A stretch of 64,000 nt of DNA from Alteromonas naphthalenivorans (GTDB lineage: Bacteria; Pseudomonadota; Gammaproteobacteria; Enterobacterales; Alteromonadaceae). The notes under the pieces were generated by a model. That model was not told where the DNA came from and made no database searches. It saw nothing but the letters and a program-made list of their open reading frames with translations. Location: NCBI RefSeq assembly GCF_000213655.1, contig NC_015554.1, positions 4,526,001 to 4,590,000 of the forward strand. Direction: 5' to 3'. Shown piece after piece: positions 1 through 64,000 of the stretch (position 1 is its first letter; each line of letters starts with the position of its first letter). A program made the translations under genes and the position numbers.

Positions 1-1
1 G

Positions 2-835
2 CAGTTAGAAGATGACAACATGCTCTCTTACAGTGGTGACTCAGGTGACCGCCTGCATAACGTATACAGCATGCTGTATAACCGCTGCGTGTACGAAGCG
101 GCTGAGAAATACTGTAAAACCGGGCCATTTCTGTTCAGTCGTTCAGCATGGACCGGCAGCCAACGTTTTCCTGCCCAGTGGGGCGGCGATCCTCAAGCAG
201 ACTGGCATGGTCTAGCTGCGAGTATCCGCGGTAGCTTATCTTGGGGCATGTCGGGTGGTCCATTCTTCGCCACCGACATAGGCGGGTTCTATAAAGATAC
301 CCGCGACGCTGAACTCTACGTTCGCTGGGCACAGGCATCAGTATTCTCTGCTCACATGCGCCTGCATGGCATTGGCCCTCGCGAACCTTGGTCATACGGT
401 GAAGCAGCGTCTGATGCTGTCTTTAATGCGCTAAAGCTGCGTTACCGCTTACTGCCTTATTTAGAAAAAGCTACGCAACAAGCCAGTGAAACCGGCTTAC
501 CAGTGCAGCGTTCTATGGCACTCGCTTTCCCTAACGACCCACTTGCTAGCCAGTTTGAGCAACAATTCATGTGCGGCGAAAGCTTGTTAGTGGTGCCTTG
601 TATTGTGCCTGGCGGTAAAGTGAAGTTCTATTTACCAGAAGGTGATTGGGTTCGTTTTAATGCTGCTAGCACTTCACCTACCGACGAAGACACTTACCAA
701 GGCGGTAAGTACTACGAGCAAATCCTAGGTTTGAATGAGCTGGCGGTATTTGTTCGCAAAGGTGAGCAAGTGGTTTTAGGCCCTGAGGTAGAACATACCG
801 AAATGGATATGTCTGCTACCACTATGTGGCCGTAA
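2..835 (+). CDS. GH31 family alpha-glycosidase (alpha-glucosidase/alpha-xylosidase type), C-terminal part
   Basis: This frame is open to the left edge, so only the last 277 residues of the gene are present. It matches the C-terminal half of the GH31 catalytic barrel. An RSA...GSQRFPAQWGGD stretch lies near the start, and in this family the Asp of WGGD is the general acid/base. It is followed by SLSWGMSGGPFFATDIGGF, typical of the next barrel strand, and then by the beta-sandwich tail. The sequence around WGGD resembles YicI-type alpha-xylosidases, but alpha-glucosidases share it, so the substrate is open. The nucleophile region lies outside the window. The symporter gene begins 19 bases after the stop, which suggests an operon that imports and hydrolyses an alpha-linked sugar. 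No export signal can be judged because the N-terminus is missing. Confidence 0.85.
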   Translation, partial: QLEDDNMLSYSGDSGDRLHNVYSMLYNRCVYEAAEKYCKTGPFLFSRSAWTGSQRFPAQWGGDPQADWHGLAASIRGSLSWGMSGGPFFATDIGGFYKDTRDAELYVRWAQASVFSAHMRLHGIGPREPWSYGEAASDAVFNALKLRYRLLPYLEKATQQASETGLPVQRSMALAFPNDPLASQFEQQFMCGESLLVVPCIVPGGKVKFYLPEGDWVRFNAASTSPTDEDTYQGGKYYEQILGLNELAVFVRKGEQVVLGPEVEHTEMDMSATTMWP

Positions 836-854
836 TAGTCGTCGGAGTATTAGC

Positions 855-2489
855 ATGAATGTGACGCTTACCTTACTGACCTGCATGGCCTTTATGGCCG
901 TGGTCGCCATTATTTCGTACATGAAAACGAAAGGCGAAGTGAATACCCAAGACGGCTATTTTTTAGCAGGTCGGGGGTTAACCGGCACCTTCATTGCGGG
1001 CTCGATGATCCTGACCAACCTGTCTGCAGAGCAGCTTATTGGGCTTAACGGCTCTGCGTTTGGGTACAATTTAAGTGCTATGGCATGGGAAGTTACCGCC
1101 GGTATTTCTACCATTATCATGGCGCTGATATTTTTGCCCCGCTATTTAGCGGGCGCCTTCTCCACCCTACCCGAATTTTTACGTGACCGTTTCGACGATA
1201 ACGTAAGAAGAATGACCGTGGTGTTATTTATGGTGGGTTACACCTTAATTACTATTCCCTCAGTGCTCTATTCAGGCTCTATTGCCGTTCTTCGGTTGTT
1301 CGATGTGCCTGGGTTATTGAATTTAAGTTATGAAGCCAGCCTTATTGTCACCATTATTATGGTGGGCAGTATCGGTGCCTTGTACGCCATATTCGGCGGT
1401 TTAAAAGCAGTGGCAGTGTCAGATACCATTAACGGTGTGGGCCTTCTTATTGTTGGGTTATTGGTGCCTATTTTAGGCTTAATTGCATTGGGTGATGGTA
1501 GCTTCGCGGCCGGCCTAACCACTATTGCAACAACCGAAACTGAAAAGCTTAATGCCATAGGTGGGGCGGATGACCCCGTGCCCTTCGGGACTATTTTTAC
1601 CGGTATGATATTGGCCAACCTGTTTTATTGGGGTACCAATCAATACGTGATTCAACGCACACTTGGTGCTAAGAACTTAATTGAAGGTCAAAAGGGCGTG
1701 TTGTTTTCGGGATACTTTAAAGTACTCGTGCCCTTTATGATGATGTTACCCGGGGTTATTGCGTATCACTTGTACCAAAATGAAAACCTGCAAACTATCG
1801 ACTTGGCTTACCCCCACTTAGTGAAAGAAGTGCTACCACAATACTTGTCTGGTTTTTTCTTAGCCGTATTATTAGGGGCGGTTTTTAGCTCATTTAACTC
1901 ACTATTAAATAGTGCGGCCACGCTGTTTTGTTTAGACGTATACAAACCCTTTAAGAAAGATAAGGTGAGTGATTCTCAGCTTATCCGTGTAGCCAAAATT
2001 ACCAGTTTAGTTATTGCTGTGGTGTCTTTCATTACTGCGCCGCTGTTAATGCTGGCGCCAGAAGGGTTGTGGCAAATCATCCGTATCTTTACTGGTTTTT
2101 ATAACATTCCCGTTATTACCATTGTACTAGTTGGTTTATTTACTAAAAATGTGCCTGCCCTTGCTGCCAAAGTCGCCATTATCTTCCACGTAATTGCCTA
2201 CGCTTTATTGAAATTTGTGTGGCAAGTAGAGATTAACTTTATTCATATTTACGCTATTTTATTTGCTATCGAGCTAGGTATTATGTTGGCCATCGGTCAC
2301 TTCTACCCTATGGCGAAACCATGGCGCTTTGTTCCTAAAGCAGAAGTGGATATGACACCGTGGCGCTATGCTATTCCTTGCGCAATTATACTGGTTGGCT
2401 TAATTGTTACTTTGTACCTGATGTTCTCACCAGTAGGTTTCGTGGGCGGTATTAGCAACGCCTTTATTCCCTCGTTGGTAGGGCTATGA
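855..2489 (+). CDS. Sodium:solute symporter (SSS family), probably sugar
   Basis: The 544-residue protein has about 13-14 hydrophobic segments and the SSS hallmarks: an N-terminal YFLAGRGLTG segment, GSMILTNLSAEQLIGLNGSAFGYN, a YAIFGGLKAVAVSDTINGVG loop, and GAVFSSFNSLLNSAATLFCLDVYK toward the C-terminal half. Family members are inner-membrane Na+-coupled importers of sugars and related solutes. GGAG about 9 bases before the ATG supports the start. It directly follows the GH31 gene and is probably cotranscribed, so the likely cargo is an oligosaccharide or the monosaccharide released by that enzyme. The exact solute cannot be read from the sequence. A GC-rich hairpin follows the gene. Confidence 0.9.
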   Translation: MNVTLTLLTCMAFMAVVAIISYMKTKGEVNTQDGYFLAGRGLTGTFIAGSMILTNLSAEQLIGLNGSAFGYNLSAMAWEVTAGISTIIMALIFLPRYLAGAFSTLPEFLRDRFDDNVRRMTVVLFMVGYTLITIPSVLYSGSIAVLRLFDVPGLLNLSYEASLIVTIIMVGSIGALYAIFGGLKAVAVSDTINGVGLLIVGLLVPILGLIALGDGSFAAGLTTIATTETEKLNAIGGADDPVPFGTIFTGMILANLFYWGTNQYVIQRTLGAKNLIEGQKGVLFSGYFKVLVPFMMMLPGVIAYHLYQNENLQTIDLAYPHLVKEVLPQYLSGFFLAVLLGAVFSSFNSLLNSAATLFCLDVYKPFKKDKVSDSQLIRVAKITSLVIAVVSFITAPLLMLAPEGLWQIIRIFTGFYNIPVITIVLVGLFTKNVPALAAKVAIIFHVIAYALLKFVWQVEINFIHIYAILFAIELGIMLAIGHFYPMAKPWRFVPKAEVDMTPWRYAIPCAIILVGLIVTLYLMFSPVGFVGGISNAFIPSLVGL

Positions 2490-2583
2490 AGCACCTGCTT
2501 TGTCGCCATCGGCATAAGCCTTAAGTGGTGGCGTGCCAGATACGAACTAGGGTTAAAACGCTTAGCACACCCATAATACAAAC

Positions 2584-2604
2584 AGGCGGCCTTGGCCGCC
2601 TTTG
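2584..2604. terminator. Hairpin terminator between convergent genes
   Basis: The arms GGCGGCC (2585-2591) and GGCCGCC (2594-2600) form a short GC-rich stem followed by TTTGTTATTT. It lies between the ends of the symporter and CDF genes and could stop transcription from both sides. Confidence 0.65.
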
Positions 2605-3555
2605 TTATTTAAGATGAACATGTTCATGGTGATGCGGATGAACATGTAAATTGTCACTTTCATCCCGACAGGGCTCCCCAGGCAATTCAAATTCGATAGT
2701 GGTATGAGCCAAATTAAACGGCGCTAACCGATGTGACACCTCTTGCTTTAGAGACAGAAGTTTAGTGTTATCAATGCTGCAATTAATTACCACGTGCGCT
2801 GTTAGCACATGCTGTTCGCCATCAAGAGACCAAAAGTGAACATGATGTAGCTCTTCAACATGCTCAATGCTTAACAAGACATCAGAAATAGCCTGCTTCT
2901 GGGTATCATCAGGCGACCCTTGCAAAAACAATTTCATGGTTTGCACTACGTATCTCAGCACGTTGAATAAGATAAATAGGGTAAATAGAATAGATAGGAT
3001 TGGGTCGAGAATAGGCCAATCTACAAAATGTAAAACGATAGCTACAATGAGTACTGCTACCCAGCCCATAGTGTCTTCAATAAGGTGCCAGTTGAGCACC
3101 TTTTCATTCATTGAATGGCCGCCACTTAACTTATAAGCCGCAAATCCGTTCACGCAAATGCCCATTATTGCCAAGCCCATCATGCCCTCTGTCATCGGCA
3201 TTTCAGGGTTCGCCAACCGAGGAATAGCTTCTGATAAAACCCACGCTGAGCCTGCAACAAGAATGAGCCCGTTGATCATAGCGCCCAAGAGGCTCAATCG
3301 CTTAAAACCATATGAGTATTTGTCGGTAGCCGATTTATTACCCAATTTACTTAAGCACCATGCAAGGCCAATAGACAAGGTATCACCTAAATCGTGCACC
3401 GCATCGGCCATAATGGCAACACTGTTAGTTAACCACCCACCGATAAACTCTATGATGGTAAAGCAGAAGTTTAGCCAGAATGCCCAGCCTATACGGGTGC
3501 TATCAGTTTCTGCATGGCTATGTCCGTGAGCATGACCGTGAGAATGATGGTGCAT
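2605..3555 (-). CDS. Cation diffusion facilitator (zinc-type) exporter
   Basis: A 316-residue CDF protein with six predicted membrane segments. The N-terminus is His-rich (MHHHSHGHAHGHSH) and so is the C-terminus (HVHPHHHEHVH), as in ZitB/CzcD-type zinc exporters. The HxxxD metal-site pattern appears in TM2 (AVHDLGDT, H54 and D58) and again in TM5 (WHLIEDT). A cytoplasmic C-terminal domain follows. Family members exchange Zn2+ or similar divalent ions for protons across the inner membrane. An AAAGGAGTAACAAATA stretch precedes the ATG. It stands alone, divergent from the fimbrial operon; the metal is inferred from family resemblance only. Confidence 0.9.
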   Translation of the reverse strand: MHHHSHGHAHGHSHAETDSTRIGWAFWLNFCFTIIEFIGGWLTNSVAIMADAVHDLGDTLSIGLAWCLSKLGNKSATDKYSYGFKRLSLLGAMINGLILVAGSAWVLSEAIPRLANPEMPMTEGMMGLAIMGICVNGFAAYKLSGGHSMNEKVLNWHLIEDTMGWVAVLIVAIVLHFVDWPILDPILSILFTLFILFNVLRYVVQTMKLFLQGSPDDTQKQAISDVLLSIEHVEELHHVHFWSLDGEQHVLTAHVVINCSIDNTKLLSLKQEVSHRLAPFNLAHTTIEFELPGEPCRDESDNLHVHPHHHEHVHLK

Positions 3556-4051
3556 TATTTGTTACTCCTTTAATAGCATGTCCACTGCATACTGAAATTA
3601 TAAACCGCATCCTTGAAAACACGATACTTGTTAAAAAAACATGCAGTTTAAAGTCCGCTCAACAACACAATAATAAATTTCCGTCAGCATTCAAGTGCGT
3701 AATAAAATACTAAAAACGTCTCTCTACCCCACACAAATAAAATTTTTTTAAAAAATATTGAAAATTTTAAAATTTATGCTTGTATACAAAAGTACAACTT
3801 TAAAAAGTACCTTAAAAAAACTTAAACATAATCAATACGTTGAACATCTGCTTTTTTTCATCTCGATAATAGTTATTAAATTCAATAAGTAAGCATGAGG
3901 TTTAACGCCTTTTAAAAGGGTAAAGACTGTGGTTATATATTTTCGCTGTCAATTGGGTTCGAATAATAACTTCAAAGCAACTCACTGATTTTAGAACAAT
4001 TGTAATCTATTTCGTTAGACAGCCCCGACTAAAGGTATGAGAGGAAACAAA
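3556..4051. other. AT-rich intergenic region upstream of the fimbrial operon
   Basis: About 500 bases with no credible gene. Positions 3735-3850 are extremely AT-rich, with several A- and T-tracts in phase-like succession (for example around 3746-3775). Such DNA is often curved and a target of H-NS-type silencers, which would fit control of a surface-fibre operon. No convincing -35/-10 pair was fixed. The short open frames here have no coding character. Confidence 0.5.
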
Positions 4052-4561
4052 ATGAAAAAAAGAATAATGACAATAGCGCTACTTTCTACTATCTCTGCGT
4101 CAACACTTGCAGCAAGTGAAACATTTCAAGCGAATGTAGACGCGATGTCCGATGCCACTATTGCAGAGACTGCTACGCTTCACTTCGGTGCAATGCAACC
4201 GACGGTAGGCTCTGTGTGTACCATGAATGATGCGGGCTTAGTATCGGGCGATTGCGATGTTTCTAATGCTAACATTGCTATTGGTCTAATTACGGTATCA
4301 GGCTTAGCTTCGAATGTTCCTGTGAATGTAACAGTGACAGGTGCATCTGGCACCAATGTGACTTTTGAAGCGAACTACGACATCAATTCAGCTGTGGCAA
4401 CATACGACAATATCGCAGACGGCACATTGACTGCGGTTACTACAGACGCATCAGGTACAGATCTTACTATCGATGTATATGGTGACATGACTGTGGACTC
4501 GGCGTTATCGCCAGGCGACTCTTATACAGCTAACTATATAGTTGACGTTACGTTCCAGTAA
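4052..4561 (+). CDS. Fimbrial major subunit-like secreted protein (DUF4402-like)
   Basis: 169 residues from the ATG at 4052, which has GAGGAAACAAA just before it; an in-frame ATG at 4037 would place that ribosome site inside the gene. A signal peptide (MKKRIMTIALLSTISASTLAAS) is followed by a small beta-rich domain with one disulphide-capable Cys pair (SVCTM...GDCDV). It ends in GDSYTANYIVDVTFQ, the tail typical of DUF4402 and spore-coat-U-like subunits assembled by chaperone-usher systems. The next two genes encode the chaperone and the usher, so this is probably the polymerised fibre subunit. Family assignment rests on the pattern and the neighbours. A weak hairpin downstream may make this message more abundant than the rest of the operon. 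Confidence 0.75.
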   Translation: MKKRIMTIALLSTISASTLAASETFQANVDAMSDATIAETATLHFGAMQPTVGSVCTMNDAGLVSGDCDVSNANIAIGLITVSGLASNVPVNVTVTGASGTNVTFEANYDINSAVATYDNIADGTLTAVTTDASGTDLTIDVYGDMTVDSALSPGDSYTANYIVDVTFQ

Positions 4562-4568
4562 TCGTTCG

Positions 4569-4599
4569 AGGCGAGCGAGCTGCGTTCGCCTATTCTTTT
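4569..4599 (+). terminator. Partial terminator or attenuator hairpin after the pilin gene
   Basis: A 9-bp stem (4569-4577 with 4583-4591, one G-T pair, loop AGCTG) is followed by ATTCTTTTC. The U-run is broken, so it is probably leaky. It would let a fraction of transcripts continue into the chaperone and usher genes, a usual way to make pilin in excess. Confidence 0.55.
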
Positions 4600-4623
4600 C
4601 TATACTCGAAATCAGAAGTAAAT

Positions 4624-5400
4624 ATGATACTGATACGGCTGTTAACACCCATTCGCCTTTCTATTTTTCTTGTTATCTCTGTTGCTCTATTTTTTTCCAG
4701 TGTGGCTAATGCAGATGTTTCGCTATCTAAATTTCGCATTTATTTTGATTCAAAATCTCGCTCAGACTCTATCCAAATACGTAACACAAGCTCAACGCCA
4801 ATGTCTTACCAAGCAGAGTTATCTATTAATGCGATGACTGAGGAGGGATTAGTGTACGCGGTCACAGAAGACCCGCTTACAGCATCAACGTTTATTAGAT
4901 ATTCTCCAAAACGCGGCAATATTCTACCCGGAGAGCGTCAAGCGCTGCGCTTCGCGTTACGAAAGCCTGCTGGACTTGCTGATGGCGAGTACCGCGCTAA
5001 TCTTCGCTTAGTAACAGAAATAGCGCCTGGTACAAACGGGAATGTAAACCTTGCCAGCAAACTTGCATACAATATTCCGATTATAGTGCGTCATGGACGC
5101 ATTACCGCTGAAGCTTCAATGGTGAATCCTTCCACCATTATTTATAACGGGAAGCCACACGTACAAGTTTGGCTAAAACGTTCAGGCAATCGTTCGCTAT
5201 TCGGGAACTTCATAATAGAGGATGCGAATGGGGAAGAGATCGGTGTACTGAATAACGTAGCAGTCTATCGCCCTCTTGAACGTCGAAAAGTACTGATTCC
5301 CTTGCAAAACGCCAAAAAAGGGCCCGTTGTTATTCGGTTTACTGAAATTGATAAATTTGGTGGCGATATAGCGCTATCTATTGAACACGTTATAAAATAG
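4624..5400 (+). CDS. Periplasmic fimbrial chaperone (PapD-like)
   Basis: 258 residues with an N-terminal signal/anchor (about residues 8-30, ending SVANA). Two Ig-like beta domains follow: VSLSKFRIYFDSKSRSD...IQIRNTS resembles the PapD N-terminal strands, and RYSPKRGNILPGERQALRFALRKP is the G1-strand region that donates to pilin subunits. The second domain runs from about residue 150. PapD chaperones fold pilins by donor-strand complementation in the periplasm and hand them to the usher. It sits between the pilin-like gene (62 bases upstream) and the usher gene (17 bases downstream). The divergence from classical FimC/PapD suggests the alternative DUF4402-type class. Confidence 0.85.
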   Translation: MILIRLLTPIRLSIFLVISVALFFSSVANADVSLSKFRIYFDSKSRSDSIQIRNTSSTPMSYQAELSINAMTEEGLVYAVTEDPLTASTFIRYSPKRGNILPGERQALRFALRKPAGLADGEYRANLRLVTEIAPGTNGNVNLASKLAYNIPIIVRHGRITAEASMVNPSTIIYNGKPHVQVWLKRSGNRSLFGNFIIEDANGEEIGVLNNVAVYRPLERRKVLIPLQNAKKGPVVIRFTEIDKFGGDIALSIEHVIK

Positions 5401-5417
5401 CAGCCTGCTAACGTGTC

Positions 5418-8400
5418 ATGAGGATACTATCCTTCATATTCTTGTGTCTTACGGTGTTCGTCTCTTGGGCGGAACCCTGTCCTCCCATTTCTTCAACGGC
5501 TCGGGTGGCATTGGACGAAGACCAATTATTAATCAGTGTATTACGCCTTAACGGTCGTCCCCTATGGGATGGCTTTGACGTTTACCCTGTTGGTGAACGA
5601 TACCTAGTTCCCGCATCTCTGTTCGCTGACGCGCTTTCCCTAGACTGGGAAATATCAATGACTCAAGGAATTATACAATCTCAAGGTAATGACGATTTCT
5701 GCAGCTTCAACTATGCATTCAATCAAGCCTTGCCTACTCTTAGTAATACGCCGCCTGATACGTTTCTTTGGGCAGCCGATGATTTTGATATCTATATCGA
5801 TACACGCATGATTGCGGCTTTATTGCAGATTGAACAAACGTTTAATTATACGTTGCTTCAGCTCAACCTCACTGGCCGTCTTCCCCTAAATTCATCTTCA
5901 AACGTAAGCGCTGATAATCCGCAGCTACACTTTAAGCCTAGCGTAGTGCCTGTAAGTAAAGTGGTTGAAGATCAATATCAGTTCTTCACTTCGCCACTGG
6001 TTACCTACCGCCTATCAAAACAAGATAGTGCGACCAGCGATAATCGTTTTTCAGCCAATATAAACGCAGGGTTCGATTTCTTATATCATTCAGCAAACCT
6101 ACGTGTGAGCAGAGTTGATGACACCAGTGTCCATTACCTGCGATTTGGCAAAACCTTAAACGAAAACTACCAAGGTTCTGATAACGCCTTAGACAACTTT
6201 GCCTATGAGTTTGGCGATATACAGCTGCAAAGAGATGAACTGGTTACACGCTCTGGACAGTCACTCGGCTTGATTGTACATAATGGGGATACACGGCAGC
6301 GGCGCAGTTTTTCAAGCACTAGTATTGAAGAGTTCGTATTACCCAGCTGGCGGATACAACTTTTCAGAAATGGACAATTTATCGATGAGCAATTCAGTAA
6401 CGAGGAGAATAAGGTACTTTTCGAAGATATAGAAACCTTCTATGGCGCAAACTTATTCGAGTTGAAGCTATATGGGCCTGAAGGTCAGCAAGAGGTTCGA
6501 ACTAAAACCGTCAATGTGGGTAATAACCAGCTAAGGCAGGGAAAATTCGATTTTTTATTTGGGCTTACCGACAATCAATTTCGCTTACTGGATGGTCAAG
6601 TATCTACCACAGGAATAGGAAAAGCCACTGTCGCCCGGCTCGGCTATGGCCTCACGGATAGCGCAACATTATCTGCTAGCGTTCAACGTCTTTGGCTGGA
6701 AGATGAAATTGCCTCGTATGTCACAGCCGGTATCAATACCCAACTTTTCGGCTCGGCACTCAAATTTGAGGTGTCAGATCAGGATACGGGTGGTTATGGT
6801 ATGTTTTTAGGTTGGAACGGCAGGTTCAGCAATAACCTCAACTTGAACTTTTCTACCCGTTACTTTAACAATTTTTATAGCGATGCATACTCACAAGGCG
6901 AGGATATTAAGCACATTTCCTCGTTACGTTTGAACGGTAAAACTGAGTGGTTTGGGCGCTTTGGTTGGAACGCCAGTATGACCCACCGAGCCTATGAATT
7001 CGATGAACCCCAAAGTGCTTTTAACGTGAATTTAAATGACAACTTTCTGGGGGGGACTTTTGCTTCAGGGGTCAGCGTCTCTAACAATAGTAGCGATGCG
7101 GTCACTGGCCGATTGTATTACGCCAAAGACGTTAATGGATGGAACCTTTCTAGTGCTTGGAACTTTATTCCTTCAGATCGCTTTTCAACCGACAATTTCT
7201 ATGTGTCGATGCGGTGGCCACAATCGCTCACCCAACATCGAGAAACTCGCATACGTTATAGAAGAGATACTGACAATGTCTTGGAAATTAGACACCAACA
7301 CAACTGGCGCTTTGAGTCGTTAAATATTGGGTTGGCAGCCAGCGTAATGGAGGGCGGAGATTGGTCAGTAAACCTTTCCTTAACCGGCAATACGAATGTT
7401 AACCCGTATACGCAAAGTTTGAATTTTGAACGCTCAGCGGGGGCCACCGCTGGACGCATAGATGCATTTGCCTACCTAGACGATAATAGAAATTTACGTA
7501 AAGACCCTAACGAAATGCCTATAGAAGGCCTTACGTTTACGGGAAGCTCACTATGGCGTGATAAAAGTACCGATGCAAATGGAATGGTTAGGCTCAATAC
7601 TGGGGCCAGAGTACAAAACCTCACCTTAAAACCAGATTCGCTTCCTGACCCATATATGTTGCCAGCCTCTGGCAAAGTACAAATACTGACCCACGCCGGC
7701 GGGGTTAATAAAACTCAATTCCCAGTACATACCTTTAATGATGTTGAGGGCACTATTTACGTAATCGGTGATTCGTCTAGCCGTGGAGCGGGTTATGTTG
7801 ACATAGCACTTATCGATAATACTGAACAAATCGTCGTTAAAACGCGAACAGAGAGCGATGGCTATTTCTATGTTAACGCTATTCCCCCTGGTGAGTATCG
7901 CATTGAAATAGATAAGGATTACCTCATTCAGAAAGGCTTAACGATTCAAACCAGTACGCTTTCATTTACCGCCCTAGCACAAGGCGATTCTGTTTTTATA
8001 GATGATATTTTGCTTGCGCGAGAAGCATCTTCATCTAACGAAAACCTTGCATACCATTCTGCAACCGTTGAGCCTGTTTCAAACCCAGATACCCTCCACA
8101 AATATGAAATTCAAATTGGTATATTCAGGCATTCTCGCTCTATTTTTGAAGTGATGAAGCATTTACCCATAGCACCTGAGTCTATTCAATTTCATCGCAA
8201 TCATAGTGCAGCATTAACCTATGTAACGGTAGGCAGGTTTGACCTATTTAGCGAAGCCAAAATGATATTACAAAAACTCAATCAACACCCAGCCTTTAGT
8301 CACGCATTCATAAGCCCATCAGCGCGATATACCGGTGAGCATTGGCGATTAGAGTCTGTATTAGAGGATATACAAGAACTTATTCAGAGCTCACTTCGTC

Positions 8401-8651
8401 AAATAGAATCCAGTTCCGCCGAACGCCTATGTCAGCTTGCCGCCTATCAAGCCCTTAGCTCAATTAATCCCATGATTTTTATCGAGCACCCTGAACTGAT
8501 GCTATTGCCTAATAACCATGCGTCTCCTTCGTTTTACCGCCTTGTCGCTCCCGCGGGCGCGACATCAGTTTGTGATGATGATTATTACGATGCAAAATAC
8601 CGTAGCGGCCCGCTTTCCGTCACTCGTGAAAGCTTACTAACAAAACAATAG
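5418..8651 (+). CDS. Outer-membrane usher with C-terminal carboxypeptidase-regulatory-like and SPOR-like domains
   Basis: 1077 residues, long for an usher (typically 800-900). A signal peptide ends near SWAEP. An N-terminal periplasmic domain is followed by a PapC/FimD-like 24-strand barrel with a plug, roughly residues 190-675. After the barrel come two beta-sandwich carboxypeptidase-regulatory-like repeats (from about 679, with AFAYLDDNRNLRKDPNE, and from about 777). Residues about 895-972 then match a SPOR-type fold (YEIQIGIF..., TYVTVGRFDLFSEAKMILQKL, AFISPS). A unique tail of about 105 residues follows. Ushers secrete and polymerise chaperone-bound pilins; SPOR domains bind denuded peptidoglycan glycans. 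The combination suggests a wall-tethered usher, which is inference. No separate adhesin gene is present in the operon. Confidence 0.85.
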   Translation: MRILSFIFLCLTVFVSWAEPCPPISSTARVALDEDQLLISVLRLNGRPLWDGFDVYPVGERYLVPASLFADALSLDWEISMTQGIIQSQGNDDFCSFNYAFNQALPTLSNTPPDTFLWAADDFDIYIDTRMIAALLQIEQTFNYTLLQLNLTGRLPLNSSSNVSADNPQLHFKPSVVPVSKVVEDQYQFFTSPLVTYRLSKQDSATSDNRFSANINAGFDFLYHSANLRVSRVDDTSVHYLRFGKTLNENYQGSDNALDNFAYEFGDIQLQRDELVTRSGQSLGLIVHNGDTRQRRSFSSTSIEEFVLPSWRIQLFRNGQFIDEQFSNEENKVLFEDIETFYGANLFELKLYGPEGQQEVRTKTVNVGNNQLRQGKFDFLFGLTDNQFRLLDGQVSTTGIGKATVARLGYGLTDSATLSASVQRLWLEDEIASYVTAGINTQLFGSALKFEVSDQDTGGYGMFLGWNGRFSNNLNLNFSTRYFNNFYSDAYSQGEDIKHISSLRLNGKTEWFGRFGWNASMTHRAYEFDEPQSAFNVNLNDNFLGGTFASGVSVSNNSSDAVTGRLYYAKDVNGWNLSSAWNFIPSDRFSTDNFYVSMRWPQSLTQHRETRIRYRRDTDNVLEIRHQHNWRFESLNIGLAASVMEGGDWSVNLSLTGNTNVNPYTQSLNFERSAGATAGRIDAFAYLDDNRNLRKDPNEMPIEGLTFTGSSLWRDKSTDANGMVRLNTGARVQNLTLKPDSLPDPYMLPASGKVQILTHAGGVNKTQFPVHTFNDVEGTIYVIGDSSSRGAGYVDIALIDNTEQIVVKTRTESDGYFYVNAIPPGEYRIEIDKDYLIQKGLTIQTSTLSFTALAQGDSVFIDDILLAREASSSNENLAYHSATVEPVSNPDTLHKYEIQIGIFRHSRSIFEVMKHLPIAPESIQFHRNHSAALTYVTVGRFDLFSEAKMILQKLNQHPAFSHAFISPSARYTGEHWRLESVLEDIQELIQSSLRQIESSSAERLCQLAAYQALSSINPMIFIEHPELMLLPNNHASPSFYRLVAPAGATSVCDDDYYDAKYRSGPLSVTRESLLTKQ

Positions 8652-8937
8652 AGGCTTTAATCGAAGCAGCTAACCTACACGTTTTCTGATGCAATATTTC
8701 TAAGCAGTTTTTGCCAAAAACCTTTCGACTAAACAATTAACATTTTATTTTTATTCGCCTGAATACAAGGTTAATTTTTTGTACTAATTGCTGTGATTTT
8801 GCTTCACACCAAATAAAACTCATATATAACATAAAGTTAAAATCACTCCTCACGTAAACACACCCACATCAAGTAAACCAAATGTTAAAAATATCAAAGA
8901 GTGTTGTTGATCTTTCAATTAACGTGCATTAATCTTA

Positions 8938-8951
8938 TGTAAGCGCTTTCA
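8938..8951. promoter_or_regulatory. LacI-family operator, distal copy
   Basis: TGTAAGCGCTTTCA fits the LacI-family pattern TGnAAnCGnTTnCA around an AAGCGCTT core. A second site has its centre 37 bp downstream, about 3.5 helical turns. A LacI-type sugar regulator is not encoded in the window. Confidence 0.7.
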
Positions 8952-8974
8952 AACAGAAAAATAACAACTTTAAA

Positions 8975-8988
8975 TGGAAGCGCTTACA
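8975..8988. promoter_or_regulatory. LacI-family operator, proximal copy
   Basis: TGGAAGCGCTTACA has the same AAGCGCTT core as the site at 8938. It lies about 70 bases before the GH16 start, a position suited to blocking transcription until the inducer, probably a laminarin-derived oligosaccharide, is present. Confidence 0.7.
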
Positions 8989-9056
8989 AAACATAACTCG
9001 ACGTGGTCAACGCGGCGTTTTAGATAACCATTTACTTAGCATTAGGGCTGAAGATA

Positions 9057-11729
9057 ATGACTAAAAATGTAACTCAACTTTCTCGGATTGCTGCCGCGTT
9101 AACGGTCACAACTTTGATTGGCTGTGGTGGTGGAGCAACCACTTCTACGGATATAGACGCCGTTGACACTAGCGCCCCTGCAACAGGCTGGGAACTAGTG
9201 TGGAGCGACGAATTCGAAAATGCGACCATTGACGATAACAACTGGACACGTGAAGTTAACTGCGATGGTGGTGGCAATAATGAAGCTCAGTGCTATACCG
9301 ACAGCGAGGAAAACGCATTCGTTAGTGATGGTGCATTGAGCATTGTTGCATTACCCGCTGAAGAGGGTGCACAAAAGCCTTATACATCAGCCCGTTTAAT
9401 TACTCGTTACAAAGCAGATTTTAAATACGGCCGCATTGAAATGCGCGCCAAAATGCCATCGGGTCAAGGCAGTTGGCCAGCTTTTTGGATGATGCCTACT
9501 GACGAAGTGTATGGTGGCTGGCCGCGTTCGGGTGAAATCGATATTTTTGAAGCGGTTAACCTTAAAGCAGCAGATGCAGATGGCAACCCTGAAGCGCATA
9601 TCTACGGCACATTACATTATGGTCAAGAATGGCCAAACAACGACAGTTCAGGCCAAGCTTATTCATTGCCTGATGGCGCTAACCCAGCAGATGACTTTCA
9701 TACCTACGCGATAGAGTGGCAAGAAGGTGAAATTCGTTGGTATATGGACGACTACTTGTATGCCACCCAGCGTCGTTCTGAAGTACGTTACAACAGTAAT
9801 GGCGAAGCCACTGGCTTGTCACATCGTGGTTGGTACACCGAATACTTCGAACAAGGTACGGGTGAGCTAGTTACCCATTGGGATAACGCACCATATGACC
9901 AAGAGTTTTACTTAATTCTAAACTTAGCGGTAGGTGGAGAGTGGCCTGAAGCGGTCAACGAAACGGGCATTGATGCAGAAGCATTTGAAAATGGCCAGCG
10001 CTTTGATATCGACTATGTTCGGGTTTATGAATGTGCCTCAAACCCAGATACCGGTGCTGGCTGTGAAACGGTTCGTCCAGGCTACGACTCACTTGACGAT
10101 GCGCTTGTAGAAGGTGCCGCTCCAATTCCATCACCACCTTCAACAGGTATTGCAGAAAACCTGACTATTTTTGACGGTACCACCAACCCTAATTGGCCAG
10201 TATGGGATTGCTGCGGTGGTTCAACACCTGCGTTAGTAGAAGATAGCGCTGAAGGTCAGGTATATGAATTCAGCATTGGTGCAGAACCTACTGTCATGGG
10301 CTTTATTAGTCGCGAGTTATTTATTACCGAGCCAGCAGGTCAAGCATCACCCTTCGATGCCTCGCCTATGGAAGAAAACGGTAGCGTAAAATTCGACCTG
10401 AAGATGATGTCAGCCCCTAACGACACGACTGCTACTTGGTTGTTTAAGATTGAAAGTAGTGAAGGCTCTACCGCCGTCGAGCTACCTTTAATGACTGGCT
10501 ATGTCGGTCCTGCTGATACCGCTGGCGATACACCTGAGCAAGGCGTATGGGAGTCATATGAGTTTCCATTAAGTGCTTTAGCTGATGCCGGTTTAGACAC
10601 CAGCGCTATTGATGTCATCATGATATTCCCAGCATGGGGTGCCGGTGAAGGTGCGGTATACCGTGTAAACAATGTTGAAATTTCGCAAGAGTCTGCGTAC
10701 CCAGAATTGGTGATATTCGAAGATGAAATGAATCCAGACTGGCCGATGTGGGATTGCTGTGGCGGTTCAACTCCTACAGAAGAAATCGACAATGACGAAC
10801 ATGGTTTAACAGCCGAGTTTCGTATTGGCGCAGAGCCGACCGTTATGGGCTTTATTACCCGTCCAGTATCTGGCGGTGGCGATACGCCATTCGATGCTTC
10901 TGCCTTAGCCGATGGCGGTTTACTGCAATTCGATATGCGCGTTGTTAGCATGCCAAATAACGCAAGTGCGCAATGGTTGTTTAAAGTTGAGTCTAGCGAC
11001 GGTGCCACTGCGGTTGAGTTACCGATATCTGACAGCGTTGAAGGGCAAGTACCCGCTGCTGGTGAATGGCAAACCTATACCTTTCCTATTGCTGACCTAC
11101 AAGCTGCTGGCCTAGACCTAAGTGCCATTGATGTGATTATGGTATTTCCAAACTGGGCAGCAGGTGAAGGCGCGGTATATCGCTTAGATAACGTGAAGTT
11201 TTACCACCCAGATGGCGACACCCCTGCTACAACCGAATTAACTATATTCGCTGATACAGCGGCTGACCAATGGTCAATTTGGGATTGCTGCGGCGGCTCT
11301 ACACCCACAGAAGAAGTGGATGATGCCGACCACGGCACAGTGGCAGAATTCCGTATTGGTGCGACACCTACCGTAATGGGCTTTCTTGCCGACGACGATG
11401 TTTATTTTGATGCCTCTTCATTGCTTTCAACAGGCGTAGTGCGCTTCGAAATGAAAGTAAGCTCGGCGCCTAACGATGCATCAGCACCTTGGCTCTTTAA
11501 GATTGAATCAGGCGATACCTCAACCGCCGTTGAGCTTGCTATTTCAGAGAGCCTTGAAGGCGCAGATCCAATTACTGGCGAATGGCAGACCTACACCTTT
11601 CCACTTCAAACCTTGTATGACGCTGGGCTAGACATCAGCGCTATCGATGTTGTGATGGTGTTCCCAGCGTGGGGCGCCGGTGAAGGTGCGGTATACCGTA
11701 TAGATAATGCTGAAATTGCAGCGCAATAA
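9057..11729 (+). CDS. GH16 endo-beta-1,3-glucanase (laminarinase-like) lipoprotein with three repeated C-terminal modules
   Basis: 890 residues. A lipoprotein signal peptide with lipobox LIGC (Cys23) predicts outer-membrane anchoring. The GH16 domain covers about residues 40-325 and contains GEIDIFE (residues 159-165), with E160 as nucleophile and E165 as acid/base by family rule. WELVWSDEFE at its start is typical of laminarinase-like GH16. Three modules of about 165-185 residues follow (about 365-545, 548-720, 725-890). Each begins with a W-x-x-WDCCGGSTP block and contains an F/Y-R/S-IGAxPTVMGF block and a WLFKIES-type block. They resemble galactose-binding-fold modules of marine beta-glucanases (ExoP C-terminal type) and probably bind beta-glucan. 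The TonB receptor downstream is probably in the same operon. Enzyme class is firm; laminarin as substrate is a strong inference. Confidence 0.9.
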   Translation: MTKNVTQLSRIAAALTVTTLIGCGGGATTSTDIDAVDTSAPATGWELVWSDEFENATIDDNNWTREVNCDGGGNNEAQCYTDSEENAFVSDGALSIVALPAEEGAQKPYTSARLITRYKADFKYGRIEMRAKMPSGQGSWPAFWMMPTDEVYGGWPRSGEIDIFEAVNLKAADADGNPEAHIYGTLHYGQEWPNNDSSGQAYSLPDGANPADDFHTYAIEWQEGEIRWYMDDYLYATQRRSEVRYNSNGEATGLSHRGWYTEYFEQGTGELVTHWDNAPYDQEFYLILNLAVGGEWPEAVNETGIDAEAFENGQRFDIDYVRVYECASNPDTGAGCETVRPGYDSLDDALVEGAAPIPSPPSTGIAENLTIFDGTTNPNWPVWDCCGGSTPALVEDSAEGQVYEFSIGAEPTVMGFISRELFITEPAGQASPFDASPMEENGSVKFDLKMMSAPNDTTATWLFKIESSEGSTAVELPLMTGYVGPADTAGDTPEQGVWESYEFPLSALADAGLDTSAIDVIMIFPAWGAGEGAVYRVNNVEISQESAYPELVIFEDEMNPDWPMWDCCGGSTPTEEIDNDEHGLTAEFRIGAEPTVMGFITRPVSGGGDTPFDASALADGGLLQFDMRVVSMPNNASAQWLFKVESSDGATAVELPISDSVEGQVPAAGEWQTYTFPIADLQAAGLDLSAIDVIMVFPNWAAGEGAVYRLDNVKFYHPDGDTPATTELTIFADTAADQWSIWDCCGGSTPTEEVDDADHGTVAEFRIGATPTVMGFLADDDVYFDASSLLSTGVVRFEMKVSSAPNDASAPWLFKIESGDTSTAVELAISESLEGADPITGEWQTYTFPLQTLYDAGLDISAIDVVMVFPAWGAGEGAVYRIDNAEIAAQ
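10150..11727 (+). repeat. Three in-gene tandem modules of the GH16 protein
   Basis: Module starts lie near 10155, 10698 and 11230, each opening with an LTIF/LVIF motif and WDCCGGSTP. The copies are clearly homologous at protein level but diverged in DNA, so they are old duplications rather than a recent expansion. Confidence 0.85.
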
Positions 11730-11737
11730 CAAAGCTT

Positions 11738-11763
11738 CTGCCGCTTGCACACTCAAGCGGCAG
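11738..11763 (+). promoter_or_regulatory. Intercistronic hairpin between the GH16 and TonB receptor genes
   Basis: A perfect 10-bp stem (11738-11747 with 11754-11763) with a 6-base loop is followed by CAATAAATTG and no U-run. It is more likely a processing or stability element, or a weak attenuator, than a full terminator. Confidence 0.55.
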
Positions 11764-11795
11764 CAATAAATTGATAAAGATTTAGTAGGTCAATT

Positions 11796-14777
11796 ATGAA
11801 AAATACAACATTTAAAAAGACCCAGCTCGCCACATCAATGGCTTTGTTGTTGGGTTCAACTTTGGCATTTTCTACTTCTGCGCAAGAAGTAGAAAGACCA
11901 GAAACGCAAACGTCAGAAGCTGCAGCCTCTGACAATAGCGTACCAAGTGAAGTTGAAGTTATTCAGGTTAGCGGTATTCGCGGCAGTATGATTCGTTCAA
12001 TGGACGTAAAACGCAGCTCAAGCGGCGTTGTAGATGCCATCTCGGCAGAAGAATTAGGTAAGTTTCCGGATACTAACCTTGCGGAATCGTTACAGCGCAT
12101 TACCGGTGTGACTATCAGCCGTTCTAACGGTGAAGGTAGCCAAATTACCGTTCGTGGTTTTGGCCCAGAATTTAACTTGGTGACACTTAACGGTCGTCAA
12201 ATGCCAGGTACCGGCTTCACCCGTTCATTTAACTTAGAGAACTTGTCATCTGAAGGGGTGAGTACTCTTGAGCTACACAAGACAGCCCGTGCTGAAAACC
12301 CAAGTGGTGGGTTAGGTGCTACGGTAAATATCATTACCATGAAGCCTCTTTCTCGCCCTGGTCAACAAGCCTCGTTTTCGGCGAAGGGCATTTACGACAC
12401 CTCTAATGCTGAAGGCGATGATGTAACACCAGAAATTGCTGGGGTCTACAGCAACACCTTCGCTGACGATATGTTTGGTTTTGGGGTGTCTTTTTCTCAT
12501 CAAGAACGTGATTTCCAACAACAGGCTGCCAGTGTTCAAGGCTGGGTGTTGCAAGAAAACGCAGATTTACCAGATTTAGATGCTGCTAACGTTATCGATA
12601 ATCGTACCAATATCACTGATGCTGCCTTCTTTCCAAAAGATATGAACTACAGCATTAATGATATACAGCGCGAACGCTCAAATGGTCAAGTTACCTTTCA
12701 ATTCCGCCCTGTAGATAATTTCACTGCTACTGTTGATTACACCGCTACTCGCGCCACGACTGGCACAAATACGGTTGGCTGGGGTATATGGAATAACTTT
12801 GGTTCTAACATCAATGCTTACGAGTTAGATGCCAATGGTACCGCCGTTTATGCTGATATTAGCGGCGACGATGCCTCATTTACTGCAAGCAGAAATACAA
12901 CACGGGTTGATGCACGCTCTTTAGGTGTAAATTTAGATTGGGAATTGAATGACGACTGGTTTTTCACTCTTGATTACCATGATTCGTACAATGAAACCGA
13001 CAATGGCTACGATGAAGGGTTAGGTAGTGCAGGCCAAGTTATTTTGGGTTCTGATCAACTTATCTCTAAGGTATATGACTACCGTGAAGGTGAAATTCCA
13101 CAAGTTTTTGTTAACTGGAATAACGGCACGAACGAAATTAACCCAGGTGAAATTGATTCTAACTTCAGCCAGTTCATCTATTCTCCAGGCCGCTCTGACA
13201 TCGAGCAGCTTCAGTTAGACGGAACCTGGTTCAACTCAGCCTTAGATATTCCATTGGTAAAAATTGATTTTGGTTATGCACGAACTGAGCAAACCTTAAC
13301 AGGATTTACCGCATGGAGTGGCTTGCGTGGCGGGCCGGGCTTTAGCCCTTCTTACACTGAAATATTCCCAGACGATATGTTCGTCAGAAACGACACCAGC
13401 GGCTTCCTAGACGCATTCTCTGGTGGCGGCGCTAGCATGAATCCTGGGTACTATTACACGTTTGACTTTGATGAAGCCGTTGCTCGTCAGCTAGCTTACC
13501 TTACCGCTGACGTGGTAGGTGAAAGTAACGCTTACTCGATTGACCCTTATTTCAGTGGCGATCCGTCAGTGAGTAATGTTGAAGAAACCACCGACTCTAT
13601 TTATGTACAATCAGAGTGGGAATTCGAAGTTAGCGATTACTATGTTCAAGTAAACGCTGGCCTGCGCTATGAAGAAACGGAAGTACCTAGTGCCGCAGAA
13701 GTTCGCGTGCCAACTCAAGTTAACTGGGTAGCAGCGTCAGAGTGGATAACCCAATTTGAGGCTGACTTACAGCTTCAAGACTTTACGGGTGAGTACGATG
13801 TATTGCTACCGATGTTGGATATTAAAGTAGACGTCACCGACGACGTAGTAGCCCGTTTCTCATGGGGTAAATCGATTACTCGTGCGCCTATCGGTCTACT
13901 ACAAGGTGGCCGTTCATTCAGCGGAAGCCCTAAAATTGGTTCTCGTACGGCAACAGAAGGCAATACAAGCTTGTTACCTTACGAATCAACTAACTTAGAC
14001 CTTTCTTTTGAATGGTACTACGACGAAGCCAGTTACGCGTCTGTCGGTTTATTTAGAAAGTCAGTTAAAAACTATATTTCGTATTCAGCATCTGAAGAAA
14101 CCTTCGAAGGCTTGAACGATATTTATCAAGGTCCTCGTTGGAACGAAGCAGTATCAGCGTTAGAAGCAGCAGGCGTGCAAGCAACTGACAGTGCTATCTA
14201 TGGATACTTTGTAGATAACGGCTATGCAGATGCCGATGGCGTAGTAACTCCTAACGCAGATGACCCCTTAATTACATGGCGTGTAACCAAACCTCGTAAC
14301 CTAAGCGATACACGAACGGTAGAGGGTATTGAACTCGCGGTTCAACATACATTTGGTGATACTGGCTTTGGTGTAGGTGCAAACGCAACCTTAGTAGATG
14401 GCGATGTGAAGTATGACCCTTACGACTTAAGCTCTGAGCAAAATCCGCTTGTGGGTATTAGTGATTCAGCTAACTTCCAAGTGTTTTATGAAAAAGAAGG
14501 CTTATCTGTGAAGGTGACGTATGCATGGCGTTCTGACTACATAGTTGGTATTGGTCAAGACCAAGGCTCTGCAGATAACCCAGCAACCCAGTTCGATACT
14601 TATGGACAGGTTGATGCCAGCGTAAACTACGATGTGAACGAAAACCTAACCGTGTTCCTTGAAGGCGTAAACATTAACGATGAAACTGAACAAGGTTACG
14701 GACGTTTTGAAGAGCAGTTCTTATTTGCTCGTCAATATGGTCCTCGCTACACTTTCGGTGCGCGCTACACCTTCTAA
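11796..14777 (+). CDS. TonB-dependent receptor, carbohydrate (probably laminarin oligosaccharide) type
   Basis: 993 residues. A signal peptide ends near FSTSAQ. The plug domain has VEVIQVSGIRGSMIRSMDVKR, SAEELGKFPDTNLAESLQRITGVTI and ITVRGFGPEFNLVTLNGRQMPG, the pattern of the large carbohydrate-type TonB receptors of Alteromonadales and Caulobacter. A 22-strand barrel follows, ending in the outer-membrane signature YGPRYTFGARYTF with a terminal Phe. It takes up substrate across the outer membrane using TonB-ExbB-ExbD energy. The gap to the laminarinase gene is 66 bases, which suggests joint expression from the LacI-regulated promoter. A strong terminator closes the unit. The substrate is inferred from the neighbour. 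Confidence 0.92.
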   Translation: MKNTTFKKTQLATSMALLLGSTLAFSTSAQEVERPETQTSEAAASDNSVPSEVEVIQVSGIRGSMIRSMDVKRSSSGVVDAISAEELGKFPDTNLAESLQRITGVTISRSNGEGSQITVRGFGPEFNLVTLNGRQMPGTGFTRSFNLENLSSEGVSTLELHKTARAENPSGGLGATVNIITMKPLSRPGQQASFSAKGIYDTSNAEGDDVTPEIAGVYSNTFADDMFGFGVSFSHQERDFQQQAASVQGWVLQENADLPDLDAANVIDNRTNITDAAFFPKDMNYSINDIQRERSNGQVTFQFRPVDNFTATVDYTATRATTGTNTVGWGIWNNFGSNINAYELDANGTAVYADISGDDASFTASRNTTRVDARSLGVNLDWELNDDWFFTLDYHDSYNETDNGYDEGLGSAGQVILGSDQLISKVYDYREGEIPQVFVNWNNGTNEINPGEIDSNFSQFIYSPGRSDIEQLQLDGTWFNSALDIPLVKIDFGYARTEQTLTGFTAWSGLRGGPGFSPSYTEIFPDDMFVRNDTSGFLDAFSGGGASMNPGYYYTFDFDEAVARQLAYLTADVVGESNAYSIDPYFSGDPSVSNVEETTDSIYVQSEWEFEVSDYYVQVNAGLRYEETEVPSAAEVRVPTQVNWVAASEWITQFEADLQLQDFTGEYDVLLPMLDIKVDVTDDVVARFSWGKSITRAPIGLLQGGRSFSGSPKIGSRTATEGNTSLLPYESTNLDLSFEWYYDEASYASVGLFRKSVKNYISYSASEETFEGLNDIYQGPRWNEAVSALEAAGVQATDSAIYGYFVDNGYADADGVVTPNADDPLITWRVTKPRNLSDTRTVEGIELAVQHTFGDTGFGVGANATLVDGDVKYDPYDLSSEQNPLVGISDSANFQVFYEKEGLSVKVTYAWRSDYIVGIGQDQGSADNPATQFDTYGQVDASVNYDVNENLTVFLEGVNINDETEQGYGRFEEQFLFARQYGPRYTFGARYTF

Positions 14778-14800
14778 TCCTTTACGCCTGAAGGCCGTAT

Positions 14801-14842
14801 TTAGAAGTCATAGGTTAGAAGTTATAGTTTAGAAGTTATAGT
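14801..14842 (+). repeat. Three tandem 14-bp repeats
   Basis: Units 14801-14814, 14815-14828 and 14829-14842. The last two are identical (TTAGAAGTTATAGT) and the first differs at two positions. They lie between the TonB receptor stop and its terminator. Confidence 0.85.
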
Positions 14843-14864
14843 TAAAAGCACTAGCTAAAAAATA

Positions 14865-14903
14865 AAAGCGGCGTAGAAATAAACCTCTACGCCGCTTTTT
14901 TTA
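14865..14903 (+). terminator. Rho-independent terminator
   Basis: A stem of 11 bp or more (AGCGGCGTAGA at 14867-14877 with 14886-14896) is followed by seven T. An A-run on the other side makes it potentially bidirectional between the TonB receptor and the hydrolase gene. Confidence 0.9.
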
Positions 14904-14956
14904 TTGTTAATTTTTCACGTGGCTACGCAAGAGCCGCCGTATAAACTTCAAAAGTA

Positions 14957-16276
14957 CTATTGCCCCGCTGGCAGTTGCTCTAATCTCAAGCCTTTTGCAG
15001 TGCGATGAGGGAAGCCTTCCCAATAAGTATGTTCTGCCTTCGGCTTTCCATCTTCATCCATGGCCCACACGCCGTCATTTGATACTGGTACTAGGTCTAA
15101 ATAAGCTTGCATTCCACTATCGTTTTTAAGGTATTTACCTAACCATGCGGTAACAAAGTGCTGTGCAATATTGTTCATGCGTGCGTTATTCCATACCGCG
15201 TCGATATAGTGTGAACTCACATCAAAACCTAGTGCTTCATCAAATACAAAAGACTCTTCAGGCGCTGGCATAACTGCACCTGCATTGTGGTTTGCGTTGT
15301 CGTAGGTTAGCAAGGTGCGACCTACGTTTTTTGCACCTTCCCAAATGGCTCGCACGCCTTTTTTATACCCTGACACATCATCTTGTGAACCTGCCACCAG
15401 CATCATAGGAATAGCCACACTGTCTAAATTAAACATACGGTAATTCATACCCCAAGGCGCAAAACCAATAATCGTTTTGACACGAGAGTCGACCTTGTCT
15501 CTAATACCAGTTTGATGGCGAGCCAAGGTACCAAAGGGCGCACTCAGCTTGCTATTTACCGCTTGTTCGGTAATGCCAGCACCCGCGTTAATTACCGCAC
15601 CATATCCCCCCATAGAATAGCCAATAATACCTGTGTTACTGGCATCGGCTAATTGGTATAAGAATGAACCTTCCTCTTTTGCCATGGTTTCAATTTGCGA
15701 TAGCACGAATAACTGATCGACAGAGCGATTCACTAACGTAGATGCAAAGGCCGCTTGTGTACGATAGGTAGAGTCGGTGTGGTCAATCGATACCACTACA
15801 TAGCCTTTAGAAGCGATATTTTCCGCTAAATGCGCTAATAAAAAACGGTTACCGGGATATCCATGAGATACCAATACTAATGGAAAGGCTTTTTTCGTTT
15901 CTAAAGGCGCAGCATCTCTTACCGCTTTACCATGCAATTCAACCTGCTGTTTGCCATCGCGAATAAATGCGTTTAACACTGTATTGCCAGTACTACCCTG
16001 CTCTGCCGGATACCAAACCTCTAGGGTTAGTGGGCGGTCATAAGTAGGAAGTGGGTTTGGCTTAGCCTTAGTAGCATCAAGAGCAAGAATATCAATCTGC
16101 TTAGGGTTGACCACCTCAAGCTTGCGAACCCCAATAGCATACTCGCCATAGGCTGAAAGTGCTGGTGCATCAGAGCGTTGAGTATCAATTCTATTCTCTG
16201 CATAACTGCCTGTCGCACTACCTATGCATAACACAATACATAGGCCTTTAAACAAAATACTTTTACTAACACCCAT
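14957..16276 (-). CDS. Exported alpha/beta hydrolase (dienelactone hydrolase/PAF-acetylhydrolase-like)
   Basis: 439 residues from the ATG at 16276, which has GGAAGGAAG six bases before it. An ATG at 16297 with AGGA is an alternative, and the longer open frame to 16378 lacks such support. A signal peptide (MGVSKSILFKGLCIVLCIGSATGSYA, read in two parts) predicts export. The fold is alpha/beta hydrolase: PLVLVSHGYPGNRF is the oxyanion strand, GYSMGGYG carries the nucleophilic Ser, GSQDDVSG the likely acid, and NANHNAG the likely His. Ester- or lactone-cleaving activity is probable, but the substrate is unknown. It is divergent from the TonB receptor at 16814, and the two may share regulation. 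Confidence 0.75.
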   Translation of the reverse strand: MGVSKSILFKGLCIVLCIGSATGSYAENRIDTQRSDAPALSAYGEYAIGVRKLEVVNPKQIDILALDATKAKPNPLPTYDRPLTLEVWYPAEQGSTGNTVLNAFIRDGKQQVELHGKAVRDAAPLETKKAFPLVLVSHGYPGNRFLLAHLAENIASKGYVVVSIDHTDSTYRTQAAFASTLVNRSVDQLFVLSQIETMAKEEGSFLYQLADASNTGIIGYSMGGYGAVINAGAGITEQAVNSKLSAPFGTLARHQTGIRDKVDSRVKTIIGFAPWGMNYRMFNLDSVAIPMMLVAGSQDDVSGYKKGVRAIWEGAKNVGRTLLTYDNANHNAGAVMPAPEESFVFDEALGFDVSSHYIDAVWNNARMNNIAQHFVTAWLGKYLKNDSGMQAYLDLVPVSNDGVWAMDEDGKPKAEHTYWEGFPHRTAKGLRLEQLPAGQ

Positions 16277-16813
16277 ACCTAACTTCCTTCCATACATTTT
16301 GATATTCCTAGTTAAATCAATAATTATGCTCACATAACTGTGACACTTTAGGGATAGCATTAAAAGCACATTAACCAAATTACGTATTAAATTTGGCCCA
16401 CCCTACTTTTATGCCTCTACACCCCCTAAATTTACCGGTCTAATGCAAGACAAACCAGCAGCCTTATTGTTATAAACTTGTATAAATAAAACATATAACG
16501 ACTATTTACGAACTAACAAAATCCACCACTAACAAACTTAACCCCATAAATAACATACACTTAACCAAAACAAATCAAATTCAAACTGACTTTGCATCCA
16601 CCAAACACTTAATTAACAAAAAGATTCCAATTGATTTACTTTTTGGTTAAATTTTGACTATCTTCTGTCTTATATAAGACAAATGAGCAAGACAAAAAGA
16701 TAAACAGGCATTACGCGTTAACTACAACGTAAGCGAAATTGAAGAGAAGACCGTCGGACACACGGCAAATATAACTGGACTAAACCCATAAAAAAGAATT
16801 CGTGGAGAACACC
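16277..16813. other. Divergent control region between the hydrolase and the TonB receptor
   Basis: About 540 AT-rich bases without a gene. They contain a perfect 14-bp palindrome at 16667-16680 (listed separately). A TTGACT at 16654-16659 could be part of a promoter, but no well-spaced -10 was found. Confidence 0.5.
16667..16680. promoter_or_regulatory. Perfect palindrome, candidate operator
   Basis: GTCTTATATAAGAC is a perfect 14-bp palindrome about 135 bases before the TonB receptor start. Its size and symmetry suit a dimeric repressor, possibly of the GntR class; the regulator is not identified here. Confidence 0.5.
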
Positions 16814-19204
16814 ATGTTACTAAGACCTAGCACACTACATTCAAGTATTACTCGGGCATTAGCCATTGGTACTTGTATGACCATTGGCTTTGCTGCCAGC
16901 GCACAAGAAGCAGAACCTGCTGAGCCTAAAGGGCTCGAAAAAATAACCGTTACCTCACAAAAGCGTGTAGAAAGCTTAAATGAAGTGCCGGTTGCGGTTT
17001 CTGTTTTACGCGAAGACCAAATTAACGCTGCATTTTCTAACAACATTGAAGGTCTACAAGCATTAGTACCATCGGTCAGTTTCCGAAAAGGTAACACCAC
17101 TCGGAACTCCGCCATTACCGTTCGTGGTATTGGGACTATTTCATTTAGTGTGGCTGCTGAGCCGAGTGTCTCTACAGTAGTAGACGGCGTTGTGTTAGGC
17201 CGTGCCGGTCAAGCGTTTGTTGACTTATATGACCTTGAGCGCATTGAAGTATTACGTGGCCCGCAGGGTACCTTGTTTGGTAAAAATGCGTCTGCCGGTG
17301 TGGTTAACATTACTACTAAACGCCCTTCTGATGAATTTGAAGGCACTGCGGAAGTATCCTTGTTTCAAGACAATGAATACCGTTTAAAAACCAGTCTATC
17401 TGGTGCGTTAAACGATAATGTAAACGGTAGCCTAACCGTACTTAAATCACAGTTCGACGGCTATATTAAAAACGTTTATAACAATGAAATGACCAACGGC
17501 TACGATAAAGAAGGCGTTCGTGCCATGCTTGATATGGAAGCGGGTAACGACACTGATGTGCTTTTCATCTTTGAAAACGTGAAATCTGATGATAGCTGTT
17601 GTGCCGATTTAGAACTTTCACCAAGTGGTCGTCACCCTGATTCTGAAGCACTACCTAACAGTACTGGTACTGGTGACTTAGATTTAGAACAGCGCCTTAT
17701 TGATCATGACTTTGAAACTCGCACATTAGATGAAACCACAGGTTTCTCAATGCAAGTTGACACCATGTTTGGTGACCATCAGTTCACTTCAATCACGGCT
17801 TACCGCGATTGGGACAATACAGAATTCCGTGAAGGTGACTTCACCTCAACAGCGGGCACCCGTCCTTTCCCTGTGTTTGGCGAACCGTTTCAGTTACATG
17901 ATATTGGCGCACAAAACTGGAAGCAAACGTCACAAGAATTCCGCATAGCATCGCCTGTGGGTGAGGCATTCGATTATCAAGTGGGTGCGTTCTGGTGGAC
18001 ACAAAAATCTGAACGTAACTTTACCCGTGATGCAAGTTGTCAAAATAACGATTTACAATTCCCTAAGGCTATCAGCGCTTACTTAACTGACACCTTAGGT
18101 ATAGCTGATCCAACTGACGATCAAGTTAACCAGTTTATTGCTGATGAAGGTCTTAGCTGTAATTCAAACGATATTGTTAGCGCAACCGCTTACATGGAAA
18201 CGCAGTTTGATAACTGGGCATTATTTGCTGATGGTAAATACCATATTAATGACGACTTGCGTCTGCTATTCGGTATTCGTTATACCGATGATGAAGTTAG
18301 CTACTCACATAACCGAAGCAGTAATGACCAATACAGCCGTACTGGTGTAGGTGTACGTAGCTTCGATACTGACTACAGCGGCAAGACTGACGAAACTAAT
18401 GTATCAGGCAAGTTGGGTGTGCAGTATGACTTAACTGATAACAGCATGACTTATTTCACCTTCTCACAAGGCTACAAAGGCCCTGCGTTTAACGTGTTCT
18501 ACAACATGTCAGACACAGATACCTTGCCTATTGGTGAAGAAACATCGGATGCTTACGAGCTAGGTTATAAGTACGCCAGCCGTGACATTATCTTCAATGC
18601 CGCTATCTTTAGAACAGATATCGACGGTTTCCAAGCGAATAACTCAGAATTGCTAGATGGCGTTACTATTACCCGCTTAACCAATGCTGGCTCAGTAACT
18701 ACTCAAGGTTTCGAGTTTGACTTCATGTGGCAAGCAACAGATAACCTATCGTTAACCGGTGGTTTATCGAAAGTAGATGCTGAAGTGGATGAGTTCTTAT
18801 GCCCAATAACCGATACAGATATCGATAACCCTTGTACTGGCAGTTCTGGCGCAGACTTACCTTTCTCTCCAGACCTTAAATACTCAGTAACCGGTGAGTA
18901 CCTTTGGGAGATGGACAACATGGACATTATCTTAAACGGTTCTTACGTTTACACTGACGAAATGTTCGTTGGTGCACCAGGTGCGTTTGCAGAGGAAAAC
19001 GATCCTGCTGTGTTACCAGACTATGCCATCCTTAATGCAAGCTTAGCGTTTTCGTTCCAAGATGATGACTACCGCATCAGCCTTATTGGTAAGAACTTGA
19101 CCGACGAAAGCTATGTAACCACTTACAGTGGCGATAACTTCCGTTATCAAATCCCGCGTGATGCTGACCGTTACTTCGGTGTACAACTTCGCGCTAGATT
19201 CTAA
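16814..19204 (+). CDS. TonB-dependent receptor
   Basis: 796 residues from the ATG at 16814, which has GGAG six bases upstream; an in-frame GTG at 16802 would swallow that site. A signal peptide ends near FAASAQ. The TonB box region (GLEKITVTSQKR) is followed by a plug with VPVAVSVLREDQI, AITVRGIGT and VVDGVVLGRAGQAFVDLYDLERIEVLRGPQGTLFGKNASAGVVNITTKRP (two joined blocks). This style is common in sphingomonad- and Alteromonadales-type receptors. The barrel ends in YFGVQLRARF with a terminal Phe. A CC pair and several DN-rich loops lie in the barrel. The cargo is unknown. A terminator follows immediately. The divergent hydrolase may act on the imported compound. Confidence 0.9.
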   Translation: MLLRPSTLHSSITRALAIGTCMTIGFAASAQEAEPAEPKGLEKITVTSQKRVESLNEVPVAVSVLREDQINAAFSNNIEGLQALVPSVSFRKGNTTRNSAITVRGIGTISFSVAAEPSVSTVVDGVVLGRAGQAFVDLYDLERIEVLRGPQGTLFGKNASAGVVNITTKRPSDEFEGTAEVSLFQDNEYRLKTSLSGALNDNVNGSLTVLKSQFDGYIKNVYNNEMTNGYDKEGVRAMLDMEAGNDTDVLFIFENVKSDDSCCADLELSPSGRHPDSEALPNSTGTGDLDLEQRLIDHDFETRTLDETTGFSMQVDTMFGDHQFTSITAYRDWDNTEFREGDFTSTAGTRPFPVFGEPFQLHDIGAQNWKQTSQEFRIASPVGEAFDYQVGAFWWTQKSERNFTRDASCQNNDLQFPKAISAYLTDTLGIADPTDDQVNQFIADEGLSCNSNDIVSATAYMETQFDNWALFADGKYHINDDLRLLFGIRYTDDEVSYSHNRSSNDQYSRTGVGVRSFDTDYSGKTDETNVSGKLGVQYDLTDNSMTYFTFSQGYKGPAFNVFYNMSDTDTLPIGEETSDAYELGYKYASRDIIFNAAIFRTDIDGFQANNSELLDGVTITRLTNAGSVTTQGFEFDFMWQATDNLSLTGGLSKVDAEVDEFLCPITDTDIDNPCTGSSGADLPFSPDLKYSVTGEYLWEMDNMDIILNGSYVYTDEMFVGAPGAFAEENDPAVLPDYAILNASLAFSFQDDDYRISLIGKNLTDESYVTTYSGDNFRYQIPRDADRYFGVQLRARF

Positions 19205-19227
19205 AGACAAGTTATACATGTGTGTTT

Positions 19228-19251
19228 AAGGCGCCGTTGAGGCGCTTTTTT
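19228..19251 (+). terminator. Rho-independent terminator
   Basis: The stem GCGCC/GGCGC (19231-19235 with 19241-19245), extended by flanking A-T pairs, is followed by six T. It closes the TonB receptor unit. Confidence 0.85.
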
Positions 19252-19529
19252 GTTCGCTTTTCACCCTTTGGGCCCAGTTATTAAGAGTGTGCATACCTTT
19301 CAACTGGGGTCTTATTTCCTTCGCGGCTTAAAACCAAAAGCCGTGTTGCGCTCGTGGTGTTGCAGCTCTGCCAAAGCCTGTTGCTGCTGTTCACTAGGCG
19401 TTAGCGTCGTGCAATTCGGCGACGTTACCTGCCATCCACCTTCGCCAACCGTGTTTTGGTGGGCATGATCTATTTGGTTATGACTTAGTTGGTTGTGTCT
19501 TGGTTGGCTATAACTTAGCTGGGTGCCAT
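19252..19529. other. Region downstream of cydC with an open, coding-like frame
   Basis: No separate gene is called. On the minus strand a frame is open from within the end of cydC down to a TAA at 19312-19314. It has no ATG and reads as a polar, Gln/Asn/His-rich tail ending QALAELQHHERNTAFGFKPRRK. Short direct repeats around 19470-19525 encode QLSYSQ/QLSHNQ-like units. It could be the original C-terminus of CydC after a +1 or -1 shift in the G6 run at 19549-19554. Confidence 0.4.
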
Positions 19530-21158
19530 TTAGTTGAGTATGAAGACTGGGGGGAGATTTACTCTGATAACCTTTTCATCAAGCGAGAAGGTTGTATTAG
19601 ATTGAAGGGCCGCAGGAACAACATGGGTAGCAACAATGACTAACCGCGAATGCGCACTCTCATTAATGACCTCTGCGACGCGCTGCTGTGCTTCGTAGTC
19701 TAGCCCTTCAAAAGGCTCATCAATTAACAACACATCGGGCATCGCTAGTAAGGCTCTGGCCAATGCTAAACGCTTACCTTCACCGCCAGATAACGCCCTT
19801 CCTCCTTTACCAACCCATTCAGCCAAGGTAGTAAGGTGCTGCAAACCAACCCGGGCTAAAACATTGTGCATAGCATCTTCGCTTATTCCAGACGCTGCCG
19901 GATCTAAATTGAGTTTAATAGTACCGGCCAAAATGATGGGTTGCTGTTCAACATAAATCCATTTTTCTAGCATGCCTTGCGGGGTGGCAACATTGTCTAT
20001 AGAGCGTCGACCTTCAAAAGGAAGGAGCCCGCATATTGCTTGTAGTACGCTCGACTTACCGCACCCCGAATAGCCTTTAATCACATTCAGCCCTAATGCC
20101 TCAAACTGCATATTGACCGCTGGTAGGTTTCTTTCTTTAGCGATAAAACCCGTTAAAGAAAGTGACATGCTGGGTTTATGGGCATTTAGTAAGGGCAAAG
20201 GCTGGGTGTGCATTGCGTGTAGCTCTGCCTTGCTATGTCGCCACTTAGCAAGCTTCACGACACTGCTGAAAGTGGCGCTCGCCCAGTCCGGCGCAGCCAA
20301 CAGCACCATTGGCGTAATGAGTGCTAGCGGAACAAAATAGGCTGCCGTATTGGCAGTCAAAACAACCAGCGCCACTAAAGTGAACACGCCACCTTGGAAC
20401 AGCCACATAGCTTTAGACACTAGCGCCTGCTCTTTTAGTTGTGCATCTTGTACGCGCTGAGTAGAGGGTGCATTAAACAAGCCCTTTACCGTTTTTGACT
20501 TAAGGTGCCATAAACTACTTGCTTGAAAAAACGTCGCGCTTTGTTGCCGAAATTCAAGCTCTGCCTCAGCCGAACTAGCCACAGCTTTCAGTCCGTAAAC
20601 CGCAGTAACAACGCTAATTACCAACCACACTATGGCTAGGGCTATGAAAAAACCATAACCTGGCACATTAATGAAATACCCCGTGAGCAACAAGCCTGTC
20701 ATTAGCAACATAAATGAGGCTAATGGAGAAACCCACGCAATAAAAGCTGAGGCAAGTTGCTCAGTGTGGTTCGCGAGCGCTTCAACTGTCCATGCTTTGC
20801 TTTCAAGGCGTTTTGCCGCTAATTGCTCAAACACAGCTAACCGTGCTTTGGCAATTCGGGTTAATAAATCCTTGTGTCCTAGCCACATGGTGGTGTAACC
20901 AGAAGCGATACGAAGTAGTGCGAGCCCACGAATCACCACCGCAGGGATCACGTAGTTAAACCCTAAAGGAGCTATTGCGCTAATGGCAATAAACCAAGAT
21001 GAAATGATAAGAATACTCAAACCCGCTATACCATGAAGCAAGGCTAAGCCCAGCGCGCCATACGCAGCCATTGATGTCTGCCCGGTGAGTGACGAAGACG
21101 CTTTTGATGTAGCTATACCTTGCGCAGATACAGCAGGCTGTAACGGTTTGGATTTCAT
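19530..21158 (-). CDS. cydC: CydC, ABC transporter subunit of the thiol exporter needed for cytochrome bd assembly
   Basis: 542 residues from the ATG at 21158, which overlaps the cydD stop as ATGA. A longer open frame to 21191 exists but has no support. The N-terminal half has about six membrane segments. The C-terminal nucleotide-binding domain has Walker A GYSGCGKSS, signature LSGGEGKR, Walker B VLLIDEPFEGLD and the switch His in ATHVV. CydDC is a heterodimeric inner-membrane exporter linked to periplasmic cysteine/glutathione and haem homeostasis and is required for cytochrome bd. The end, VIRVNLPPVFILN, is unusual, and a shift in the adjacent six-base G run would replace it with a longer tail. 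Confidence 0.9.
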   Translation of the reverse strand: MKSKPLQPAVSAQGIATSKASSSLTGQTSMAAYGALGLALLHGIAGLSILIISSWFIAISAIAPLGFNYVIPAVVIRGLALLRIASGYTTMWLGHKDLLTRIAKARLAVFEQLAAKRLESKAWTVEALANHTEQLASAFIAWVSPLASFMLLMTGLLLTGYFINVPGYGFFIALAIVWLVISVVTAVYGLKAVASSAEAELEFRQQSATFFQASSLWHLKSKTVKGLFNAPSTQRVQDAQLKEQALVSKAMWLFQGGVFTLVALVVLTANTAAYFVPLALITPMVLLAAPDWASATFSSVVKLAKWRHSKAELHAMHTQPLPLLNAHKPSMSLSLTGFIAKERNLPAVNMQFEALGLNVIKGYSGCGKSSVLQAICGLLPFEGRRSIDNVATPQGMLEKWIYVEQQPIILAGTIKLNLDPAASGISEDAMHNVLARVGLQHLTTLAEWVGKGGRALSGGEGKRLALARALLAMPDVLLIDEPFEGLDYEAQQRVAEVINESAHSRLVIVATHVVPAALQSNTTFSLDEKVIRVNLPPVFILN

Positions 21159-22795
21159 TTCACTGTTACCTCGCCTTCTGCAATATGCCAATGCGCATCA
21201 AACCAGTGCGCTGGCAATAACTTATGCGATGCCCAAACAACGGTTTTGCCTTGTGTAACACGCGCAATAAGTTGTGACAGACGATGGTGTTGTTCATCGG
21301 GAATATGCGCGGTGGGCTCATCTAACAACCAAATATCAGGGTTTCTTAACAGTCCGCGAGCTAACGCAAGCCGCTGCGCTTCGCCACCAGAGAGGCTGGG
21401 ATACTCGGTCATCAAGGTATCTAGGCCATTAGGCAGCGACGAAAGCCAATCCGCTAACTCAACTGAATTTAGCACCTCGCACAACGCACTATCGCTATAG
21501 TGGGCATCCAGTAAAAGGTTGTCTCTCACACTGCCAGGTAAAACAACTGGGGTTTGACTCACCCATACATAGCTTCCGTCAAAGCTTTGGGAAGCTTTAC
21601 GCTGACCCGCTAGGGCCTCAAGCAATACCGTTTTACCGCTACCAGAAACGCCGTTTAGGCGAATATGCTCTCCTAAAGCAACCTTCAGGTGTTCGGCTTT
21701 AAGCAAGTTAGACACTCGAAAATCTTGCGCATCAAACCCCACAAACGGTTTGTTCTTCATTTCGCCTTTAGTCACTTCTCTTTCCTGGGCAGGCGCATTG
21801 TCGTTCAACGTAGTAAATAAGGGAAATAAACACTCGCTGGCCGCTTCAGCTTCAGCTTTTTGGTGATAAACCTGCCCGAGCTTTTTCATTTCGCTCAAAA
21901 TCAGTGGCACAGAAAGCAACACCCAAAGCCCTTGCTGTAAGGAAATTTCAGGCCCCAAGTTAAGCTCGCCGAGCAGTGAAAAACCAATAAATACCGCAAC
22001 TAAGGCTACCGATAAAGTGGCAAAAAAATCCAATACTGACGATGATAAAAATGCGACGCCTACCACCCGCATGGTGCGCTTGTTAAGTTGTTCACTGGCG
22101 TTATTAAGTAACCGCATTTGCGTGTTGTGTGCACGATAACTCGCCATTAAAGGCAGTGCATTGAGTCTATCGGTAAATAACCCGCCAAGCCGCTCAAGTG
22201 CCACAAAATGCTTGCGATGTAAGCTGGCGGCACCTTTCCCGACAATGACCATAAACAAAGGAACAATCGGCAGGGCTACAGCTAACCCCATACCTATGAC
22301 AGGGTTTACGTAAAAAATAACCACTAGCGCCATCAAAGGGACAAGTACAGCAACATATTGCTGTACGCGGTAATCGAAAGCCCAGTTGGCGATAGCGCGA
22401 ATATGCTTCACCCAAAGTGTTTGCCAGTAAAAAAGGGAATGTTGACGAATGAGGGCGTGCTGTTGCTCGGCGAAGATAAGTTGTAAGTTTTGCTCCATAG
22501 CCTGCATTAACTGGCTTTTGTATGACAACGTTAGCGTGTTCACTAACCCTTGAACTATCCAACAAATAAACAGCGCAACGCATAAACCTTTAATATGAAA
22601 CAGGCTTGCTCTATGAGTATCGACCACCCATTCGTGCATGGCATGAGCGAAAAAATAGAAAGCGACAATCAGTGAAAAAAGAGACAGACACTTGACTAAA
22701 GTAATTATTAAAACCCGTCTGCGCACGCCAAGCTTGTGCGTATTATCGAGTTGATTAAACTTAGCTTGAAATGTCTGCCTGTCTAACTTTATCAT
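21155..22795 (-). CDS. cydD: CydD, ABC transporter subunit of the thiol exporter needed for cytochrome bd assembly
   Basis: 546 residues. A six-segment ABC transmembrane domain (about 30-310) is followed by an ATPase domain. Walker A is GVSGSGKTV, the signature is LSGGEAQR and Walker B is DIWLLDEPTAH, with the switch His in WASHKLL. It pairs with CydC and overlaps it by four bases (ATGA), so the two are translationally coupled. The gene lies about 130 bases downstream of cydX in the same direction, which suggests one cydABX-DC operon or a cydDC unit with its own weak promoter. Confidence 0.92.
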   Translation of the reverse strand: MIKLDRQTFQAKFNQLDNTHKLGVRRRVLIITLVKCLSLFSLIVAFYFFAHAMHEWVVDTHRASLFHIKGLCVALFICWIVQGLVNTLTLSYKSQLMQAMEQNLQLIFAEQQHALIRQHSLFYWQTLWVKHIRAIANWAFDYRVQQYVAVLVPLMALVVIFYVNPVIGMGLAVALPIVPLFMVIVGKGAASLHRKHFVALERLGGLFTDRLNALPLMASYRAHNTQMRLLNNASEQLNKRTMRVVGVAFLSSSVLDFFATLSVALVAVFIGFSLLGELNLGPEISLQQGLWVLLSVPLILSEMKKLGQVYHQKAEAEAASECLFPLFTTLNDNAPAQEREVTKGEMKNKPFVGFDAQDFRVSNLLKAEHLKVALGEHIRLNGVSGSGKTVLLEALAGQRKASQSFDGSYVWVSQTPVVLPGSVRDNLLLDAHYSDSALCEVLNSVELADWLSSLPNGLDTLMTEYPSLSGGEAQRLALARGLLRNPDIWLLDEPTAHIPDEQHHRLSQLIARVTQGKTVVWASHKLLPAHWFDAHWHIAEGEVTVK

Positions 22796-22923
22796 TGACT
22801 TTATCGCACTGCCTATCTTTTAAAAGAGCGGGTTAAAATAACTGATTAAGTAAAGACAACGAGCCTTGAAAACACAAGGTCGTTGCCTTTTACGTTTTAT
22901 ATTACGCTATGAATATTAATCAG

Positions 22924-23037
22924 TTATTCGGCGTCTTCTGGACGGTCCATGTCTTCGGTAGACTCAAGCCACATGGCATTTAAAATACCGAATGAACATG
23001 CTAGCAGTACGCCGAGGATCCAAGTGAAATACCACAT
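22924..23037 (-). CDS. cydX: CydX, small subunit of cytochrome bd oxidase
   Basis: A 37-residue protein, too short for ordinary gene finding. It begins MWYFTWILGVLLACSFGILN and continues AMWLESTEDMDRPEDAE. One membrane helix with the conserved W-Y-F-x-W-x-LG pattern and a short acidic tail is the CydX signature. It starts 10 bases after the cydB stop, with GGAGTA shortly before the ATG. CydX stabilises the haems of the CydAB oxidase. The position between cydB and cydD is the classical one. Confidence 0.95.
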   Translation of the reverse strand: MWYFTWILGVLLACSFGILNAMWLESTEDMDRPEDAE

Positions 23038-23047
23038 ATGCTACTCC

Positions 23048-24184
23048 TTAATAAATAGTGTGAGATTGATCTAAGTCGCTATTTTTGACTCGGCCACGCA
23101 TTACATAATAGCCATAGGCGGTATAGCACAAGATGATAGGCACAAAGATACAAGCCACAATGAACATGATATTTAGAGTTAAATGACTAGAGGTGGCATC
23201 CCATACCGTAAGACTAGCTTCTGGCATAGTGATACTGGGCATTAAGAACGGGAACATTGAGAAGCCCGCAGTTAAAATAACGCCAGTAATCAGTAGTGCA
23301 CTTGAAACAAATGCCATCCCTGCATTCCCTTTGCGAGAAAACATGGCACATGCAAGCCCTGCTACCACACCTAATACAGGTGCAAGCATCATCCATGGAT
23401 ATCGTGAGTAGTTCGTCATCCATGCACCCGCTTCAATAGCGACTTCTTTTTTCATTGGATTTGAGGTGGCTAAGGTATCTACGGTAGAGGTAATGACAAA
23501 ACCATCTAACCCAAAGGCTACCCACGCACCGGCAATCAAAAACAAGGCTACTGCCACTAGGCTTAATATAAACGACGTTACACGTGCTCTAGATTCAATG
23601 AAACCATCCGTTTTCATTTGTAACCAGGTAGCGCCGTGATTCAGTAAGATAGCCACTGACAATAATCCAGATACAAGCGCAAATGGAGTAAGCAAACCAA
23701 AGAAAGAGCCGGTGTACGTTGATTTAAGTGTGTTGTCGAATTCAAACGGCACACCTAATAACAAGTTACCAAAGGCCACGCCAAAAATAAGCGCAGGAAT
23801 GAAACCACCAGCAAACAATGCCCAATCCCATGCTTTTCGCCACTGAGCATTTGGCAGTTTACTGCGATAATCAAATCCAATTGGACGCATCCAAAGCGCA
23901 ATTAGCGTTAGCGCTAGGGCTAAGTAAAACCCTGAGAAAGCAGTAGCATAAATCATCGGCCAGGCTGCAAAAATGGCACCACCTGCCGTAATAAACCACA
24001 CTTGATTTCCATCCCAATGCGGCCCAATGGTATTAATCATTACGCGACGTTCTTTGTCTGTTTTACCAATAATGGTCAGCAGTGAACCTACACCTAAATC
24101 GAACCCATCTGTTACTGCGAAACCAATCAATAGCACACCAATAAGGCACCACCAGGCTACGCGAAGAAATTCATAATCAATCAT
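23048..24184 (-). CDS. cydB: Cytochrome bd ubiquinol oxidase subunit II
   Basis: 378 residues with 8-9 membrane helices. The N-terminal block FAVTDGFDLGVGSLL and the block GPHWDGNQVWFITAGGAIFAAWP (read in two parts) are diagnostic of CydB. The ATG overlaps the cydA stop by four bases. With CydA and CydX it forms the high-affinity oxidase that reduces O2 to water with ubiquinol electrons and contributes to proton motive force under low oxygen. Confidence 0.97.
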   Translation of the reverse strand: MIDYEFLRVAWWCLIGVLLIGFAVTDGFDLGVGSLLTIIGKTDKERRVMINTIGPHWDGNQVWFITAGGAIFAAWPMIYATAFSGFYLALALTLIALWMRPIGFDYRSKLPNAQWRKAWDWALFAGGFIPALIFGVAFGNLLLGVPFEFDNTLKSTYTGSFFGLLTPFALVSGLLSVAILLNHGATWLQMKTDGFIESRARVTSFILSLVAVALFLIAGAWVAFGLDGFVITSTVDTLATSNPMKKEVAIEAGAWMTNYSRYPWMMLAPVLGVVAGLACAMFSRKGNAGMAFVSSALLITGVILTAGFSMFPFLMPSITMPEASLTVWDATSSHLTLNIMFIVACIFVPIILCYTAYGYYVMRGRVKNSDLDQSHTIY

Positions 24185-25761
24185 GCGTTTGCTCCTTTTG
24201 CATCAAAGTCGATTAGGTCGTCATCTTCATCACTATGATTATCTTCAGGCGGTACTGGCCCTTTTTTGGCGAACTTCTTCATCAAGTAAAAAGCAACAAT
24301 GAACATTACAGTGTAAAACGCTGAGTAGGCGACTAACGTAGTAACAATGTCAGAAATAGACAAATTAGACGTTGATGCATGCACTGGCAGAATCTCTGCA
24401 ATAGACCAAGGCTGGCGACCAAACTCAGCCACAAACCAACCGGCTTCACACGCAACCCAAGGCAGCGGCAAGCTATACAATGATGCTTTCAACAACCAGC
24501 GAGGCTGCGTAATTTTATGTTGAGTGCTGTAATAGAAGGCAGCCAAGAATACGGCTAGCATAATAAAGCCTGATACCACCATTAATCGGAAACTCCAAAA
24601 TAAGGGGGCGACTTTAGGAATACTGTAATCTACTGCTTTTTGTAAGGCCGCTTCAGAAGGCTGTGTGACATCATCCGTAAATGGCTCTAATAACATGGCA
24701 TAGCCCATATTATCTTTATGTGCGTCAAACAGGGCTTGTTCGTCTGCAGAAGCCGTTCCATCTCGAACACTATCGAGCAAACCGTACGCTTTAATACCAT
24801 CAAGAATACGTAAGCGGTTTTCTGCTTTAATATCTTTTAAGCCTTTCACTTCCTCGGTAAGTGAACGAGTAGCAATAATGCCCATCGCCCAAGGAATTTG
24901 AAGTGCGTATTCGGTTTCCTCTTTTTCATCATTAGGAATACCAAATACGGTAAAAGGCGCAGGTGCTGGGTGGGTCTCATATTCCGCTTCAACCGCAGCC
25001 AATTTCACTTTTTGCACTTCACCTAATTCGTAACCACTTTCGTCACCAAGCACAATCACTGACAAGGTAGCCGCTAGGCCGAAGCTAGCCGCAATAGCGA
25101 AAGAACGACGGGCAAATGCGATATGCTTGTGGTTAAGTAGGTAATAACTAGAAATAGCCAATACAAACATGGCACCTGTTACGTAGCCCGCTGAGACGGT
25201 ATGCACAAACTTTACTTGCGCGACAGGATTGAAGATAACCTCGGCAAAACTTGTCATTTCCATGCGCATGGCTTCAAAGTTAAATTCTGCGCCTACAGGG
25301 TATTGCATCCAACCATTGGCAATGAGTATCCATAGAGCTGAGAAGTTAGAACCAATAGCCACCAACCAAGTGGTCATTAAGTGTCTTCCCTTCGACATTT
25401 TATCCCAGCCGAAGAAGAACAATCCAACGAAAGTCGATTCTAGGAAGAACGCCATCAGACCTTCAATAGCCAGCGGTGCCCCAAAAATATCCCCTACATA
25501 GTGAGAATAGTAGGACCAATTCATACCGAACTGAAACTCCATAGTGAGGCCGGTAGCCACACCAATGGCGAAGTTAATACCAAACAACTTGCCCCAAAAC
25601 TGAGTCATTTGTTTGTAAATTTCTTTGCCTGTCATCACATAAACGGATTCCATAATGGCAAGCATGAAACTCAACCCTAAGGTTAAGGGCACAAATATAA
25701 AGTGGAACATCGCAGTTAGCGCAAATTGCCACCGCGATAGCTCGACTAACGTATCGCTCAT
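24181..25761 (-). CDS. cydA: Cytochrome bd ubiquinol oxidase subunit I
   Basis: 526 residues, the size of the E. coli-type protein with a long Q-loop. Recognisable blocks are LSRWQFALTAMFHFIFVPLT at the start (His ligand region), GVATGLTMEFQFGMNWSYYS, FFLESTFVGLFFFGWD, and the quinol-related GRQPW motif (EFGRQPWSIAEIL). It carries haems b558, b595 and d with CydB. A GGGAGAAAACCC stretch precedes the ATG. The roughly 450-base upstream region has an FNR-like box and inverted repeats, so oxygen control is plausible. Confidence 0.97.
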   Translation of the reverse strand: MSDTLVELSRWQFALTAMFHFIFVPLTLGLSFMLAIMESVYVMTGKEIYKQMTQFWGKLFGINFAIGVATGLTMEFQFGMNWSYYSHYVGDIFGAPLAIEGLMAFFLESTFVGLFFFGWDKMSKGRHLMTTWLVAIGSNFSALWILIANGWMQYPVGAEFNFEAMRMEMTSFAEVIFNPVAQVKFVHTVSAGYVTGAMFVLAISSYYLLNHKHIAFARRSFAIAASFGLAATLSVIVLGDESGYELGEVQKVKLAAVEAEYETHPAPAPFTVFGIPNDEKEETEYALQIPWAMGIIATRSLTEEVKGLKDIKAENRLRILDGIKAYGLLDSVRDGTASADEQALFDAHKDNMGYAMLLEPFTDDVTQPSEAALQKAVDYSIPKVAPLFWSFRLMVVSGFIMLAVFLAAFYYSTQHKITQPRWLLKASLYSLPLPWVACEAGWFVAEFGRQPWSIAEILPVHASTSNLSISDIVTTLVAYSAFYTVMFIVAFYLMKKFAKKGPVPPEDNHSDEDDDLIDFDAKGANA

Positions 25762-26210
25762 GGGTTTTCTCCCTAGTTAAAAAACAGTACGGCAAGCCGC
25801 TAAAATTCTTTTAAATCAATAACCTTAAAAATAAGGCCGCACCGTAAGACTTGTACTTCTGACGGAGGTTTAGCAAGCTTTGCGCCAGCTATGGCACGAT
25901 TGCCCATCACCACCTGTATTCCCTACCATGCGGCGCAATTATTCCACTAAGTCGAACCAGCCGCGTTGATCCATCTCAAACAAGATGAGAGGAAATTGCG
26001 CCAAAAATGACAATTCCCGCCATTTTTGACAAATAAAAATTAAATGAAGTAATAGGTCAAAAAATCTGAAAGTGGAGGGTTTGCAAAAAGCACTGGAAAG
26101 GAATTAGGTGAATAGAAATAAGTAAAGAGAGTAAGAAGAAATAAGCGAGAGGCGATAGAGATGCAACTGAGCCAGTAAAGGCCCGTTGCATCTTCTAAAT
26201 AAAGAAATGG
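25762..26210. other. cydA upstream region with inverted repeats
   Basis: About 450 bases without a gene. GGCGCAATT (25932-25940) and AATTGCGCC (25994-26002) form a perfect 9-bp inverted repeat that encloses the FNR-like box. CAAAAATG (26002-26009) and CATTTTTG (26021-26028) form a second pair. They may be regulator sites or structures in a long cydA leader. Confidence 0.5.
25966..25979 (-). promoter_or_regulatory. FNR-like box upstream of cydA
   Basis: TTGATCCATCTCAA matches TTGAT-N4-ATCAA at nine of ten fixed positions. It lies about 205 bases upstream of the cydA start, inside the inverted repeat. FNR/EtrA control of cyd genes is known in gammaproteobacteria; the site here is a prediction. 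Confidence 0.4.
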
Positions 26211-26849
26211 CTATTCGGGTGAATAGGTAAGCGTGAAAGCCCCTCTTAAACTGCCCGGCGCTAAACCCGTGGCGGTATCTTCAGGGTATTTCTCTTTAAT
26301 AATATCTAACACTGCTGGGGCCACGTTATTGCCATGACAGGCTGTACATACTTGCCCCGTAACAATCGCTGACATATAGCGCAATTCACCTGTTTCTTCA
26401 TTCCACTGTGATGCCTCTAGCGGCATAGGCAATTGCTTAGATAAGGCATCTGCAAACTCGTGCAATTGGGTTTCTTCCCATGCATCTGGTTGGTTGTCTT
26501 GGTTACGCACTTGCAGCGCGGTGCGCCCTACCGTCCAACCATCCTTCTTGAGCGCTTCTGCAATAGGCCCAGCAGCCACATAGCACTCTTCTACCCCTGC
26601 TTCCAAACCACCTTTTGAAATAGCTTGCTGAAGCCTCGACTTTAACGCGCCCCCTAGTGCTTTGGCATTGCTACGTGCTTGATTTAGCTTATCTTCGGGG
26701 CCTGCCAGGGTGGTTTCAGTTGCGTGTTGTGTAGCTATGCTGTCTTGCGGCTGCGGCATTTCCGCCGCTAGCGCGGTTGATAGTACGATTAATAGTGAAG
26801 CAGATAAAAAGAACCCACTTATCACAACAGCCGTTAATCTCGTTTTCAT
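26211..26849 (-). CDS. Periplasmic c-type haem protein (DUF3365/Tll0287-like)
   Basis: 212 residues from the ATG at 26849, which has GAGGAAAAGAAT before it; an upstream in-frame ATG would include that site. A signal peptide ends near ALAAEM. The body is a DUF3365-like sensor/haem domain. It contains CTACHG (C168-H172), a CXXCH haem c attachment site, and AIxKGG...VEECYVAAGPIAEAL, typical of the family. It probably acts as a periplasmic redox or gas-sensing cytochrome. A sigma-54-type promoter lies just upstream and a sigma-54 activator is divergent, so it is the likely target of that activator. Confidence 0.8.
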   Translation of the reverse strand: MKTRLTAVVISGFFLSASLLIVLSTALAAEMPQPQDSIATQHATETTLAGPEDKLNQARSNAKALGGALKSRLQQAISKGGLEAGVEECYVAAGPIAEALKKDGWTVGRTALQVRNQDNQPDAWEETQLHEFADALSKQLPMPLEASQWNEETGELRYMSAIVTGQVCTACHGNNVAPAVLDIIKEKYPEDTATGLAPGSLRGAFTLTYSPE

Positions 26850-26889
26850 ATTCTTTTCCTCAATGGGGAGCATTACCTACCAAGATACG

Positions 26890-26906
26890 TACAAGGCTCG
26901 TGCCAA
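26890..26906 (-). promoter_or_regulatory. Sigma-54-type promoter for the c-type haem gene
   Basis: On the minus strand the sequence reads TTGGCACGAGCCTTGTA. Compared with TTGGCACG-N4-TTGCA, the -24 element is perfect and the -12 element has one mismatch (TTGTA). It lies about 41 bases before the ATG at 26849, and the divergent neighbour encodes a sigma-54 activator. Confidence 0.65.
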
Positions 26907-27001
26907 TGTGATACCTTAAACCTAGATTAATTACCTTATGGGTGTAGGTTGTATCTATACCGCATGCGCACCCACCCCGTATCGCTAGGTGAAGCTGTTA
27001 C

Positions 27002-28291
27002 ATGAATATCTCGATTGTTCAGGCAATGATAGATGCCATCGATAAACCCGCTATTTTCATTAATCATCAGTATGTAATAGAGGCGGTTAACCAGCCTTAT
27101 CGCAATACCTACCCTGTGGATATTATTCCGGGTAAAAGTCAGTGTTTTAAGGTGTCACACGGTAATACTAAGCCTTGTGATCAATGCGGTGAAAGCTGCC
27201 CTATTCAGCAATGCAAAGACACCGGCCGGACTGCAAGTGTGGTTCACATTCACACCACAAAAAGCGGTCAAAGCTATTGTGATATTCTCATGCGGCCGGT
27301 TCACGACGCTAATGGCGACCTGCTTGGTTACTTAGAAATATTAGATAAACTCGCGTTTGCATCAAATTACCCTACCAAGGGTAAAATGATAGGTGAGTCT
27401 GCCGCCTTTAAAGCCATGCTGAATAAAATTAATCGGGCCGCAAAATCCGATATAGCCGTGTTGCTTCAAGGCGAAACGGGCACAGGTAAAGAGCTGGTTT
27501 CTCATGCCCTGCACACCAGTAGCCACCGCGCTGAAAAACCTTTTGTGGTAATAGAGTGTACGGGGTTAGCTGATACGCTTTTTGAATCGGAGTTATTCGG
27601 CTACGAGAAAGGCGCTTTTACTGGCGCGCAATCAAACAAAAAAGGATTAGTTGATGCCGCCCAAGGCGGAACGCTATTTTTTGATGAAATTGGCGATGTG
27701 CCTCTTACCATGCAGGTGAAGTTACTACGGTTGTTTGAAACTCAAACCTACCGCCCAGTTGGAAGCGTGCAAGTAAAAAAAGCCGATTTCCGTTTAGTAT
27801 GCGCTAGCCATAAAGACTTAAAATCCTTAGTGGAAAAAGGTGAATTCAGACAAGATCTTTACTACCGTATTGCAGGTTTCCCCATACACCTTCCGCCACT
27901 TCGTGAGCGTCAAAGCGACATTGAATTGCTGTGCAGCCACATGTTGCACGAACTGCCTTCGAAAAAGCGTTTACACAAATCCACTATTGAAATGCTAACC
28001 AACTATACCTACCCAGGTAACATTCGAGAGCTTAAAAATATTGTGGAACAAGCGTACTTGTTGGCAGATGAAAATGTAATTTACCCAACCGATTTGCCCG
28101 AGCTAGTTAGCGAACCCACTGTCCACACAAATGAAAGAGTCCTCACTCTGGAAGCTGCTGAAGCTAAGTACCTTGAAAAGGTAGTGGCAAAGCACGAAGG
28201 CAGTATAGACACTCTTGCCAATGCACTAGGTGTCAGCCAGCGGACGTTATATCGTAAGCTTCAATCGCTAGGGTTAAAGGTTAAGGGTTAA
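27002..28291 (+). CDS. Sigma-54-dependent transcriptional activator with Cys-rich PAS-like sensor domain
   Basis: 429 residues. An N-terminal PAS-like domain (about 1-115) has a Cys cluster at C48, C59, C62, C66, C71 and C93 with nearby H53, H82 and H84. The spacing ([14 protein letters not shown]) suggests an Fe-S, haem or thiol redox sensor. The central AAA+ domain (about 128-360) has Walker A GETGTGKE, the sigma-54 contact loop GAFTGA, and Walker [13 protein letters not shown] Fis-type HTH lies at the C-terminus (about 400-427, [17 protein letters not shown]). There is no receiver domain, so the sensor probably acts directly. It is divergent from the haem gene with its sigma-54 promoter and close to the cyd operon, which points to control of respiration-related genes. 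Confidence 0.9.
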
Positions 28292-28371
28292 ATAGCTCGC
28301 AGTAAAAACCCTTTCAACATCCTATTTTTAACGTATTATTAGATAAGTTCCGGTAGAAATAGAATACTGCT

Positions 28372-28800
28372 TTGCCATTGAAGTCATTATTTACACTGCT
28401 AGTATGCCTAACCCTGCTTTTGCAAAATGCGATGGCATTGGGGCTTGCGGCTGTTTCAATGGAAAAGGCCCAGCAATTTACTACCCAGTTTAACGACAGC
28501 AACAACGATATAGAACTTATCTGTACCGGTAATACCATGCGCTGGATATCATTAAGCGCGACTGAACATGCCGGTGAGTTTGTTTATGTTAGTGTCGATA
28601 TTAGCAAAATACCGGTAGAACATATCGACTGTACCAATAGCCTACTTTCTGATTTACCCAACGCGGTAAAGTCACCTGAGTTTTCACTTCCCTTAATAAC
28701 CTTTGTTAGTTATAACAACCTTGCTACTGCCATTGCACAGCGGCCCTATACCGCATACGCCTACGCGGCTCCGCTGTCACGCGCTCCACCCCTTTCATAG
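28372..28800 (+). CDS. Small exported protein, DUF2946-like
   Basis: 142 residues if started at the TTG at 28372; the next in-frame ATG (residue 21) would cut the hydrophobic signal segment SLFTLLVCLTLLLQNAMALG. The body has ELICTGNTMRWISL and HIDCTN, which resemble the CTG...W(I/V)SL and HC...C blocks of DUF2946, and it ends RAPPLS, as these proteins often do (R-A/G-PP). DUF2946 genes commonly sit beside copper TonB receptors, and the next gene is such a receptor 77 bases on. The Shine-Dalgarno sequence is weak, so the start is uncertain. Exact function is unknown; metal handling is inferred from context. Confidence 0.6.
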   Translation: MPLKSLFTLLVCLTLLLQNAMALGLAAVSMEKAQQFTTQFNDSNNDIELICTGNTMRWISLSATEHAGEFVYVSVDISKIPVEHIDCTNSLLSDLPNAVKSPEFSLPLITFVSYNNLATAIAQRPYTAYAYAAPLSRAPPLS

Positions 28801-28877
28801 TTTTCCCATAACACTTTATTTATAACGCGCTTTTATCAGCGTTATCGCTGACGTTGTTTAATTAAAATGGACTAATT

Positions 28878-30971
28878 ATGAAAAAAACAGCCATTGCACT
28901 AGCAGTATGTACTGCTGGCTTTTCCCCTTTTTTGTATGCTCAAGACACCGCTTCAACAGAAGTGATTACCGTTATTGGCGAGCCGCTCACCCTCACTAAT
29001 AATGCGCCGGTTTCGGCCTCTACTAATACCGAAGCTGACTATGGCGATCAACTCGCTGCCCTTCCTGGCGTAACTATTTCACGAAACGGCCCCGTAACCG
29101 GGTTAATTCAATACCGTGGCCTTTATGGTGATAGAGTCGGCGTGACTATTGATGGTGTAGATATTGCGGTCGCAGGCCCTAACGCTATGGATTCCCCGCT
29201 TTCACATGTGTTACCTGAACCCGGCCTTCAGGCCGTGCTGTATCGCGGAATAGTACCGGTAAGTGCAGGGGTTGAAACCTTAGGCGGTAAACTAGACATT
29301 CGTGCCGACGCTCAGCACTTGTTTGCACAAGCTAATGGCCTGCAGTTTAATGCCAGCGCCGGTGCGTTTTCTCCCGGCGATGCACAGCAGTACCAAGCCA
29401 ATGCATTTTATGGCACAGACAATGGCTTTTTTAGCGGCGCATTTACCCACCAGCAACGTGACGAGCGCGAGGCTGCCTCTAACGATGCAGGCTCAAACAT
29501 AACTATCCCTAATTCTCAGTACCAAAGAAACGGCGGTAAACTTCGTGCAGGCTATAGTTGGGGCAAGCATAGCCTAGATGTCAGCTACCAAACACTGAAC
29601 ACTAACAATAGCGGTACTGCGGCTCTTGCCATGGATATTACGTCTATAGATGCGGCGTGGTATCGCTTAGGTTATCAATACCAAGCCGATGATGAGCGTA
29701 TGTTAAAAGTCAGCGTGTTTGGAAATAGCAACCAACACGCCATGGACAATTTTTCTCAACGCGCGGTTTCGATGGCCAGCACGGCAAGACAAAACGATGC
29801 CGATTCCGTTGCACAAGGAATAGAGGCAAGCTACATCACCCCAGCCCTTAATGGTGAACTTGAAGTAGGCTTTAGTCATTTACACAGTCGAAATAGCTCT
29901 GTTATCACCAACCCGAATAACAGCGCATTTTATATCAATAACTTTAGCGATATTACCCGCGATACTTACAGTGGTTTTACCGAATGGCATAGAAAAACCG
30001 ACACCGCTGATTACCTGCTGGGCCTTCGTTATACCCAAATTGATATGGACGCTGATGCAATAGACTCTAACATGGTAATGATGAACGATGCGGTGGCCAC
30101 ACTAGCGTCTAACTTCAACACCGCCGAACGTAGTGAAACCTACAATATGCTAGATGCGGCAGCGACTATTCAAATACCCGTAAGCGAAACGGTGACAGTC
30201 TTTACGGGTATCTCCCAAAAGAACCGCGCGCCTAATTATTATGAACGTTACACCTGGTTACCATTAGGCATTACAGGCGGCATGGCAGACGGGTTCAATT
30301 ACATTGGTAACCTTGAACTCGATAACGAAACTGCGCGTCAAATTGAGTTTGGTGTTACTTACAGCAAAAATGACTGGACCGTTTCACCACGACTTTATTA
30401 TCAAGACATAGAAGACTATATTACTGGCACCCCGAGCAGCAATGCAGCTGCGGTTATGTTCTCGACCATGATGGGGTCTGATACACCGTTTCAATGGACG
30501 AATACCGACGCAGTTATTAAAGGCCTAGACGTTACGATTAACGGTAAGCTATCTGACAACCTGCTTCTAACGTCTACAGCAAGTTTGAGCCATGGTAATA
30601 GAGACGATATAGACGACGGGTTATTTCGCATTGCCCCTGAGCAATTAACTACCCGTATTGAGTGGCAAAGCGAGCTTATGCAATCGCCGCTTATGTTGTC
30701 AGTTACGTCTCATTTAGTGGGTGCACAGAATCATACCTCTGCCCTACAAAATGAAAGCAGTACATCAGGTTACGGACTTATACATTTGGGCGCACGCTGG
30801 CAACTTACTCAAGCCTTTAGCGTGTCGGTACAGCTTCAAAATGCGCTTGATAAGTACTATACCGCTCATACCGCAGGTGTTAACCGCGTATCAGATGCCG
30901 ATATTGCGGTAGGAGATAAACTGCCTGGGACTGGCAGAGAATGGCAGATCTCAGCGAGCTATCGCTTTTAG
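28878..30971 (+). CDS. TonB-dependent receptor, copper-receptor (OprC/NosA)-like
   Basis: 697 residues with a signal peptide (MKKTAIALAVCTAGFSPFLY, then AQ). The plug has IQYRGLYGDRVGVTIDGVDI and then AGPNAMDSPLSHVLPE. This corresponds to the GCPNxMDPPTSY block of OprC/NosA-type copper receptors. In OprC a Cys four residues before the Met is a copper ligand; here it is replaced by Gly100, with Met104 kept. The barrel is shorter than in the carbohydrate receptors and ends REWQISASYRF. With the DUF2946-like gene upstream, copper or another soft metal is the best guess, but the missing Cys leaves substrate doubt. Confidence 0.8.
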   Translation: MKKTAIALAVCTAGFSPFLYAQDTASTEVITVIGEPLTLTNNAPVSASTNTEADYGDQLAALPGVTISRNGPVTGLIQYRGLYGDRVGVTIDGVDIAVAGPNAMDSPLSHVLPEPGLQAVLYRGIVPVSAGVETLGGKLDIRADAQHLFAQANGLQFNASAGAFSPGDAQQYQANAFYGTDNGFFSGAFTHQQRDEREAASNDAGSNITIPNSQYQRNGGKLRAGYSWGKHSLDVSYQTLNTNNSGTAALAMDITSIDAAWYRLGYQYQADDERMLKVSVFGNSNQHAMDNFSQRAVSMASTARQNDADSVAQGIEASYITPALNGELEVGFSHLHSRNSSVITNPNNSAFYINNFSDITRDTYSGFTEWHRKTDTADYLLGLRYTQIDMDADAIDSNMVMMNDAVATLASNFNTAERSETYNMLDAAATIQIPVSETVTVFTGISQKNRAPNYYERYTWLPLGITGGMADGFNYIGNLELDNETARQIEFGVTYSKNDWTVSPRLYYQDIEDYITGTPSSNAAAVMFSTMMGSDTPFQWTNTDAVIKGLDVTINGKLSDNLLLTSTASLSHGNRDDIDDGLFRIAPEQLTTRIEWQSELMQSPLMLSVTSHLVGAQNHTSALQNESSTSGYGLIHLGARWQLTQAFSVSVQLQNALDKYYTAHTAGVNRVSDADIAVGDKLPGTGREWQISASYRF

Positions 30972-31033
30972 CGACCACTATTCACTGGCCCACTCCCAAA
31001 GCGAGCCAACATGTAAATTACGATAAAAAAGGT

Positions 31034-31067
31034 AAAGTGATAGGCGAAGATATTCGCCTATCACGCT
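31034..31067 (-). terminator. Terminator hairpin between convergent genes
   Basis: A perfect 12-bp stem (31037-31048 with 31053-31064) has loop GATA. Read on the minus strand it is followed by TTTACCTTTTTTATCG, so it most likely ends the TauE gene; on the plus side the U-run is poor. Confidence 0.75.
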
Positions 31068-31110
31068 TTCGTTGAGTAATTCATAGGCAAACAACATCGA
31101 ACAAGCTGAC

Positions 31111-31881
31111 CTACACTAAATCAGACACTGCCTGCACAATTAAGCGGATTGCTAATAAGGTAACGATAACCTTAAACAGCACGAGAAATTTATCGGCTGG
31201 AATCTTCTTGAGTACTTTTAGCCCCACGTAAGTCCCCACTGCGCCACTTATAATCATGGCAAAAATTAATCCTAGCCATTGAAAAAAGGAGAATCCTACA
31301 AAGGTAAACACAAACGCTTTTAACCCATGTTGAAAGGTAAGGCACGAGGCCATGGTGGCGGTTATCTGCATTTTATTGTAATTGTTCCGATGCACAAACG
31401 CGGCAACTAGCGGCCCCGTAGCCCCCACAAACATAGAGATTAACGTGGTGACCAGCCCCGCTAGACTTCGCCCAGCGGGCTGCATTTCCTGCGCTTTTGG
31501 TTTGCTGCCCCACACCAAAAATAAGATAAAACCCGCTACAGCAAATTGGATTACGACTAAGGGCAATTGCACGACTATAAACGTAGCCAGCACCGCCCCC
31601 AACAACGCCCCAAACGAAAAGAACTTCACCATAGACCAATCAACATAACGAAAGGTCATTAGTGCTCGGTTGCCGTTTGAACCTAACTGTACCAACCCAT
31701 GCACAGGAATAAGTGCAGATACTGGCAAGCTTCCCGCCATTACCGCAATAAGCAACACGCCACCGCCAATACCAAAGGTGGCGGTTATCAAGGACGTCAT
31801 CGTAGAGGTTGCTATTAGCACTGCGGCGGTAGTTAACGAGATAGCGCCATCAGCGGTTAGCCAATAAGTAACGAGATCCAA
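31111..31881 (-). CDS. TauE/SafE-family sulfite or sulfonate exporter-like membrane protein
   Basis: 256 residues with about eight hydrophobic segments and the two-fold TauE/SafE repeat (first half TFGIGGGVLLIAVMAGSLPVSALIPVHGLVQLGSNGNRA, seen in parts; second half FVGATGPLVAAFVHR). The start is a TTG at 31881 with GGAGGG seven bases upstream; no ATG fits. Family members export sulfite, sulfoacetate and related anions, but most are uncharacterised. The gene stands alone. Confidence 0.8.
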   Translation of the reverse strand: MDLVTYWLTADGAISLTTAAVLIATSTMTSLITATFGIGGGVLLIAVMAGSLPVSALIPVHGLVQLGSNGNRALMTFRYVDWSMVKFFSFGALLGAVLATFIVVQLPLVVIQFAVAGFILFLVWGSKPKAQEMQPAGRSLAGLVTTLISMFVGATGPLVAAFVHRNNYNKMQITATMASCLTFQHGLKAFVFTFVGFSFFQWLGLIFAMIISGAVGTYVGLKVLKKIPADKFLVLFKVIVTLLAIRLIVQAVSDLV

Positions 31882-32136
31882 TTACAGCCCTCCTTTTTTA
31901 ATTTATTGATTTTTAGTTTCCCTCAAGCACAAACGAGGTGAAAGAAAATGGTTTTAACCTCACCTTTTTGAAGCGAAATTTAAGGCACCTAGTAGCAATT
32001 AGTAACAAATTATCTGTAATTGGAACTTGTATATACCCTGCAGCGAAGGCATATTCTGCAATCTTCATTGCGCAACGAAACGGTTTATTTTACGTCGTTG
32101 TCGCGAATTTAAATGGATTTAGTCTAGGAAGTTGCG
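31882..32136. other. Intergenic region, nothing recognised
   Basis: About 255 bases between divergent TauE and DUF4105 genes. They must hold both promoters. No operator or hairpin stood out, and the open frame that crosses it has no coding character. Confidence 0.4.
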
Positions 32137-33966
32137 TTGTATTCCTTTTTCACCCGCTGTTGCATAGTATTTTTGTGTACCGTAACGCTAGTTTACGCTA
32201 ACGATGCGTCTCAACATATAAATAACCTAGCATCACACAAGGTGTGGAAGCAGCTATTACATGCTGAGCAAACCGCAGTAACGCTACACCACAATGGCAG
32301 TAACTTCTATTTAGCAGAAAATGGCTTTGAAAATCCACTTTCGGAACTTGAAGCGACTATTCATGCCTTCTCACAAAACCCAAAAAGCCAGTGTCAATTT
32401 CCCGCACGTAAACGTTTTATAGAAAAACAGTTACCCACACTTAGCTTCCCTGACGTGGCATGTCCAAAGTATGAAGATTATTTAGATGCTTTTTCTACCC
32501 ACAGCGCCAGCCTTATTTTTGCTTCAGGCTACTTAGGTAACCCCGCGTCGATGTTTGGTCATGTATTTTTAAAGTTTAATGGCGAATCAGAAGACGGCTT
32601 ACTCGATAACACCTTCTCTTATGGGGCTAAAGTACCCGATAACGAAAACAAGTTGGTTTACATCACTAAAGGCATATTGGGTGGCTATCAAGGTAAGTTC
32701 TCTAACCAGCAATACCACCATCATCATTTAACTTATAGCGAAACCGAGCTTCGCGATATGTGGGAATATAAACTTGCCCTATCCCAAGACGATATTCAAT
32801 TTCTACTTGCCCATTTATGGGAGCTAGAAAATGCCACAATGACCTATTACTTCTTTGAGCAAAACTGTGCCTACCAATTAGCAAAGTTACTCAGCTTAGT
32901 TTTCGATGAATCTCTGATTGCCCCCAATAAGGTGTGGGTGATGCCATTTGATTTAGTGGTAATGATGCAACGCCATCAAACTAGCCGTACAATGTTTAAT
33001 GACGTTATCTACCATGGTTCACGTCAGCAAACACTTTATGATCGCTGGCAACAATTAACCAGCAAGGAACAGCAAACCTTACTGCAAATTCTAGAAAGTG
33101 CGCCTAAAGACACGCAACAGCAACTTGCTGCTTTAGGTGACGCATCGGCGATACGGGTTATCGATACCCTTTACGACTACTTTGCGTTTATTGAACAAAA
33201 AGAAGACGACCTCACCACTATACAACAAGCACAAAAGCGGCAAGCCATGATAAAACGGTTTGGTATGGCACCCGTTAAACCAAACTGGAAAAGCATAGAT
33301 AGACGCCCTCCTCATGAAGCACAAGATACCACGCGTATTGGTCTTGGTTTATACGACACACCATCAGGCGACGTGGCGGGGGAGTTGAACTTTAGGGCCA
33401 ATTATTACGATCTGCTCACGCTGAATGCGGGGCGAATTCCTTACTCTGAGCTAACCACCTTTAATCTTCGTCTTCGTTACCTAGAGGGTGAAGAGTTAGC
33501 AGTAAGAGAGTTTACGCCAGTACGAATTATTAACCTTAATGCGTCTGAATCTGGATTGCCACTTGATAGCAATTGGGCTTGGAAACTGGCCTTTGGCTAC
33601 AGAGAACAGGCTAACAACTGTACCCACTGCGGCGCAGGTTATATCGACAGTTTTATTGGGAAGTCTTGGGCCTTTCGTCACAACCTTGTAGGTTATGCCG
33701 CGCTCAGCACTTCTATTACCAGCTCTAATCTGAATGGCGGCTTTATCGCTGTGGGTTCAGAAGTGGGAGGCGTAGCACATGTTACGTCTGAAATAGCAAT
33801 GTCATTGGCAGTAGGACAACAATGGTTTGTGAACCAGCCATCGAAGGATCAACATTACCTCTCTATTACCGCGCGATATTCAATTAATCAGCGCTGGGAT
33901 GTGAGAGCCAATATTGATAACAAGCATGGTACTGACTTCGGCTTGCTCATTTCACATTATTACTAA
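32137..33966 (+). CDS. DUF4105 (Lnb-like N-terminal) exported protein
   Basis: 609 residues. The start is a TTG at 32137 with AGGA eight bases before it. A signal peptide (MYSFFTRCCIVFLCTVTLVYA, split here as MYSFFTRCC and IVFLCTVTLVYA) is followed by the DUF4105 domain. SASLIFASGYLGNPASMFGH carries a conserved Ser/His-containing block, and YYFFEQNCAYQLAKLL carries a conserved Asn-Cys. The C-terminal part (about 380-609) is beta-strand-rich and ends in aromatic-alternating strands, possibly an outer-membrane barrel. DUF4105 is related to the NlpC/P60-like Lnb family, suggesting amidase or acyltransferase chemistry, unproven. The DUF3015 gene follows by 22 bases; the two commonly co-occur. Confidence 0.85.
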   Translation: MYSFFTRCCIVFLCTVTLVYANDASQHINNLASHKVWKQLLHAEQTAVTLHHNGSNFYLAENGFENPLSELEATIHAFSQNPKSQCQFPARKRFIEKQLPTLSFPDVACPKYEDYLDAFSTHSASLIFASGYLGNPASMFGHVFLKFNGESEDGLLDNTFSYGAKVPDNENKLVYITKGILGGYQGKFSNQQYHHHHLTYSETELRDMWEYKLALSQDDIQFLLAHLWELENATMTYYFFEQNCAYQLAKLLSLVFDESLIAPNKVWVMPFDLVVMMQRHQTSRTMFNDVIYHGSRQQTLYDRWQQLTSKEQQTLLQILESAPKDTQQQLAALGDASAIRVIDTLYDYFAFIEQKEDDLTTIQQAQKRQAMIKRFGMAPVKPNWKSIDRRPPHEAQDTTRIGLGLYDTPSGDVAGELNFRANYYDLLTLNAGRIPYSELTTFNLRLRYLEGEELAVREFTPVRIINLNASESGLPLDSNWAWKLAFGYREQANNCTHCGAGYIDSFIGKSWAFRHNLVGYAALSTSITSSNLNGGFIAVGSEVGGVAHVTSEIAMSLAVGQQWFVNQPSKDQHYLSITARYSINQRWDVRANIDNKHGTDFGLLISHYY

Positions 33967-33988
33967 TAACAATCAGAGGAATATAACA

Positions 33989-34435
33989 ATGTTTAAAAAA
34001 CTAACGCTTGCTGCACTTCTTACGACTACTGCCATTGCTGGAAACGTATCGGCTGACGACAACATCAACCCGTGGAAACACTGTGGTATTGGCGCGGCTA
34101 TTTTTGATGACAATGGCACAGCTGCTGCCATTTCAAACATCATTTGGGATTTAGGTACGACTGCGGTTTCTTCAAAAGTATCATCTGCTGATTCTTGTGA
34201 AGGTAAAATGGCTACTGCGGCGGTATTCATTCAAAATAACTTTAACAACATTATTGAAGAAACTAGCCAAGGTTCAGGCGCACACCTAACGGCAATGCTT
34301 GATATTTTAGAAGTAAACGAAGCGGCACGTGCTGATGTTGTTACTGCTGTTCGTGCTGAAATGGCACTATCAGTTGCAGCAAACGAAGCAACTAGCCCAG
34401 AAGCTTTCTACAACGCTGTTGTAGCAAACATCTAG
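33989..34435 (+). CDS. DUF3015 family exported protein
   Basis: 148 residues from the ATG at 33989, with AGAGGA 8-9 bases upstream. A longer open frame from 33914 overlaps the DUF4105 gene and lacks support. A signal peptide (MFKKLTLAALLTTTAIAGNVSA, split MFKKLTLAALL/TTTAIAGNVSA) is followed by the family block INPWKHCGIGAAIF and ISNIIWDLGTTAVSS, with a second Cys in SADSCEG, so one disulphide is likely. Function is unknown. It forms an operon with DUF4105 and is closed by a strong terminator. Confidence 0.88.
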   Translation: MFKKLTLAALLTTTAIAGNVSADDNINPWKHCGIGAAIFDDNGTAAAISNIIWDLGTTAVSSKVSSADSCEGKMATAAVFIQNNFNNIIEETSQGSGAHLTAMLDILEVNEAARADVVTAVRAEMALSVAANEATSPEAFYNAVVANI

Positions 34436-34505
34436 TTATATAGGCAGTGGCGAAATGACCGCTTGCGGGAATGCCACTGTCGCATAGCGGTGATATAGCA
34501 ATAAT

Positions 34506-34537
34506 AAACGAGGGCGCAATGCGCCCTCGTTTTTTTA
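34506..34537 (+). terminator. Rho-independent terminator
   Basis: An 11-bp stem (34508-34518 with 34520-34530; GAGGGCGC/GCGCCCTC core) is followed by seven T. It ends the DUF4105-DUF3015 unit and may also serve the opposing EfpL gene. Confidence 0.92.
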
Positions 34538-34556
34538 AATCGTACTTAAATAAATA

Positions 34557-35123
34557 TTACGCGCGACTTTGGAATTTACGCTCTTCGGTATTTACCTTTA
34601 TCCACTCGCCAGTACTGATGTACTCAGGCACTTGAACCACTAGCCCCGTCGATAACGTAGCAGGCTTAGTCCGCGAGGTTGCAGACGCACCTTTAATAGA
34701 AGGGTCGGTTTCAGTTACCTCTAGTTCTACACTCATTGGTAAATCTAGCGCCACTGGCACATCGCTTACAATTAACACCTGAATAGACTCAGTCTTTTCG
34801 TTAATAAATAAGGCTTCGTCAGCAATGCTTTCTTTGTTTAGGTGGTACGGCGTGTAATCTTCGTTATCGAGGAATACATACTCGTCGCCATCTATGTAAG
34901 AAAACATCACTGGGCGACGCACTAAATCAGCCATTTCTAGCATGTCTGAATCTTTGAAGGTTTCATCAAACTTAGCGCCGCTAACCACGTCGTACATACG
35001 CATGCGATAAATACTACCACCCGCGCGGCCCTGAGGTACTGAACGTTCGATATCTCTCACAATACACGTTTTACCACCATAAACGATGGTGTGATTCTTT
35101 TTAATTTCACTTGCCTTTGGCAT
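34557..35123 (-). CDS. efpL: EF-P-like protein EfpL (YeiP)
   Basis: 188 residues with three beta-barrel domains. It matches E. coli YeiP across its length ([10 protein letters not shown]..., [44 protein letters not shown]). The tip of domain I carries Arg33 (SVPQGRAGG), as in EfpL, rather than the modified Lys of classical EF-P. EF-P paralogues bind stalled ribosomes and promote peptide bond formation at proline-rich and other difficult motifs. The gene is monocistronic. Confidence 0.93.
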
Positions 35124-35222
35124 GGTCTTACCCTGTTATTAATGGCCTTTAACGATTGGCGGGCCATGTTAAATTATCGCCCTATCTTCCGGTAATTGAG
35201 TGTTATAGTCAAAGCTATAAGA

Positions 35223-35618
35223 TTAACTCAACCCTAGTTCCTTTTGTTTTTTCTTAGTAAGTCCTAGCGACACTAATTTATAAGACTCGTGTAAGTAGTA
35301 GCTCAACTCTTCGTTGAGTGCTTCTACACTTTGTTCAAATTCAATTTTAGGTTGAGTTTCATCGCCGCCAAATTGCTGGATCCATTTCATGCCCCGAGAC
35401 GCAAAATAAGGCGCGGGGCGATACCCGGGTTTCTCGCTCAAAAAATGGTAATTAAGCTCTGAGGTTTTGAAAATAAAAGCGGGTTCACCGTTTTTGCCTA
35501 AACCGCCTATGGCAAATACTTTACCGCCCACCTTCCATACATGGGAGTTATTCCATTGCATTACATAAGTTGTAGCCTTTAAGCCACCACAAAACTGATT
35601 AAACTCGTCGTAGGTCAC
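35223..35618 (-). CDS. MmcQ/YjbR family protein
   Basis: 131 residues of the YjbR/CyaY-like fold. Typical blocks are YDEFNQFCGGL, QWNNSHVWKVGGKVFAIGG, FKTSELNYHFLSEKPGYRPAPYFASRGMKWI (in parts) and LHESYKLVSLGLTKKKQKEL. The family is often annotated as DNA-binding but its role is not established. It is the last gene of a loose minus-strand run with the P-loop kinase and the GNAT gene. Confidence 0.85.
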   Translation of the reverse strand: MTYDEFNQFCGGLKATTYVMQWNNSHVWKVGGKVFAIGGLGKNGEPAFIFKTSELNYHFLSEKPGYRPAPYFASRGMKWIQQFGGDETQPKIEFEQSVEALNEELSYYLHESYKLVSLGLTKKKQKELGLS

Positions 35619-35634
35619 TGTGCTTCGCTATCTT

Positions 35635-36141
35635 TCATTGTCTTTCACTGTGGCTGTTTGAGGTGTACATGGTTTTGGTTCCCTCAAAACTATCGTACAA
35701 GACTTGATGACTTTGCTTGGAAAAGGTATCCGTTCTATTTTCATAGTCCTTTATCCAGTCTATCAACATATCTAAATTCGCATCTTGCGCTTGCTTAGAC
35801 GCATACTTATGAGGTTCCCATGGGCGAGCCTTAGCATTTTCTACACAAAGGTTAATGGGTAGATTTAAGAAGATGAGCTCATCGGCAGAAGGCAAGACTT
35901 CAGCGAGCAAATCGGAATAGCAACCCTCAATAACCCACGATGTATTTTTAGATAAGAAAGTTTCAATAAGCACCTTTGATTCGCTGATAGGCAAACGACT
36001 AGGTGGGTTTGTCGGCAAACTAGAAGGCGCCCAAGCAACCGAGTCCAAATCTAAATGAGCGATGTGGTGCCCCTTTACCAAATTCTTAGCCAAGGTAGAC
36101 TTTCCTGAACCTGAATTTCCAAATACCACGATTTTTGTCAT
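35635..36141 (-). CDS. P-loop NTPase, adenylate/shikimate kinase-like
   Basis: 168 residues. Walker A is GNSGSGKST at the N-terminus; LDLDSVAW and WVIEGCYSDLL follow, as in the small AAA/kinase proteins near topology modulator FlaR and YghR-like kinases. PINLCVENAKARPWEPHKY resembles the lid region. A small nucleotide or metabolite kinase is likely; the substrate is not known. It is 16 bases from the YjbR gene and 33 from the GNAT gene, so cotranscription is plausible. Confidence 0.75.
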   Translation of the reverse strand: MTKIVVFGNSGSGKSTLAKNLVKGHHIAHLDLDSVAWAPSSLPTNPPSRLPISESKVLIETFLSKNTSWVIEGCYSDLLAEVLPSADELIFLNLPINLCVENAKARPWEPHKYASKQAQDANLDMLIDWIKDYENRTDTFSKQSHQVLYDSFEGTKTMYTSNSHSERQ

Positions 36142-36174
36142 GACTCACCTTGTTATTAGCGCTATCACGTGGCT

Positions 36175-36768
36175 CTATTGTCGAAAACTTGCCAACTTGT
36201 ACACTAAGTTATTTTTTACCGCCGCCCATTCAGAATTAATAATGGAAAATACCACTGTGTCTCTAAACGAACCATCTGGTAGACGTTGATGCTGCCTAAG
36301 TACCCCATCCTGTTTTGCGCCGAAACGAGCAATTGCCTTACGCGATTCAAGATTGTGCCAGTGAGTTCTAAACTCAACAGCAATAACGTCAAGCACCTCG
36401 AATGCATGGTTCAGTAGCGCTAATTTACATTCCGTGTTTACCGACGAGCGCTGATGACTTTTTGCATACCAGGTATAACCAATTTCTACTCGCTTGTTTG
36501 CATAATCTAGATTGCAAAAACGGGTACTGCCGATCACTTTCCCACTTAGTTTTTCAACCACCACGAAGGGTTGGGACAAGCCATCTTTTTGCTGCTGCAA
36601 TGCCAGAGAAATATAAGTGTCAATAGCGTCTGGTCGTGGCACCGAAGTAAACCAGAGCTCCCATAGTTTTCCATCACTCGCAGCGTCTGCCAAATCATCA
36701 GCATGTTCTTCCCGCAAAGGCACCAGCACGACTGATCCGGCATCAAGTTCATTTTCTGGTAAAAACAT
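36175..36768 (-). CDS. GNAT family N-acetyltransferase (RimJ/RimL-like)
   Basis: 197 residues with the GNAT fold. Recognisable are LVPLREEHADDL, PFVVVEKLSGKVIGSTRFCN, EIGYTWYAKSHQRSSVNTECKLALLNHAFE (in parts, the acetyl-CoA region), and VIAVEFRTHWHNLESRKAIARFGAKQDGVLRQHQ (in parts), the RimJ/RimL C-terminal motif with N-S-R-A. It probably acetylates an amine of a protein or small molecule. GGAAGCAGGATATACA precedes the ATG. Confidence 0.85.
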   Translation of the reverse strand: MFLPENELDAGSVVLVPLREEHADDLADAASDGKLWELWFTSVPRPDAIDTYISLALQQQKDGLSQPFVVVEKLSGKVIGSTRFCNLDYANKRVEIGYTWYAKSHQRSSVNTECKLALLNHAFEVLDVIAVEFRTHWHNLESRKAIARFGAKQDGVLRQHQRLPDGSFRDTVVFSIINSEWAAVKNNLVYKLASFRQ

Positions 36769-36807
36769 TGTATATCCTGCTTCCTTTTCAGTTTAACTAA
36801 ACTAGCG

Positions 36808-36966
36808 TTAGCATTGTTTTTTAGGTCTTTTGGCCACTTTAAGCAAAGGCATAGGACCAACGAGCATCGTCGGGTCCATTTGAAAATCTAGGTCGATAAT
36901 TTCCCAGCCCTGCGAACCAAGTGAATTCAGGTACTTTTCAACATCTTCGACAGTAAGCTCTGTCAA
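36808..36966 (-). CDS. Small DUF4177-like protein
   Basis: A 52-residue open frame starting at TTG (36966), with AGGG five bases upstream, ending 39 bases before the GNAT gene. It reads MTELTVEDVEKYLNSLGSQG, then WEIIDLDFQMDPTMLVGPMP, then LLKVAKRPKKQC. The LNxLGxxGWEIIDLDF core and a basic K-R-P-K-K tail match the DUF4177 pattern (LNxLGxEGWELV...LKRxK). It lacks the usual first strand, so it may be N-terminally short. Function unknown. Confidence 0.65.
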   Translation of the reverse strand: MTELTVEDVEKYLNSLGSQGWEIIDLDFQMDPTMLVGPMPLLKVAKRPKKQC

Positions 36967-37044
36967 AATATCCCTTTTATTAGCGCACGAATATTATTTC
37001 TGACGCTGTTGATTACTTAAAAGCTACACTAAATAACTCAACGC

Positions 37045-38184
37045 CTACAAGTCATTGCTACTAACATACACAGCAGCCCGTTTACTGTCACCATCTCCAA
37101 TGACAAAATCACTTTTACCATCTTGATTTATATCGAGAATGGCAAGGCTCCAGGGGTTTGAAATTTGAGGGTGCTTGAAACTGATAGACTTAAATGACGA
37201 CTTAGTTCCCAATATTGCAAGCACTTCACCTGACCAACTGCTGATTAACGCATCATCAATTCCGTCATCATTTATATCGCCCGTGGCAATTTGTTTAGCG
37301 CCTGCTGAAGCGCTAATTTCTGATTTAGCGCCTTTTAGAAAATTACCGCGTCCATCGCCGAGCATAATGGTAATCATACTTTCATTTGTCGCTACAATGA
37401 CATCTTGGTTTCCGTCGCCATTCATATCAGCAAGTTCAATAGCAAAGGGCGATTCCGGTTGGGCTAACTTGCTTAAAGAAAAGCGCATTTGCTTATCGCC
37501 AGTATTTACCAATACGCCAATATCTCGCTGATTTGGAGTAACCATATCTTCAAAACCATCGTTATTGATGTCGCCAACAGCAAACCCTCGGTATGGGTCT
37601 CCACCTGCGTTAATAACCTTACCAGGCGTTTTAAATCTTCCTGCACTTAAGCCTTTTAGTACCAGAAGTCCATTGTGGCTTCTGTTATCTACAATTAAAT
37701 CTGGCGTTTCATCACCATCAATGTCACTCAATTTCACAACGTGGGGATGAGGCTTTACGTTAATATTTAAGGGGGAATGCGGCGGCTCGACAAAGGTTCC
37801 ATCCCCCTTGCCAAAGAGCACAGTAATGTACGAAGTTTCATGATTGGCAACAACCACATCAACGTGTCCGTCTGCGTTTATATCTGATATCGCTAACCCA
37901 GAAGGGCTATCCCCTGCAGCAAAAATTCCGCCGCGGTTTAGGGTACCCTTCCCGTCTGAAAGGTAAGTGATAATATTATTATCAGACGCGTTCGCGATTA
38001 TCACATCTTGGTTGTCATCAGCGTTAATATCCGACGCGATAATCGATGGTTGCCCAGCCCCTACTTCAATAATGGACGATGTGTATTTTATGCTATCTAT
38101 TTCAATAGTCTCTGCTGACGCGTAAACGTCAACTAAGCCAATAGTTATCAAAAGGAAATAACTTGTAGAAGTTAATACATTCAT
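37045..38184 (-). CDS. Exported seven-bladed FG-GAP/VCBS beta-propeller protein
   Basis: 379 residues. A signal peptide (about 1-24) is followed by seven repeats of about 50 residues, each with a calcium-loop motif: SDINADDNQD, SDINADGHVD, SDIDGDETPD, GDINNDGFED, ADMNGDGNQD, GDINDDGIDD and LDINQDGKSD. Seven repeats fill one integrin-like propeller. Such proteins bind Ca2+ and often mediate surface adhesion or carbohydrate interaction. There is no catalytic domain and no membrane anchor. It appears monocistronic. Confidence 0.85.
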   Translation of the reverse strand: MNVLTSTSYFLLITIGLVDVYASAETIEIDSIKYTSSIIEVGAGQPSIIASDINADDNQDVIIANASDNNIITYLSDGKGTLNRGGIFAAGDSPSGLAISDINADGHVDVVVANHETSYITVLFGKGDGTFVEPPHSPLNINVKPHPHVVKLSDIDGDETPDLIVDNRSHNGLLVLKGLSAGRFKTPGKVINAGGDPYRGFAVGDINNDGFEDMVTPNQRDIGVLVNTGDKQMRFSLSKLAQPESPFAIELADMNGDGNQDVIVATNESMITIMLGDGRGNFLKGAKSEISASAGAKQIATGDINDDGIDDALISSWSGEVLAILGTKSSFKSISFKHPQISNPWSLAILDINQDGKSDFVIGDGDSKRAAVYVSSNDL

Positions 38185-38248
38185 GTTTCACCTACAGATA
38201 TTTATACCGCCGATCGCAGAGAAGAAGTAGGGCATTGTCCTTCTGCTA

Positions 38249-40159
38249 TTATTGTTTAGTGTTGATGTATTGCTCTACCCGCTTTTCTAACACGTCCAAA
38301 GGCAATGCGCCAGCACCCAGTACGCTTGAATGGAAGTCGCGAATATCGAAGTTATCACCTATCTGCGCTTGCGCTTTTTCACGTAATTCCAGTATTTTTA
38401 GCATACCCATTTTGTATGAAAGCGCCTGCCCTGGATTTACAAAATAACGCTCTACTTCCGTTTCAATGTCTTGTGGTGATAAAGGGGTGTTGGTAACAAA
38501 GTATTCTATGGCTTGTTCTCGCGACCAGCGTTTGTAGTGAATACCGGTATCGGTCACTAGGCGAACCGCTCGCCAAAGCTCATTCTGCAAACGGCCAAAA
38601 TTATGCAATGGGTTTTTATAAAAGCCCATCTCGAACGCTAATTGTTCTGCATACAAGGCCCAACCTTCTATATAAGCCCCTACACCTAAATACTTCCTAA
38701 AGCGCGGCAGCCCTTCTAGTTCTTGTGCCTGGGCAATTTGAAAATGATGGCCGGGCACGCCTTCATGATAAGTTATCGCTTTGAACACATACTTTTGAAC
38801 CCCTGTCATATCAGCCAAATTAGCATAGTAAATACCAGGACGGCTTCCATCTAAACTGGGACGATTATAAAACGCAATAGACGTAGAGTTCTCACGCCAA
38901 GGCTCTACTCTACGTACTTCTAAATCCGCTTTTGGCAGAGTATGGAAATATTGATCGGCAACGGCAAAGATTTCACTGGTTTGCGCTTTTGCATCAGCCA
39001 AAAACGCCGCTCGACCCTCGTCGTTATTGGCATAAAAATTATTGGGGTCGGTGCGTATGAATTCAAAAAAAGCTTGTAGTGTTCCCGTAAACTCAACCTC
39101 ATCCATTATCTGCTGCATCTGTTGATGAATACGTGCAACTTCATTTAAACCAATCACATGAATTTCTTCTGGTGACAACGCTAATGTGGTTTCAGCTTTT
39201 ACTCGATTCGCGTAATAAGCATCGCCGTTAGGCAACGACCAAACACCATCATTGTTAGCTTGTAATGGCTTTTGTTGTTTCAACGTGGCGAGTAAGCTGC
39301 TGTAGCCTCTTTTAAATGGCCCTTTAAGCGCGCTACTAGCCTCTTCAAGCAATGCATTTTCTTTTGATTCTTCTAAATGCAGTGCGGCTAACTTTTCTTT
39401 GAAGTCTGCATACAAGGGGTGAAGCTTGCTACTACTCGTAACCGGGGCATCTAAAGGTGCACCGGTTAACATAGCACTCACGTCGTTGATCATTGAATCA
39501 AACGAAAATGCAGGCGGTAACACACCAAAGGCTGCCCGGTCTTTCATTCTCGCTACAATATCGTCCATGAGCGATTCAAAACCTACAAGCCTATTTATAT
39601 ACGCCTGTGCACCAGCTTCATTCACAATACGGTGATTATTTTTAAGCAAGGTAATGGCTGAAGTGTATTGACCTCTAAACTGATCAACCACATAACTTTG
39701 CTTACGAAAGGCTGCATTTTCAATTTCGTTAGTTAGCTCTCGCTTAAACAAATCAAAATTCAATTTACCTTCGTCGCTTAAGTCACTGCGGTCGAATTCG
39801 GCAGTTAATTTAGCCAGATCGGCCTTTGTGTTTTCTAACTGCTTTTGAGCAAACGCATCAGACGTGTCACTCCACGTAGATTGCGCGCCATTGTTAATAC
39901 CTAGGTAAGATTGGAGATTTGGGCTTTGTGCCACCAACCTATCAAAACGCGCCTCTATAAACGCGACAAGTCGCTTATCTTCTTGCTGTTTAACGCTTTC
40001 TGGCTTATCAACACTAGCCTGCTGTGCATGCTTAGGCGCATCTTCAGGTGCGGGATTGCAGCCACTTAATAAAGTAGTACTTAAGCCTACTGCACATACA
40101 GCAAATGCCACCGCACTTTTAGGAAGGGCTTTTGTAACGCTACATTTTCTTACCCGCAT
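38249..40159 (-). CDS. DUF885 family lipoprotein, putative metallopeptidase
   Basis: 636 residues with a lipoprotein signal and lipobox LLSGC. The DUF885 signature YHEGVPGHHFQIAQ, a zinc-binding HExxxHH-type motif, lies about two thirds through. NFYANNDEGRAAFLADA, GVGAYIEGWALYAEQL and RLVTDTGIHYKRWSREQAIEYF (in parts) are other family blocks. DUF885 proteins are predicted carboxypeptidase-like zinc peptidases acting in the periplasm; experimental support is sparse. The gene is divergent from the repeat array at 40.3 kb. Confidence 0.85.
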   Translation of the reverse strand: MRVRKCSVTKALPKSAVAFAVCAVGLSTTLLSGCNPAPEDAPKHAQQASVDKPESVKQQEDKRLVAFIEARFDRLVAQSPNLQSYLGINNGAQSTWSDTSDAFAQKQLENTKADLAKLTAEFDRSDLSDEGKLNFDLFKRELTNEIENAAFRKQSYVVDQFRGQYTSAITLLKNNHRIVNEAGAQAYINRLVGFESLMDDIVARMKDRAAFGVLPPAFSFDSMINDVSAMLTGAPLDAPVTSSSKLHPLYADFKEKLAALHLEESKENALLEEASSALKGPFKRGYSSLLATLKQQKPLQANNDGVWSLPNGDAYYANRVKAETTLALSPEEIHVIGLNEVARIHQQMQQIMDEVEFTGTLQAFFEFIRTDPNNFYANNDEGRAAFLADAKAQTSEIFAVADQYFHTLPKADLEVRRVEPWRENSTSIAFYNRPSLDGSRPGIYYANLADMTGVQKYVFKAITYHEGVPGHHFQIAQAQELEGLPRFRKYLGVGAYIEGWALYAEQLAFEMGFYKNPLHNFGRLQNELWRAVRLVTDTGIHYKRWSREQAIEYFVTNTPLSPQDIETEVERYFVNPGQALSYKMGMLKILELREKAQAQIGDNFDIRDFHSSVLGAGALPLDVLEKRVEQYINTKQ

Positions 40160-40298
40160 TCGTTTCTCTCCTAAAGCATCTATATTTGTTATTTTTTAAT
40201 TTCATCTACGACATTAAAACAAACCGATTCGAATGGGTAACAATTTTACATATTGCTAAAACTTGGAAGCGGAGCGCGCCCTTCCAGACATTCACAGA

Positions 40299-40760
40299 CT
40301 TACCGATTATTACCGCACGAACTCAATATAGATGGTGTGCTAGGGCAATCGGAACCCTCCAAAACATAGGTGCTGTGGCGAAGTAGCCAGCTATGTTTCA
40401 GAGTGAGGGTGGAGAGCGAGTCTCATACCCTCTGCCGCAAGGATGCGGCAGCGGAGCCCTTTGGAACCTATTCGGGCTTACCGATTACTACCGTACGAAC
40501 TCAATATAGATGGTGTGCAAGGGCTATCGGAACCCTCCACAGCATGGATGCTGTGCCGAAGTAGCTAGCTATGTTAAGTTTCAGCGTGAGGGTGGAGCGC
40601 ATGCCTTATGACCCTCTGCCGCAAGGATGCGGCAGCAGAGCCCATTGGAACATTTACGGGCTTGCCGATTACTACCGTACGAACTCAGTATAGATGGTGT
40701 GCAAGGGCTATCGGAACCCTCCACAGCATGGATGCTGTGGCGGAGCGCCCATGGATGGGT
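40299..40760 (+). repeat. Tandem direct repeats of about 180 bp, two and a half copies
   Basis: Units start at 40299 (178 bp), 40477 (184 bp) and 40661 (about 100 bp, partial), all opening with a CTTACCGATTA-type sequence (CTTGCCG in the last). A partial unit precedes at 40264. Copies two and three are nearly identical, and copy one is more diverged. Confidence 0.85.
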
Positions 40761-40794
40761 TTACCGCGCGTTTCGATTGCCCTAGCACATCATC
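40331..40794 (+). ncRNA. Structured repeat element with GGA-loop hairpins, possible RNA
   Basis: Arm 40331-40352 pairs over all 22 positions with 40773-40794 (20 Watson-Crick and two G-U pairs), so a transcript would be closed by a long helix. Inside are hairpins 40432-40451 and 40616-40635 (stem CTGCCGCA/TGCGGCAG, loop AGGA), 40538-40555 and 40721-40740 (stem CACAGCAT/ATGCTGTG, loop GG), and 40748-40759 (CCCATGGATGGG). A terminator lies at 40985. The GGA loops resemble CsrA/RsmA sites. Whether it is transcribed as an RNA or is a dispersed repeat is unknown. The short open frames in it repeat the same peptide and are not genes. Confidence 0.5.
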
Positions 40795-40984
40795 TGTTAA
40801 GCGATGAGAATCTACCCCACAAAGTCATTGACTTTTTATTCGGCAAATTAAATACTGCGGTTATGACATTACGCACATTGCTGTTTTCAGCACCGCGCCA
40901 AGGTTTGGCGTTAAACTCAATTATCCTCCTCGCTATTATTATTAATAATTGGCGGGAAAGTTAGTGCGTACGTAAAACATCACT

Positions 40985-41011
40985 AAAACCCGCCGCCAAG
41001 GCGGGTTTTTC
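40985..41011 (+). terminator. Rho-independent terminator after the repeat array
   Basis: AAACCCGCC and GGCGGGTTT pair around GCCAA, followed by TTCTT. No gene lies upstream on the plus strand since 40160, so it fits the end of a transcript from the repeat region. Confidence 0.8.
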
Positions 41012-41052
41012 TTAAGTCTGTCTTCGCGGTAAAAACAAACGAGACGACAGCC

Positions 41053-41442
41053 ATGAACAACATCACTCAGTTATTAGCCCGTTTGCATAACGCGGTAAAC
41101 GAAAACGATCCAGCTTCGGTTAGCGCCTGCTATGGCGATAATGCCAAGGTGGTATCTACGCCGCTAAAAGGCACAGCCCAGCACGATTGTGTTAGCGCAC
41201 TACAAACTTTCCAACGCAAATACATGCCGGAGCATATCGTTACCACCGGCGATGAAATTGTAATTGAAGCGGGTGATGTGGCGTTAGTAATCGCTAAGCT
41301 TTACCTAGTGCCAAAAGCCGCTCCCCACACATTACCTTGCGACGGCAAACGAGCGGTGTATGTGATGCAGCGAAACGACAGCGGTGAATGGCGATGCATT
41401 ATCGATAACTTCTTTGGCACCGATTTACTCGACTTTGCCTGA
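41053..41442 (+). CDS. NTF2-like/SnoaL-like domain protein
   Basis: 129 residues of the cystatin-like NTF2 fold: LLARLHNAVNENDPASVSACYGDNAKVVSTPL, seen in parts, has the usual helix-helix-loop start, and GEWRCIIDNFFGTDLL the final strand. Proteins of this size with this fold include SgcJ/steroid isomerase-type enzymes and simple binding proteins. No catalytic set can be assigned. It follows the terminator at 41011 and has its own promoter. Confidence 0.75.
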   Translation: MNNITQLLARLHNAVNENDPASVSACYGDNAKVVSTPLKGTAQHDCVSALQTFQRKYMPEHIVTTGDEIVIEAGDVALVIAKLYLVPKAAPHTLPCDGKRAVYVMQRNDSGEWRCIIDNFFGTDLLDFA

Positions 41443-41613
41443 GACTTTGCAGAAGCATTAGGCCCGGCGCTAGTTAGTTTTATCAGTAATACGACAAAGT
41501 GAGGCTCGGGCAAGTTACCTTTATTTTGAAGCCGGAACGTTTTGTGTCAAAGTAACGCATCAAAATTTTCATTGGCGAAGATAAACCGTTACCGCCAAGC
41601 AAGGACTATAAAC

Positions 41614-42444
41614 ATGTTTACCACTGCTTCGACTTCTCTTAAGACCGCACTGCGACCTATTGCCGTGTCTTGTTTGGCGCTAAGCGCGCTATCAGCCTGT
41701 GTTACTACCCCACAGGCTGACACCAGCGTAGCGGACGCTGCGCCAGAAGCGTCTTTTTCTTTATCTAACGCTGTGAAATACCAACGCCAGAGTAAAGAGT
41801 ATCCACTTCTTAGCGCCTATGTTTATAAGCAAGCTACCGCCGCACTGCCTGCAACCTTTGAAAATCAGCAAACGCCTGCCGTAATCGTGCTAGATGTAGA
41901 TGAAACCGTGCTAGATAACAGCCTTTATCAAGAAGAGCGTGAGTCAAAAGGCTTGGGGTATTCAAGCGAAAGCTGGAACGCATGGATAAAAAGGGAAGAA
42001 GCCACGTTAGTTCCCGGTGTAGATAAGTTTCTAACAACCGTGATTGAAAGAGGTGGAAAAATTGCCCTTATTACTAACCGCGATAAAACCTTAGACAGCC
42101 ACACGTGGAATAACTTGCTCGCCATGGGCTTGCCGCTTACACCAAGCAACACCTGTATTATGGGCAGATTACCTGCCGACAAAGAGGCCGTTGATCATAA
42201 GTACATTGTGAACGATAAAGACCGCCGTCGTAATGCCGTAAAGCAAGGCTCGCCAGCTTGCTCGCTCACGAATGACACGGCAAGTGAGGGTTGGAACAAA
42301 CCGCATAATATTATTATGCAAATTGGCGATAATATTGAAGATTTTCAAGGGGTAACGCAGGAAGATGCTTATCTGCCAGCGATACTGCCTGAAGTCGGCA
42401 CTAGCTTGTTTATTTTGCCTAACCCTATGTATGGTTCTTGGTAA
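41614..42444 (+). CDS. Class C acid phosphatase lipoprotein (HAD IIIB, e(P4)-like 5'-nucleotidase)
   Basis: 276 residues from the ATG at 41614, preceded by AAGGA. A longer open frame from 41542 includes no better start. Lipobox LSAC (LALSALSAC) predicts an outer-membrane lipoprotein. HAD motif I is VIVLDVDETVLDN with nucleophile Asp, motif II is ITNRD, and motif IV is GDNIEDF. An acid phosphatase block, SWNAWIKREEATLVPGV, lies between. e(P4) homologues dephosphorylate nucleoside monophosphates and NMN in the periplasm, for nucleoside, phosphate or NAD precursor uptake. Confidence 0.9.
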   Translation: MFTTASTSLKTALRPIAVSCLALSALSACVTTPQADTSVADAAPEASFSLSNAVKYQRQSKEYPLLSAYVYKQATAALPATFENQQTPAVIVLDVDETVLDNSLYQEERESKGLGYSSESWNAWIKREEATLVPGVDKFLTTVIERGGKIALITNRDKTLDSHTWNNLLAMGLPLTPSNTCIMGRLPADKEAVDHKYIVNDKDRRRNAVKQGSPACSLTNDTASEGWNKPHNIIMQIGDNIEDFQGVTQEDAYLPAILPEVGTSLFILPNPMYGSW

Positions 42445-42514
42445 GCGTAGCTAGCCATCAACGCTTAAGCCTAACTAGTGCCTTCGCGAATATTTAAATT
42501 CGCTTATCGTTAAA

Positions 42515-42733
42515 CTAGTTTTGCTGTTGAGCCAGCTCTCTTTCGCTTTTTAGCCCCAATACCTTTTTAAAAAAAAGTGTGGCGGGGCAAAAGCCGGTAA
42601 AGCTTTGCTGAAATAAGTTGGCGCCAATAAACACCGTAAACCATACAAAGTTTGGGTGAACCCATACGGTTAACACAACCGACAACAACACCATGAAGCC
42701 CGCAAAAGCGGTCAATGCTTTTTCCTGAGACAT
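42515..42733 (-). CDS. DUF2892 (YgaP-type) small membrane protein
   Basis: 72 residues from the second ATG (42733), placed seven bases after AGAGGA; the first ATG at 42739 is too close to it. Two hydrophobic helices (FAGFMVLLSVVLTVWV and FTVFIGANLFQQSFTGFCPATLFF) and the NxxQxSxTGFCP pattern define DUF2892. These inner-membrane domains often accompany rhodaneses. No rhodanese is adjacent here. Confidence 0.85.
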   Translation of the reverse strand: MSQEKALTAFAGFMVLLSVVLTVWVHPNFVWFTVFIGANLFQQSFTGFCPATLFFKKVLGLKSERELAQQQN

Positions 42734-42807
42734 TATCATTTCCTCTTAAATAATCGCACCCAGTTAATTTGTACAAAATTTACGACTACATTTGTTTGCT
42801 GCGCAAA

Positions 42808-44319
42808 CTAATAAAAATACCTAAACGCAAAATAGACGTTACTGGCATCTTCGAATTGAGCAAAGAAAGTATGTGTTTCTTCGCCGCTAAATAGGTTTAC
42901 TCCGCCTCGAACCTGCCATTTATCAGTCGGCGAATAGCTGGCGCTAGCTTTCAAATAACCATCATTATCCGTAGGTGAATAAAATAGAAAGCTATTGATA
43001 GTGAGGGTTTGTCGCCACGCCTGCCATGTAATACGACCTGTAACCCAATGGCGATACGCTTCTTGCTCATATTCTGGGTAGAGTGAATGAGTCAATAGTG
43101 AATCATGATGTTGAATGGCTTCGGTATACCACTGCACAGCGCCGGTTACATTAGCCATCACTTCTTGGCTGTAACCCAGTAAGAAGCGGCTCTGGGAATT
43201 ACTCACAGATGGATCAGTACCTTCACTATCTTCCACACTCCGGTAATACGCATACTCTGCATTTGCAATCCCTTTACCCAATGGCATAACGACGCTGGCG
43301 CCAATGGCATTTAAGCGGCTATAACGCGGCGCACCCAATTCATCTACGGCGGTGGGTTGCTTGGTATAACCTCGATATCCGTATAACGCAGCCTCAATAC
43401 TCCCAATCGAGCTGCTAAATGTGCGATGCGCCCGCAACGCCACTTCACTACCACTAGGCGTATTCTCATTACTTACGGTATACGCTGGCGCGATATTTTC
43501 ATCGGCTTGGGGGCTAAAAAAGGAAAAGACTTCTCCTGTAATACCGATATCAGGTTCAAATTCTGGTGTCACCACAACATCTATATTTATGGCCTCCCAA
43601 TACCCAGATAACTTAATAGAAGCACTGGGCGCTTTTAAATACTCATCATCACGGCCAGAAAAAAATGACTGATAATCTTTTGGGAAAAGATCGTTTAGAA
43701 AGACATAATCACCTGTTCCCCAAGTGAGTACTTGCTGCCCAATTTTCAGGTCAAAAGCATTGCCCCATTGGCCCAAAGCAGCAAGATTGCCTTGCCATGC
43801 TAGCTCACGTATCTGAAATTCTCGTTGATGTTTAACGCCGTCGTACCACGCATCGCCCCGAAAACTAAGTTTCGATGCTGCTAGCGCGTAATCAGCGCGT
43901 AGTTGCACTCTTGCATCTCGTAAGGTGCTGCTAGCATCAATGGCAGCGTCAGTAGCTACTCGGTTTCCTGCCGCTAACTCGACAAATCCACTTAAGGTGT
44001 AAGCGGTAGCGCTATTGTCCTGCTCGCCCCAGTCTTCGCTATCCCAATTATCGTCACTCCAACCTTCGTTGCCCCAGCTGTTATCATCCCACCCTTCATT
44101 TTCCAAACTATCGTCACTAGCAGGCTCGGGGTTGTCGATTTGTTCAGTTTTAGCGGGTACATCTTGTGCAATTTCATTCTGGAGTGCTTGTGAATACACC
44201 GGAGTTGAAACACTTATTCCCAGCAGCACTATTGCAAGTAGCGCTATTCCCGGTAGCCCGACCTCAAAAAGTGCGCTAACAAAGTATTTCCCTGAAAAAA
44301 GCTGTGCTGCCCGCATCAC
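42808..44319 (-). CDS. Outer-membrane beta-barrel protein of an MMPL/LolA-like operon (DUF1302-like)
   Basis: 503 residues. After a signal peptide (about 20-44) comes an unusual acidic, Trp-rich linker (about 70-103) with EGWDDNSWGNEGWSDDNWDS-type repeats. A long beta-strand region follows, with QVLTWGTGDYVFLNDLFPKDY, a block found in DUF1302-like barrels, and it ends FAFRYFY. It is the last gene of the operon with the LolA-like protein and the MMPL pump, three bases away, which suggests a trans-envelope lipid or hydrophobic-compound export route. Cargo unknown. Confidence 0.8.
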   Translation of the reverse strand: MMRAAQLFSGKYFVSALFEVGLPGIALLAIVLLGISVSTPVYSQALQNEIAQDVPAKTEQIDNPEPASDDSLENEGWDDNSWGNEGWSDDNWDSEDWGEQDNSATAYTLSGFVELAAGNRVATDAAIDASSTLRDARVQLRADYALAASKLSFRGDAWYDGVKHQREFQIRELAWQGNLAALGQWGNAFDLKIGQQVLTWGTGDYVFLNDLFPKDYQSFFSGRDDEYLKAPSASIKLSGYWEAINIDVVVTPEFEPDIGITGEVFSFFSPQADENIAPAYTVSNENTPSGSEVALRAHRTFSSSIGSIEAALYGYRGYTKQPTAVDELGAPRYSRLNAIGASVVMPLGKGIANAEYAYYRSVEDSEGTDPSVSNSQSRFLLGYSQEVMANVTGAVQWYTEAIQHHDSLLTHSLYPEYEQEAYRHWVTGRITWQAWRQTLTINSFLFYSPTDNDGYLKASASYSPTDKWQVRGGVNLFSGEETHTFFAQFEDASNVYFAFRYFY

Positions 44320-44321
44320 GA

Positions 44322-45236
44322 TTACTCCACAAACTCTCGTGGTGGCACTCGCAAGCTACGTTCGCTAAACACGCTGTCTGGCAACGCAATATCGTACTGA
44401 ATACCGCGAAATTCCATTAAGGTATAACCCCCTGATGCTAAATCAGACACCTTGCTTCGTACTACCGTTGGGTACCCTTGAACTGTGTCTACTGATACCG
44501 CTTCAACTCGGCGGTAATTATCATCTCCTTTGAAAAAGTTGATTAGCGTGGGCAAGTAGGTTTGCTTGTCTATCTCTACGACATAATGAGAGAACTCTAC
44601 GCTACCGGCGCTTTTAGGCGTTGCGCGTAACACATAGTGGGTATCGGTGGTATTTTGCATAGTGAAGTTGTCTTCTGACACTGCACGGCCCGACACATCT
44701 TCATAAAAAAAGTGTGAACCGACAAACGAGGTGCGTTTATCGCCAGCGGCAATGCGCTTTACTAAATCAAGGGCCGGTAAATACAACCAACGATCATCAT
44801 CGGTATCAATGTTGGTGTGCTTTTCAACTCTAAACACCGTGCCTTTTACTTCGGTTGGGCGGCTGAAAAACACCAGCATTTTTTGGTCGCCGCTTTCAGT
44901 ACCTTCATTGTTTAGCACGTCTTTACGCAAAATCGTGAACTGACGCATTTGTTTACGCCCTTGACTATCTACGATGATCATTCGCGCCATTGATTTACCG
45001 TCATTGCCTGCGTAATAGGCGGCCTTTTCTGACTTCGCAATAATACTCGCCACGTCTTCTTGCGCATTCGCGGTAACGGGAGTCACCGCGGCAAAAGAAA
45101 AGCAAAGTAGCAACATACTCGTTAACCAAACACGAACACTCGAGTTGGAGGTTTTAGTGTTGATGTGAGTATTAGCGCGTGCCATACCAGAGAAAACGCG
45201 ATTAACATTTGTGATGTGAAGCATTGAATTACGCAT
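44322..45236 (-). CDS. LolA-like outer-membrane lipoprotein-sorting family protein
   Basis: 304 residues. A hydrophobic signal (about 34-58, ending TANAQ) is preceded by a long positively charged N-terminus. AAGGAG lies six bases before the ATG at 45236, overlapping the MMPL stop region, so this start is well supported. The body is the PF17131-type LolA-like half-barrel: VFFSRPTEVKGTVFRVEKH, DDRWLYLPALDLVKRIAAGDKRTSFVGSHFFYED (in parts). These proteins go with MMPL pumps and probably carry a lipid-like cargo across the periplasm. Confidence 0.85.
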   Translation of the reverse strand: MRNSMLHITNVNRVFSGMARANTHINTKTSNSSVRVWLTSMLLLCFSFAAVTPVTANAQEDVASIIAKSEKAAYYAGNDGKSMARMIIVDSQGRKQMRQFTILRKDVLNNEGTESGDQKMLVFFSRPTEVKGTVFRVEKHTNIDTDDDRWLYLPALDLVKRIAAGDKRTSFVGSHFFYEDVSGRAVSEDNFTMQNTTDTHYVLRATPKSAGSVEFSHYVVEIDKQTYLPTLINFFKGDDNYRRVEAVSVDTVQGYPTVVRSKVSDLASGGYTLMEFRGIQYDIALPDSVFSERSLRVPPREFVE

Positions 45237-45237
45237 A

Positions 45238-47823
45238 TTAAGCTCCTTTAAAAACCCAACGTTTTAAAAATACCATGGCCGCGGGTAAGACCAACAAAGT
45301 CACCAAGGCAGAAACCGCCATGATACTCGCCAAGAAAACACCCACCGTTATGTAAGGCACTAACGGCGCTAGCAGTAAAGGGGTGAAGCCCAGTGCTATC
45401 ACCAACGCATTTCGCGTTATTGCACTGGCAGGCTCATCGAACATAGCGTCTAAGGTGTCTGGCACACTACCCGTTTCCTTATAGATTTCACGCGCCCTAG
45501 CAAGGAAGTGAATAGCGAAATCCACAGATAACCCCAAGGTAAGCGCCGAAAGTACAGCAATAGGCATGTCGTAGTCTTTACCCACAATGCCAATAAGCCC
45601 GTAAATAAAGGTAATCGTGATGGTAAGGGGAAGCATAGCGAGCACGCCAAAAACTAAAGAACGGAACAGTAGTACCATCATCACAAATACAATGACAAAG
45701 GCGCTAAGCAAGCTTTCCAACATGCCTGTTACCATATTTTCTTGCCACACCACATTTAAGTAGGCTTTACCTGCCCAGTCGTAGCTTAGCCCTTCTGGTA
45801 GTGGGTTATTAGCAAAGTAATCTTCAACAAGCGAAATGACATTCGTCATATCTTGGTTGTCACCGCTGGTTAGCTGTAGCCAAATCAGCGTTTGGCGATA
45901 ATCCGGCGTGACAAAATGCCACAGGTCTTGAGGACGGTGGGAAGACTGATATTGCATTAGGGTTTGTGCCACGCCTCGGTTGTTGGCGGGCAATGCGTAG
46001 TCTACCTCATTACCTGAGCGCAACTCACGATTCACCACTTTGACTACATCAACCAAAGACTGTGATTTACCAATTAAAGGTTGAGTATCTAGGTACGCTT
46101 GTAACTTCTCAATATGCGCAAGTACTGCGGGCTGTTGGAAGGTATTGGCATTCCCATTCGCGGCATCAACGACTTGCAATAAGTTGTCTAACGCGGTTAG
46201 TTCATCATCGTCGAGATTGCTAAATAGCGCATCATCAATACGCATGGCAAGTTCCGACATTTTGTTAGCATCGTCGCTCTGGTTTATCGACACCTGAGTT
46301 TGCTCAACCCATTCATCTAAACTTGATGGTAAATTTGCCTCATTTAATACCTTGATAGCATCAATGCTTTTATTGGTATCTGTAATGACCAAATAAGCAT
46401 TGTACGTGCCCGCAAACTCTGCATTTAAGGCCCTGTCTGCCACCCTTATTTCATGGTCTTGTTTAAACCAACGCACAGGGTTGTCGTTGATATTAATTTG
46501 CGTAATTCCCCACGCTGATACTAGGGTAATTGCACCAAATACAGCAATAATCAGCGCTCTGTGGTTTAGCGCGATGTAGCGTAGTTTAGTAACGGTACGT
46601 TTTAGTAACGTGGTACTGCCTTCATTATTATCTGCTTCTTCATTTTGATGTAGCGCGACTTGAAGTTTGCTTAATGCCGCGGGCGACATACGGGAAATAT
46701 AAGCAGGGATAAACGTAAGAGTAATCAAAAATGCCAATAAAATGCCAAAGCCAATATAAGCACCAAAGATCTGCACGGGCGGTATAGGGGTTAGCATTAA
46801 AGAGAAAAAGCCTGCTGATGAAGTGAGTGAGGTAAACAGCATGGGCTTAAACAGGTGCTCAACCACGTGAGTGATCACCTTACCTGCATTTTCACCTGGC
46901 TTACAACGGTCGGAAAATTCAGACAATATGTGTACTGAGTCGACTACCGCGATTGGCATGAGAAAAATAGCAATCATGGATGACATAATGTGCACAGTGA
47001 ATCCCATGCCAATGAGAGCACCCATGGTAATGATAACTGTAGCCATCGCCACTATCATGGGCGCAGTAATAAGCGACCAATTTCTGAAAAATAAGAACAG
47101 AAGAATAAAAATCATGGCACCAGCCGCAGGTGCAGCGATAGCCATTTGCACAAACATTTCTACCCCAAACTGATCTTCAGCAACAGGTAAGCCTGTGATG
47201 TGCCATTGGCCTGCCGTGTCAACATTCGTTAAATAAGCGCGAATATCTTGGGCAATGCGATAACTTTCATTCTTGTCGGCAATAGGGATATAAATAGCAG
47301 CAGCGTTACCTGAAGACGCAGCCAGCGTGTCGTACAGTAACGGCAGCCTTTCGATAGACTTTTGTAGTTCAGCACTTGCGCTTGCGGTTTCAGGTGGGCT
47401 GGCCATTAACCATGAAAACTCAAGACTCCCGTCACTACCTTGCTTAATGTTGTCTACTGTTGAAAACGACATGACGTCTTGGCTAATAACACCCTCTATA
47501 GCCAGTACATGGTCAGTCACTTGGTGAATGGCTGCTAAGGCGTCTGGCGTGTATATGCCGCTTATGGCCTCATCGCTTTTGGCACCCTTTTCCGGCACCA
47601 CCAAACCAACCACTATCGCATCGTGCATGGAAAAGGTTTGCTTTACCTCATTATGAAAGGTACGAGCACGATGAGATTCCGCCAACATGTTTTCAGGATC
47701 GGTATCAATCTGAATTAACCGCATTTGAAAAGCGGCAAATGCCGTTATCACGGCGAGAAAAAAATAAACCCATCGCCCTTTGTGCGTGCTTACATGCAAA
47801 AGCATATCAATTGCTAATTTCAT
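45238..47823 (-). CDS. MMPL/RND-family inner-membrane transporter
   Basis: 861 residues with two RND-type halves, each with one TM helix, a large periplasmic domain and a five-helix bundle. TMs 2-6 include FRNWSLITAPMIVAMATVII (second half starts near 430), and SALTLGLSVDFAIHFLARA carries the acidic residue of the proton relay. It resembles hopanoid/lipid transporters (HpnN-like) rather than the long AcrB. Stop and start are coupled to the LolA-like gene. The operon is probably a lipid-trafficking machine of the outer membrane. Confidence 0.88.
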   Translation of the reverse strand: MKLAIDMLLHVSTHKGRWVYFFLAVITAFAAFQMRLIQIDTDPENMLAESHRARTFHNEVKQTFSMHDAIVVGLVVPEKGAKSDEAISGIYTPDALAAIHQVTDHVLAIEGVISQDVMSFSTVDNIKQGSDGSLEFSWLMASPPETASASAELQKSIERLPLLYDTLAASSGNAAAIYIPIADKNESYRIAQDIRAYLTNVDTAGQWHITGLPVAEDQFGVEMFVQMAIAAPAAGAMIFILLFLFFRNWSLITAPMIVAMATVIITMGALIGMGFTVHIMSSMIAIFLMPIAVVDSVHILSEFSDRCKPGENAGKVITHVVEHLFKPMLFTSLTSSAGFFSLMLTPIPPVQIFGAYIGFGILLAFLITLTFIPAYISRMSPAALSKLQVALHQNEEADNNEGSTTLLKRTVTKLRYIALNHRALIIAVFGAITLVSAWGITQININDNPVRWFKQDHEIRVADRALNAEFAGTYNAYLVITDTNKSIDAIKVLNEANLPSSLDEWVEQTQVSINQSDDANKMSELAMRIDDALFSNLDDDELTALDNLLQVVDAANGNANTFQQPAVLAHIEKLQAYLDTQPLIGKSQSLVDVVKVVNRELRSGNEVDYALPANNRGVAQTLMQYQSSHRPQDLWHFVTPDYRQTLIWLQLTSGDNQDMTNVISLVEDYFANNPLPEGLSYDWAGKAYLNVVWQENMVTGMLESLLSAFVIVFVMMVLLFRSLVFGVLAMLPLTITITFIYGLIGIVGKDYDMPIAVLSALTLGLSVDFAIHFLARAREIYKETGSVPDTLDAMFDEPASAITRNALVIALGFTPLLLAPLVPYITVGVFLASIMAVSALVTLLVLPAAMVFLKRWVFKGA

Positions 47824-47988
47824 ATCAAAAACCTTAATATATTAGATTTTTATTATATTATATATTGAACAGTAAACAAGCATATTTTCAAGCAAGGTAA
47901 CACTGATTGTTATTGTGTATGTGCATTCGGTAAGAAACGACACGACAGTAGGAAAAAATTTCCCACCCTTTTTTTTAAACATACGCCC

Positions 47989-48092
47989 AATTAATGCCAA
48001 ACGTTTTAAATTTAGAATAAAATAGATTTATATCAATAATTTACTATTATATTTAAACGACGCTAAATTTTGGCACAAGTTTGGCATTAATT
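47989..48092. repeat. 14-bp perfect inverted repeat flanking the RNA promoter
   Basis: AATTAATGCCAAAC (47989-48002) is the exact reverse complement of GTTTGGCATTAATT (48079-48092). Near matches extend outward from each arm toward CTAAATTT. It may be regulator half-sites or an old inverted duplication. Confidence 0.8.
48070..48086 (+). promoter_or_regulatory. Candidate promoter of the CsrB-like RNA (sigma-54 or sigma-70)
   Basis: TTGGCACAAGTTTGGCA has GG-N10-GC spacing and one mismatch to TGGCAC-N5-TTGCA, which fits a sigma-54 promoter with transcription start near 48097. A sigma-70 reading is also possible: TTGGCA (48070-48075), a 16-base spacer, then TAGACT (48092-48097). Confidence 0.5.
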
Positions 48093-48688
48093 AGACTAAC
48101 GGATAACAACAGACGTAAACATGATGCTAGGAAGGCATACCGTTACCACGAAGGTAACCATGACATTACAGACTTTATCTGCGCAGGCTGACAACATTGG
48201 ACGTAAAAGGAAATTCGTCGGCCAGGGATGCAAGGATTGATAGCAAGGTTAACGTCGCTCTGTTGTTTATCGGAAAGTTAAATACGTTTAACGCCAACAC
48301 GGATGTTGAAAAAGGATGCGTCTTGATGACGAGCAAGGTTGACATTGATGTCGACAAAGCAATCACCACGGAGTGAGTTGATTTGCTTAAGGAAGTTGTT
48401 GACGTGAATGACCGATTATCTGTTTTTGCGCCAGTTGAGTGTGATGGCGACTTGGATTAAGTCGTAAAGGCCTGCAGGATGCAGAGTAGCTAGCGCTTTC
48501 ATCGCGATTACTACTGGATGCCCACATCACTGGCACAGACATTGATGTCCATGTGCAACAAAGGATTGTAACTTATTTGGCTCTGTTGACCCGGCATTAC
48601 GCCTTCAGCAATAGCCATATCGAGGAACACTAGTAATGTCATCGATATTATTAGTGTGCTGTCACCCGACAGCATGCCTCTCCCCTCT

Positions 48689-48708
48689 AAGGCCCTTCCC
48701 GGCCTTTT
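48689..48708 (+). terminator. First terminator of the CsrB-like RNA
   Basis: AAGGCC and GGCCTT pair around CTTCCC, followed by four T and AT-rich sequence. Confidence 0.7.
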
Positions 48709-48725
48709 ATATACCTCTGATTTTA

Positions 48726-48750
48726 GCCCGCCTTTGGCGGGCATTTTTTT
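48726..48750 (+). terminator. Second, strong terminator of the CsrB-like RNA
   Basis: GCCCGCC and GGCGGGC pair around TTT, followed by A and seven T. Confidence 0.92.
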
Positions 48751-49153
48751 GCCTGTCAGTTTATATTTTTACCTTTTATTTTAGGGTCTTACCTTTATTT
48801 CAAACCACTAAACCTATGATAAAAGAGGCTCTGGAAATAAATATTTTAAAAACTTTTTATTTATTTTTATATTTTGCTGAACTTTTCTTTATTTCACCGC
48901 TCTTACTAATACATGGAGTCATTTAGTGTGTTGGCTTTGTGAAGTGTAAATGTGTTTTCCAAGTTATGTTGTGTTTTTCTTAAGGGGCTCTTTAGCCCCT
49001 TTCTTTTTGCCTATAATAAATATCCTCTCTTTCGTAATACGGCCTACTTTTCTAAAAACCAGAATTATTAGCTAGATTTCATCCCACTCTTAGAAATGGA
49101 AATGAGAACTATTATCAAATAAGCTATGCCCACTGTCGTATTTGGAGAAAATC
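48751..49153. other. Region between the RNA terminators and the siderophore-interacting protein
   Basis: About 400 bases, AT-rich around 48760-48910, without a gene. A short AGGGGCTC/AGCCCCT stem near 48980-49000 could be a weak terminator. The Fur box and promoter of the next gene lie at the right end. Confidence 0.45.
49098..49116 (+). promoter_or_regulatory. Fur box upstream of the siderophore-interacting protein
   Basis: The 19-bp window matches GATAATGATAATCATTATC at about 14 positions (core AATGAGAACTATTATC). It lies about 40 bases before the ATG, as expected for an iron-repressed promoter. Confidence 0.6.
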
Positions 49154-49933
49154 ATGTCTAAACCCGCACCTCGTGTTGTTGAAGTTATCGAGTCTTTCCG
49201 TATAACACCAAACATGCAACGTATTGTCCTTGGCGGCGCTACATTAGAAGACTTCCCAGAAACTCGCCCTGGCGCTTACGTTAAGTTACTTTTTGATTTA
49301 AATGGTGACCCTGTCGTTCAGCCTGCCAAAGATAAACCCGTTGCTATGCGTACCTACACGATAAACAGCTTCGATAGACAAAAAGCACAAATGTCCATTG
49401 ATATGGTAGTGCATGCAAAAGATGGAGTAACTGGCCCCGCCGCCGCATGGGCGCTAAGCGCAAAAGAAGGTGACAAGCTAACTATTGCAGGCCCTGGTAG
49501 CAGTAAAGCGTTAGCAGAGAATTATGACTGGGTACTTTTCGCAGGCGACATGACAGCGCTGCCCAGTATTAGAAACTATTTACAAGCACTTCCTAGCCAT
49601 ACTAAAGGCATTGCAGTTATAGCTATTGAACATGAAACCGATGCTACCACGCTAGAAAAGCCTGAAGGCGTATCGATTAAGTGGGTATCTAAAAAAGAAG
49701 CAACATTGTCTGACGCCTTGCAGCGTATTGACTGGCAACAAGGAACCCCTGCTGTATGGGTTGCCTGTGAATTTTCTCAAATGAGAAAAATTCGTTCGTG
49801 GCTTAAGGACGAAAAACAGGTGCCCCACAGCCAAGTGTACATTAGCAGCTATTGGCGTGAAGGGCGCAGTGAAGACCAGCATAAGATAGATAAGCGTCAA
49901 GATGTTGAAGCCTTTGCGAAGCAACTTGCTTAA
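49154..49933 (+). CDS. Siderophore-interacting protein (FAD-dependent ferric-siderophore reductase, ViuB-like)
   Basis: 259 residues from the ATG at 49154, with GGAG seven bases upstream; an in-frame TTG at 49142 would overlap that site. It has the NAD(P)H:flavin reductase layout. RTYTI (MRTYTINSF) is the FAD-binding RxY(S/T) motif, DMVVHAKDGVTGPAAAWA the phosphate-binding turn, and VLFAGDMTALPSIRNYL the ViuB/YqjH signature. The end, SSYWREGRSEDQHKID, is typical. Family members reduce ferric siderophores in the cytoplasm to release iron. A Fur box precedes it. Confidence 0.93.
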   Translation: MSKPAPRVVEVIESFRITPNMQRIVLGGATLEDFPETRPGAYVKLLFDLNGDPVVQPAKDKPVAMRTYTINSFDRQKAQMSIDMVVHAKDGVTGPAAAWALSAKEGDKLTIAGPGSSKALAENYDWVLFAGDMTALPSIRNYLQALPSHTKGIAVIAIEHETDATTLEKPEGVSIKWVSKKEATLSDALQRIDWQQGTPAVWVACEFSQMRKIRSWLKDEKQVPHSQVYISSYWREGRSEDQHKIDKRQDVEAFAKQLA

Positions 49934-50150
49934 TGAGTATTGAAGCTATCATTTTATTGTGCCGCATAATCATAAAACCCTGTATGACTTTCAGCGCCAT
50001 GTAAATAATGCAGAGCGCTGGCAATAGCCCTTTGTTCATAAACCACAAAAAACTATATTATTCATAATGTTAGTGTTTGGAATGGGGATTGCTACTTATT
50101 AAGTGCAGTTCACAATAACCACTCGGTTATTCTTTTTAAAGGAGCAACAT

Positions 50151-50342
50151 ATGAACAATGATCGTATCGAAGGCAACTGGAAAGAAATGAAAGGTAAGGT
50201 ACAACAGCAATGGGGTAAACTTACCGATGATGACCTAGACGTAATTGATGGTCGTCGTGAAGAGCTAGTAGGCAAGATTCAGCAAACATATGGCAAAAGC
50301 CGTGAAGAAGCCGAAAAAGAAGTGGATAAACATTTCAACTAG
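50151..50342 (+). CDS. CsbD family stress protein
   Basis: 63 residues from the ATG at 50151, with AAAGGAGCAACAT before it. MNNDRIEGNWKEMKGKVQQQ and WGKLTDDDLDVIDGRREELVGK match CsbD-like/YjbJ proteins: small, hydrophilic, helical and abundant in stress and stationary phase. Function is not defined. It is monocistronic with a clear terminator. Confidence 0.95.
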   Translation: MNNDRIEGNWKEMKGKVQQQWGKLTDDDLDVIDGRREELVGKIQQTYGKSREEAEKEVDKHFN

Positions 50343-50375
50343 GCACTTCACCTAAGCCTTAACGGCTTGCAGCAC

Positions 50376-50403
50376 AAAAAAAGCCCCATTCGGGGCTTTT
50401 TTT
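50376..50403 (+). terminator. Rho-independent terminator
   Basis: AAAGCCCC and GGGGCTTT pair around ATTC, followed by T4 and more. It closes the csbD-like gene. Confidence 0.93.
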
Positions 50404-50449
50404 ATACATAACACAACCTAACCGTTAAGGCTAAGAACCTTGTAAGTGC

Positions 50450-50977
50450 TTAAGGTGAAGATTCCGTATCAGGTTTTAAGTTGTTGCTAATTTCTCTTGC
50501 ATCAAAACTCGCAGACGACGTAGGTCGAGTACCTTTTCCCATCTCAATATTCAAAATACTTTCGATTTCGCTCTTTTGCGAACCACCTACGAAAATGCCA
50601 GATTCAAACTGGGTTGTAGGATGATAAGACGTTCTACAAGTAATAACGCCACATTCAGTTACTCGCGCATAGCGTTGGCTGAAGCCAACCTGAGGTGATG
50701 TTTGTACGCGCTCTTTATCTACCATGGTTTCCCGATCGGTTACTACAAACCAATCATACCCTTTCAGTAAAGTCAGTTCCGCTGAACGGTACATGGCATA
50801 ATCCATAGCCTTACTCTTATCAGACCCTCTACCTTTGAAATGAACACGGTATTGGGTTTCACTTAATTTGCTTTCGGTATACCCGAAACCGCCATTAGAT
50901 GCCTGTCGATAATCGGGTTGGCTCGCGCACCCCGCCATTACCATCACTGCTAGAAACGCTATAAGTTTAGTTTTCAT
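50450..50977 (-). CDS. Small lipoprotein, CC0125/CC1285-like
   Basis: 175 residues from the ATG at 50977, with AAGGAG before it. The start overlaps the anti-sigma gene end by 11 bases. Lipobox MAGC (VMVMAGCASQ) gives Cys16. YRVHFKGRGSDKSKAMDYAM and LYR/MYRSAELTLLKGYDWFVV resemble the CC0125/CC1285 lipoprotein family. ECGVITCRTS has a Cys pair. The coupling to the sigma/anti-sigma genes suggests an envelope component of the same response. Function unknown. Confidence 0.8.
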   Translation of the reverse strand: MKTKLIAFLAVMVMAGCASQPDYRQASNGGFGYTESKLSETQYRVHFKGRGSDKSKAMDYAMYRSAELTLLKGYDWFVVTDRETMVDKERVQTSPQVGFSQRYARVTECGVITCRTSYHPTTQFESGIFVGGSQKSEIESILNIEMGKGTRPTSSASFDAREISNNLKPDTESSP

Positions 50978-51818
50978 TAACAACTCCTTCGGCAGTCTTA
51001 GACTGCCACCCATGATTAATAGCTTGCTGCTCTTGCTCTGCGTTTAACGGTGCGGACACCATTAACAAATCTAATTCTTCATCAAGCACTTTGTTAGCAC
51101 TTGCCGTTTGATACTCACTCTTATCGCGACCCGCTGTTATCAGCTTACTTGCATGAAGTTGCCAAATGCCTTGGGCATTTTTACATGCAATCATGATATT
51201 CAACTCATCTTCACCTTGTATCTGCGCCTGCCTACACATCTGGGATTCATTATTCATAAATGATAGTTGTGGCACTATTTCCATGCCCGCATCGGTTACC
51301 ATCATCTCACCCGTTAAATTATTATCGAGGGCTGTAGATACATTCGCCCAATGGTTATTCGTTGACGAAGTGCCAGCAGGATCAAGGGGGTCTGTATACT
51401 CTGAATGCATCAAGGTTAGCCCTGCCACTAACGCCACTCCAGCCGCTAACGATAAAGGGACTTTCCACTTCCCACTACGTTTAGCGTCTTGGGCTTTGCG
51501 ATTAAACGAAGTAACGTTGCTTGGTATGCTCTCCTCACTTGCCTGGCTTGCACTTACATGGTCTGAGTCGAAATCCGCTTGCTTAAGATAGGCTTCTGAG
51601 GTCGCATCATCTGCAAGTAATGCCACTACGCTGTTAGGTAAAGGTTTTTGCGTTGCAGCATCAGCCGCTGCTTTCACCATCATGTCTACCTGCGCTAAAG
51701 ACGCTAAGCGGTCTGACAGTGCAAGATCACTGGCAATAGCAGTTCTGACATATTCCATGTCGTCATCGCTAAGTTCTGCGTCTAAAAATGCACAAAGCAT
51801 TTCGTCAGATATTGTCAT
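50967..51818 (-). CDS. Membrane-bound anti-sigma factor (RsiW/RseA-like)
   Basis: 283 residues. The N-terminal cytoplasmic part (MTISDEMLCAFLDAELSDDDMEYVR) has the typical anti-sigma start, L-x-A-x-L-D-x-E-L, without the zinc HxxxCxxC. One membrane helix (KVPLSLAAGVALVAGLTLM, about 142-160) is followed by a periplasmic domain. It overlaps the sigma gene by four bases (ATGA). It probably holds the ECF sigma inactive until an envelope signal. Confidence 0.82.
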   Translation of the reverse strand: MTISDEMLCAFLDAELSDDDMEYVRTAIASDLALSDRLASLAQVDMMVKAAADAATQKPLPNSVVALLADDATSEAYLKQADFDSDHVSASQASEESIPSNVTSFNRKAQDAKRSGKWKVPLSLAAGVALVAGLTLMHSEYTDPLDPAGTSSTNNHWANVSTALDNNLTGEMMVTDAGMEIVPQLSFMNNESQMCRQAQIQGEDELNIMIACKNAQGIWQLHASKLITAGRDKSEYQTASANKVLDEELDLLMVSAPLNAEQEQQAINHGWQSKTAEGVVNEN

Positions 51819-52303
51819 AACACCACCTCTTGTTGTGGGTTTAGCATATTACTGAGTTTGCTTCTTGCCCTAGCAAGTCTGCTCATAATAGTCCCAGCAG
51901 GCACCTCAAGTACCTCAGAAGCATCTGCGTAGCTCATTCCTTGTATAGCAATAAGTGACAAGGTCTCTCGTTGTTCTGGGGGTAATTCCCCCATGGCTTT
52001 ACTTACTTGCTTTAGCGTAATGCCACCTGAAAGGGCTTCGTCCAAATGCGCCTCATCTTTAGCCTGCAATTCAGGGCTAACCGCCGCACTTGTTCTTACT
52101 TTTTGCGCACGATACTCATCTATCCATAAATTGCGGCAAACTCGAAATGCCCATGCCATTAATGTGGCATCTTGTGGCAAAGGTTTAGTCAGTAGCTTCT
52201 CAATCGTATTTTGCAGTAAATCATCAGCATCATGTATATTGCCGGTAAGTGAAAACGCAAATTTTCTTAATGATGGAACGAGTTCAGTCACTTCTTCTTT
52301 CAT
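51815..52303 (-). CDS. ECF-family RNA polymerase sigma factor
   Basis: 162 residues with both ECF domains. Region 2 has LRKFAFSLTGNIHDADDLLQNTIEK, then RVCRNLWIDEYR; region 4 has LPPEQRETLSLIAIQGMSYADASEVLEVPAGTIMSRLARARSKL (in parts). Its own operon and the divergent S8 protease each have a promoter of the form GGGAAT-N-CGTTA, the expected type for such a sigma, so it is probably autoregulated. Confidence 0.93.
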   Translation of the reverse strand: MKEEVTELVPSLRKFAFSLTGNIHDADDLLQNTIEKLLTKPLPQDATLMAWAFRVCRNLWIDEYRAQKVRTSAAVSPELQAKDEAHLDEALSGGITLKQVSKAMGELPPEQRETLSLIAIQGMSYADASEVLEVPAGTIMSRLARARSKLSNMLNPQQEVVL

Positions 52304-52337
52304 ACAACTTCCTATGAAATCATGCTTTATACCTAGT

Positions 52338-52364
52338 TAACGTTTGATGCCGTGATTTATTCCC
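52338..52364 (-). promoter_or_regulatory. ECF-type promoter of the sigma/anti-sigma operon
   Basis: On the minus strand GGGAATAAA, a 13-base spacer and CGTTA. The -35 lies back to back with the protease promoter's -35, seven bases apart (52356-52364 and 52372-52380). Confidence 0.65.
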
Positions 52365-52371
52365 AAGGAAA

Positions 52372-52398
52372 GGGAATTTTTTACATCAACAAACGTTA
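52372..52398 (+). promoter_or_regulatory. ECF-type promoter of the S8 protease gene
   Basis: GGGAATTTT, a 13-base spacer and CGTTA on the plus strand. It matches the sigma operon's own promoter and lies about 155 bases before the protease start. Confidence 0.65.
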
Positions 52399-52443
52399 AT
52401 TAAGTACGAGAAAAGGGTTATCCCATCATTAAGGGCACGTTTT

Positions 52444-52551
52444 ATGCCAGCTTTATTTATGGATAGGTTGACCGAGTCCTTCGCGATGAGTAACAAGCAC
52501 GCTGGGCCCGGTGATGCCTGTATGGGTTTAGCCGCAAAGCAAGTGAGGTAA
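52444..52551 (+). CDS. Possible 35-residue leader ORF upstream of the S8 protease
   Basis: A short open frame (MPALFMDRLTESFAMSNKHA, then GPGDACMGLAAKQVR) lies between the ECF promoter and the protease. AAGGGC lies before the ATG, and its end overlaps the GAGGTAA that serves the next gene. No family is recognised. It could be a coupled leader peptide or chance. Confidence 0.3.
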   Translation: MPALFMDRLTESFAMSNKHAGPGDACMGLAAKQVR

Positions 52552-52555
52552 AATT

Positions 52556-53911
52556 ATGAAGTGCGGATCGCTTTGTCAGCGCGTAGTAGGCGGCTTAATA
52601 TTTACAATGGGCAGCGTGTTAAGCTTAAATGCCAGCGCCCAGTTAACTATTGGCCGTCAAATAATCGAACCCGTCAGGCCTATCATTGATAGCGTGCCCG
52701 TTGATGTAGGCTCCGTGCGAGATGTGCTTGAAACTCAGGTAACACAAGGTGTTGAAAGTAGGTTTGACACCTTAGCTAACATACCTGCCCCGCAATTTTC
52801 TGTTCCATCGCCCCTAAGCCTTACCTCGCCTTCAGGCACTCTTGTACTAAAAGAAGTAAAAGCCCCTGATGGATTTTTAGCATTGGAAAGAGAATGGTTA
52901 GTTGTCGGTAGCGAGGCTGACAAAACTCACTTTTCTCACCCCGACATCACCATTGAATCGTCTCGCCATTTAGCCGCTATAGACCAATGGATTTACCGTT
53001 TAAAGGTTAATACTAGCCTCGATGAACTGTCTCAAATAAGAAACAGCTTACCGGAAACACTAAAAACGCAAGTAGGTCGTAATCATATTTATTTAACGCA
53101 AGGCATGGGCGCAGCAGAAAGCGCTAAAATCAAAAACAACAACCAAGACATGCTAGCTAACATTACAACTACTGATAAACCAGGCGTTTGCCAAATACCT
53201 GTTCGTATTGGAATGATAGATACCAGCATTGCGCAAAACCACAAAGCACTGGAACACCTTGTTATTGAACAACAGCCTTTTCTTCCACAAGCTTTACCAA
53301 CTACCCAAGTACACGGTACGTCAGTAGCCAGCTTATTGGCAGATAATATGCGTGCAGGAAGTCACCTCTATAACGCTAGCGTCTTTTATACGCGAAACAG
53401 TATTAGTCAGGGCGCGACCTTATTATCATTAATTGATGGTCTCAACTATTTAGTCGCCAAACAGGTTGATGTTATTAATATGAGCTTAGCAGGGCCAGAA
53501 AACTCGGTACTGGCCAACGTTATACAAAAAATCAGTGAGCAAGGGGTGCAAATTATTGCAGCAGTTGGAAACGAAGGACCAGCCTCTCCGCCTTTGTTTC
53601 CCGCGGCATACCCGTCAACTATTGCGGTAACAGCAGTAGACAATAACCACGCTATCTATCGATGGGCCAATCAAGGTAACTATGTTGATTTTGCGGCCAG
53701 CGGTGTTTCAGTAGAAGTCGCACATCCAGATGGTACGACTAGCCGTGAGACCGGCACATCGATGGCAACGCCTTTTGTTTCAGCCCGCTATGCCTGTCTA
53801 TTTCGCGCTAGTTCAAATCCAGCCCAAGCGTTAGTCACATTGCGCGACCAAGCTATAGATGCTGGAGCACCGGGACGAGACCCGGTTTTTGGCGTAGGTA
53901 TTCTCCATTAG
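52556..53911 (+). CDS. Subtilisin-like S8 serine protease
   Basis: 451 residues with a signal peptide (ends near SLNASAQ). A prodomain-like region (about 30-200) is followed by the S8 catalytic domain: Asp222 in IGMIDTS, His253 in VHGTSVAS, oxyanion Asn in AAVGNEGP, and Ser402 in GTSMATP. Short for a secreted subtilase, with little C-terminal extension. The divergent ECF promoter pair places it under the envelope-stress sigma. It may process the anti-sigma factor, the low-complexity protein at 55 kb or other envelope proteins; that is inference. Confidence 0.9.
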   Translation: MKCGSLCQRVVGGLIFTMGSVLSLNASAQLTIGRQIIEPVRPIIDSVPVDVGSVRDVLETQVTQGVESRFDTLANIPAPQFSVPSPLSLTSPSGTLVLKEVKAPDGFLALEREWLVVGSEADKTHFSHPDITIESSRHLAAIDQWIYRLKVNTSLDELSQIRNSLPETLKTQVGRNHIYLTQGMGAAESAKIKNNNQDMLANITTTDKPGVCQIPVRIGMIDTSIAQNHKALEHLVIEQQPFLPQALPTTQVHGTSVASLLADNMRAGSHLYNASVFYTRNSISQGATLLSLIDGLNYLVAKQVDVINMSLAGPENSVLANVIQKISEQGVQIIAAVGNEGPASPPLFPAAYPSTIAVTAVDNNHAIYRWANQGNYVDFAASGVSVEVAHPDGTTSRETGTSMATPFVSARYACLFRASSNPAQALVTLRDQAIDAGAPGRDPVFGVGILH

Positions 53912-53940
53912 TTAAATCAACAGTGAATGCTATTGTGCTA

Positions 53941-54945
53941 TCAAAAATGAAATCTAACACCAATTTCACCAATGGTTTCTTGATAGTCTGCCGATACTAA
54001 GGTTGAACCATAGTCTTTGTATTGCGTGCTTACGATAAAATCTACGTTCTCCATAGCAGCATATTCTATGCTCGCTTTGAAAACATGCCTATCATCCTCT
54101 CGTCGCCTGCCGCCTTGTTGTTCAAACTCACTGAAAGGTGCTCCTGAAGCAGTAGGCTCGCTGCTTAGGCTACCTTGACCATAGTGTCTGTTTTCCATTT
54201 CATAACCGAGCTTGATATCGAGTGCGCTACCCCACAAGCTGGCGGGGTAAGCATAACTGGCGTCAATACCATAGCTGGAATAGTCGAACGCTTGGTTCAA
54301 GGCATCTTCATTTTGATATTTCGCGCCCAATTGCATAAAGCTTTGGTTTTTAAAAAACCAGAAACCGTCAATGCGGCTAGATAGCGCATCGGCGTCGCGC
54401 TCTGGCACCGATTCAAACGACTTATCGATGGTGTCGACACTTAATCGCCAGTAACCTTGCGTAAACGCACTGTTGGCCAATGAAACACCGCTTTGTTGGT
54501 AAGTGAGAAAAGCATTGTTATCAAGGTCAGCATTTGCGTAATAGTGATGAACGCCAATTTTAGTCCAAGACAATTGGTAACTCGCCTCGCCCGACAAGGT
54601 AGTGATAGCTAGGTCAAAATTCGACAGTGCATTGTAGCGCGTTTCACTATGCTGTGCAGACGCACTGAATTGCCATTTATCGGTAGGCATTAACGCTAGC
54701 TTAAGCTTCGCATTCCCTTTAATTGCTGAGTCGGATGTGTCGGTATTCGTATCAAGTTCACTAACGTTCACATTTGAGTCGTGATGAGCACCGATATAGG
54801 CTTCTCCAGTCACTTTTATCAACTTGTGTCCGTCAGTTTCTGCGCTGTTTTCTGACTGACTCGCCATGGCAATTTTGCCAATTAAGCTTAATGCAATAGA
54901 TAGACTTAATACGCTTAATAATGATGTGGAGGTTTTAAGGCTCAT
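53941..54945 (-). CDS. Outer-membrane beta-barrel protein
   Basis: 334 residues. A signal peptide (about 1-28) is followed by GEAYIGAHHDSNVNVSELDTNT and alternating strands, ending ETIGEIGVRFHF with a terminal Phe. The start of the barrel resembles surface-exposed outer-membrane proteins seen with ECF/S8 protease clusters of Alteromonadales. It is 161 bases from the low-complexity gene and may be cotranscribed with it, despite the hairpin between them. Function unknown. Confidence 0.75.
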   Translation of the reverse strand: MSLKTSTSLLSVLSLSIALSLIGKIAMASQSENSAETDGHKLIKVTGEAYIGAHHDSNVNVSELDTNTDTSDSAIKGNAKLKLALMPTDKWQFSASAQHSETRYNALSNFDLAITTLSGEASYQLSWTKIGVHHYYANADLDNNAFLTYQQSGVSLANSAFTQGYWRLSVDTIDKSFESVPERDADALSSRIDGFWFFKNQSFMQLGAKYQNEDALNQAFDYSSYGIDASYAYPASLWGSALDIKLGYEMENRHYGQGSLSSEPTASGAPFSEFEQQGGRRREDDRHVFKASIEYAAMENVDFIVSTQYKDYGSTLVSADYQETIGEIGVRFHF

Positions 54946-55066
54946 GCAGGTGTCCTACTAAATCGAATGCTCACGGAATTAACACATGGAAGTAAGGGCG
55001 GGGCTGGGAGTAGCGCCCCCCTTGTTTATATAACCTTCATAGTTATTGGAATAACCAGAGGTGGCG

Positions 55067-55099
55067 GCGGTTCAAGATTCGTCTATTACCTTGAACCGC
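55067..55099 (-). terminator. Strong hairpin after the low-complexity gene
   Basis: A perfect 10-bp stem (55067-55076 with 55090-55099), 13-base loop, lies just past the stop of the 55107 gene. No U-run follows on either strand, so it may be a partial terminator or an mRNA end-stabiliser. Confidence 0.5.
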
Positions 55100-55106
55100 G
55101 TGACTT

Positions 55107-55754
55107 TTACTGGTTCAAAATGCCAGCATTACTTCCGCTCACCGTGTTTTCAACGGTGGTGGAAACCGTATTTTCGATTTGCCCACTTACTTGGCCAGAT
55201 ACCTGGCTAGCCACGCTTTCTTCAACCTGCGATTGCGCTACTGCTTCAACTGATTGGGTAAGTGTTGAGGAGACTATGGCATTGACATCCGCCGCCTGCG
55301 AAACACTGCTATCAACGGCGCCTGATACCATATCTGTGGCAGTTGAAGCGGTAATATCTAAGGCGCCTGCAGCATTAGAAGCAATGGTTTGCGTTGCCGC
55401 ACCGCTGCCTACTAGAGCACTTTGGGCACTGGTAAGTTGAGTAAGCATTTCGCCGCTTGCCGCATCAGATGTTTCTGATGTGTCGTTAGTAGTGGCAGTA
55501 GCATCAGCCTGGTCTGCGTTTTGCGTTTCGCTGCTAGCTTCAGTTTCTGTAACACTATTTGACTGTGCATCTACGTTTGCAGAAGCTGAAGTTTGTGAGG
55601 ACATTGACTGAGTAGCACTTGCTTGCTCACCAGATACATTGGTTGAAGCTTGGGTGCTATTGAACACTGAAACAGATGTATCGACAGCCTGAGCTAGCGC
55701 CACGTTTGAAGTAAGACCTAGTGCAACAATTAAAGCAGTATGTAGTTTGTTCAT
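55107..55754 (-). CDS. Exported low-complexity Ser/Thr/Ala/Gln-rich protein
   Basis: 215 residues. A signal peptide (MNKLHTALIVALGLTSNVAL, then AQA) is followed by a chain made mostly of S, T, A, Q, V, N and E. It has no Trp, Tyr or Cys and only one Phe. Heptad-like spacing of A and V suggests an extended or coiled fibre. An ECF-type promoter (GGGAATAAA, 14 bases, CGTTA) lies 37-64 bases upstream, so it belongs to the same regulon as the protease. No family is recognised. Confidence 0.7.
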   Translation of the reverse strand: MNKLHTALIVALGLTSNVALAQAVDTSVSVFNSTQASTNVSGEQASATQSMSSQTSASANVDAQSNSVTETEASSETQNADQADATATTNDTSETSDAASGEMLTQLTSAQSALVGSGAATQTIASNAAGALDITASTATDMVSGAVDSSVSQAADVNAIVSSTLTQSVEAVAQSQVEESVASQVSGQVSGQIENTVSTTVENTVSGSNAGILNQ

Positions 55755-55790
55755 TCGTTTATTTCCTGTTTTTCATCAAAGACACTTAAA

Positions 55791-55818
55791 TAACGAATGA
55801 ACCTCAGAGTTTATTCCC
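55791..55818 (-). promoter_or_regulatory. ECF-type promoter of the low-complexity gene
   Basis: Minus strand GGGAATAAA, a 14-base spacer and CGTTA, one base longer than in the sigma and protease promoters. It lies 37 bases before the ATG at 55754. Confidence 0.6.
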
Positions 55819-55848
55819 AACAAGCGATAAAAAATTTTCCACAAACAA

Positions 55849-55875
55849 AAACACCCCGCTTTAGGCGGGGTGTTT
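55849..55875 (-). terminator. Rho-independent terminator
   Basis: An 11-bp stem (55849-55859 with 55865-55875), GCGGGG core. On the minus strand it is followed by TTTTGTTTG, so it ends the 55929 gene. Confidence 0.85.
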
Positions 55876-55928
55876 CATTTAATTCAAAAATCTAAAAAAG
55901 CTATACAAAACAGCGTAATGAAGACATC

Positions 55929-56606
55929 TTAATCACCAGAGGCATTGAGTCCAGCTTCCCACCAAGGTGATGAATAATCAATATTTTCTTGAGGAAGTAC
56001 ATTAGAGTAACGCATTCTTACCGACTCCCAAAAAGCCGCTTTGAAAACAGGATCGTAAATGACAAACTCGCCTTGTGAGCGATATTGCTCGAACAAATCC
56101 TTATAGGCACCAACGGGGGTAAGCGGATTACTTTGCTGGAAAACAACGTCTCCACCAAAGGTTTCATACAGTGACTTAGACACCTTCCAACTCTTAGCCA
56201 TGCCTTCTGCCATGGCTAAACGATAACGTTCAACTTCTTCATCTGAGTATTCAGCATTGTGGCTTAAATCGACTGTCCAGGTTTTTATAACCGCGTAAGC
56301 AGACTCAACTTCACTATTTGAAGGCTCAATATTGTTCTCGTCGGCAAAGTCAGCAATAACAGATTCGCTAATTTTAGTGCCTAACGCACGCTGAGCTAAA
56401 AGTTTACGGATCTCAACTTCAGATTTGTCACTAAGAATTGACTGGAAGCGATCTACATCACTTTGGCTAGGTTGTAGTTCGCTATTTGAAATAGTTTTAC
56501 CGAAGAGTTTCGCGATAATTTCGTTGGCGGCTTGTGGCGTATTTATCCCAAGCGAGACAACGATGGCAGCGAAAAGTACCATAGGTATAATGTCAGACCG
56601 TGTCAT
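55929..56606 (-). CDS. Exported protein with SurA/PPIase N-terminal-like helical domain
   Basis: 225 residues with one N-terminal hydrophobic segment (IIPMVLFAAIVVSLGI). The stretch FGKTISNSELQPSQSDVDRF and SEVEIRKLLAQRALGTKISE, then ESVIADFADENNIEPSNSEV, resembles the helical chaperone part of SurA/PpiD. No parvulin domain is present. It could be a periplasmic chaperone-like protein. The C-terminal half is not recognised. Confidence 0.55.
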   Translation of the reverse strand: MTRSDIIPMVLFAAIVVSLGINTPQAANEIIAKLFGKTISNSELQPSQSDVDRFQSILSDKSEVEIRKLLAQRALGTKISESVIADFADENNIEPSNSEVESAYAVIKTWTVDLSHNAEYSDEEVERYRLAMAEGMAKSWKVSKSLYETFGGDVVFQQSNPLTPVGAYKDLFEQYRSQGEFVIYDPVFKAAFWESVRMRYSNVLPQENIDYSSPWWEAGLNASGD

Positions 56607-56756
56607 TGAAGAAATTCCCTAATATCCACAACAGCTTGAGCGCAAAACGTATTCTTTAATCGTATATTTTTCGTATCTAACTCATTAATACGTAGAATGT
56701 TCCATTCATTTCACGAAACGACGTCGCTGAAGAGCTATACTTTAGGCTAAAGTCGC

Positions 56757-57170
56757 TTAAATATCCACTTTTTTCCGCATAGACTTTCTCACACTTTGTT
56801 GCTTTTTGGCCTCGCCGCGTCTTGCTTTTACCGCACGGCTCATGCGGGTTGCCTTCCTTGGTTTTTGTTTTTTGGTGGCACTGACTATCCACGCTTTCAA
56901 ACGCACAATAGCATCTTCCCGGTTCTGTTCTTGGGTTCGAGAATTCTGCGCTTTTAGCACAAACACGCCATCGTTAGAAATTCGGCTGTCTTTTGTATTT
57001 AGCAGCGTATCTTTTACCTCTTGCGGCAAAGACGAGGCAGGTATATCAAGGCGCAGATGGATAGCACTGCTCACTTTATTGACATTTTGCCCACCGGGGC
57101 CCTGTGCTCTGATGGCTTGCATTTCAATGTCGCTATCTTCTAGCGTAATAGTAGGGGTAATCGTAATCAT
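56757..57170 (-). CDS. arfB: ArfB, peptidyl-tRNA hydrolase ribosome-rescue factor
   Basis: 137 residues. The catalytic GGQ motif is at residues 26-28 (AQGPGGQNVNK). A long basic C-terminal tail (KKQKPRKATRMSRAVKARRG, then EAKKQQSVRKSMRKKVDI) enters the empty mRNA channel. ArfB hydrolyses peptidyl-tRNA on stalled ribosomes without a stop codon. Confidence 0.95.
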   Translation of the reverse strand: MITITPTITLEDSDIEMQAIRAQGPGGQNVNKVSSAIHLRLDIPASSLPQEVKDTLLNTKDSRISNDGVFVLKAQNSRTQEQNREDAIVRLKAWIVSATKKQKPRKATRMSRAVKARRGEAKKQQSVRKSMRKKVDI

Positions 57171-57308
57171 AGCTTAACGGTTATATTCTTCACTTGTAAG
57201 TTATTTGACAGTTTATGCGTTGCACCCAGCCCCATGGAAAAAGGCTTACATTGACTGTTTATTCATTTCTTATTAGCTTACTAATTACGCTAATAAAGGA
57301 AACATATT

Positions 57309-58265
57309 GTGGTGGTCATTTATATTATTGTCGCACTTATCTTCTGCCTGTTACTGGCGTCGTGGCTTTTCACTCAGCATATCGATAAAAAAATCGAAAA
57401 AAACTTCCGTCCACCAGGCCAATTTTTAAATGTGCAGCATGAAAAAATTCACTACACCAAACAAGGGCAAGGCCCTACCCTTATTCTTATTCATGGGCTG
57501 GCCGGTAATGCGCTTAATTTTACAGCCTTAGCGAATCAGTTAGCTAAGCACTATACCGTATACAGTATTGACCGCCCTGGAAGTGGCTTTTCTACTCGTC
57601 ATCGTAACATACCAGCAGATTTCAACGTCCAAAGCGCCACTATTTTAGATTGGATGTCGCAGTTAAACATACGTGACGCTTATGTCGCTGGGCACTCTAT
57701 GGGAGGCGCTATTGCTTTACGTATGGCACTAGACGCACCGGATAAAATTAAATCTGTCTCGCTGCTTTGCCCCTCAACCGTGCCCTTAACGAAAGGACCA
57801 GGTCCATTATCTATGCTGTACATTCCTTATCAAGGGTTGCGCAGGGTTATCAGTCGTACATTGGCCGCGCCGCTGCGTATACTTTTTGGAAAGAAACAAT
57901 TCGCTCAAATCTTTTTCCCAGAGCGGGTACCCTCGAACTTTGGAATTGAAAGCGGTGGGGCGCTAGCGCTGCATTCAGAGAGTTTTTATCAAGCTAGCTG
58001 TGACATGGTAGCATCAACGGAAAGCTTGTATAAACAGTTTGAACATTACGAAAAAATTTCCTGCCCGGTGGGTATTTTGTATGGTGAACAAGACGCTATC
58101 TTATCTCCCGATGCGCATATGTCATATATTGCTACATCGCTTCCCAACAGCATGGCTGAAATTATCCCCAATGCGGGTCATATGATAATTAACACTCAGC
58201 CTGAAGCCTGCTTTAACTTCATAAACAAAGTGAACAAATTAGACGCTCAGGGCGAGCTCGCTTAA
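57309..58265 (+). CDS. Membrane-anchored alpha/beta hydrolase
   Basis: 318 residues from a GTG at 57309 with AAAGGA eight bases upstream. An N-terminal membrane helix (about 2-20) anchors the enzyme. The fold is alpha/beta hydrolase: LILIHGLAGNALNF is the oxyanion strand, GHSMGGA carries the nucleophile Ser, GEQDAIL the Asp, and NAGHMI the His. Lipase or esterase activity is likely; substrate unknown. Confidence 0.8.
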   Translation: MVVIYIIVALIFCLLLASWLFTQHIDKKIEKNFRPPGQFLNVQHEKIHYTKQGQGPTLILIHGLAGNALNFTALANQLAKHYTVYSIDRPGSGFSTRHRNIPADFNVQSATILDWMSQLNIRDAYVAGHSMGGAIALRMALDAPDKIKSVSLLCPSTVPLTKGPGPLSMLYIPYQGLRRVISRTLAAPLRILFGKKQFAQIFFPERVPSNFGIESGGALALHSESFYQASCDMVASTESLYKQFEHYEKISCPVGILYGEQDAILSPDAHMSYIATSLPNSMAEIIPNAGHMIINTQPEACFNFINKVNKLDAQGELA

Positions 58266-58307
58266 TCGTGTTAAGCATTTCATCTAATAGCGCACAAATT
58301 ATTGCCT

Positions 58308-58733
58308 TTAGTGCGTAACCACTCTAGCGGTAGAGTTCGCGTTAGCACTTCGTAAATGTGACAGACTTGGTCTTAGCTCAACAGTTTGCTTTAGCTCTCG
58401 TAAGTAATCAGTGACTCTTTCAATCCCATCTGATGTAAAACACAAGTTTTTAGGCGTGGTTTTTATTTCACTTTGGTATTGCTGAAACCATGTTTGCATG
58501 GACGCACTGTCCCCTTCTGACAACGCAATGAGTAAATGATACATACGGATGAAAGAGAGCTGTCTACGATACTCTGTCGTGCCATGCTCGAACCCAAGTA
58601 GCGTTGTTTGCGATAGGGATGTTTCAGAAACGCCAAGTAAATCAGCAGCCTCCGCTTGATTCAAGCCAACTTCTTGGTAAGCCCAAGTGAAAGCTTTTAT
58701 AACAACACTGGGTGGATAGGTGCTATGGATCAT
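58308..58733 (-). CDS. MbcA/Xre/ParS-like antitoxin-type protein without a visible toxin
   Basis: 141 residues. An HTH lies at about 15-45 (LNQAEAADLLGVSETSLSQ). The C-terminal part, SASMQTWFQQYQSEIKTTPK and GIERVTDYLRELK, resembles the MbcA/ParS DUF2384 tail. Classic partners are RES-domain NAD-degrading toxins. None lies next to it; the neighbour at 58820 is a different kind of protein. Confidence 0.6.
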   Translation of the reverse strand: MIHSTYPPSVVIKAFTWAYQEVGLNQAEAADLLGVSETSLSQTTLLGFEHGTTEYRRQLSFIRMYHLLIALSEGDSASMQTWFQQYQSEIKTTPKNLCFTSDGIERVTDYLRELKQTVELRPSLSHLRSANANSTARVVTH

Positions 58734-58819
58734 AGTTTGGCCTCGATTTCAGTCGTTTAAAACATCTTACTTATCGAGAATATTGCGAAAATCATTCCAA
58801 CTTGCCGAGCCGCCTACAG

Positions 58820-59269
58820 CTACTGACAATGTTGTTTGGTTTTTACAAAATGAAAGCGCTCAGCATCTTCATCAAGAGTGTAACCTAGTTGAGTTAACCA
58901 CGCCCTTGCTTCCGGGTAGGTATCAAAGAAAGTAAAGTCTACACCGGTTTGACGGTATACCGCGTCAAGTTGATTTCGGGTGGTTGATTTTACTAAGGAT
59001 GATTCAAGTACCAACGCTAGATGTGTTAACCCAAGGTGACGTACTGCGGATATACGTTCAGCCAGAAGGTTTTCGGCATCGGGAATAAGCAGGGACTCCC
59101 CTTCAAGAACGACAATATCACCCCAATTACTGCCATGCATATCGATAGACTTATCTCGGTAATCAAGCACTAAGCCATTGACACACTCACTATTCCAGGG
59201 GCCATAAGCTTGAGTAAGCATAATATTACCGCACCGAGTAACTACAAATGAGCCATGTACTGGTTTCAT
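58820..59269 (-). CDS. STAS/SpoIIAA-like protein of unknown function
   Basis: 149 residues. The layout, with a beta strand start (SFVVTRCGNIMLTQAYGPWN) and alternating helix/strand through VRHLGLTHLALVLESS to a final YPEARAWLTQLGY helix, resembles STAS/SpoIIAA folds. It lies upstream of the MbcA-like gene on the same strand. Function unknown. Confidence 0.55.
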   Translation of the reverse strand: MKPVHGSFVVTRCGNIMLTQAYGPWNSECVNGLVLDYRDKSIDMHGSNWGDIVVLEGESLLIPDAENLLAERISAVRHLGLTHLALVLESSLVKSTTRNQLDAVYRQTGVDFTFFDTYPEARAWLTQLGYTLDEDAERFHFVKTKQHCQ

Positions 59270-59345
59270 AATTCTCCGCTCTTCAATGCTTCACAATCAA
59301 ACTATAGTCAATGATTTCAAAATTCGAAATGTAGTAAACCATCGC

Positions 59346-59365
59346 GCCCTCAATATTGTGAGGGC
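59346..59365. repeat. Short hairpin
   Basis: GCCCTCA and TGAGGGC pair around a 6-base loop, between the STAS-like gene and the CBS gene. A further imperfect stem follows around 59412-59438. A terminator role is unclear as no U-run follows. Confidence 0.4.
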
Positions 59366-59452
59366 ATGATGGTAAAGTGAAGCAATTACAAGCGTGATGC
59401 GGGCATAGTCAAAGCCTCTGCCGTGGCATTTGGCAGGGGTAAACGGAGTAAG

Positions 59453-60016
59453 CTATGCAGCTAACACCCGAATCAACTGTGAAAACGTAGGCTTATCTTG
59501 AACATCAAGAGGCGCTCTTAATTCTCGAGCAATATCACTTACGCTAATAACACCGCGCACCTCGTGAGAATCTCTATCGAGCACTAAACAATGATGCTGC
59601 CCATAGTCTCTAAGGGTTTCTACCACATCCCCGACTGACGATTTTGTCAATTCTGTGAAATCAAATGACATTAGTGACGTTTTAGCCTGCATGAAATCAC
59701 GCACCACTAACCCATCTCTAGGCACTTTTAATTCAGCAATTTTCTGCACAATATGCTGTTCGCTTACGTCTTGTGACGTAACAATGCCGGTGAATGCATT
59801 ATTGGCATCTACCACCAGCATCATACGGACATGAGATTGACGCATGATTTTTTCAACGCGTGTAGCAGGTGCATTTTCGTCAATCACGTGTGGCATGTAT
59901 TGTTTGAAATCTGTGAACACCGCCATCGCTGACGAAGTGACAGACACTTTATTTTCAACAACAGGCCAAGCTAGACGATCGGCGGCATCGGTTTTATGAA
60001 GTTGTAAGGTATGCAT
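59453..60016 (-). CDS. Twin CBS-domain protein
   Basis: 187 residues. Two CBS motifs occupy most of the protein: VIDENAPATRVEKIMRQSHV, VVDANNAFTGIVTSQDV and VVETLRDYGQHHCLVLDRDS, VRGVISVSDIARELR. CBS pairs bind adenosine nucleotides and regulate partner proteins. It is a stand-alone pair with no attached enzyme. Confidence 0.88.
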   Translation of the reverse strand: MHTLQLHKTDAADRLAWPVVENKVSVTSSAMAVFTDFKQYMPHVIDENAPATRVEKIMRQSHVRMMLVVDANNAFTGIVTSQDVSEQHIVQKIAELKVPRDGLVVRDFMQAKTSLMSFDFTELTKSSVGDVVETLRDYGQHHCLVLDRDSHEVRGVISVSDIARELRAPLDVQDKPTFSQLIRVLAA

Positions 60017-60068
60017 TACCTTCCCCTTAAAATAGTAAACAAATTAGATAGATGGATGAAAACTTTGT

Positions 60069-60362
60069 TTAACTAAAGTGGGGTGGCGCGCGAATAGGGT
60101 GCGCTGCATAGTCTGCATCGCTGAGAAGTGTGTAAGTAAAAAAGCGAGTATTGGGAACCTTGCTACTCGCGAAGAAAGCACTTAAAAAGTAGGCGCCATC
60201 ATCAAGCTCGTCTTTATCACTGGCTTGATCTAGATTTGAAGAGGCTAAATATTGAATGCTAATGTCATTCGATACTTGTGAAATCTCTTTGCTCAATACA
60301 TTGCCAGCACCATTTTCAGGTACTAAGAACGACATTGTGAGTAGCAACAGCAAAAGATTCAA
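60069..60362 (-). CDS. Small exported protein of unknown function
   Basis: 97 residues from a TTG at 60362 with GGAG about eight bases upstream. A hydrophobic N-terminus (MNLLLLLLTMSFLVP) may be a short signal. The end, HPIRAPPHFS, resembles the R-x-PP end of DUF2946-type proteins, also seen in the 28372 gene, but the CTG block is missing. Not otherwise recognised. Confidence 0.4.
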   Translation of the reverse strand: MNLLLLLLTMSFLVPENGAGNVLSKEISQVSNDISIQYLASSNLDQASDKDELDDGAYFLSAFFASSKVPNTRFFTYTLLSDADYAAHPIRAPPHFS

Positions 60363-60624
60363 AAGAAGAACTCCAGCAACATTTAAAAAAGGGGTTAACT
60401 CACCCTTACTTAATACTATATGGCTTTTTTATTCACTATCACTTAAGCCCGCCTCAATTTTTAGACGATTTATCGCTTTTTTTCTAATTACTAAATTTAA
60501 GTGATGTTACACCCTACGCATTCATTCTAATAAATAGAACGCACTGTTATAAGCTTTGCAATATTCACTCTTGAATTGTTTCAGTAGACTGATTTTAAAA
60601 TTTGGTTCTATTGCTCATTCATTT

Positions 60625-61152
60625 ATGAAAAAACGCTGGCCTCTTTGGCTCATCTTAATTCACTGGCTCACCTTTCTGGTTGTGGTAGGTATGTTTGCCT
60701 CAGGGCTATGGATGGTAGATTTAACCTACTATAGTGATTGGTACAAAACCGCGCCCCATTGGCACAAAAGTGTAGGGCTACTGTTGTTTACTGTGACTTT
60801 AGTTAGGCTGGTTTCGCGCATCTCTACCCAGCGACCACCGACCTTTGGCAACAAGTTTGACAACTTAGCCAGTAAATTAGGACACCGCGCCATTTACCTT
60901 GTTCTTTTAGCCCTTTTTACCTCGGGCTATCTTATTTCAACTGCCGATGGCAGAGCTATAGATGTATTCAACTGGTTTGCGGTACCAGGGTTTGGTGAGT
61001 TTATTGAAAATCAAGAAGACCTGGCTGGCGAGGTGCATTTCTACCTGGCTTGGACATTAATCGTGCTGACTTCTTTACATGGGCTGGCAGCATTGAAACA
61101 CCATTTCATTGATAAAGACGACACGCTGAAGCAGATGTTGAGGCTTCGCTAA
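60625..61152 (+). CDS. Cytochrome b561 (CybB-like)
   Basis: 175 residues from the ATG at 60625. A longer frame from TTG 60556 exists but family members start MKKRWPLWLILIHWLTF-like. Four membrane helices carry the haem His residues (HWLTF, HWHKS, HRAIYL, and HFYLAW/SLHGLAALKHH). It transfers electrons from quinol in the inner membrane. The YceI gene follows by 22 bases; this pair is common in proteobacteria. Confidence 0.88.
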   Translation: MKKRWPLWLILIHWLTFLVVVGMFASGLWMVDLTYYSDWYKTAPHWHKSVGLLLFTVTLVRLVSRISTQRPPTFGNKFDNLASKLGHRAIYLVLLALFTSGYLISTADGRAIDVFNWFAVPGFGEFIENQEDLAGEVHFYLAWTLIVLTSLHGLAALKHHFIDKDDTLKQMLRLR

Positions 61153-61174
61153 ACACTGATATTAAGGAGATTTT

Positions 61175-61753
61175 ATGAAGAAGTTAACACTTGCACTAGT
61201 GACGGCCGCAGCACTCAATACAGCGGTAAGTTCAGCTCACGCCGCTGATTATATTATTGACTCCAAAGGTGCTCATGCATCAGTTAATTTCAAAATTCAG
61301 CATTTAGGTTACTCATGGCTAACCGGTCGCTTTAACGACTTTAAAGGCACATTTAGCTACGATGAAAATAACCCTGCTACAGCGTCTGTCTCAGTGACTA
61401 TCGAGACCGATAGTATAGATTCAAACCATTCAGAACGAGATAAGCATTTAAGAGGCGACGACTTTTTAAATGCAGATGACTTCCCAGAAGCTAAATTCGT
61501 TAGCACAAAAGTGGCTGACAAAGGCAACGGCATGTTAGACATCATGGGTAACCTTACGCTGCATGGTGTGACTAAGCCCGTGACTATTGAAGCCAAAAAG
61601 ATTGGTGAAGGTAGCGATCCGTGGGGCGGTTATCGAGCTGGTTTTTCAGGCACTACTTCTATTGCGCTAAAAGACTACGGCATTGACTATGACTTAGGTC
61701 CCGCGTCACAAACCGTTGAGCTTTCTCTTCACGTTGAAGGTATTAAACAGTAA
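61175..61753 (+). CDS. YceI family periplasmic protein
   Basis: 192 residues with a signal peptide ([20 protein letters not shown], then AHA). The lipocalin-like YceI barrel follows: [52 protein letters not shown] and VEIT-like strands. YceI proteins bind isoprenoid-type lipids. AAGGAG lies before the ATG. Confidence 0.95.
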
Positions 61754-61775
61754 CGTTCTACACTTATAAAATAAC

Positions 61776-61799
61776 AAAGCCCGCTGATGCGGGCTTTTT
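61776..61799 (+). terminator. Rho-independent terminator
   Basis: AAAGCCCGC and GCGGGCTTT pair around TGAT with T-run after. It ends the cytochrome b561-YceI unit. Confidence 0.93.
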
Positions 61800-61850
61800 A
61801 CGTTTACAGGCTAGATATAACTTACCCAGACATGAGTTATGCCTTGTAAA

Positions 61851-63143
61851 TCAATGTAGCTTTAATTTAGGGCTAATGGCATAACTCAGCTTCTTAAGTA
61901 GCAGCTTTAGTGCGCCTCTTAGCTTTCCGTGTACTGCAAATTGGTGCATGTTGTATAAAGAGATATAAACTATCTTGGCTAAACGCCCTTCAATGAACAT
62001 ACTTGAATTTGATAACGACCCCATCAAGCTACCTACGGTGCTGTAGTTACTTAAATGCACTAGCGAGCCATAATCTTTATAGACATAGCCTTTTAATTCT
62101 TTACCCCGCTGCAATGCAATAATATTGTTTGCCGCCGTGTCTGCCATTTGATGCGCAGACTGCGCTCTAGGTGGTACCCATTTACCGTTTTCTTGTTTGA
62201 AGCCACAACAGTCACCAATAACCCAAATGTTACTGTCGCCAGTGCTTTGTAAGTACTTATTAACAAGAATTTGATTTGCGCGATTGGTCTCAAAAATACC
62301 CATTTCGGTGACGAAATCCGGCGCTTTCACCCCTGCCGCCCATACCATTAAATCAGCATCCACGCGGCTACCATCTTTCGTGATAAGGCCATTTTCATCA
62401 GCCTCTGCCACCATGGTGCTTTCTTTGATGTCTACACCGAGTTTATGCAGCGCCTTACGAGCAGAATTGGCGATACGCTCAGGTAGCGCAGGTAATATCC
62501 GCTCTCCCGCTTCTACAATAGTTATCTTTAAACGGGACGCTGACATACCCGGCATGCCGTAGGTTTTCGATAAGTTAGCAACATGATGAAGCTGAGCGGC
62601 TAATTCAGTACCCGTCGCGCCCGCGCCCACAATAGCCACTTTCATAAAGCTATTTTCATCTTCTTGCTGATTAATACGAATTAGCTGATTCAACAACCCT
62701 TTGTGAAAGCGTTCAGCTTGAACCAATGAATCAAGAAAGTAACAATTTTGCGCAACGCCTGGCGTTCCAAAGTCATTACTGACACTACCAATCGCCAATA
62801 CCAATTGGTCGTAAGGTATTTTACGTTCGGGTAATATCGACACTCCCTCATCATCGAATAATGGCGCAAGCGTGATAGTTTTGGCCTCTGCATCAATGGC
62901 ACACATACTCCCTAACTGAAAGCGATAGTGGTGTGCCGCAGCATGAATAGCGTAATCAACGCCATCAGAGTGCTTGTCTATAACGCCAGCAGCCACTTCG
63001 TGAAGCAAGGGCTTCCAAATGTGAGTGCGACTTCTGTCAACTAGGGTTATTTCTGCTTCGTTCTTTCTCCCGAGGGTGCGGCTTAAGCGGCTTACAAGTT
63101 CAAGACCTCCAGCGCCACCACCGACAACAACTATTTTTTGCAT
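61851..63143 (-). CDS. ndh: Type II NADH dehydrogenase (NDH-2)
   Basis: 430 residues. The FAD site is VVVGGGAGGLELVS at the start and the NADH site is VAIVGAGATGTELAAQL near 168-184. Other NDH-2 blocks include VWAAGVKAPDFV, VIGDCCGFKQ and PPRAQSAHQMA. It oxidises NADH and reduces quinone on the inner membrane without proton pumping. The C-terminal basic amphipathic end fits membrane attachment. Confidence 0.9.
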   Translation of the reverse strand: MQKIVVVGGGAGGLELVSRLSRTLGRKNEAEITLVDRSRTHIWKPLLHEVAAGVIDKHSDGVDYAIHAAAHHYRFQLGSMCAIDAEAKTITLAPLFDDEGVSILPERKIPYDQLVLAIGSVSNDFGTPGVAQNCYFLDSLVQAERFHKGLLNQLIRINQQEDENSFMKVAIVGAGATGTELAAQLHHVANLSKTYGMPGMSASRLKITIVEAGERILPALPERIANSARKALHKLGVDIKESTMVAEADENGLITKDGSRVDADLMVWAAGVKAPDFVTEMGIFETNRANQILVNKYLQSTGDSNIWVIGDCCGFKQENGKWVPPRAQSAHQMADTAANNIIALQRGKELKGYVYKDYGSLVHLSNYSTVGSLMGSLSNSSMFIEGRLAKIVYISLYNMHQFAVHGKLRGALKLLLKKLSYAISPKLKLH

Positions 63144-63324
63144 GGGTTTACCTATAATTTAATCATTCCACGTATCTCATCTTTCATAATCCAAAATTAT
63201 TGAAATGATATACCTGGCGCGACTAAAGGTATTCGCTGCATATGTGGGGTTAACAGTACGCCTGAACGCATTTTCTCGCAAGCCTGACAGGTTGGTTCTA
63301 GTAAGGCGTACGATAAAAAAGGCG

Positions 63325-63366
63325 AAAAAAAACGGTAACCGTGAGATACACGCTACCGTTTTTTAT
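63325..63366. terminator. Terminator hairpin
   Basis: AAAAAACGGTA (63327-63337) pairs with TACCGTTTTTT (63354-63364); an inner CGTG/CACG stem closes the loop. It lies just past the stop of the minus-strand TonB receptor, whose transcript would end in U-rich sequence. Confidence 0.8.
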
Positions 63367-63389
63367 ACCAGAGTAGATAATGGTTTTAA

Positions 63390-64000
63390 CTAATACTGAT
63401 AATCAACGCTGAACATTACGTTTCTTGGCCGCCCAGGGAAGTATCTATCGGCGGTAAAGGACGTGTAATCGGCCCGTTCAGCGTAGGCGGTATCGAGCAA
63501 GTTATTTACTCGTGCATACACTGAAAGTTCAGGCGAAATTGCCCAAGAGGCCCGTAGGTTCAATAAATCATGACCTTCGTACTCGTTAAGGTTTTCAGCA
63601 TCGGTATAATACCCATCGACATGCTGCCACTCGAGTTCAGCCCGAGTACTTTGGGTAAAGCTGTACCCTAGGCGAGCATTGAAGGTCAGGTTTGGCGCCG
63701 TATCAATATCGTTGCCCTTAATATCGACTTCGCCCACAATTTCATTGTGCTCATAGGTGTGTTTGGCATAGCTGCCTGCAAACGCGAAATCAAACCCTTG
63801 GCTGATTTGATAGTTTAGGGTTAGCTCTACCCCTCTGTGCCAGGTTTCTCCATTGCTTACATTGAAAAAATCACTATCACGATAGATCACATTGTCTTTG
63901 GTTAAGCTATAAGCAGACACCACATAGCTAAATGCTTTGTGTTGCCCTTTAACACCCACTTCTACATTGGTGGCGGTGACCGAGTCCAAGTCGGCAATTT
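63390..64000 (-). CDS. TonB-dependent receptor, C-terminal part cut by the window edge
   Basis: About 203 residues of a barrel domain, with the frame open past the right end. The strands alternate as in TonB receptors (GVELTLNYQISQGFDFAFAG, LNLRASWAISPELSVYARVN, NLLDTAYAERADYT) and it ends RNVMFSVDYQY. The NLLDTxYAxRADYTSFTADRYFPGRPRNV block (in parts) is common near the C-terminus of siderophore-type receptors. The signal, plug and cargo determinants are outside the window. Confidence 0.85.
   Translation of the reverse strand, partial: IADLDSVTATNVEVGVKGQHKAFSYVVSAYSLTKDNVIYRDSDFFNVSNGETWHRGVELTLNYQISQGFDFAFAGSYAKHTYEHNEIVGEVDIKGNDIDTAPNLTFNARLGYSFTQSTRAELEWQHVDGYYTDAENLNEYEGHDLLNLRASWAISPELSVYARVNNLLDTAYAERADYTSFTADRYFPGRPRNVMFSVDYQY

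Follow-up and report, generated by a model that had tools for sequence, protein, structure and literature searches.

A sigma-54-type transcription unit of Alteromonas with an RNA probably derived from the mRNA of a BON-domain protein, and GGA hairpins that may bind CsrA

On the chromosome of Alteromonas naphthalenivorans, a run of hairpins with GGA in the loop fills a gene-free region of some 650 nt. An earlier note, made from the sequence alone, read this stretch as a large CsrB/RsmZ-like RNA that titrates CsrA. What kind of RNA is it, and what did it come from? The window analyzed here is the whole stretch of 64,000 nt that contains the locus (contig NC_015554.1, positions 4,526,001 to 4,590,000, forward strand), and its features are collected in Table 1. 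On present evidence, the observation was mostly right, while the likeness to CsrB/RsmZ is only partial and the assignment to that family does not hold; the locus appears to be an mRNA-derived RNA under selection.

Table 1. Features of the RNA locus, in window positions.
Feature	Position	Strand	Basis
Upstream activator-like site, degenerate TGT-N12-ACA dyad ATTCGGTAAGAAACGACA	47925..47942	+	
Second recurring upstream box GTAGGAAAAAATTTCCCAC	47948..47966	+	by eye in upstream sequences
Sigma-54-type -24/-12 promoter TTGGCACAAGTTTGGCA (GG-N10-GC); inferred start ~48096	48070..48086	+	
Inferred transcript, about 655 nt	48096..48750	+	promoter spacing and terminator
Hairpin A, AGGA in loop	48124..48138	+	strict-rule hairpin; clade comparison
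Remnant of BON-domain protein gene, 5 stops	48206..48670	+	protein alignment
GGA-loop hairpin CAACACGGATGTTG	48295..48308	+	strict-rule hairpin
GGA-loop hairpin	48363..48376	+	strict-rule hairpin
GGA-loop hairpin, 7 bp	48447..48465	+	strict-rule hairpin
GGA-loop hairpin CTGCAGGATGCAG	48472..48484	+	strict-rule hairpin
GGA-loop hairpin around ACAAAGGATTGT	48554..48570	+	strict-rule hairpin; clade comparison
Conserved 3' module, 97 nt, covariance model R2	48654..48750	+	strong match in 45/59 genus genomes
Module hairpin H1 (end of old reading frame)	48658..48673	+	covariation
C-rich linker CCTCTCCCCTC, candidate pairing region	48677..48687	+	several invariant alignment columns; function inferred
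Module hairpin H2	48689..48706	+	alignment, covariation
Linker ACCTCTGAT, candidate pairing region	48713..48721	+	mostly invariant alignment columns; function inferred
Intrinsic terminator with T-run	48726..48750	+	terminator scoring, covariation

Between 48097 and 48750, GGA occurs 16 times on the plus strand versus 3 times on the minus strand, which is the bias that had been reported. Among 654-base stretches stepped by 50, the largest strand difference (+15) is found at 48001, although +14 occurs at 6251. As a bare triplet, GGA is only modestly enriched, with at least 16 copies in 79 of 2000 mononucleotide shuffles, and the GGA count of the transcript has a dinucleotide-shuffle p of 0.008 (500 shuffles). 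By a strict rule, which asks for a perfect stem of 4 or more pairs, allows a single G-U pair and limits the loop to 10 nt, 6 of the 16 GGAs sit in an apical loop; shuffles average 2.2, with a maximum of 5, and none of 200 reaches 6. Hence, the "at least seven" such hairpins of the earlier note were slightly too many, but the excess over chance is real. The predicted fold of the RNA (-213.2 kcal/mol) is stabler than those of shuffled sequences (z -3.7, 20 shuffles).

Many GGA motifs, a large part of them in hairpin loops, are what one finds in CsrB, CsrC and RsmX-Z, and the window RNA further resembles these sponges in being intergenic and in ending at a terminator. The genome also carries a single copy of csrA. 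Nevertheless, with the Rfam models run over the window, no family reached its gathering score, and there was no Csr/Rsm family among 8 permissive hits in 47500-49500. The best of these is suhB/mmgR (RF00519), at 31.4 bits versus a gathering cut-off of 41; suhB/mmgR sRNAs have a C-rich linker and a terminator in common with the window RNA, and the match covers the last two hairpins only. For GlmY/GlmZ, Rfam gave no match at either the gathering or the permissive threshold. A GacA/UvrY-type box was sought by its known consensus and rejected for the locus: TGTAAG-N6/7-CTTACA occurs at none of the 45 loci compared, and TGTA-N10-TACA at 3 of 45, the window not being one of them. The likeness to CsrB/RsmZ stands for the hairpins and the presence of csrA, but is contradicted by the lack of an Rfam CsrB/Rsm match, the lack of such a box, and the descent from an mRNA described below. 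Unlike CsrB-type sponges, the window RNA also has sigma-54/GlrR-type signals and a strongly conserved 3' module.

A better candidate lies elsewhere in the same genome. At L031 (G000:C1:3109072-3109273 and surroundings), the minus strand from about 1900 down to 1240 holds 46 GGA versus 2 TCC in 661 nt, compared with 16 GGA in 658 nt for the window RNA. This intergenic stretch contains 16 strict GGA hairpins, matches CsrB weakly (25.7 bits where the cut-off is 71), and is preceded by a GacA-box-like TGTA-N10-TACA. In minimum-energy folds, 35 of its 46 GGAs are mostly unpaired versus 8 of 16 in the window RNA. L031 is thus the probable CsrB-type RNA of this genome. Sponges of this kind are on record in related bacteria: PMC5864184 presents Aln1a-c of A. 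macleodii Te101 as CsrA-sequestering sRNAs, and PMC11882849 presents Pf1-3 as CsrB/Rsm-type sponges of Pseudoalteromonas.

Across relatives, the most durable part of the locus is its 3' end. A DNA search matched the locus in 29 of 60 genomes, its own included, of which the two weakest (G022, G052) are not counted. An exact pattern taken from the 3' end occurs in 31 of 59 genus genomes and the reversed pattern in none, and a covariance model of the 3' end finds 45 of 59 at E <=4.3e-10; 6 more genus genomes, with weak module matches only, are left uncounted. When 395 genomes of the family were searched with the model (10 candidates scored each, stricter filters), E < 1e-12 was reached in 28 genomes, all from the same genus; other genera gave 1.2e-5 at best, and such matches are not counted. 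A pattern search returned 26 stretches, 18 of them from Alteromonas, Salinimonas or Aestuariibacter (one strain); the other 8 are unrelated and were treated as chance.

In an alignment of 29 module sequences, 95.7% of the cells in paired columns are paired, and there are 35 double-change cells versus 12.1 in shuffles (0 of 500 as high); sliding the pairing partners leaves 1-9. Pairs changed on both sides are a weaker signal (7 versus 4.5 in shuffles, 31/500), and further pair types do not exceed shuffles in this alignment (17 versus 15.9, 150/500). Terminator scoring predicts one terminator at 48726-48742 plus T-run, with an overlapping second prediction at 48734-48759. Of the two terminators proposed for the region, one is therefore upheld; no T-run follows the conserved hairpin at 48689-48706 that precedes it. 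A terminator with a U-run combined with conserved linkers is the build of Hfq-type sRNAs, and it is somewhat more probable than not that the C-rich linkers pair with target mRNAs. The module is better conserved than the GGA body and is kept where that body is gone.

The body betrays the origin of the RNA. Window positions 48206-48670 can be aligned with a BON-domain protein (E 1.1e-22) but are interrupted by 5 stops, so that the region is indeed gene-free today but consists largely of a broken BON-domain gene. In 8 genomes, an open BON frame stands between the same promoter and module: five loci have ORFs of 186-191 aa, and G069, G021 and G072 have stop-free BON matches. The intact orthologue P0001 (the version of G026) contains two BON stretches (Pfam PF04972, 117.6 bits). 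Six genomes, the window's own and five closely related ones, have a frame crossed by 3-10 stops. Another 17 species, with 18 loci because the RNA is duplicated in G001, have a transcript of about 490-504 nt, and a BON protein search finds no match at these loci. In 8 more species it has shrunk to 189-311 nt, and the short forms of G010 and G062 retain, by eye, remnants of the end of the BON gene. The RNA is, with high confidence, a functional one derived from an mRNA. Its large size, nearly twice the usual and earlier taken as a hint that it may bind more CsrA, is explained by this ancestry instead of by a doubled sponge.

A tree of one gene, gyrB, covers 52 of the 59 genus genomes; the 7 left out, G005 included, lack a strong module match. 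G006 enters the module count and the tree (as a short form, by eye) and is outside the upstream, length and GGA counts. The tree groups 27 genomes in one clade: the six of the window, G024, G028, 18 further ORF-less species, and G073, which has no RNA. None of the 27 has an intact ORF, and 26 have kept the RNA. Over the genus, the intact state must have changed 5 times and the short state 6 times to fit the well-supported branches; the tree does not give the direction of each change, and the BON remnants speak for loss. The frame was probably lost in several lineages and, for the lineage of the window, in the ancestor of the clade of 27.

At the 5' end, the sigma-54-type element TTGGCACAAGTTTGGCA lies directly upstream of 48097, where the earlier note had placed the start of the RNA. 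In each relative, the best sigma-54-type element upstream of the 3' module was sought and scored against the consensus. The score is at least 10 at 44 of 45 loci and 9 in G034, against a base rate of 9.3% per 560 nt of this DNA, and a GG-N10-GC element thus occupies a conserved position, as in a sigma-54-dependent RNA gene. Together, promoter and module imply transcripts of 189 to 673 nt across loci. Control of this transcription unit of Alteromonas (sensu GTDB) by sigma-54 is very likely. Inverted copies AATTAATGCCAAAC / GTTTGGCATTAATT at 47989-48002 and 48079-48092 flank an AT-rich stretch before the promoter, the second copy overlapping it. Directly upstream of the locus, at 44322-47823 on the minus strand, are genes for a LolA-like outer-membrane lipoprotein-sorting protein and an MMPL-family exporter; this neighbor appears to be different in G080 (39% identity there).

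Farther upstream, a perfect TGT-N12-ACA dyad occurs between -220 and -60 at 37 of 45 loci, with 2.1 expected from shuffles. PMC6075780 gives this as the consensus for QseF (GlrR) at glmY, and PMC8745638 also gives the site as TGTCN10GACA. The window is among the 8 loci without a perfect dyad and has a degenerate copy; hence, the GlrR/QseF-type site is evident for the set of 45 loci and not for the window alone. When the window's own genome was searched for the upstream site, 9 places were found versus 7 for the reversed control, which is the chance level. A sigma-54-like element of score 12 lies downstream of such a place at this locus only, the next best (score 10) being upstream of its site, so that the search yields no regulon in this genome.

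The GlrR-like protein of the window's genome scores 677 bits with GlrR as its best family, yet falls under the curated cut-off. Of the 59 genus genomes, 57 have a GlrR match of 538 bits or more, and in all 59 the score stays below the NCBIfam cut-off of 763. By eye, a short lipoprotein-like ORF and a kinase-like ORF lie directly upstream of glrR in Alteromonas; the lipoprotein-like ORF has no Pfam match. Every one of the 45 genomes with the RNA is among these 57, the match in G034 being partial. The two genomes without such a match, G005 (absent from the gyrB tree) and G073, are also without the RNA; within the clade of 27, no genome other than G073 lacks it. Because 12 genus genomes have GlrR and no RNA, this association is weak by itself (Fisher P 0.053). 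With the dyad, it suggests with moderate confidence that GlrR/QseF switches the locus on. PrsR (L132) could be the activator instead; of the genome's 11 strong sigma-54 activators, 8 were classified. A sigma-54 activator ATPase domain (PF00158) is also encoded in the window itself, at 27386-27889, within a 429-aa protein (L136) whose family matches begin after residue 110.

The body of the RNA has changed less than its surroundings. Between the ORF-less loci L003 (G027) and L011 (G018), identity is 42% at fourfold sites of gyrB, 48% in the spacer, 80% in the RNA body and 92% in the module. Between the window's genome (G000) and G076, G077 or G082, the body is 95% identical without gaps, versus 73-76% at gyrB fourfold sites; the adjacent spacer is 71-73%, the downstream flank 80-81%, and a more distant upstream stretch, partly coding, 89-90% identical. 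Of the 15 pairs within the window's six-genome clade, 14 are more alike in the body than at gyrB fourfold sites; only for G080-G082 is the order reversed (85% versus 88%). Toward the two about-490-504-nt loci compared, body identity is 52-53%, near background. On present evidence, these comparisons argue that the locus is under selection as an RNA and is more than a decaying gene.

Within the clade, this conservation includes the GGA motifs, although the comparisons are not independent of phylogeny. In an alignment of 17 ORF-less loci, invariance is seen for 7 of 14 GGA triplets, compared with 67 of 396 triplets of any kind (P 0.0038); the window's clade gives 13 of 16 versus 297 of 553 (P 0.021). 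AGGA is 2.6 times as dense in 25 ORF-less clade loci as in 8 intact loci (1.58 versus 0.60 per 100 nt; short G034 and the second copy of G001 left out), and the GGA densities of the same sets are 3.20 and 2.67 (P 0.056). Four GGA hairpins, chosen on the same alignment on which they were scored, show 15 double-change cells versus 4.3 in shuffles (0/500) and, as a weaker signal, 5 pairs changed on both sides versus 2.0 (9/500); their further pair types are not above shuffles (12 versus 13.1, 500/500). The AGGA-loop hairpin A at the 5' end is present at 26 of 27 clade loci, in another register in G001 and absent from G034, and its stem varies from AUGCU/GGCAU to AGCC/GGCU and AGCU/AGCU.

Taken one by one, the window and G024 have significantly more GGA hairpins than their shuffles (0/200 each); four about-490-504-nt loci (p 0.08-0.26), G028 (0.085) and two coding loci (p 0.38 and 0.60) are not above theirs. 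Intact coding orthologues carry 8-19 GGAs and short ones 1-6, and G034, which belongs to the window's clade, has lost the GGA hairpins. GGA hairpins are conserved and covary in the window's clade, but the short forms have few or no GGAs and G034 has no such hairpins. With 1-6 GGAs in short ORF-less forms, the locus as a whole cannot have CsrA binding as its function; such binding, if real, is a trait added in this clade. That CsrA binds the window form of the RNA has, in our estimate, an even chance of being correct.

We favor the following account, with moderate confidence in the whole: an RNA descended from an mRNA, with a pairing module at its 3' end and, in the window's clade, a CsrA-binding body. 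In the ancestor, a sigma-54-type promoter, probably switched by GlrR/QseF, would have driven an mRNA whose product had two BON domains and a start resembling a signal peptide; at its 3' end, this mRNA would have had a small structured module in which C-rich stretches were exposed. Several lineages would then have lost the reading frame but retained promoter and module. An envelope signal may now act through GlrR and sigma-54 to produce the RNA, whose module would pair with target mRNAs via the C-rich linkers. In the window's clade, the freed 5' body would have become a set of AGGA/GGA hairpins that bind and titrate CsrA, or else CsrA may act on the RNA.

How much of the function lies in the body, and how much in the module, is where the main rival explanations part. 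If the RNA were purely a sponge of the CsrB/RsmZ type, the whole of it would titrate CsrA. This agrees with the strand bias, the above-chance GGA-loop hairpins, and their covariation and preferential conservation in the clade, and a total of 16 GGAs falls between the 14 of E. coli CsrC and the 22 of CsrB reported in PMC11882849. It is nonetheless improbable, given that Rfam and the search for a common GacA/UvrY-type box found nothing, that the RNA began as an mRNA, that its module is better conserved than the GGA body and outlasts it, that the minimum-energy fold leaves only half of the GGAs unpaired, and that the denser L031 exists elsewhere in the genome. The converse reading, in which a GlrR/sigma-54-controlled sRNA acts by base pairing through the 3' module only and the GGAs are idle leftovers of BON coding sequence, is a possibility to be taken seriously but rather doubtful. 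The module is present in 45 of 59 genomes whatever the body, the short forms are little else, and the intact coding loci already have their 8-19 GGAs; idle leftovers, however, would not be expected to become denser in AGGA after ORF loss, to be preferentially invariant as triplets, to form covarying hairpins, or to sit in a body that is conserved at ORF-less loci.

Two further readings were weighed. A decaying pseudogene with leftover promoter and terminator and no present function would account for the 5 stops in the BON frame and for the 1 of 15 close pairs without excess conservation. It is disfavored, to the point of having very little probability left, by body identities of 80% versus 42% at fourfold sites (L003-L011) and of 95% versus 73-76% (G000 with G076, G077, G082), by the covarying hairpins, and by the keeping of the RNA in 26 of 27 sampled species of the clade. 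It is also quite unlikely that the locus still encodes one or more small proteins, either a single BON domain or a short 3'-end peptide. Residual frames of 59 and 64 aa at L001 and L002 and a 112-aa ORF in G013 would suit the former, and a 27-codon ATG frame over the module, with GAGGA 8-9 nt before the ATG, at 12 of 18 about-490-504-nt loci would suit the latter. Yet the interruptions of the old frame differ between close relatives (10 stops in G080), and the changes between G000 and G080 fall at all of its codon positions (8, 10 and 16 at positions 1, 2 and 3). The 27-codon frame, for its part, is absent from 6 of the 18 loci and, in the window's clade, lacks an ATG in G032 and overruns the transcript end in the other five.

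This RNA shares features with several known systems. mRNA 3' UTR-derived sRNAs and the dual-function RNAs SgrS/SgrT and RNAIII likewise have a structured, terminator-ending module at the end of an mRNA; here, unlike in those cases, several lineages have lost a frame of ~186-191 codons but kept promoter and module. CrcZ and CrcY of Pseudomonas are sigma-54-dependent RNAs that titrate a protein, as is proposed here, through A-rich motifs and under a different activator. GlmY is much shorter than the window form; its locus adjoins glrR, unlike that of the window RNA, which moreover is mRNA-derived. In E. coli, GlmY is QseF/GlrR- and sigma-54-dependent according to PMC6075780, and a sigma-54-type promoter together with TGT-N12-ACA sites is common to both RNAs. 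In the literature searched, we found no description of this locus, which the supplement of PMC5864184 (127 chromosomal sRNAs), lying outside that search, may list, and no description of a sigma-54/GlrR input into the Csr network in Alteromonas.

The broadest form of the proposal is that an mRNA turned several times independently into a regulatory RNA by loss of its frame and in one clade was rebuilt as a CsrA sponge, linking GlrR/sigma-54 to Csr; we advance this tentatively, as it is more likely to fail in some part than to hold in full. If true, an envelope-stress regulator (GlrR, with sigma-54) would have gained a direct line into the global Csr system, and the locus would be an unusually clear case of a message becoming a regulator, a bacterial counterpart of long non-coding RNAs derived from protein genes. 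By this reading, sigma-54 and GlrR may provide an input to the Csr network of marine bacteria. Since one genus holds a living series of intact mRNA, broken gene and pure RNA, with promoter and 3' module constant, the origin of regulatory RNAs from messages becomes directly testable.

Relatives of both the gene and the module occur elsewhere in these genomes. Most genus genomes have a second BON protein, with an identity of about 57%, so that the function of the BON protein may not be lost with the frame. The window's genome has a paralogous BON-domain gene at G000:C1:1327633-1328166 (L100), where there is no strong match to the 3' module. The two copies of the RNA locus in G001, L010 and L030 (G001:C4:3098073 and 3121747), are ~24 kb apart, with nearly identical 3' ends and a promoter-like element at each. 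Many genus genomes also have one weak second match to model R2 (30-34 bits; for example, G018:C1:15909, G004:C1:15334 and G061:C179:52047), often some 8-16 kb from gyrB, which may be a related terminator or RNA.
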